IMG/VR virus record: IMGVR_UViG_3300033146_001636
Coordinates: 1-27,273 of that record
Reading direction: 5' to 3' (one strand)
Origin: a virus
DNA: 27,273 bases
Below, one piece after another: positions 1-27,273 of the stretch. How positions within the stretch are numbered: the first letter of the stretch is position 1; each line of letters starts with the position of its first letter. The notes beneath the pieces are model-generated. The model saw nothing but the letters and a program-made list of their open reading frames with translations. It was not told the DNA's origin and did not search any database. The translations under genes and the position numbers were made by a program.

Positions 1-275
1 CAGAAGCGATTTGTTTAGAAGCTGTAAAACAAAATGGATATGCTTTAAAATATGTTAGAAATCAAACAGAAGAAATTTGTTTAGAAGCTGTAAAACAAAA
101 TGGAAATGCTTTACAATATGTTAAAGATCAAACAGAGGAAATTTGTTTGGAAGCTGTAAAACAAGATGGATATACGTTAAAATATGTTAGAAATCAAACA
201 GAAGCGATTTGTTTAGAAGCAGTAAAACAAAATTGGGATGTTTTACAATATGTTAGATTAAAATTTGATAAATAG
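1..275 (+). CDS. DUF4116-type repeat protein, C-terminal part (5' end outside window)
   Basis: The frame is open from the left edge to a TAG at 273-275 and gives 90 residues: four copies of a 22-residue unit of the form NQTEEICLEAVKQNGYALKYVR, followed by the tail LKFDK. The unit matches the DUF4116 repeat, whose function is unknown; it is common in phage and protist proteins and is predicted to form helical hairpins. Units are 66 bp and nearly identical in DNA, so the array probably expands and contracts. A full-length relative with the same LKFDK ending lies at 982-1776, so the two are recent duplicates. Family identity is confident; role unknown. Confidence 0.85.
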   Translation, partial: EAICLEAVKQNGYALKYVRNQTEEICLEAVKQNGNALQYVKDQTEEICLEAVKQDGYTLKYVRNQTEAICLEAVKQNWDVLQYVRLKFDK

Positions 276-284
276 GAAGGGATT

Positions 285-440
285 ATGGAATTTAAAGAAA
301 GGGAACCTATTTTTACAAGTGAGTTTTATTATGATAAAAATGATGATGATATTAAAAAAATAAGAGATGCAATTGAAATCATTGAAGATTATTTGGATGA
401 AGCTATAGATCAAGGTATTATTGAAATAGAGGAGGTTTAA
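285..440 (+). CDS. Small acidic hypothetical protein (51 aa)
   Basis: ATG at 285 follows an AGGAAGG ribosome binding site and the frame ends at TAA 438-440, where the next gene's ribosome binding site (GGAGG) lies inside its last codons. The protein is strongly acidic, with a run of Asp near residue 20 and a predicted amphipathic helix (about residues 23-50). I do not recognise a family. Tight spacing places it in one operon with the repeat gene before it and the MazG-like gene after it. Confidence 0.6.
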   Translation: MEFKEREPIFTSEFYYDKNDDDIKKIRDAIEIIEDYLDEAIDQGIIEIEEV

Positions 441-442
441 AA

Positions 443-961
443 TTGAATTGGGATGAATTTAAAGCACACTCACTGAAAACATTGATGTATAAGAGTGATA
501 AAGAAAAGATAGCCTGTAGTGCCTTGGAAATAATTGATGAGGTCAATGAGTATATTGAAGCCAAATTAAAGGTAAAAGATATATGGAATATTACTAAAAT
601 AGAAGATATGACTAATCTTAAAAAGGAACTTGGAGATATTCTTTATCCTATTGCTATTTTGGATGATCACTATAATCTTATGCTAGAAGTGAAAGTAAAT
701 AGTGAGTATGACATTAGGGAACATACAGGTACAGTAGCGGGGATTATGAAGAAGACTATCAGGGATGATAATTATATTCTTACTAATACAAAAGATAGAA
801 GAATGAGGTTATGGGGTACATTATCTGCTATTATTAAATTTGTAGATGAGGAAGCAAGATTTTTAGATTCCAATCTATCTGATATTATGTCTATGAATGT
901 GGAGAAGCTACAAAGTAGAATGGCAAGAGGGAAAATTAAAGGTGATGGTGATAATAGATAA
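443..961 (+). CDS. MazG-like nucleotide pyrophosphohydrolase
   Basis: The 172-residue protein has the MazG/all-alpha NTP pyrophosphohydrolase pattern: an ExxxE-type helix near residues 29-36 (EIIDEVNE) and an ExxD motif at 62-65 (ELGD), which together bind the metal ions that act on nucleotide pyrophosphates. Phage members are thought to adjust nucleotide pools or lower (p)ppGpp during infection. The start is a TTG at 443, chosen because an AGGAGGT site sits seven bases upstream and no ATG is near. The C-terminal half beyond residue about 80 has no motif I recognise. Assignment rests on the metal-binding pattern, so substrate is unknown. Confidence 0.65.
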   Translation: MNWDEFKAHSLKTLMYKSDKEKIACSALEIIDEVNEYIEAKLKVKDIWNITKIEDMTNLKKELGDILYPIAILDDHYNLMLEVKVNSEYDIREHTGTVAGIMKKTIRDDNYILTNTKDRRMRLWGTLSAIIKFVDEEARFLDSNLSDIMSMNVEKLQSRMARGKIKGDGDNR

Positions 962-981
962 TAATCGTATAGGAGGAGATT

Positions 982-1776
982 ATGACAAGAGAAGAGTTTT
1001 TAAAAGAAACAAATACAAAGGAGATTTATAAATATCTTAATGAAAAAGATAGTTTAGAAGCTGTAAAACAAAATGGATATGCTTTAAACTTTGTTAGAAA
1101 TCAAACAGAAGTGATTTGTTTAGAGGCAGTAAAACAAAATTGGGATGCTTTAAAATATGTTAGAAATCAAACAGAAGCGATTTGTTTAGAGGCAGTAAAA
1201 CAAAATTGGAATGCTTTACAATATGTTAGAAATCAAACAGAGGAAATTTGTTTAAAAGTTGTAAAACAAGATGGATATGCTTTAAACTTTGTTAAAGATC
1301 AAACAGAGGAAATTTGTTTAGAAGCTGTAAAACAAAATGGAAATGCTTTACAATATGTTAAAGATCAAACAGAAGAAATTTGTTTAGAAGCTGTAAAACA
1401 AGATGAATATGCTTTAAACTTTGTTAAAGATCAAACAGAGGAAATTTGTTTAGAAGCTGTAAAACAAAATGTATATACGTTAAAATATGTTAAAGATCAA
1501 ACAGAGGAAATGTGTTTAGAAGCAGTAAAACAAAATGGATATGCTTTAATTTATATTAAAGATCAAACAGAAGAAATGTGTTTAAAAGCTGTAAAACAAA
1601 ATGGAAATGCTTTACAATATGTTAAAGATCAAACAGAAGCGATTTGTTTAGAAGCAGTAAAACAAAATGGATATGCTTTAATTTATATTAAAGATCAAAC
1701 AGAAGAAATTTGTTTAAAAGCTGTAAAACAAAATGGATATGCTTTAAAATATGTTAGATTAAAATTTGATAAATAG
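982..1776 (+). CDS. DUF4116-type repeat protein (264 aa)
   Basis: After a short unique N-terminus (about residues 1-27) the protein is one partial and ten full 22-residue units with the core CLEAVKQNGYAL, ending in LKFDK exactly like the partial gene at the left edge. The regular Cys, Leu, Ala and Tyr spacing predicts stacked helical hairpins, as expected for DUF4116; function is unknown, and a protein-binding scaffold is only a guess. ATG 982 follows an AGGAGGAG site. The short upstream sequence, TAGGAGGAGATTATG-like, recurs after both repeat genes, which suggests that gene plus leader was duplicated as a unit. Confidence 0.85.
   Translation: MTREEFLKETNTKEIYKYLNEKDSLEAVKQNGYALNFVRNQTEVICLEAVKQNWDALKYVRNQTEAICLEAVKQNWNALQYVRNQTEEICLKVVKQDGYALNFVKDQTEEICLEAVKQNGNALQYVKDQTEEICLEAVKQDEYALNFVKDQTEEICLEAVKQNVYTLKYVKDQTEEMCLEAVKQNGYALIYIKDQTEEMCLKAVKQNGNALQYVKDQTEAICLEAVKQNGYALIYIKDQTEEICLKAVKQNGYALKYVRLKFDK
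1057..1770 (+). repeat. 66-bp tandem repeat array inside the DUF4116 gene
   Basis: About eleven copies of a 66-bp unit recur, each encoding 22 residues. Neighbouring units differ mainly at the codons for the variable positions (N/D before QTE, K/R before the boundary, and the two residues after KQN). The same unit occurs four times at 1-260. The phase is kept exactly, so unit loss or gain leaves the reading frame intact. Confidence 0.9.
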
Positions 1777-1798
1777 GAGGAGATTATGGGAGTCATTT

Positions 1799-1981
1799 GT
1801 GGAAATCAGTACTGGTGAATACATTGATTTATTGAGATGTAAAGAAAAACTAATGAGACTTGAAAATGGAGGAGTAGACAACTGGCAATGGTATGATATT
1901 GCATTAAATCCGCCAGGAAAATATTCATTAGATGAAGAGTTTGAAACAATAGAACAAAAAATAAGGAGAGAGTATGAATAA
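1799..1981 (+). CDS. Small hypothetical protein (about 60 aa) with uncertain, possibly shifted start
   Basis: The conserved-looking part reads EISTGEYIDLLRCKEKLMRLE and then GGVDNWQWYD, which resembles small phage proteins that begin with an ISxEEY segment and contain a GVDNW motif; no function is known to me. The in-frame start I prefer is GTG 1799, with a weak GGGAG six bases upstream. The strong AGGAGGAG site and ATG at 1786 instead open a ten-codon frame that stops at 1818. The stop at 1979-1981 overlaps the next gene. Product real, start uncertain. Confidence 0.55.
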   Translation: MEISTGEYIDLLRCKEKLMRLENGGVDNWQWYDIALNPPGKYSLDEEFETIEQKIRREYE

Positions 1982-2510
1982 AGATGATCCTACAAGTTTA
2001 GATCTACATGCGTTGGATTTGGAATGGCAAAGACAGGCAATTGAGAGAAGGAAAGCAGGAGAGGATTTAGCAGAGATTAATAATAATCTAAGAAGAAAAA
2101 AATCCTACCTAAAGTTTCGTAGAGCAGAAATAGCAATGGAGTACAGGACAGGCAAGGAGATTATTGTAGATGCTACAGATAAGCCAGTTAAACTTACGGA
2201 AAAAGCTATTGAAATGGTATTGGATTCAAGTGAAGAGCTTTCTAAAATTGATAAAGAAATCAATGATCTAATATATGAATCGGATATTCATTCTACATTT
2301 TGTATTGCAATGGATCAGAAAAAGTATGCCTTACAGGAGGAGGTTAGATTATATATGTCTGATTATTTCTCAGAACCTAGAGATCCTAGTAAAGAGAAAC
2401 AGTATGATGGAAAAGTAAAAAAGATTAAGGAGGATATGGATAAAGAGTATGAAATAAGTAAAACCAAAGAAGCAAGAAGATCAAGGAGAAAGGAAAGGAG
2501 TAATGTTTAA
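1974..2510 (+). CDS. Coiled-coil hypothetical protein, possible recombination mediator
   Basis: The 178-residue, highly charged protein is predicted almost entirely helical, with a Lys/Arg-rich C-terminal tail (EARRSRRKERSN). A KLTEKAIEMVL segment near residue 73 followed by a Lys-x-Ala-Leu-rich helix resembles a widespread phage protein found beside ssDNA-binding and RecA genes. A UvsY-like loading role would fit the neighbours (ssDNA-binding protein, RecA-like) but is inference only. ATG 1974 overlaps the previous stop by eight bases and follows AAGGAG. Confidence 0.6.
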   Translation: MNKDDPTSLDLHALDLEWQRQAIERRKAGEDLAEINNNLRRKKSYLKFRRAEIAMEYRTGKEIIVDATDKPVKLTEKAIEMVLDSSEELSKIDKEINDLIYESDIHSTFCIAMDQKKYALQEEVRLYMSDYFSEPRDPSKEKQYDGKVKKIKEDMDKEYEISKTKEARRSRRKERSNV

Positions 2511-2679
2511 AACAAAATTAGATGGTGAAGAAATCACGATAGATAGTGAGTATGTGAAGTTTCAATATGGTGATTATTATTTTTACAATGAAGAAAATAT
2601 GTCAGATATAGATAATCCAGTAATGATTATTAAACAAGAAGAAATCAAATCAATTATTAAAGTAAAAGGTGGTAAATAA
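2503..2679 (+). CDS. Small hypothetical protein (58 aa)
   Basis: ATG 2503 overlaps the end of the preceding gene and follows an AAGGAG run. The frame stops at TAA 2677-2679, four bases before the ssDNA-binding protein gene. The sequence begins MFKTKLDGEEITIDSEYVKF, has a Tyr-rich middle and a basic C-terminus; a small beta-rich fold is plausible. No family recognised. Its place between a putative mediator and the ssDNA-binding protein suggests a minor role in the same process. Confidence 0.6.
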   Translation: MFKTKLDGEEITIDSEYVKFQYGDYYFYNEENMSDIDNPVMIIKQEEIKSIIKVKGGK

Positions 2680-2682
2680 AAT

Positions 2683-3726
2683 ATGGCAAATGCAAGAAAC
2701 AGTAGAAGAGAGAAATTGGAAAAAGTTCAGAAAGCAAACATGTATAACTCTAAACAGAGAAATGATGCAATTCTTAACACAGCAGATTACCCTGATCTGG
2801 AATTTGTAAAACTTGAACCAGACCAGGAATATTCTTTTGACATTATCCCCTATCAGGTAACAACAAAGAAGCATCCTAATTATGATAAGCTAAAGAAAAT
2901 GGATTTCCTAGAAGATAGTGTTCTTATTGTTCCTGTACATAAAAACATCGGACCACTTAAATCTGCCGTAGTATGTCCTAAAATCTATGGAAATAGATGT
3001 GAAATTTGTGATGAACATGATATCCAGCTAGATAAGAAAAGAGAGGAATTTAAGGCAAGTGGGAAAGATCCCAAGGATGCTTGGAAAGATGATGAGGTAA
3101 AATCCTACCGTCCAGTTAGACAGGCTTTCTTTGTTATTAAAGATAAAGAAGATGGTAAAATTAAGTTGTGGAAATACTCCGCAGCATGGTCATATGATAA
3201 TCTTAAAAAGAGAGCAGATAGAAAGAATGTTCTTATTGGTGAAATGATCTTTGAAGATACTTCTATTATTTTTACTCCAGAGCCTAATCAGTTCAATGAC
3301 AAGTATCCAGGTGAAATTAAAGTGTTCGACTTTGAAAAGGTTGGAAAATATGGGTATACGGAAGAGGATATTGAAAATGCCCCTAAGTTGGATAAAATGC
3401 TAATCACACATACATCAGAGGAAATTAGTAATATTCTTTGGGGTAATAATACAGATGATGAGGAACCAGAGGAGGATAGTGAATCTAATGCTCCTCCCAT
3501 TAAAGAAGAGGAACCAGAGGAAGAAAAAAGATCCACTAAAGAGGAAGAATCAGAGGAAGATAGTAGAGAAGCAAGGCGTAGAGCAAGAAGAAAGAGATCT
3601 ACTCCCAAGGAAAACCCTTCTTGTCCTAATGGTCTTACTTTTGGTGATGATGTAGATACTGATGATGCTTGTGAAGATTGTCCTGTATATGATGCTTGTT
3701 ACAAAGCATATAAGGATTCTGAGTAA
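2683..3726 (+). CDS. gp32-like single-stranded DNA-binding protein
   Basis: The 347-residue protein has the layout of T4 gp32-type helix-destabilising proteins: a basic N-terminus (residues 1-25), a core with a Cys cluster at C98, C106, C109 and nearby H112 that could bind zinc, and a strongly acidic, low-complexity region (about 255-300). It covers ssDNA during replication and recombination and recruits partners through the acidic region. Unlike T4 gp32, the protein then continues through a basic RRRARRKR stretch into a second Cys cluster, CPNGLTFGDDxDxxxxCEDCPxYDAC, seen in other phage proteins. RecA follows directly, which supports the call. Confidence 0.75.
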   Translation: MANARNSRREKLEKVQKANMYNSKQRNDAILNTADYPDLEFVKLEPDQEYSFDIIPYQVTTKKHPNYDKLKKMDFLEDSVLIVPVHKNIGPLKSAVVCPKIYGNRCEICDEHDIQLDKKREEFKASGKDPKDAWKDDEVKSYRPVRQAFFVIKDKEDGKIKLWKYSAAWSYDNLKKRADRKNVLIGEMIFEDTSIIFTPEPNQFNDKYPGEIKVFDFEKVGKYGYTEEDIENAPKLDKMLITHTSEEISNILWGNNTDDEEPEEDSESNAPPIKEEEPEEEKRSTKEEESEEDSREARRRARRKRSTPKENPSCPNGLTFGDDVDTDDACEDCPVYDACYKAYKDSE

Positions 3727-3734
3727 TTATTATT

Positions 3735-3752
3735 CCCCCTTTAATTAGGGGG
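3735..3752 (+). promoter_or_regulatory. GC-rich hairpin between the ssDNA-binding protein and recombinase genes
   Basis: CCCCCT and AGGGGG are separated by six bases (TTAATT) in the 44-base gap between the two genes. No T-run follows, so it is a poor intrinsic terminator. It could cap or stabilise the mRNA end, act as an RNase processing site, or weakly attenuate transcription so that the abundant binding protein exceeds the recombinase. Confidence 0.45.
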
Positions 3753-3770
3753 ACATTAAAGGATTTAGAA

Positions 3771-5039
3771 ATGAATACTGAGGAGAAGAAGAAAATATTG
3801 AAAGAAAAGAAAAACAGTATTAAAGAAAAAGCAGTAGAAAGGGTACATAGTGGTGATCATATCCTAGATTGTATTTTTTCTAATGGAAAGGATCATCCAA
3901 AAGGTTATCCATATGGAAAGGTGATTTGGTTATGGGGCCCATCTAAAGCAGGTAAATCAGCATTAGCACTTGAAGCTATATATGCAGCACTAAAGCAGTT
4001 TGGAAAGGATAATGTAGAATATCTATGGTTAGATGTAGAAGAAGCATATTCTTTTGATAGTGAAACTAGAATGGGTTTTTCTATTAATGATGGTAAACAT
4101 ATTACCTATCCTAAAACAGTGGAAGAACTACAGGCTATCATTGAATTATTTGCTAGTGAGAATGATCCAAAAAAACTAAAAATTATGGTATTGGATTCCT
4201 TAGATGCTTTATCTGTTTCAGAAGAGCTTGATAGAAAAGAGCAAAGAACTAAGGAATTTAAAAAGAATGGCTCCATTTCTAATATCAAAACATATGGTAT
4301 GGAAAAAGCAAAGAAGATGGGTGAAGTATTAAGGACTACTACATCCACTATTGCTAAGAATAACATTATTCTTTTTGTTATTTCTCAGGAAAGAGATAAT
4401 GTTAATGCAGGACTATTTGAAAAGAAAACCAAAGTGTCTGGAGGTAAAGCTCCTGGATACTATTCTTCTGTTCAAATGGAATTAAAAGAAGTAGAATCAT
4501 TTGGGGACAAGTATAGACAATGGGGTGCTTGTATTCAAATTCATGCTCAAAAGACTAGAACACCATTTGAAGGTAGAAGATCATTTATCAATACTGACTG
4601 GGAACAAGGATTTGACCCTATTAGTAGTAATATTGATTTCCTTTATGATCTAAAAGATGAATATGGGAAACTTGATCCTAAAAAGATTAATACTTTAAAA
4701 TGGGAAGAGAAATTTAATCTAGCTACACTTGATGGGGATGCAGTATCTAATGATGAAATTAAACAATTCATTAAAGATAATGATTATGAGGATGCAGTCA
4801 AGGAAAAATACAATAGACTAACTACTAAGAACATGCAGGAATTTATTAATGACAATGAGGTAGTGTTAGGGAAGTTTGTTGAGAAGTTTGGTGTTATGAG
4901 TAGAGATGCTTTGATTACTTGGATAGAATCAGATGATACTTTTAAAAGAGAAGATGAACTTATTAGAAGGGCACAGGAAAAGTTCTATTATATTGAAGAG
5001 AAGTCTAAACCAGTAAGAAGAAAAAGGAAGGCATTATGA
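3771..5039 (+). CDS. RecA/UvsX-like recombinase
   Basis: The 422-residue protein carries a Walker A motif GPSKAGKS at residues 56-63, a glutamate-containing LDVEEAY strand end near 88-92 where RecA has its catalytic Glu, and a Walker B strand KIMVLDSLDAL ending at D142. A later VISQERDNV segment corresponds to the conserved Gln-containing strand (motif 3) that senses ATP, and a GGKAPGYYSS segment fits DNA-binding loop 2. It should polymerise on ssDNA and drive strand exchange together with the gp32-like protein upstream. The last 130 residues are charged and unlike bacterial RecA, as is usual for phage relatives. An AAGGA site precedes ATG 3771. Confidence 0.85.
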   Translation: MNTEEKKKILKEKKNSIKEKAVERVHSGDHILDCIFSNGKDHPKGYPYGKVIWLWGPSKAGKSALALEAIYAALKQFGKDNVEYLWLDVEEAYSFDSETRMGFSINDGKHITYPKTVEELQAIIELFASENDPKKLKIMVLDSLDALSVSEELDRKEQRTKEFKKNGSISNIKTYGMEKAKKMGEVLRTTTSTIAKNNIILFVISQERDNVNAGLFEKKTKVSGGKAPGYYSSVQMELKEVESFGDKYRQWGACIQIHAQKTRTPFEGRRSFINTDWEQGFDPISSNIDFLYDLKDEYGKLDPKKINTLKWEEKFNLATLDGDAVSNDEIKQFIKDNDYEDAVKEKYNRLTTKNMQEFINDNEVVLGKFVEKFGVMSRDALITWIESDDTFKREDELIRRAQEKFYYIEEKSKPVRRKRKAL

Positions 5040-5242
5040 GTAGTAAGAAAATGAAAGCATTAAGAAGATTAATTCCTAATGAGGGATATGATGTTTCTAA
5101 AAAGAAGTTTAGGTCTATTCCCTACCCACTTAATAAGCAAAAGGAAGATTATGCCGATTGGAAAAATATCTATAATGAAGTAAAAAGACTTTATAATATG
5201 AAAACTACACTGCAAAAGATGGAATTCTGGAGGGAAGAATAA
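5036..5242 (+). CDS. Small basic hypothetical protein (68 aa)
   Basis: ATG 5036 overlaps the recombinase stop (ATGA) and follows AAGGAAGG, so the gene is translationally coupled. The protein is Lys-rich with a YPLNKQKEDYADWKNIYNEV stretch and a helical C-terminus; no family is recognised. Coupling to RecA suggests a role with it, but nothing in the sequence shows this directly. Confidence 0.6.
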   Translation: MSSKKMKALRRLIPNEGYDVSKKKFRSIPYPLNKQKEDYADWKNIYNEVKRLYNMKTTLQKMEFWREE

Positions 5243-5421
5243 TGGGTGTAATAGCAGAAATCATTGATGATAAAATAGTCCTATTCCCTTCTAATATGAC
5301 AGAGAGGTATGGTCTTGAAAGTGTTCTTAGTTTAATTAGTAATAATTCTACCGATCCAGACTCTATTTCTAATAGTTTTACCATAGATGATGAGCTTATC
5401 CTAGAAAGGAATATGCTATAA
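5242..5421 (+). CDS. Small hypothetical protein (59 aa)
   Basis: ATG 5242 shares a base with the previous stop and has GGAGGG eight bases upstream; TAA 5419-5421 shares a base with the next ATG (TAATG at both ends). The product begins MGVIAEIIDDKIVLFPSNM and is acidic, with a Ser/Asn-rich middle. No known family. The clean start and stop overlaps are the main evidence that it is real. Confidence 0.6.
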   Translation: MGVIAEIIDDKIVLFPSNMTERYGLESVLSLISNNSTDPDSISNSFTIDDELILERNML

Positions 5422-5822
5422 TGGCTAAACGAAAACCATTACCTACCATAGAAGAACTTAAAGCTATGAAGTGGAAAGACTATATGAAAACAACTCATTG
5501 GAGGAAGTTTAGAAAGACTCTTGATACTGATGATGTGGTTTGTGATATTTGTGGTAAAAGGAAATGGGAATTTTATAAAGTAGGAACCAGGAAAGGATCA
5601 AGAAAGAAAAAACCAACTTGTCAATTCCAGGTACATCATAAACATTATAGGCATCTAGGGGAGGAAACCAGAGATGATGTTTTATTCCTTTGTAAAACTT
5701 GCCATGGATTATGTCATGATATAGAGATGGCATCTAGGACTAGAGGAGGTGCTTTTAAAATACTATATGATTATATTTTAGAACACACTCCGTGGGAATA
5801 TGAACCATTTAATAAAAAGTAA
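5421..5822 (+). CDS. HNH-type endonuclease
   Basis: The 133-residue protein has a CxxC knuckle at C41/C44, a histidine pair at H72-H73 in QVHHKHY, and a second metal site C91-KT-C94-H95 with H99. This is the zinc-ribbon HNH layout, in which the first His is catalytic; the central Asn is not obvious. HNH proteins in phages act as free-standing homing endonucleases or in packaging. Here it sits at the end of the recombination block, immediately before a promoter, away from any terminase. Homing or a recombination-linked nicking role are both possible. ATG 5421 overlaps the previous stop. Confidence 0.75.
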   Translation: MAKRKPLPTIEELKAMKWKDYMKTTHWRKFRKTLDTDDVVCDICGKRKWEFYKVGTRKGSRKKKPTCQFQVHHKHYRHLGEETRDDVLFLCKTCHGLCHDIEMASRTRGGAFKILYDYILEHTPWEYEPFNKK

Positions 5823-5840
5823 CTAAAATAATATATTCTA

Positions 5841-5869
5841 TTGACATAGTTTCAATAATAGATTATACT
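5841..5869 (+). promoter_or_regulatory. Sigma-70 promoter
   Basis: A consensus -35 TTGACA (5841-5846), a 17-base spacer and a -10 TATACT (5864-5869) lie in the 78-base gap after the HNH gene. Transcription would begin near 5876, 25 bases before the lipoprotein ATG. It is the only clear intergenic promoter on the plus strand here and would let host RNA polymerase express the lipoprotein and Rad50/Mre11 block independently of upstream genes. Confidence 0.8.
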
Positions 5870-5900
5870 AAAGTCAAGATTAAATGAAATGGAGGAATTT

Positions 5901-6380
5901 ATGAAAAAAATAATATTGATACTATTTATCACTGCCCTATCAGGTTGTGATATGTTTTATGACTTTCAGTATGATTGGGTGATCCCAGAGGATATCAACA
6001 CCAGAGCAGACATTAATAACTTAATGTTATCTCCTACATATAATTATGTTCCTGATGCAACTGGTGATTTTTGGAGTTTCCCTGATGAAACATATTATAG
6101 AACCAATGAAGGAAATGATTGTGAGGATATGGCATTTCTATATGTTTATCTTTACCATGAATGTCTAGGTCTCTATGATGTAAAAGCAGTGGGGTTAAGT
6201 AATAAGTTTAGAGATGTGGATCATATGATTTTTAAAGTAAATGGTGAATACTATGAATCTACTGGATATGGGAGGGGAATGAGGATATCTGATTTTTATT
6301 TGGAATATGAATGGGATATTCTATTTGAATGGGATTATGATAAAATGATTGAAGCAATAAATAGAAGGAGGAGAAGATAA
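5901..6380 (+). CDS. Phage lipoprotein with transglutaminase-like cysteine protease fold
   Basis: The protein starts with a lipoprotein signal: basic MKK, a hydrophobic core, and the lipobox LSGC, cleaved before the Cys at about residue 17. The mature part has a GNDCEDMAF motif (nucleophile Cys), a later VDHMIF (His) and a following acidic region, the order of bacterial transglutaminase-like cysteine peptidases. The start is ATG 5901, because GGAGGA precedes it while the upstream in-frame ATG 5889 has no such site. The product would be lipid-anchored facing the periplasm or outer surface. It has its own sigma-70 promoter. Host-surface modification or superinfection exclusion is inferred from location only. 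Confidence 0.7.
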   Translation: MKKIILILFITALSGCDMFYDFQYDWVIPEDINTRADINNLMLSPTYNYVPDATGDFWSFPDETYYRTNEGNDCEDMAFLYVYLYHECLGLYDVKAVGLSNKFRDVDHMIFKVNGEYYESTGYGRGMRISDFYLEYEWDILFEWDYDKMIEAINRRRRR

Positions 6381-6381
6381 T

Positions 6382-6756
6382 ATGACAGTTAAGAAAATTA
6401 AAGAGATTGATGATTCTGTTTTGGTTATGGCATTGGATAGAGGCTTCTTGTATGGGGAGACATTGAAACTGGACAAGGATTATTTTAATGATAATTTTAG
6501 TAAAGATAGGACAGCCAATACAAATGTACTAAGATCAAAAGATAATATTTATCATGCAGAGAATAAGGTATATGATGTATTGTCCTGGTGGAAAAGAAAT
6601 ATCAATGATATTAAGATCCTTATGAACTCAAAAGAAACCATAGAAACAATTCTTTATCTAAATAATCATCTTTTGGATTATAAAGAGCTGCATCCATCAT
6701 TTGAATATAGTGATTTTATAAAAGATTACAATAGAATTAGTATGGTGTTTACATGA
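6382..6756 (+). CDS. Hypothetical protein (124 aa)
   Basis: ATG 6382 follows GGAGGAG and lies one base beyond the lipoprotein stop. The protein is soluble, mixed charge, with predicted helices around residues 55-110 including a WWKRN segment. No family or catalytic motif is recognised. It is translationally linked to the following gene by an ATGA overlap. Confidence 0.6.
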   Translation: MTVKKIKEIDDSVLVMALDRGFLYGETLKLDKDYFNDNFSKDRTANTNVLRSKDNIYHAENKVYDVLSWWKRNINDIKILMNSKETIETILYLNNHLLDYKELHPSFEYSDFIKDYNRISMVFT

Positions 6757-7109
6757 ATATGATGGAGAGTATAAAACAATTTAAAGATAAAGGATATGAT
6801 GAAACAGTAAAGGAAAGTTTTCTTAGTTCTTGTACTAGATTGGATAAAAATGCAAAAGTAAATATTGATACTATTGATAATCTTTCCAGAATTGAAATAG
6901 ATTTTAATGGTAGATTGTATACTACTACCTACATGGATGATACTATTCTATGGTATACCGTCCTTATTTTTATAGATAGTTTTACATCCAGTCCAGAAGA
7001 AACAGAAAAACTATTCATAAGTGCTAAATTCCAGGGAATGAATCTATTTGAAAGTATCGTTACAGCTATTAATTCTTTATACTATGAAGTAGAAAAGGAA
7101 TTAAAATGA
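6753..7109 (+). CDS. Hypothetical protein (118 aa)
   Basis: ATG 6753 overlaps the previous stop; two further in-frame ATGs follow within twelve bases, so the exact start is uncertain. The protein is acidic, with a central beta-like stretch (RIEIDFNGRLYTTTYMDD) and a helical C-terminal half. No recognisable family. It belongs to the operon that leads into the Rad50-like gene. Confidence 0.55.
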   Translation: MNMMESIKQFKDKGYDETVKESFLSSCTRLDKNAKVNIDTIDNLSRIEIDFNGRLYTTTYMDDTILWYTVLIFIDSFTSSPEETEKLFISAKFQGMNLFESIVTAINSLYYEVEKELK

Positions 7110-7156
7110 AAGGATGGGTAGAGGATTATATAAAGGAGAATAATAATGAAAATTAA
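7106..7156 (+). CDS. Possible 16-residue leader peptide before the Rad50-like gene
   Basis: ATG 7106 overlaps the preceding stop (ATGA) and is preceded by AAGGA; the frame runs 16 codons and ends at 7156, inside the Rad50-like gene that begins at 7146. It may be a coupling peptide that opens the downstream AAGGAG site for ribosomes, or it may be fortuitous. Length gives no statistical support. Confidence 0.25.
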   Translation: MKGWVEDYIKENNNEN

Positions 7157-8375
7157 AAGACTTACATTACATAATTATAGATCATATAATGATCAAACTT
7201 TTGAATTTGTAGATGGTCTTAATGTATTATCTGGTGAGGGTGGCTCTGGTAAGTCAGTTGTATTGAAAGGAATTAAATTTGTAACAGAGAATGATCAAAA
7301 TGGAAATCCAATATCAGAAAGCATACTAGATGATAAAGGAAAGATTAAAAAGAAAGAATCATGCTATGTAGAAATTGAAACATTTAATGGTGATGTAATA
7401 CGTAGAGAAAGAACTAGAACTAGTAATATTTATATTCTTAATGGTGAAGAAATGGGATTGGAAAACTCAGGTAAAGCTGTTCCTGAAAAGATCCTTAGAA
7501 TTCTTAATTTATCAGAAGTGAATATTGCTTCTCAGTTTGAATCCCATTTTCTATTATCTCAGAATCCATCAGCTATTGCTCAATCTCTTAATAAACTTGT
7601 AGACTTGGAAATTATTGATAAGTCTATTAAAAATGTAAATAAACTTGTAAAGGATATTAGGAAAAAGAAAAAAGATTCCGATATACAGATTAGAGAGTAT
7701 GAAGAACAAATAGATGGTTTTTCCTATATTGAAGCTATGGAGAAAGATATTGAGGAAATTGAAAAGCTGCAAGAGGAGGAAAATAAACATTTAAATTCCC
7801 AAAAAGAGTTGATTGATATTAAGGAGGTATTATCTACTTTTGAAAAAGATCTTATTACAATTAAAGAAACTACTAAGTACCTGGAAGAAGTTGAAAAGGT
7901 TGATGCTTTATTTAATAGTGTAAAGGATATCATTAATAAGAAAAGTGATTTGAGTAGTTATAGGGATGGTCTTAATATTTCCAATGCAGCTCTTATAGAA
8001 GCAAATAAAGCACTCTCTTTTCAAAGTGATATACAAACACTACTTTCCCTAAAAGATGCAATAGACAAGGCTACAGATAGGTACAATAGCCTAGATACAT
8101 TGAGCGATACTATTACTATGAATAATAAAGAGCTAAAGAGTTTAAACTCAAAAGAATATGAAGAAAAAGTAAAAGAAATACTTGACATTATGAAAAAGTA
8201 TGATAGTATTAAGGAAAGAGATAAAGAACTTACTAAGCTAGTCAATAAGATTGAAAGCAATGAGGAAAGTTTAGAGGGCATTAAATTGAGTATTAGTAAT
8301 GAGTTTGAAAAGATTAAAGGACTAGAATGTCCTATGTGTGGTAATGTAGTTAAAGATTTAAAGGAAGTGTGTTAA
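7146..8375 (+). CDS. Rad50/SbcC-like ATPase, N-terminal half ending at the zinc hook
   Basis: The 409-residue protein contains Walker A GEGGSGKS at residues 30-37, a Q-loop glutamine near residue 130 (NIASQFESHF), a long charged coiled coil (about 160-390) and a CPMC zinc hook at C395-C398, then stops eleven residues later. It therefore holds lobe I, the outgoing coil and the hook of a Rad50/SbcC/T4 gp46 protein, but no Walker B. The missing lobe is a separate gene at 10105-10722. With the SbcD-like nuclease next door it should form the end-processing complex that feeds recombination. AAGGAG precedes ATG 7146. Confidence 0.85.
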   Translation: MKIKRLTLHNYRSYNDQTFEFVDGLNVLSGEGGSGKSVVLKGIKFVTENDQNGNPISESILDDKGKIKKKESCYVEIETFNGDVIRRERTRTSNIYILNGEEMGLENSGKAVPEKILRILNLSEVNIASQFESHFLLSQNPSAIAQSLNKLVDLEIIDKSIKNVNKLVKDIRKKKKDSDIQIREYEEQIDGFSYIEAMEKDIEEIEKLQEEENKHLNSQKELIDIKEVLSTFEKDLITIKETTKYLEEVEKVDALFNSVKDIINKKSDLSSYRDGLNISNAALIEANKALSFQSDIQTLLSLKDAIDKATDRYNSLDTLSDTITMNNKELKSLNSKEYEEKVKEILDIMKKYDSIKERDKELTKLVNKIESNEESLEGIKLSISNEFEKIKGLECPMCGNVVKDLKEVC

Positions 8376-8399
8376 TTAAATACAGTTTAAGGAGGAATA

Positions 8400-9311
8400 A
8401 TGAAATTCATAGTATCAAGTGACTTACATTTAGATGGGGCTAAAGTTCCTCTATGTAGAACAGATAGGGATTACTTTGAAACACAATTGAATAAGGTTCA
8501 ATTCATCAATGAGATGTGTAAGAAACACAATGCTACTCACCTATGTGCAGGGGATGTAGTAGACAGAGCAGTAGGAAATAGCGTATCCGATGCAGTACAT
8601 ACACTGGGTTTAATTTCTCATTTGAAGGGTATGATTACTATCACAGGGAACCATGATCAAAAGAATAGAAGTGTGAAATTTATTGAGGATTCCCTTATTT
8701 ATCATATGTTTGAAATTGGTCATTTTAAATGGCTTTCCGATATGATTACTATTGACAATACTATTTTATATGGTTATGATTATGGTAAGGATATTGAACA
8801 TGTCCAGAGGGTGGATGGTAAAATGAATATTGCCATCTATCATGGATTTGTAGATACTAAAGAGAATAAATTGATCGGAGGTTTAGTTGCAAAAGATATT
8901 TTAAAAGAATTTTATAAAGATTATGATTTTATTATCACAGGGGACCACCATAAAACATTCACAGAGGAATATGGGGGGTGTGTTCTTATTAACCCTGGTA
9001 GTCTACTAAGAACTACTACTACACAAATTGATCATAAACCTTGTGTGTGGTTAGTAGATACAGATAATGGTAGTTATGAGCCTATATATATTCCTATTGA
9101 GGATTCTTCTAAAGTGATCTCTACAGATCATATTGAGGAAAGGAAAGCAAGAAATGAAAGAATAGATACATTTATTACTTATCTTGAATCAGATATGGAA
9201 GCATTGAAATCCTTTGATAAAAATATAGATTCTTATATTATCGAAAATAAGATTAGTAAGGCTGTGAAAGTATTTATTACTTCCTGTATGGAGGATGGAT
9301 ATGTTTATTAG
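8400..9311 (+). CDS. Mre11/SbcD-like nuclease (T4 gp47 type)
   Basis: All the phosphoesterase motifs of the Mre11 family are in order in the first 220 residues: SDLHL (D8, H10), GDVVD (D51), GNHD, YHGF and GDHHK, which ligate two metal ions. It is expected to be the nuclease subunit acting on DNA ends with the Rad50-like ATPase. The C-terminal 80 residues are charged helices, where Mre11 normally carries the Rad50-binding segment. AAGGAGG precedes ATG 8400. The length (303) is short for SbcD but normal for phage gp47 relatives. Confidence 0.9.
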   Translation: MKFIVSSDLHLDGAKVPLCRTDRDYFETQLNKVQFINEMCKKHNATHLCAGDVVDRAVGNSVSDAVHTLGLISHLKGMITITGNHDQKNRSVKFIEDSLIYHMFEIGHFKWLSDMITIDNTILYGYDYGKDIEHVQRVDGKMNIAIYHGFVDTKENKLIGGLVAKDILKEFYKDYDFIITGDHHKTFTEEYGGCVLINPGSLLRTTTTQIDHKPCVWLVDTDNGSYEPIYIPIEDSSKVISTDHIEERKARNERIDTFITYLESDMEALKSFDKNIDSYIIENKISKAVKVFITSCMEDGYVY

Positions 9312-9453
9312 TAAGGAAGAGAGAAAGGATCTTGAATGGGCAACAGTAGTAGCAGAATATGGTATTAAACATGATTCAACGATTCGTATAACAAAAGAGG
9401 ATATTGCTAAAAAGTTCAATATCTCTGTAGAAAATCTAATTATTGAGGAGTAA
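9301..9453 (+). CDS. Small protein with a helix-turn-helix-like segment (50 aa)
   Basis: ATG 9301 overlaps the end of the nuclease gene and has GGAGG six bases upstream; the stop is TAA 9451-9453. The product begins MFISKEERKDLEWATVVAEY, and its C-terminal half ITKEDIAKKFNISVENLII has the spacing of a helix-turn-helix recognition unit. It could be a small DNA-binding accessory or regulator. The family is not recognised; reality is supported by its coupling on both sides. Confidence 0.55.
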   Translation: MFISKEERKDLEWATVVAEYGIKHDSTIRITKEDIAKKFNISVENLIIEE

Positions 9454-9456
9454 AGA

Positions 9457-9699
9457 ATGATTACAAAAGAAGAAATTACCACTATCCAGGAAAGAATTGC
9501 AAAAGACCAGAAGAAAGAGATTGAGATTACAACAAGAATTAAATCCGATATGGAATACCTTGAAAAACATTATGGTATCAAGTCCCTAGATGAACTAGAA
9601 AAAGAACTTGATAAAATTGATGAAAATCTTGATAAATTAGAAAAGGAATTGGAAACAAAAGGTGATGCTCTTAAAGGGGCATATGAATGGGACCTTTAA
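9457..9699 (+). CDS. Small coiled-coil protein (80 aa) in the Rad50/Mre11 cluster
   Basis: The protein is mostly Glu, Lys, Leu and Ile in heptad-like spacing, with a short break HYGIKSLDELEKEL near residues 38-50 and a second helix to about residue 75. It follows a GAGGAG site. Its position between the two Rad50 halves and its composition suggest that it could pair with the coil of the N-terminal half, whose returning strand is largely absent from the C-terminal half. This is inference; free coiled-coil proteins are common. Confidence 0.6.
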   Translation: MITKEEITTIQERIAKDQKKEIEITTRIKSDMEYLEKHYGIKSLDELEKELDKIDENLDKLEKELETKGDALKGAYEWDL

Positions 9700-10118
9700 A
9701 GGTATATGTTGATAGCAGTTATAGGGGGAAGGATAGTAAATGCCAAACAGGATATATCTATGCTTCTCCTTATACAAACAAGATGCAAAAGATTAGTAGT
9801 GTAGTCTTTATGTCTGATAATAATAATGATGCAGAGATAATGGGTGTATATTTAGCAATAGAGGATATATACAATAAATATCATATTAAAGATTTTATTA
9901 TCTATAATGATTCTATTATTGGCTGTGCTATGTTAAAGGAAGATACTAAGATCACACCTAGAACATTTAAAGATCATCCTATGTTAAAGATGATTAAGGA
10001 TTATTTTAAGGAGAAATGTATCACTATTGATATTAGAAGACTGCCAAGAAAAGATCCTATGATGAAAAAATGTGATAAATTATCTAAGGCATATAGGAGG
10101 AATAATGGACATAAATAA
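9687..10118 (+). CDS. RNase H-like protein
   Basis: The 143-residue protein shows the RNase HI acidic set in order: D9 in KVYVDSSY, E50 in NNDAEIMGVYLAIE, D75 in FIIYNDS, and D130 in RKDPMMKKCDKLS, on the expected alternating strand/helix pattern. It should cut the RNA of RNA-DNA hybrids, for example to remove replication primers or R-loops. ATG 9687 overlaps the coiled-coil gene by 13 bases and follows AAAGGGG. It lies inside the Rad50/Mre11 block, an unusual partner for these genes. Homology is by motif only, but the motif spacing is good. Confidence 0.75.
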   Translation: MGPLKVYVDSSYRGKDSKCQTGYIYASPYTNKMQKISSVVFMSDNNNDAEIMGVYLAIEDIYNKYHIKDFIIYNDSIIGCAMLKEDTKITPRTFKDHPMLKMIKDYFKEKCITIDIRRLPRKDPMMKKCDKLSKAYRRNNGHK

Positions 10119-10722
10119 ATATAAGAATAAGATGAATGAATTAAAAGGAGAAAGGAAATCTATTACAAAGCTATTAAAAGCAGAACAAACTAATAATGAT
10201 ACATATAGTAAAGATTATCTTAATGCAGAGATGGCATCAGATATTATTTATTATGTAGCAAAACAAACACAAGAAGGACTATCATATAAAATTGAAAACT
10301 TAGTCACTATGGCTTTTGAATTTGTACTAGATGATCCTTTTGAGTTTATCCTTAAATGGGATATATTTAATAATAGGACACAATGTATTCCACTATTTAA
10401 AAAAGGAAGTATGGAACTCTCCCCCATGAAGGATACAGAAGGGACAGCATTGGATATTGCATCATTGGCACTACGTGCAGCAGTATGGTCATTACCAGAG
10501 GAACCTTCTTCACCTTTATTTATATTAGATGAAAACTTTAAACATGTATCTAAAGGAATGAGAGATAAGGCATCCTTATTTATGAAGGATCTATGTGATA
10601 AATTAAATTTACAAATTATCACAGCTACACATATTAAGGACACTATAGATGGATCTGATAAGATATTTAGAATTGAAAAATCTAACAATATTAGTAATGT
10701 AGTAGAGGAAATGATATGTTAA
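10105..10722 (+). CDS. Rad50/SbcC-like ATPase, C-terminal half
   Basis: The 205-residue protein has the Rad50 lobe II elements: a degenerate signature helix (ELSPMKDTEGTALDIASLAL, about 104-123), Walker B LFILDENF with D142-E143, and the H-loop ATATH at H176. It has only a short N-terminal coil (1-40), so the descending arm expected to match the 230-residue ascending arm is nearly absent. It needs the Walker A half at 7146-8375 to build an ATP site. ATG 10105 is chosen over upstream GTG 10072 because AGGAGG stands just before it. Confidence 0.8.
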   Translation: MDINKYKNKMNELKGERKSITKLLKAEQTNNDTYSKDYLNAEMASDIIYYVAKQTQEGLSYKIENLVTMAFEFVLDDPFEFILKWDIFNNRTQCIPLFKKGSMELSPMKDTEGTALDIASLALRAAVWSLPEEPSSPLFILDENFKHVSKGMRDKASLFMKDLCDKLNLQIITATHIKDTIDGSDKIFRIEKSNNISNVVEEMIC

Positions 10723-10808
10723 ATATTAGTTTTTCAATGGATCTATATGATACAATATTTCTTATAGTGGGGCTTATTGGGGTGTTATTAGTTATAGCAC
10801 AATACTAA
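10716..10808 (+). CDS. Small single-span membrane protein (30 aa)
   Basis: ATG 10716 overlaps the end of the Rad50 C-terminal gene and is preceded by GAGG seven bases away; the stop is TAA 10806-10808. After MLNISFSMDLYD comes a hydrophobic stretch of about 17 residues (IFLIVGLIGVLLVIAQY) that would cross the membrane once. It is the last plus-strand gene before the terminators. Role unknown. Confidence 0.5.
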   Translation: MLNISFSMDLYDTIFLIVGLIGVLLVIAQY

Positions 10809-10826
10809 TGTATATAAAATAAAAAA

Positions 10827-10852
10827 CCCCTTACCAAATAAATGATAAGGGG
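10827..10852 (-). terminator. Intrinsic terminator for the minus-strand late genes
   Basis: A 7-bp stem (CCCCTTA / TAAGGGG) with a 12-base loop is followed, on the minus strand, by TTTTTTATTTT. No T-run follows on the plus strand, so it mainly serves the late transcript. Confidence 0.7.
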
Positions 10853-10877
10853 AAAAGAAGAGAGAAATATATAAAAC

Positions 10878-10892
10878 CCTAGTAACACTAGG
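10878..10892 (-). terminator. Small hairpin, possible second minus-strand terminator
   Basis: CCTAGT and ACTAGG form a 6-bp stem around a three-base loop; on the minus strand it is followed by GTTTTAT. It lies upstream of the stronger hairpin in the late direction and may work in tandem with it. Confidence 0.4.
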
Positions 10893-10909
10893 ATATTAAC
10901 AATTTAACA

Positions 10910-10942
10910 AGAGGATTCTATTTTATAGGGTCCTCTTTTTTT
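10910..10942 (+). terminator. Intrinsic terminator for the plus-strand early genes
   Basis: AGAGGATTC pairs with GGGTCCTCT (nine pairs, two of them G-T) around a nine-base loop, and seven T residues follow at 10936-10942. It closes the plus-strand operon and overlaps the 3' end of the minus-strand spanin-like gene. Confidence 0.75.
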
Positions 10943-11184
10943 AGTTGTGGATGTTCACTATATATCCAGTTTTCCAATTGAGAAGAATATCCCAATAATA
11001 ACACCATATTAAGCCTGTAATCATCTTTAGTAGTGGGTTGGAGTATAAGCCCCACTGGCTTAGATGGAAGCTCTGAGAGTGTTTCTACATGCTCAGAATC
11101 AACATTTATGACAGGAGTAGTATTGCAACTAATTATTAAGAAAACTATCAAGTAAAGAAGATACTTCTTTGTCCTTTGCTTCAT
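10918..11184 (-). CDS. Rz1-like outer-membrane spanin lipoprotein
   Basis: The product starts MKQRTKKYLLYLIVFLIISC: basic residues, hydrophobic core, and an ISC lipobox, so a lipid-modified Cys at residue 20. The mature part is about 68 residues and contains several prolines, as Rz1-type outer spanins do. I place the start at ATG 11184 because GGAGGT lies five bases upstream; earlier in-frame codons begin before that site. Its first 56 bases overlap the preceding Rz-like gene in another frame, the classic Rz/Rz1 overlap. It should reach across the periplasm to the Rz-like protein and fuse the two membranes at lysis. Confidence 0.7.
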   Translation of the reverse strand: MKQRTKKYLLYLIVFLIISCNTTPVINVDSEHVETLSELPSKPVGLILQPTTKDDYRLNMVLLLGYSSQLENWIYSEHPQLKKEDPIK

Positions 11185-11449
11185 CATCCACCTCCGTATC
11201 ATTTATTACTTTAAGAATCTTATTAGTCTTATCCATAATTGCTTTATCTTTAATACTGTATTCTTTTAATTTCTCTATATTCAATTTTAATAGCTCTGCT
11301 TGCTTTGTCAATATTGCTATTCTAATTTCTTTAGCGGAGATTGTATCATGTAACATTTTAATCTTCTTAGTTTTAATATTCCATATAATGATAATAGCCA
11401 TTACTAAAACTAAAATAACTATACTAAATCCTAATATCATATCTATCAT
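11129..11449 (-). CDS. Rz-like inner-membrane spanin
   Basis: The 106-residue protein has a single N-terminal membrane span (residues 1-23, MIDMILGFSIVILVLVMAII), then a long coiled coil (about 30-90) rich in Lys, Glu, Ile and Leu, and a short acidic tail. That is the layout of Rz-type inner spanins, whose periplasmic coil binds the Rz1 lipoprotein. It lies at the end of the lysis cassette and overlaps the lipoprotein gene. Sequence similarity among spanins is low, so the call rests on topology and overlap. Confidence 0.7.
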   Translation of the reverse strand: MIDMILGFSIVILVLVMAIIIIWNIKTKKIKMLHDTISAKEIRIAILTKQAELLKLNIEKLKEYSIKDKAIMDKTNKILKVINDTEVDDEAKDKEVSSLLDSFLNN

Positions 11450-11451
11450 TT

Positions 11452-11703
11452 TTAATCCTCTATTGTAAGTTCAAATGACTTACCTTTAGCTGTTATTCTG
11501 GAAGGCATAATTGCCCAGAACCAGGCTAATCCATTTAATATACATAATACCAATAATCTTTGATCAGTAAACCAATCAGGATCAGTAAAGTATTGTGTGA
11601 TTGCTACAATGTTAATAGGAGATGCAATAACTAGAGACATTAATGTAGTCCATTTCCCTTTCTCCGCTAATGTATCCCATAATCCTTTAAAGAACTTCCT
11701 CAT
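11452..11703 (-). CDS. Small membrane protein with two predicted spans, lysis cassette
   Basis: The 83-residue protein has a charged N-terminus (MRKFFKGLWDTLAEKGKW), two hydrophobic segments (about 19-37 and 49-66) and an ITAKGKSFELTIED tail. ATG overlaps the previous stop (ATGA) and AGGAG precedes it. It may be a second holin or an antiholin working with the protein encoded just before it; I recognise no family. Confidence 0.55.
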   Translation of the reverse strand: MRKFFKGLWDTLAEKGKWTTLMSLVIASPINIVAITQYFTDPDWFTDQRLLVLCILNGLAWFWAIMPSRITAKGKSFELTIED

Positions 11704-11891
11704 CTAGTTTCTCCTTTCTTAAATAAATCACTTATTGCATGTATTGTAGATGCAATCAATGTACCTAAAATAGTGTATGCTACTTCCCTATTGCCAGGGG
11801 GAATCTCTAAAAGAAATAACCCCACTACAATACCACACACCATTAAAATTAACATAGTAACCACTAAGAATTTAATGGTGTTTATTTTCAT
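11700..11891 (-). CDS. Holin-like small membrane protein (63 aa)
   Basis: The protein has two hydrophobic segments (about 8-28 and 37-52) separated by IPPGNREV and a basic C-terminus (FKKGETR). A proline/asparagine-containing turn followed by an ILGTLI helix recalls several small phage holins. Position directly after the peptidase and before the spanins supports a holin, which would open the inner membrane to release the peptidase. The call rests on topology and context. Confidence 0.55.
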   Translation of the reverse strand: MKINTIKFLVVTMLILMVCGIVVGLFLLEIPPGNREVAYTILGTLIASTIHAISDLFKKGETR

Positions 11892-12301
11892 AATATCTTA
11901 AATATCCTCTTACTATGTTGATAACCCTCTCTAACTGTAACTGATAAACCTAAAGGATCATAAAGAACAACATCTCCATGAGTAACAACAAAATGAGTAT
12001 AGTTGGTTCTTTGATTATAGTAAGCTGTGATTTCATATTCATTATTGGATGCTACATAAGCAGGAGCTTCCTTATGATAATGAACATTGATTCCAAAATA
12101 ATTAAAGGCTTTAATCCAATAAATATCCATATCATCTGTGTAAACCCCTTCTTTAATAAATACCTTAATTAGTTTATCAATCTCTTTAGGTGAGAAAGGA
12201 TAATTGATTAGTTTATTTACTAAGAAGAATACACTCATTGTAGCACACCCATCTTCACGTATGAATTTGGATTTTATTCTTGTATCTTTTTGTAATATCA
12301 T
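11888..12301 (-). CDS. DUF261/C39-like cysteine peptidase, probable endolysin
   Basis: The 137-residue protein has a Cys near the N-terminus (REDGCATMS, C19), a His at H103 in YTHFVVTH and an Asp in LYDPLG (D115), the order and spacing of C39/papain-like peptidases. The sequence around the Cys resembles DUF261 proteins, known to me mainly from Borrelia and other spirochaetes. Position beside holin- and spanin-like genes suggests that it cuts peptidoglycan cross-links. The start is ATG 12301, which overlaps the lipase stop and follows AGAGG; upstream ATG 12322 has no ribosome binding site. No separate muramidase or amidase is visible. Confidence 0.6.
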   Translation of the reverse strand: MILQKDTRIKSKFIREDGCATMSVFFLVNKLINYPFSPKEIDKLIKVFIKEGVYTDDMDIYWIKAFNYFGINVHYHKEAPAYVASNNEYEITAYYNQRTNYTHFVVTHGDVVLYDPLGLSVTVREGYQHSKRIFKIL

Positions 12302-12903
12302 TTTAAACCTCTTATATGCCATGGTGTGTATTTATCATACTCAATATGAGCATTTTTACATGAGTTAGACTTGAAATGCATTACTTCCCCTTTGCCTCTC
12401 CTCCAGAAGAACACTCTAGGAACAATATCTTTTGATCCTACATAGGAAGTAACCTTTTTATTCTTAATCTTATACCAAAAGGGGAAGGGAGCGAAAGGTG
12501 CAAGTGGACAGATTGGTATACCAGGATAAAACTCACCTAATATAATTGCAACCGCTCCACCCAGAGAATGTCCATAAATGAATTTGACCCCTTCCATAGG
12601 GCAATTCCCCTTTATCCATATCGCCTGTTCCATGGCTCCCGCATGTGCTATGACCCCATCATGTCTTTTAAGCCAGAACTTAAAGTCCTGCTTCCAGTCC
12701 TTCTTTTCTGATGATCCATAGATGAACATAATACCGTCCCTAATCTCTACGTCTGCCCCTGTCCTGCTGTCGTGATACTTCATGACCATGTGCCTGTTAC
12801 TGAATAACCGAATCTGAGATTTGTTAAAGTTGAAGCTGTTCCCCTTGTCGCTAGGAATGAGTCTTGAGTTGTCAATATTGCACCGCCTTCTGCCCCGAGA
12901 CAC
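12298..12903 (-). CDS. Class-3-type lipase/esterase
   Basis: The 201-residue protein has the alpha/beta-hydrolase nucleophile elbow GHSLGG (S113), a likely acid D159 in GSKDIVPRV and a likely His at H186, plus an earlier YGSSEKKDWKQD region that corresponds to the lipase-3 strand with its oxyanion residue. It should hydrolyse ester bonds in lipids or acylated polysaccharide. The start is GTG 12903 with a poor ribosome binding site; ATG 12789 is an alternative that still keeps the core. It sits between fibre and lysis genes, so envelope lipid or capsule deacylation at release is likely. The first 140 codons are richer in GC than the rest. Confidence 0.7.
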   Translation of the reverse strand: MSRGRRRCNIDNSRLIPSDKGNSFNFNKSQIRLFSNRHMVMKYHDSRTGADVEIRDGIMFIYGSSEKKDWKQDFKFWLKRHDGVIAHAGAMEQAIWIKGNCPMEGVKFIYGHSLGGAVAIILGEFYPGIPICPLAPFAPFPFWYKIKNKKVTSYVGSKDIVPRVFFWRRGKGEVMHFKSNSCKNAHIEYDKYTPWHIRGLK

Positions 12904-15290
12904 TACATCAAGGGGCTTTTTCTTCTACTTTTCTACGCCTTTCATAAGCCATTCAATCCGTTTGGCATCACTCAATTGCGACAACCTTTTACCACCAGAA
13001 AACTCGGCAAACTTATTTCTATGAAATTCTCGTCTGTCTTCACTACTCATATTAAAAACATCCACGAATGATTTAAGCTCTTCAATGTCAATATCACCAT
13101 TAAGATCTGCATCATGATAAATCATATAATTGTGATACGTTCTCTCTGTTCCATCTGCATCTTTAAACTTACCACCCATCGCAAGGAAAAATCTATCTGC
13201 ATCAACTGTGGTTAGAATATGAACCATTCCATCGCTGTCTTTATATACCGCAGGAGCCGTTGTTCCATCCTCTGCGATATATTCAGGAACATTTTCAAGA
13301 TCGTACTCAACGCCATTTTGAGTCAAAACATTTCCATCCATACTGAGAGTGTCAGCTGTATCTCGTTTTGTGAATTGTATTTTCATTATGATTTTCCTCC
13401 TATTGTAAAAACATCGGCCGCTCCAGATGCTAGTGCATGTGATGAGTCCCAAAGATAAATTATCGAATTTGTTGTCGTTCTAGTTGCGGTTGTTGTTCTG
13501 AGGGTAAGACCAGCGTCAGAGATACTTGTAACGGATATAATATATATCGATGATGCTAGTATAATCGGCCATGTCAATGTGGATCCGCTACCTCCTACAG
13601 CAAATCCGCTTATCCAGAAATTAGTATCACCTATAGAAGTTTGGATTACCGTTATGCTTCCACTCACATATTCTGCCGTAACCTCATCAATAACAACCCA
13701 TTTAGTCCCATCCCATTCTGCATTAAAAGCAAGCCCATCTGATATAGGAACATCCCCTGTCGCTAATTTCCCTGTAAACGTAACATAAGCTAAACCCGAG
13801 CCATCACACAACACCTTCACTTTCTGTGAAATAAAGGATCCGTCTAGAATTGATATAGAGACATTCCCAGCCGAGGTATCAACAAAGATATTCTCCTCTA
13901 TCTTGACCGCTTTCCATTTCGCCCCTGTTGAAGTTGTTGTGGCACTATACTTGGCAGAACCTGACCCAGTAAAAACTTGACTTGTCCCATCAGGATGTCT
14001 CACTGTAAATGTTCCTGTATGCCCTCCGCCGATCCAAGAGTACTCCCTAGTTTGTAGTACACCTGTTAAATCGGGCAGAACTACCTCTATGTCCTCTGCG
14101 GATATGTCATACTCTCTAGGCATCTGGCTTGTGTCAAAGATCGTTGTGACAAGGTTAGGCTTGGTGATTGTGATTCTGATGTTACAAGATACGGTGTCAA
14201 CAACAGAAGTCAGATTATTTGACGCCCCTATCAGGAAAAATCCGCCAGAGCCGATCTTTAAGATAAAACTGTCTACTGTGGCGTTTTCGATGCCTACCCC
14301 GTAAGAGCCTCCTCCTGTGCTTGTTAGTTGTAAGTCTTTGATTTCTTGATAGTTTGCCAGCCCAGACTTCCAAAATTCTACTTTAATGTTCAAATCTTTT
14401 GCATGAGCTTTTAAGTTATGGCTGATGGTTATGTTTTCTTCTTCCCAAGAAGTTCTGCCAATTTCCTCCCATACCTCCCGCAAGGCACTAATAGTCTCAC
14501 CCGAGGATGTTACATGCTCGATCTTGACGTATTTATAGGCTATGGTCGTTATTGGTCTGGTCTCGTTGGCTATTCTGGGAGTGCCGTTTGTGCCGTCTGT
14601 TACTGGTTTCTTTATGTAGTCCCCCGGAGTCTCCCTTGATCCCACCCCTGCCTTAGCCCCAGCCACTGCACCAGAACCGTCTACAGCAGCCTTTATAACG
14701 AACCCCTGAAAAGCATCCTTTAGCTTAATGCCCTCTTGGGTCAAACGGAATGGGCCAGTAGCTGTTGCTGTAATGTCAATTACGTTTTCATTCGCCATAG
14801 CGTCATGTTCTGTTGCATATAACGTTATTTCATCTGAACCCCTAAACCTGATATAATATATTGTATCTTCATTCAAGCCTGTTGGCAGGGTGCCCTTCAG
14901 AAGTATGGCAACAGCGTCGGATGAACCTGTAAAGATCTTTAACTTTGCAAATCTTGTATAGTCGGTAGATGATAATGTTATACGGTTTGTTGATATATCA
15001 ACATCCGCAGTTGCATCAATCTCCGCAGAATCAGAAATCCCAGAACGGCTATAAGCCCCAGGGATCATAGTAGGAAAAAAGAAGTCTACACCCGGGTCTG
15101 CATCACCTGCATCCAAGTGCTGTTGTCTGTAGATGTCCCCTATAGCATCCCATGCAGCAGGGTAGTTGGCTTTGCTTATGGCATTATCAAAAGATGCAAC
15201 CCATAGACCTTCAGCTCGCCTGTCCTTGTATTTCCCTGATTCAATGGTGTCACCTATTGCCAATATGCTCCCTGAGTTTACAGTTGGTTC
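12540..15290. other. GC-richer mosaic block (fibre C-terminus, EF-hand gene, lipase start)
   Basis: By eye, base composition rises from roughly a third GC on both sides to well over 40 percent here, with GC-ending codons that the flanks avoid. The right edge falls within the fibre gene, near codon 446, and the left edge within the lipase gene. No transposase, integrase or flanking repeat was seen, so recombination between related phages is the simplest explanation. Confidence 0.7.
12925..13386 (-). CDS. EF-hand protein downstream of the tail fibre
   Basis: The 153-residue protein contains one perfect EF-hand loop, DADLNGDIDIEE at residues 92-103, with Asp, Asp, Asn, Gly, Asp and the terminal Glu in canonical calcium positions. 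The N-terminal 70 residues look beta-rich and the last 40 are helical and basic. ATG 13386 follows AGGAGG and overlaps the fibre stop (TAATG). A gene directly after a fibre often encodes its chaperone or a fibre-associated subunit; calcium-dependent folding or attachment is inferred. The whole gene lies in the GC-richer block. Confidence 0.65.
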   Translation of the reverse strand: MKIQFTKRDTADTLSMDGNVLTQNGVEYDLENVPEYIAEDGTTAPAVYKDSDGMVHILTTVDADRFFLAMGGKFKDADGTERTYHNYMIYHDADLNGDIDIEELKSFVDVFNMSSEDRREFHRNKFAEFSGGKRLSQLSDAKRIEWLMKGVEK

Positions 15291-16619
15291 AGGTGGTTGT
15301 ATAAATAAATCAATAGTATTATCGGCAATCGCCGTTCCTATCAACGATCTATACTCAGTAGAGTTCAATCCACCTTTTACTACAATATCACCATCATATC
15401 CTAAATAATATTCACTACCTACTACAAGTCCACTATAAGCATCTAATACACCAATCTTACCTACAGTCATTGTATCACCAGCTACACCACCATACAAGGC
15501 GACTCCACTAACTATACAACTATCAATAGATCTATTGTCTGCTTTATATAATTTCCCATCTGTACCAAATTGTAATGCCATTCCTGTGCTAACATCTTCA
15601 CCTAATATGGCATCTGTACCACTACTGGCTGTGTTTCTTACTATCCTTTTTGATATTTCTTCTAAATAAGTACTTAATGTATCCCATGGATTAGGCATTG
15701 TATCACTTGTAATATATTGCCAACCATAATAAGGTAATACTCTTTCATTATATAAAGTTATATCTAAGGATGATTGTGAGTGTAGTAAAAATCCTCTTTT
15801 AAGATAAGGATATTCACTAGCCCCATCAACATAATCTTCTTGTGCTTGGGCTAATGTAGGGAATACATCACTTTCCCATCCGATGATAATATCAAATAGG
15901 GGGATGTAATCTTTAGAGAATGGTAATCCAGGATTAGTTACTAATATCTCCATAGACTTACTCTTAGCATAATTTGTTGCTTTAGTATAATAAGTTAAAT
16001 TTGTAGGGGAAGAAGCATATGTTAATTCATCAAAGAATATACCCTCTATTTCTGGATACAATATTTTCCAATTATCTATATCAGTATTTACTAAATCTAA
16101 ATCCCTATTTGCATAATCAGTAGATACATATCCTACTACTTTAATATTAGCACTTTGTAATCTTTTAATTCCTACTGCATAGTTTCCATCTACTACTGTA
16201 CCTGGACCATTAGAGGGGTTTATTACTGCAACATATGGAACTGTAGGGAAGTTTCTTTTTAAATCAATTAAAGCATTCCATTCCACATTATTTCTTATAT
16301 CTGCTGGATATATATAAAGAGGAACAATAATACCTTGTGACTGTACATAAGCTGGGGAAGATACAGAAGTAGAACTTCCCCCTGATGATGCTGAACTATC
16401 TGTGATCCATACAGAACCATCATAGAATAAAGACATAACATCCCCATCAAATAATGTAGTACTGGAAGTTCCGTAATTCACTGTTAATGTGTTTGCGGAA
16501 TTTCCTGTGTTTGCTACTTGATAATCCTTCCCCGCTATAGGGATTAATGTGAGAGTTTCATTGGCTAGATTTGTATCTACACCTTTATACTCTTTGTTTG
16601 TTTTAATGAAATTTGACAT
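13386..16619 (-). CDS. Tail fibre with spherulin-4/GH135-like glycosidase domain and collar-like region
   Basis: The 1077-residue protein has an N-terminal beta segment (1-75) and Ser/Gly linker, then a spherulin-4-type TIM barrel (about 95-325) with VPLYIYP, NPSNGPG, GYVSTDY and GIFFDE, where D197-E198 match the catalytic acidic pair of GH135 enzymes such as fungal Sph3, and E249 is a candidate third acid. A small beta domain (330-445) follows. From about residue 446 the DNA becomes GC-richer and the protein shows a tail-collar-like part (NYPAAWDAIGDIYR, FFFPTMIPGAYSRSG, NETRPITTIAYKYVKIE) and several beta modules. It probably binds and cuts a host surface polysaccharide. AAGGAG precedes ATG 16619. 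Confidence 0.75.
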   Translation of the reverse strand: MSNFIKTNKEYKGVDTNLANETLTLIPIAGKDYQVANTGNSANTLTVNYGTSSTTLFDGDVMSLFYDGSVWITDSSASSGGSSTSVSSPAYVQSQGIIVPLYIYPADIRNNVEWNALIDLKRNFPTVPYVAVINPSNGPGTVVDGNYAVGIKRLQSANIKVVGYVSTDYANRDLDLVNTDIDNWKILYPEIEGIFFDELTYASSPTNLTYYTKATNYAKSKSMEILVTNPGLPFSKDYIPLFDIIIGWESDVFPTLAQAQEDYVDGASEYPYLKRGFLLHSQSSLDITLYNERVLPYYGWQYITSDTMPNPWDTLSTYLEEISKRIVRNTASSGTDAILGEDVSTGMALQFGTDGKLYKADNRSIDSCIVSGVALYGGVAGDTMTVGKIGVLDAYSGLVVGSEYYLGYDGDIVVKGGLNSTEYRSLIGTAIADNTIDLFIQPPEPTVNSGSILAIGDTIESGKYKDRRAEGLWVASFDNAISKANYPAAWDAIGDIYRQQHLDAGDADPGVDFFFPTMIPGAYSRSGISDSAEIDATADVDISTNRITLSSTDYTRFAKLKIFTGSSDAVAILLKGTLPTGLNEDTIYYIRFRGSDEITLYATEHDAMANENVIDITATATGPFRLTQEGIKLKDAFQGFVIKAAVDGSGAVAGAKAGVGSRETPGDYIKKPVTDGTNGTPRIANETRPITTIAYKYVKIEHVTSSGETISALREVWEEIGRTSWEEENITISHNLKAHAKDLNIKVEFWKSGLANYQEIKDLQLTSTGGGSYGVGIENATVDSFILKIGSGGFFLIGASNNLTSVVDTVSCNIRITITKPNLVTTIFDTSQMPREYDISAEDIEVVLPDLTGVLQTREYSWIGGGHTGTFTVRHPDGTSQVFTGSGSAKYSATTTSTGAKWKAVKIEENIFVDTSAGNVSISILDGSFISQKVKVLCDGSGLAYVTFTGKLATGDVPISDGLAFNAEWDGTKWVVIDEVTAEYVSGSITVIQTSIGDTNFWISGFAVGGSGSTLTWPIILASSIYIISVTSISDAGLTLRTTTATRTTTNSIIYLWDSSHALASGAADVFTIGGKS

Positions 16620-16636
16620 TTTCTCTCCTTTTTCTC

Positions 16637-16665
16637 TTGACTTTAGTTTTCATATGAATTATACT
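16637..16665 (+). promoter_or_regulatory. Sigma-70-like match on the plus strand, antisense to tail genes
   Basis: TTGACT (16637-16642), 17 bases, and TATACT (16660-16665) stand in the gap between the fibre and J genes, pointing against late transcription. Such a match could arise by chance in AT-rich DNA; if active, it would make RNA antisense to the J gene. Confidence 0.25.
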
Positions 16666-19277
16666 CTTCCCCAGGTTGCAACATAAGTAGATAGTGTGAT
16701 ATTTATACGAAAATATTTAATATTGGTATCATCATGTGCTTGCCATGAAACATAGCTTGGTTGATATTTGAACATCCCTAATTTTCTAACCCCATCTGTA
16801 TACTCAACATAACCCAGTACAGTATGATATAAAGGAAGAACTGAGGATAAGGCAATGAATAAGTTATGTTCAGTATAATTCCCACCAGGAGAACCACCTT
16901 CTTTCATTATTACCCCCTGTGCTGCATTGGCAGATAAACCATAAGTAGAAGTTGCTCCATCAGAATATCTTAAAGTACTATACCCATAATATGATATTTT
17001 AGAAATTATATCCGAAAAATAAATATGTTGTATATTTATTGAAGTAGCTTCAACATGACCATTATCATCAACATTAAATCCATTTACAGATCCAATTGAT
17101 ATTGTTCCCCCAATAATATCACTACCTGTTATAGTAACACCATCTAATCCTTCTACTTGTATATCACCTGCTATTTTCAAAGCATGTTCTGGAGAAACCC
17201 TATTAGGATCAAAATCTAATACAATATTCCCATCTTTATCTCTAAACTTCTGTGTACCACTATTAAGATCAATCTCTGTGATGAAGTTCCCATTATCATC
17301 TCTATCTTTACTATTTATCGCATCTGCACTTAATAACTCTGCACTTATTGTTCCTGGTACTATTACTTTATTTGCATTAAGATTTATTCTTGTACCACTA
17401 ACTGTAATAATTGCATCTGTTACTGTTGTTAAAGCTGGTTTAGTCATATACAAAAAGTTATTACCAACCATTTTCACTCTAGTATCATTATCTAATCCAT
17501 TAGCAATCAATACATCATTCTTTACTAAGGAATCTACTGTTTCTATACTAAGATTCAATAAAGCATCACTACCGTGTGTTAAGTCTGTAGTAAATTGATA
17601 TGCTGTTTCTACTGCATCAATTGATCCATTTTGAATAGATGTTGTTGACGGAGCATAGAATAATACACTATCATAATAAGGTGCTGAGAATACAATATCA
17701 CCTAAAGGATTCACCATAAATCCTGTTGCTGTACCTTGCCTTGGTTCCCCTTTATCTGATGTATCTATTGACGAAAGTTCCTTTTTATAGATAGTTAGAT
17801 CTAAAGAGTTCAATAAATAAACTGCACTATCTGTACTGTGTATTTCATGTACTACACTTCCATCATAAAACAATGTCTCTGTGAATACAGTATCAAAATA
17901 CATTACATTATAGACAAAATTATCCATCCCAATATAATAAAACTCATTACTTGTAATTATTGTTAAGTCATATATCTCCTTATCAAAATATAATGTCCCA
18001 TCACTAATGGTATTATAGAGGATCTTATATACCTTTTGATCATTCCCATGGATATAATAAATATCTCCTTTTTCTTGATCTATATCAAAATCATAAATAG
18101 GTACATTCGCTATCCTTACACCATTAGAAGTATCCTCACTTGATTTCCTCCATAGTCTACCATCATCATCTTGATTTACATAGAAGATCTCATTATTGAA
18201 TTTAATGTTTCTTCCTGTAGATACACTATTTAAAGGTATACCCACTTCATTCCCTGCTTTTGTTTTACGATATAGTTTATTCCCATCATCATAATTTACA
18301 TAGAGGATATTGTAGTCATCAAATGAACTAGGATAGAAACCCATTATTGTTGTTATTTGTGTAGAATCTGGTATTTGTCCTGTTAATCTATAATCAATTT
18401 GATCTGTGATCTGTATTACTTTATTTGCTTCATTTACCTTATCTGTATTACTTTGCGGTAATTCACCCACTGATATAGATCCACCACCACCTACACTAAT
18501 CTTAGAATCATATACTGGAACTACACCTTCATCTGCTAAATAGATATTTTCATCATAAGCATAGCAAGTTAATTTTGCTCCCATATCTGAATCTGGTTCT
18601 ATTTTAGCAATTACTAAATCTGCTGTTTCTATTCCCCTTTCACCAAACATAACAAGATCATCTTCATGTACATCTGCTATAATGGAGGATTCAAATACTA
18701 CTGTACGTGAATCCACTCCTGAGTTCAATACATTTACTGTGAAGGACGTTCCATCTTGTAATCTTACTGTGACGCCATATTCTTTTCCTGTTTCAAACTG
18801 AATGATTTCATCTAGTACTAAACCACTAAGTTCTCCTGATGATTCAATGATGTTTAATACTCTACCATAGGATAATCCAAATAAAGGCACATCATGTGCT
18901 AGTTGTATTCGATCCCCCCTTAAACACATAATTGATTCAATGTCTGTAGAGAAAGAATAAGTCTCTGGGCGTAACCTAGTTACTGCATGCATATATTTTC
19001 CAAGTTTCCATACTTGTTCTGGATGCATTGCACCAAACATAGGAGCATCTTGTACTATATCTGTTTGTCTTATTTCCCCTTCATAATTATCAAAATATAC
19101 TATTCTTTCTGCTGGTGTGTATCCAGAATCTATATCAATAAATGATAATTTTAATGCTGTAGGAGGTTCTAAGAAAGATTTACTTCCACTAAAATCCCAT
19201 GTATTTTTTGGTGTGAAATATTGAACTACAACACTGTCATAAGTATCAATCTTAATAGTATATCTACCATCAATCAT
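16659..19277 (-). CDS. Tail tip protein J-like, C-terminal part (separate reading frame)
   Basis: The 872-residue product begins inside the J family: residues 2-60 (IDGRYTIKID, QYFTPKNTWDFS, PPTALKLSFID, ERIVYFDNY) and 118-140 (RGDRIQLAHDVPLFGLSYGRV) match the conserved receptor-binding tail-tip core. Residues about 305-545 are a repeated YYxxxDxxVYK-type beta-propeller-like region, and the rest is a fibre-like beta domain. ATG 19277 overlaps the upstream TGA by eight bases. In this frame the codons just before the ATG still read CGTGRAAWS, a conserved J stretch, so the true protein was once longer at the N-terminus. It should act at the tail tip in host recognition. Confidence 0.8.
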   Translation of the reverse strand: MIDGRYTIKIDTYDSVVVQYFTPKNTWDFSGSKSFLEPPTALKLSFIDIDSGYTPAERIVYFDNYEGEIRQTDIVQDAPMFGAMHPEQVWKLGKYMHAVTRLRPETYSFSTDIESIMCLRGDRIQLAHDVPLFGLSYGRVLNIIESSGELSGLVLDEIIQFETGKEYGVTVRLQDGTSFTVNVLNSGVDSRTVVFESSIIADVHEDDLVMFGERGIETADLVIAKIEPDSDMGAKLTCYAYDENIYLADEGVVPVYDSKISVGGGGSISVGELPQSNTDKVNEANKVIQITDQIDYRLTGQIPDSTQITTIMGFYPSSFDDYNILYVNYDDGNKLYRKTKAGNEVGIPLNSVSTGRNIKFNNEIFYVNQDDDGRLWRKSSEDTSNGVRIANVPIYDFDIDQEKGDIYYIHGNDQKVYKILYNTISDGTLYFDKEIYDLTIITSNEFYYIGMDNFVYNVMYFDTVFTETLFYDGSVVHEIHSTDSAVYLLNSLDLTIYKKELSSIDTSDKGEPRQGTATGFMVNPLGDIVFSAPYYDSVLFYAPSTTSIQNGSIDAVETAYQFTTDLTHGSDALLNLSIETVDSLVKNDVLIANGLDNDTRVKMVGNNFLYMTKPALTTVTDAIITVSGTRINLNANKVIVPGTISAELLSADAINSKDRDDNGNFITEIDLNSGTQKFRDKDGNIVLDFDPNRVSPEHALKIAGDIQVEGLDGVTITGSDIIGGTISIGSVNGFNVDDNGHVEATSINIQHIYFSDIISKISYYGYSTLRYSDGATSTYGLSANAAQGVIMKEGGSPGGNYTEHNLFIALSSVLPLYHTVLGYVEYTDGVRKLGMFKYQPSYVSWQAHDDTNIKYFRINITLSTYVATWGRV

Positions 19278-20826
19278 TGACCATGCTGCCCTTCCTGTTC
19301 CGCATATTTGTATCCGTTAATGCTTTTAAGAAAGCTGATGCTGGATTTGATGTTAATCCTTTTCCCCATGATGATGGTCCAGTACCAGATCCTGTATAAT
19401 ATCTTGAATAAGCTGTAGCTTCATAGTTAAAGTTATCAATTGTTCCTTTTAATTGTTCTGTTGCTTGTACCTGTAATGATATTACATTCAATTCTGCTTT
19501 TACTTCTGGTATGATTGGTGCTACATCAACATTACCAGCATTATCAAATACTCCTGTATAAGATGTAAACTTTTCAAGATAAACATCATTAACCCAATTA
19601 TAACCAATCCATATGTCACCAGCGATGTCTCTAAACTCAGCATAAGTTTGAGATCTTTTTATTATTTTAACTGTGTATTGTCTATCTGGACAGTAATCAT
19701 GAGAAGAGGGTGTTTTGTTATCTAATATATAATACCCTCTCCATCGTACAGTATGAGAACTCATAGCTGTAAAATTGACTCCTTTTATAGATGGGTTATC
19801 AAAATCCTCCCAATTCTGACTAAATAATGGCAGTATCTTATACGCAGAATCAGGTTCATTTGCTTTCTTATACATAAAAACCATTGTACAGTACTGAGTT
19901 GCCATAGCACCATTATTCATATATTTAATTAACCCCTTAGGGAAAATAAGACCTATATCAAATTGTGTTGTATTTTTACTTGTTGTTCTTACTATACCAT
20001 TATCATAGGAATTATCCCAATAAGGGATTTCCATCCCAACTGAATCTTCTGATACTCTTCTAGTAAAAAACACATTATCACTTGATGATTCCCGAACATA
20101 TGGTCCTTGATGTTTAAATGAATTTAAAGGGGATTCCCCTAATTTATATGTATCCTCATGTATATACATTTCTTTATATCCAGAGCAGTAAGAACCATAG
20201 AAATATTGGATTCCATACTTGTCTAAATTTAAATCTGGATATACTGTTGATGTAGATCCTGTATATGGTTTAGATGCAAAGAAAGGCATAATCAAATGTC
20301 TACCAAATAATACAGGAATTTTACCATTCCTATTATCACTATTTTTAGATCCGCTAATGGATGCTGTTTGTGTAGACTTATTATCAGTAAAGGAATCTGT
20401 TTCTGTTTCTAATTCATAGTTGTATAATAGAACACCTACGCCAATAGTCATTAAACCAGAGACAGCTAAAGAAATACCAGCATAGAGAGCTAATGCTCCC
20501 CATCCTACTGGTCCAGCTACTATTGCTAATATAATACCTAGTGCAGCTATACCACCACCAATTCCTTTTGCAATATTACCTTCATCTGCTAATACTCCTC
20601 CACCATCTCCCTGTGGAACACATTTGAAATAAACATTATCTGCTTTAGGAAGCCTAGTAAAATCTGTTACTACAGTATCACCATCAATTATAATGTAATC
20701 TTTAATATCAAATTCAAGTTCTAATTCTTCATATATTTTTCTAAAAGATTGTTTTTCTACATTGAGGATTTCTCTATCATTCTTTAATGGATGCTTATAT
20801 ATAATAGCTCTAATTTCTGATTTCAT
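19270..20826 (-). CDS. Tail tip protein, I/J-like N-terminal part (prematurely ended)
   Basis: The 518-residue product begins with a small ubiquitin-like domain (about 1-75), then a glycine-rich hydrophobic hairpin (about 85-137), as in lambda gpI/gpJ-type tail-tip proteins, followed by NGKIPVLFGRHLIMPFFA and a long beta domain ending in LKGTIDNFNY and TSNPASAFLKALTDTN. This matches the first part of J. The normal continuation (a Trp/Cys-containing segment of roughly 45-50 residues) is missing, and the frame ends ten residues later at TGA 19272-19270. ATG 20826 overlaps the peptidase gene by 17 bases, with GAGGGG before it. Confidence 0.75.
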   Translation of the reverse strand: MKSEIRAIIYKHPLKNDREILNVEKQSFRKIYEELELEFDIKDYIIIDGDTVVTDFTRLPKADNVYFKCVPQGDGGGVLADEGNIAKGIGGGIAALGIILAIVAGPVGWGALALYAGISLAVSGLMTIGVGVLLYNYELETETDSFTDNKSTQTASISGSKNSDNRNGKIPVLFGRHLIMPFFASKPYTGSTSTVYPDLNLDKYGIQYFYGSYCSGYKEMYIHEDTYKLGESPLNSFKHQGPYVRESSSDNVFFTRRVSEDSVGMEIPYWDNSYDNGIVRTTSKNTTQFDIGLIFPKGLIKYMNNGAMATQYCTMVFMYKKANEPDSAYKILPLFSQNWEDFDNPSIKGVNFTAMSSHTVRWRGYYILDNKTPSSHDYCPDRQYTVKIIKRSQTYAEFRDIAGDIWIGYNWVNDVYLEKFTSYTGVFDNAGNVDVAPIIPEVKAELNVISLQVQATEQLKGTIDNFNYEATAYSRYYTGSGTGPSSWGKGLTSNPASAFLKALTDTNMRNRKGSMVND

Positions 20827-21217
20827 AAAACCCCTCTACCCTTCCTTTTAGTTTTCCAAGACTGATTCTTTCACAAGCACTATTCATACCTCTCATGACA
20901 TGTAGTACCATTCCTCTTCCTACATATACACCTACATGAAATGGCATTTTTTGAATATTAAATACAACTATGTCCCCATATTCTGGTGCTTCATTTTCCT
21001 TGTAATTAATTAAACTTCTATTTTCTGTTATTGCTTTTGATATTTTTTTACTTTCATTTGCATCTTTGTATACATCAACAAAAGAAGGAAGCTCAATATT
21101 AAATTCTGTATGGTATATTAACCTTACTAGACCCCAACAATCACAACCATCAAAATCCCTTCCTTTATTCTTAAAGGGGATTTCAATGTACCTAGATGTA
21201 TTAAATTCTTCTTTCAT
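20810..21217 (-). CDS. NlpC/P60 peptidase, lambda gpK-like tail protein
   Basis: The 135-residue protein has the NlpC/P60 catalytic set: C27 in GCDCWGLVR, H94 in PFHVGVYV and H106 in VLHVM. In phages this gene lies between the L- and I-like genes and helps the tail pass through peptidoglycan or assemble its tip; that is its place here. The usual second Mov34-like domain of lambda gpK is absent, which is common in other phages. TAATG joins it to the L-like gene. Confidence 0.85.
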   Translation of the reverse strand: MKEEFNTSRYIEIPFKNKGRDFDGCDCWGLVRLIYHTEFNIELPSFVDVYKDANESKKISKAITENRSLINYKENEAPEYGDIVVFNIQKMPFHVGVYVGRGMVLHVMRGMNSACERISLGKLKGRVEGFYEIRN

Positions 21218-21687
21218 TAGTACAGCCCTGGAAATGTTATATTGGTTACTTTTACAATTGAAATATTGTTCCTTAAACCCACATTATGTAATAGTGTTCC
21301 TGTTATTATTTCTTTATTGTAATTAACATTCCCCAGTTCAAAATACCATGGTCCAGCTTCTATATCATCAGGTGTATCTGATCTTATTATTGACATATCA
21401 ACTTTCAATTTTGTTATAGTTCTGATCACTTCTATTACTTGTCTGTTCACTGCACCAATACTAATAGAAGCATCTTGAACATTCCCCTCCTCTTGTACTG
21501 GAGGGGTAATATTAAAAGAAGTGGCTAGATAAGTATTGCCATTACTAACAATATTCTCATTGTTCTTTACAAAATATAGATCCTGAGATAACTCATCACT
21601 ATACATTCTAATTAACATAAGAAATACCTTTTCTGTTTGTGGTGCTGTTACTGCTAATCTTGTAGATGCTGATATATTCCTTGGCAT
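21217..21687 (-). CDS. DUF1833-type tail protein, lambda gpL-like
   Basis: The 156-residue protein shows the DUF1833 pattern: a strand with LMLIRM near residue 23, a Gly-x-x-Tyr-x-x-xx-F segment, then SISIGAVNRQVIEVIR and a C-terminal ITFPGLY. It corresponds to the minor tail protein that, in lambda (gpL), joins the tail tip below the tape measure. The start is ATG 21687, five bases after GGAAGG; an adjacent TTG would add one residue. Order before the NlpC/P60 gene supports the call. Confidence 0.75.
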   Translation of the reverse strand: MPRNISASTRLAVTAPQTEKVFLMLIRMYSDELSQDLYFVKNNENIVSNGNTYLATSFNITPPVQEEGNVQDASISIGAVNRQVIEVIRTITKLKVDMSIIRSDTPDDIEAGPWYFELGNVNYNKEIITGTLLHNVGLRNNISIVKVTNITFPGLY

Positions 21688-21698
21688 CAATTCCTTCC

Positions 21699-24149
21699 TT
21701 ATTTGTAAAAATATCCAGTTAGAGTTATGTTAGTTACAATTACATTATCACTTAATGTATCCTCTGCTGTATTTCCATCTCTATATAATGAGATTAAAAC
21801 TGCTGACCCATCTGCTTTCAAAGTATTAACACCTACTAATAATTGCATAGTCTGTCTGACCCGATTACTTGGCGTACTTATTGTTTGCACTACTTTAAAT
21901 GTTTCTGGAACTGCTGTACCATCATAAACAAAGCCATCTTCTATTTGATAAACATCTACACCAAAATTAATATCACCTGTTCCTGTCCCTTTAATATAGT
22001 AAGAAACTGATAATACAAGTGGTATTGATGTATCTAATCCCTCATCAATACCTTGAACAATACCAAACCCATCTTTAACATTATATTTAAATTCATTATC
22101 TCTATATTTTGCTTTAAAGTCTGTACCATAAGCTACATACTCATCATTTGGATCATTATAGTAATTAGGAATTGTACCACCTATACCCGATTTTAAAGTC
22201 TTTACAAACCTTGCTGAACCAAAATATTCTGATGTTCCATCTGCATTTACTTCCATTCTAGCTGTATGTAATTTTAACTGCTGTACAATTGGATCAGTAA
22301 CTATATCTGTTTCAATTCTAAATCTTGCCCAATACTTTGTTAAAGGTATCCCATTAATATTTAATGTTACCTGATCCCAATCTGGTACTGTACCTAATAG
22401 TGGATTAAATCCAAATCTCCATTGTTCATTTTCTACTGTCCCTATTTCATTAGCAAATGATACTAAATCACCATTAGCATCTGTAGCCATAAAAGGGGCT
22501 GTAATCCACGCTGGTGTGTTATCTTTTAAATACTCTGCTGTAATGTTATTAGGATCAACACTCCCCAATGCTGCAAATAAAGTTTTAGTTCCACCATACT
22601 TATGATCTGAACCAACTAAAATATATTTCCCTGCTGTTACACCACCAAATAATCCTATTGAACTTATTGTATCTCGTTGAAGTGTGTTTTTTACATCTAT
22701 TGCATTTACTATTGTTAATCCTGATGTATTTGCTATTTCACAATGATAAGCAAAAGGAACTGGATAAGAATCCCCTTGCCCTAATACTGTTTCATTTCCC
22801 TTCCCTGGTTCCCCTACTGAGAATTGACCCCCTCTTAATCTAACACCTACATCTGCACCATTATCATCCAAAAAATCTAAAGAAATATTTCCATTTAAAC
22901 TTCTTATAGTTTTTACTGGAAGAGAAGATGTATTAACATCATCTGCTGGACTATATGATACTATTTCCCATGATGAAGATAAAGCATAAGATTCACCTAA
23001 AAAATCAATACCATAAACATTAGCATTGGTGGGTAATACTGGATTGGTAATATCACTAATAGAAGTTGAATAAAATCCTTCTACTTCCCCACCAGGGAAA
23101 TAAGTAGGAATAGCATTTGTAATAGTCTTATAGTCTGTGGATACACTAGCCCCTTTTACAGACCATGTGATATTAAATATAGTATTAGATCCTATAAAAT
23201 CCCCACTATCTGTACTATCTACTGGAATTTCATAATAAGTAGTATGATCAATCAATGTACCTGTTACTCTATAGATTGTATACTTTCCTATATTATTTTC
23301 ATCTTCTAATGTAATTATATCTCCAATTTTTAAAGAACTTAAATCTGCTCCTCTATCTAAACCATCTCCATATTCCTTTTTATTAATGAATATAGTAGAA
23401 GATCCTTGAAGCGAAACAACACCATCAGAAGGATTACTTACTGCACATTTTACTTCCCATTGACCACAATAATTTACATCATTTTCTACATTATGTAAAA
23501 TTACACTAATTCTATATTGATCACCAGGGACAGTAATAACACTAGATAAAAGATCCTCCATTAAAACATCTTTCCATCCAATATCAACAACATTAAAAAC
23601 TACATGTGATCCAACTAATACTGGATTGATTTCATCTGTCATATTCCATAATTGTACTGTATATTGATTATTTGCACTACCATCTGTCCATATTCTACAA
23701 CCTCTTATTTTACTAATATGTGCTGTAGTAAACTTGTATCCATAAATTAAATCACCAACTACACTTACTGTAGACCATGTTGGTTCTGGCTGAACATGCC
23801 AATCTAAATCATTATTGGGAACTGGTGCTGGATAATCTGTTGTATCACCTATTGCAATTGTTGTCCATTCCCCTATCCTAGTTATTGTGTTTCGTTTATA
23901 TGTTTGTCCATCTACCCAAGGATAGATCCATTTTGTTTTTGTATCTAATTCTAATGAGTTATTTAATACATCCAATTCATTACTAGAAATTCTACTAGGT
24001 AAATCCCCTTGGGCATATGTTTTTAAGTTATTTAAAGAGGATTTCTTTTCTCTTCTTATACCACCAGACAAAGGTTGGTATACTTCAAATTCATTACCAT
24101 CAGATAACGCATCACTATCCTCATATTCTGATATTTTTATATCTGCCAT
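21699..24149 (-). CDS. Fibre-like tail protein with DUF4082-like domain (816 aa)
   Basis: The N-terminus MADIKISEYEDSDALSDGNE is typical of phage fibre and decoration proteins. Residues about 105-245 (YGYKFTTAHISKIRGCRIW, VQLWNMTDE, IGWKDVLM, YRISVILH) fit the DUF4082 beta-sandwich fold found in surface and carbohydrate-binding proteins. The remainder is beta-rich with many Asn, Thr and Gly and no enzyme motif. It lies between the M-like and L-like genes, where lambda has none, so it may be a side fibre or baseplate-type subunit. AGGAGCT precedes ATG 24149. Role inferred from composition and location. Confidence 0.65.
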   Translation of the reverse strand: MADIKISEYEDSDALSDGNEFEVYQPLSGGIRREKKSSLNNLKTYAQGDLPSRISSNELDVLNNSLELDTKTKWIYPWVDGQTYKRNTITRIGEWTTIAIGDTTDYPAPVPNNDLDWHVQPEPTWSTVSVVGDLIYGYKFTTAHISKIRGCRIWTDGSANNQYTVQLWNMTDEINPVLVGSHVVFNVVDIGWKDVLMEDLLSSVITVPGDQYRISVILHNVENDVNYCGQWEVKCAVSNPSDGVVSLQGSSTIFINKKEYGDGLDRGADLSSLKIGDIITLEDENNIGKYTIYRVTGTLIDHTTYYEIPVDSTDSGDFIGSNTIFNITWSVKGASVSTDYKTITNAIPTYFPGGEVEGFYSTSISDITNPVLPTNANVYGIDFLGESYALSSSWEIVSYSPADDVNTSSLPVKTIRSLNGNISLDFLDDNGADVGVRLRGGQFSVGEPGKGNETVLGQGDSYPVPFAYHCEIANTSGLTIVNAIDVKNTLQRDTISSIGLFGGVTAGKYILVGSDHKYGGTKTLFAALGSVDPNNITAEYLKDNTPAWITAPFMATDANGDLVSFANEIGTVENEQWRFGFNPLLGTVPDWDQVTLNINGIPLTKYWARFRIETDIVTDPIVQQLKLHTARMEVNADGTSEYFGSARFVKTLKSGIGGTIPNYYNDPNDEYVAYGTDFKAKYRDNEFKYNVKDGFGIVQGIDEGLDTSIPLVLSVSYYIKGTGTGDINFGVDVYQIEDGFVYDGTAVPETFKVVQTISTPSNRVRQTMQLLVGVNTLKADGSAVLISLYRDGNTAEDTLSDNVIVTNITLTGYFYK

Positions 24150-24151
24150 TA

Positions 24152-24985
24152 TTAGCTCCTACTAGTTATTTTTGTATCATCATTTGATGTTATCTTTGTA
24201 CTGTTGTCTGATGTCCGTTTTACTTCTGTTATTGGTAGATCCTTAACAAACTTTGGAATCTCTTCTACTGATACTGATAAAGTATAATATAAAGTATCAC
24301 TATCATAAGATATGGAATAAGAAGAACCGAATCTTACTTTAATTATACTTGGTGTATAAAGAGGAGCTTCCAAATCAAAAGGCATAATACCCCATCCCTG
24401 ATCTGCATAGAATTGTTCAAAGATCACTAATTGTTCCCTTGTTAAAACATAAGACATATTATGATTAATTGTTGTTGCTGTAAACCTTCTTCTTGATTCA
24501 AAATTAGGACTATTGTAAGATACTAAAGCATTTTGTTCTGATTGACTATAAGCATTATGTAAAGGTAATGATGGTAAATCTAAAGGCCAACTATCTTTAA
24601 CTGTTCCTGGTGTAATATATTCTAATGCCTGTACAGTAAATGATACTAATAACTGATCTGTCCCAGCCCAAGGTGTTACATTAAATGGTGCTTCCTCCCC
24701 TATAAATCTTACCTCTAAAGGATCTTGTATTCTTAGGGGATCAGGAAGATTAAATGACATTTCACCATAGCCTAACTCATTATGAAAGAATCTTTGAAAC
24801 GCATCATATTCAAGTAAAGTCATCCCATACTCTACTGTATACTTTCTATATCTAGATGTTGTTTTTGGTCGTCTCTTATCATATCCTGTTGACATTACTT
24901 GTGAGAAAGTATTGCCTACAATCTCACAAGAAGCACCAAAATTGGCATTTTGTGGAAGAGTTAATGGCCAATTTATACTTGTCAT
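24152..24985 (-). CDS. Minor tail protein with duplicated domain, gpM-like position
   Basis: The 277-residue protein is built of two related halves: residues about 4-125 start NWPLTLPQ and about 130-250 start SWPLDLPSLP. Each continues through an R/K-R-P/S-R-F/Y stretch, a helix with LxxxE/FxxFxFF/YxxxxGxGxMxF, and a strand KVRF/EVRF. Single-domain versions follow the tape measure gene in many siphoviruses and form part of the tail-tip hub. The last 25 residues, KITSNDDTKITS-like, are low complexity. The start lies one base after the tape measure stop, with AGGGGG upstream. Confidence 0.7.
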   Translation of the reverse strand: MTSINWPLTLPQNANFGASCEIVGNTFSQVMSTGYDKRRPKTTSRYRKYTVEYGMTLLEYDAFQRFFHNELGYGEMSFNLPDPLRIQDPLEVRFIGEEAPFNVTPWAGTDQLLVSFTVQALEYITPGTVKDSWPLDLPSLPLHNAYSQSEQNALVSYNSPNFESRRRFTATTINHNMSYVLTREQLVIFEQFYADQGWGIMPFDLEAPLYTPSIIKVRFGSSYSISYDSDTLYYTLSVSVEEIPKFVKDLPITEVKRTSDNSTKITSNDDTKITSRS

Positions 24986-24986
24986 A

Positions 24987-27273
24987 TTAGTTGTACCCCC
25001 TCACATTAGCCCCATATCTTTCTGACATAGATTTATCTAATGCTCCCTTCCTGATTGCTGAATTCACTGCTTTACCAATTATTACATCTATTTCTTTAGA
25101 TCCATCTACATTTGTCTTTTCTGTCTGTGAAACATTTTCACTGGAATTATTTATTACATTAACAACAACACTAGCTGAACCACCTACAGATGCTACACCA
25201 AGTTTCCCATCTTTAGTTCTGGAGAGTGGCATAATTGCTTCTGCTCCTGCTTCACCCATTAACCCTGCACCATTTGCAAAAGTTGTGGGTTTATCTACTA
25301 TAGAATTTGAGAAAGATGATAATACGCCACCATTTGCATAAGCTGTTTGTCCTGATGAACTTTCTTCTGCATCTGTTGTAAGTTGATCATAAACACCAAT
25401 CCCAACTTGGCCAGCTAAACCTATTGCCATTAAAGACAAACCTAATGCCCAATTATTAGCCATCATTGCCTGTAATCCTGCCTGGATGAATAATGCTGGC
25501 AATGCTCTAAGTACACTCTCTAGTACACCCAACATGCCTTTCTTAAAAGCATCCATACCATCCCCTGCTGCAACCATAGATCTTCCTATTTCATAAAAAG
25601 AATCTGCAATAGCATCTACACCTATATTAATAAGCCCCTCATATAAATTAGAAAGTATACCTTCTAACTCTTTCATTTCCTCTTTAGCATCTTTTGTATT
25701 ATCTTTTAAAGCTCCAAAGAAAGTTAATGTTCCCTTTGCCCATGTTTCAAATACACTATCATCTGCTAAATCTAACTTATCTTTTAATGCTACAATTTCA
25801 TCTGCTTTTGCTCTAAGATCATCAATAGAAACACCTTCTGTTTGGGAAAGTTTTTTAAATGCTTCTTCTGACAAGGATAATTTTTCACTTAATAAATCTA
25901 CAGAAGAATATAATAGAGGATAAGCACCTGCTAAATCAACTATACGTTGTTTCCCTTTATGGTACTCTTCCCATATATCACTAATTCTACTAAACTCTAA
26001 TTGTTCCCTAGTATATTTAATTGTTTCACCAAGATTAAACATTACATTATCTAAATCTTCTGCATTTATACCTAATACTTTAAAAATCTCACCATCTTTA
26101 ATTTCATCTGGTGTTAATGCTGTAAGCTCTCTAAATAATGATTCCATTCCACTAAGCTGACCCTCTAACTCAGATGTTAGATCAAAATTGTCTCCAAATA
26201 AACCTGAAAAAATATGTTCATCTTGTAATGCTTTTCTCATACTTTTTGCATATTCACTTGCTGCAATAGTACCTGAGCCTTTCATACCCTCAAACTTATT
26301 CCTGGGTACTCCTGCTAATTCTTCAAACCATTCTTCCCATGTTTTTAATACTTTCTTTTGTTCATCTGGTGTAATATCAAAACCATCAATTAATGTTTGT
26401 TGGTAGTTACTAAGGAAATCTTCTAAATCAGAAATAATAGGATTAAATGCAATCCCACCAGCACCAAGAGATATTGCAAATGCTTCCAATCCAAAATCTT
26501 TTGCTTTTCTACTAATATTTCCAAGCATCTTCTCACTTTTTTCTTCTAATGCTCTTTGTATATCAATTAACTCAGAAGAATAGGCTATAATTAACTCATT
26601 TTTTGCCTTTTCCATTTCCTCTTTATTTGCAAAACCTGTTAATGGATTTGAATCTATTTCATTGATTCTATCAACTGCTGCCTGTTTAGCATCATATACA
26701 TCCTGATAGGCTTTATTAATATCTGATAATACTTTGTTATAATTTTTAATATCAATTCCAAATAATTCTGGAGCCTTTTCAACATTTTCCAAATTCCTCA
26801 TATCAACAAGTTCTTTCTTGGCTGCTGCTAATGCAACAGCATATACTCCAACTGCTTCTGTTAAATCTGGGTATCTCTTAACTAAATCATCAATGTGTTG
26901 TTTACTTAATTCTGATTCTTTATTGGCCCCTAATTGTAATCTGGCATTAGTATCTAACTCCTGATTAAAATCAAACATTTCTTTTAATAAAGAAGATTGT
27001 GCTGCACTTTGTTGTTTTTGTAATTCTATACTATCAGTTATCTTTTTATTAAGTAAACCAAGTGCTGTTACTATTCCTATAATTACTAAAGCTAAACCAC
27101 CTGTACCAATAACGGCTACTATTTTTGCAAAGGTGGCTGCTACTTTTAATGCCTGAAACAACTGAACCATTCTCAATAAACTACCAAAAGCAATTAGTAC
27201 TGGACCAAGTGCTATAACAAAAGCCCCAAACGATATTACTGCATTTTGTGTAGCAGAAGATAAAGAAGAGAAC
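24987..27273 (-). CDS. Tail tape measure protein, C-terminal part (N-terminus outside window)
   Basis: The frame is open to the right edge, so 761 residues are visible and the in-frame Met at 27176 is internal. The edge-proximal sequence (SATQNAVISFGAFVIALGPVL) and following IAVIGTGGLALVIIGIVTAL-like hydrophobic helices are typical of tape measure proteins. Long coiled-coil regions follow, then another hydrophobic helix pair (about 180 residues from the end) and the classic C-terminal GLMGEAGAEAIMPLSRTKDGKLG. It sets tail length, acts as assembly scaffold, and may pass through the host membrane at DNA entry. Confidence 0.9.
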   Translation of the reverse strand, partial: FSSLSSATQNAVISFGAFVIALGPVLIAFGSLLRMVQLFQALKVAATFAKIVAVIGTGGLALVIIGIVTALGLLNKKITDSIELQKQQSAAQSSLLKEMFDFNQELDTNARLQLGANKESELSKQHIDDLVKRYPDLTEAVGVYAVALAAAKKELVDMRNLENVEKAPELFGIDIKNYNKVLSDINKAYQDVYDAKQAAVDRINEIDSNPLTGFANKEEMEKAKNELIIAYSSELIDIQRALEEKSEKMLGNISRKAKDFGLEAFAISLGAGGIAFNPIISDLEDFLSNYQQTLIDGFDITPDEQKKVLKTWEEWFEELAGVPRNKFEGMKGSGTIAASEYAKSMRKALQDEHIFSGLFGDNFDLTSELEGQLSGMESLFRELTALTPDEIKDGEIFKVLGINAEDLDNVMFNLGETIKYTREQLEFSRISDIWEEYHKGKQRIVDLAGAYPLLYSSVDLLSEKLSLSEEAFKKLSQTEGVSIDDLRAKADEIVALKDKLDLADDSVFETWAKGTLTFFGALKDNTKDAKEEMKELEGILSNLYEGLINIGVDAIADSFYEIGRSMVAAGDGMDAFKKGMLGVLESVLRALPALFIQAGLQAMMANNWALGLSLMAIGLAGQVGIGVYDQLTTDAEESSSGQTAYANGGVLSSFSNSIVDKPTTFANGAGLMGEAGAEAIMPLSRTKDGKLGVASVGGSASVVVNVINNSSENVSQTEKTNVDGSKEIDVIIGKAVNSAIRKGALDKSMSERYGANVRGYN

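Follow-up and report, generated by a model that had tools for sequence, protein, structure and literature searches.

In this virus record, the gene for a lambda-J-type tail-tip hub protein is divided between two overlapping open reading frames, and a segment of the hub core that all of its region-spanning relatives retain is missing from between them. A damaged gene, or a defect of sequencing or assembly, is the most likely explanation, rather than a new two-part tail tip.

Tail Module and Layout of the Two Reading Frames

The window analysed here is the whole virus record, 27,273 bases long; the record has no further contigs. Gene order and family matches place a lambda-type tail module on the minus strand, in the right part of the window. 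The two reading frames, ORF A and ORF B, stand in the position of a J-type hub gene, after genes of the tape measure, M, L, and K types, as judged from gene order and from synteny with the loci L149, L150, and L164. The features are as follows, in the direction of transcription.

truncated by the window's right end, minus strand: tape measure protein
24152-24985, minus strand: M-position protein, 277 aa, assigned from the tail-module gene order
21699-24149, minus strand: extra gene, 816 aa, between the M-like and L-like tail genes
minus strand: DUF1833 protein in the L position, followed by the NlpC/P60 protein
minus strand: NlpC/P60 protein in the K position, followed by ORF A and ORF B
19270..20826, minus strand: ORF A, N-terminal part of a J-type hub protein, 518 aa, collinear with J relatives
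19273..19316, minus strand: two-frame overlap, 44 stop-free bases, the frames differing by +1
19303..19307, minus strand: deletion junction, ATATG, which gives (N)-M in frame A and I-(C) in frame B
19277, minus strand: start of ORF B, ATG
19272-19270, minus strand: stop of ORF A, TGA
16659..19277, minus strand: ORF B, remainder of the hub plus the part of J that follows it, 872 aa counted from the ATG

Comparison of their sequences confirms that a single lambda-J-type tail-tip hub protein is divided between ORF A and ORF B. ORF B carries the family matches (phrog_31, E 1.9e-28; PF13550, Phage-tail_3, 24.1 bits for a cut-off of 23), while ORF A, which alone matches no family, is collinear with the J proteins of L015, L149, and L150. 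On the J protein of L015, ORF A aligns with residues 6-472 and ORF B with residues 515-1191, leaving 42 residues absent. Similarly, on the hub profile ORF A ends at position 57 and ORF B begins at position 100, so that positions 58-99 are absent from the window and the hub core is neither complete nor in one reading frame. Within the single J ORF of described Rhizobium, Bradyrhizobium, Curvibacter, Rhodobacter, Rhodovulum, and Nitrincola phages, A and B together align end to end, and the gap falls between the NPASAF and GRA motifs.

Frame B is open back to position 19316 and reads RIQICGTGRAAWS before MIDGRYTIKID. Both ORFs are otherwise free of stops, and neither half has further lesions, which suggests that the deletion event was recent or technical.

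The Intact Form in Relatives

J relatives were gathered from IMG/VR, bacterial genomes, and phage records. In a first set, all 146 records that span the region have both flanks in one frame, and profile positions 55 and 102 lie 47 residues apart in 119 of them (minimum 45, maximum 127). The full count comprises this first set and later loci, with repeated contigs removed. Here both flanks are kept in one uninterrupted frame by 177 of 177 region-spanning relatives, and positions 54 and 103 are 49 residues apart in 135 and never fewer than 47. The two-frame arrangement is not a product of chance, because every one of these relatives keeps a single frame.

None of the relatives is shortened at this place, though some are longer by an in-frame insertion of about 75 residues. 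Such an insertion, within the hub segment that is absent from the window, was seen in L018, L032, L051, L057, L067, L081, and L103, and several of these carriers have in common the motif ..DKGGGLVGIPCTGHG...

The nearest kin are L150 (IMGVR_UViG_3300005264_000440), with 54% identity over 367 residues of the hub part of ORF B and 39% to ORF A, and L149 (IMGVR_UViG_3300038682_000082), with 46-50% identity to the hub part of ORF B and 40% to ORF A. Both have the same tail-gene order as the window and a collinear J; unlike the window, both keep the segment and a single frame through the hub. In L150, the shared genes are the L- and K-like ones upstream and, downstream, the beginning of the same fibre gene, followed further on by two of the opposite-strand genes. 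The missing segment is also retained in frame in L015. Measured between the N of the NPA motif and the I that precedes the conserved C, the distance is 192 bases in L150, 186 in L149, 180 in L015, and 40 in the window. The net loss is thus 152, 146, and 140 bases, respectively; each value is 2 mod 3, which accounts for the change of frame between A and B. The missing part amounts to 44-46 residues by the profile and to 47-51 codons by the three nearest kin.

The original prediction of a J gene split by an internal deletion and a frame change, with frames offset by +1 that overlap at the stop of ORF A and the start of ORF B, is therefore strongly supported, and its estimate of some 45-50 missing residues was about right. 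The alignment to intact J proteins that it proposed returned A and B as collinear halves. It also stated that relatives with an intact single frame, together with the missing segment in the reads, would mark an artefact. Such relatives do exist, but the nearest, at about 39-54% identity in the products of A and B, are not the same phage. Clade-specific scans gave no kin nearer than L149 and L150 and none with the same split, and an exact 33-mer search of IMG/VR gave no sibling contig; near-identical records may be left out of either search.

The J gene of L150 is itself split, at another site (4480-4550): frame 1 runs out at about 4548, and frame 3 carries the remainder from about 4509. About 20-25 residues are missing there relative to ORF B of the window, in a repeat-like region downstream of the hub. 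J lesions, whether real or technical, thus recur in contigs of this group.

Structure of the Lost Segment

In the hub model predicted for L015 (mean pLDDT 71 overall and about 90 around the missing stretch), the lost part corresponds to residues 468-509, which include helix 476-489, strand 495-497, and most of helix 503-513. According to this model, the break is inside the secondary structure of the hub core. By fold, the model matches the tail-tip proteins of Sf11, lambda, T1, and T5, with modest TM-scores of about 0.3-0.5 for what is a multi-domain model. In the profile alignment, lambda gpJ retains a counterpart of the segment at roughly residues 285-336. The hub domains of gpJ form the closed tip in lambda and rotate at its opening (PMC11101478). 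The GRA motif is near-invariant (of 147 profile matches, 138 have the G, 134 the R, and 136 the A), and the product of ORF B, when started at its ATG, lacks it as well.

The lambda tip attachment protein gpJ (8iyk, 8xcg, 9e7m) and the tail-tip proteins of T1 and Sf11 (9l9p, 9occ) give profile and fold matches over the hub domains. However, all three run as a single chain through the hub core, unlike the pair in the window. Hub domains shared between two proteins, as in A and B, are found in lambda gpL with gpJ and in RcGTA gp13 with gp15, whose dividing point is within the HDII-insertion and separates HDI from the rest, at a domain boundary and with nothing missing (PMC10721106). In contrast, the window has its split deeper within the J hub and has lost a segment: the break falls in a helix-strand-helix piece, and at least 42 residues are absent.

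The Deletion Junction

Homology of ORF A runs through T-D-T-N-M (codons ending at 19303), where M stands against I in L150, I in L149, and V in L015; out-of-frame residues and then the stop follow. Homology of ORF B begins at I-C (19307). Provided that the two readings are both ancestral, the deletion would have been flanked at each end by a direct repeat of five bases or more, and the fit of ATATG to both flanks is consistent with a microhomology deletion or slippage. The exact breakpoint may lie some bases beyond ATATG. The resemblance of ORF A's out-of-frame tail, MRNRK, to NVNRK of L015 gives the breakpoint a margin of some bases; it is probably a coincidence, because G-T-G-R-A in frame B takes up those bases.

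No credible match to a profile of the missing segment was found elsewhere in the window (best E 0.23). A contig joined from two phages was also considered and is ruled out, as L150 shares genes to either side of the junction and the nearest kin of ORF A are also those of ORF B.

Origin of the Split

Three readings were left by the original prediction: a tip that works in two parts, damage to the gene, or a deletion introduced by assembly. The comparisons above disfavour the first, whereas gene damage and an artefact of assembly or amplification both stand. That A and B are coupled and assemble a working tip without the missing segment is improbable in our judgement. ORF B could be made, given the overlapping stop and start and an SD-like AGGAAGG 11 bases before its ATG, whose pairing is about as strong as for several other genes of the window, and the two ORFs are intact apart from the break. 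However, this form is found in none of the 177 relatives, the product of ORF B would begin after the GRA motif, and the break is within the hub core, whereas known two-protein hubs divide between domains and lose nothing (PMC10721106). Moreover, both the SD-like stretch and the ATG belong to the coding sequence of the ancestral protein; because this ATG encodes an internal residue, no designed gene boundary is visible. We give slightly less credence still to a working hub of two overlapping, translationally coupled proteins lacking a helix-strand-helix piece that is kept in all other J-type hubs examined. A +1 ribosomal frameshift that fuses A and B into one shortened J would suit the offset of the frames and their 44-base stop-free overlap, but it is very unlikely: inspection revealed no recognised +1 slip site before the TGA, the fusion would still be short of at least 42 conserved hub residues, and no relative shows recoding here.

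A deletion that exists only in the data, through a chimeric amplification read or an assembly step that joined the two sides while the J of the phage itself is intact, is a serious contender, to which we assign about one chance in three or a little above. The virus record is metagenomic, the lesion is private to it and affects an essential gene, neither half is otherwise damaged, and the frame break in the J of L150 indicates that such lesions occur in these contigs. Against this, the implied repeat is shorter than the usual assembly word lengths, which makes a simple collapse of the assembly graph unlikely and calls for a chimeric read, and none of the 177 relatives, mostly metagenomic contigs too, is broken in this region. 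A genuine deletion in the phage DNA, giving a tail-defective variant with a broken J, has in our view an about even chance of being correct and is the leading reading. Tail-defective genomes should not dominate a replicating population, and a deletion at the consensus level may be technical; this expectation favours an artefact or a minority variant. No lysogeny gene by which a defective phage might survive as a prophage was recognised in the window, which is a fragment.

If the J gene was indeed damaged, we infer the following course. One block of about 140-150 bp would have dropped out of the interior of a single, intact ancestral J-type hub gene, probably through slippage, or the joining of ends, at short direct repeats with at least ATATG in common. 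The loss would strip the helix-strand-helix piece from the hub core and shift the frame, so that translation of ORF A would halt about 33 bases past the junction and ORF B could be started only from a chance internal ATG. The products of A and B should then form no hub, and the sequence would be that of a tail-defective variant.

Implications for Annotation

Whether the gene is damaged or the data are at fault, neither ORF A nor ORF B should be annotated as a full-length tail-tip protein, nor should the contig be cited as an example of a two-part hub. The near-fixed spacing across the hub segment offers a simple rule to spot broken J genes in metagenomic contigs. Should the arrangement prove both genuine and functional, the hub could do without a core segment that every relative keeps, which specialists would find surprising.

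Other Features of the Window

No RNA elements or tRNAs were found in the window. The M-position protein (24152-24985) consists of two similar halves, corresponding to two phrog_384 stretches, and its counterpart in L149 (1313-2113) appears as two open frames in one phase with a single stop codon between them. The 816-aa gene (21699-24149) has no family match, and L149 has no room for it at that place; it looks like an inserted gene, perhaps a fibre. The 264-aa protein encoded at 982-1776 is made of repeated units (LEAVKQN..ALxxVRNQTE) and matches several virus families of unknown function. Downstream of J, the large fibre-like protein at 13386-16619 contains a Spherulin4 domain (E 4.4e-42), which is glycosidase-like and could be a depolymerase.
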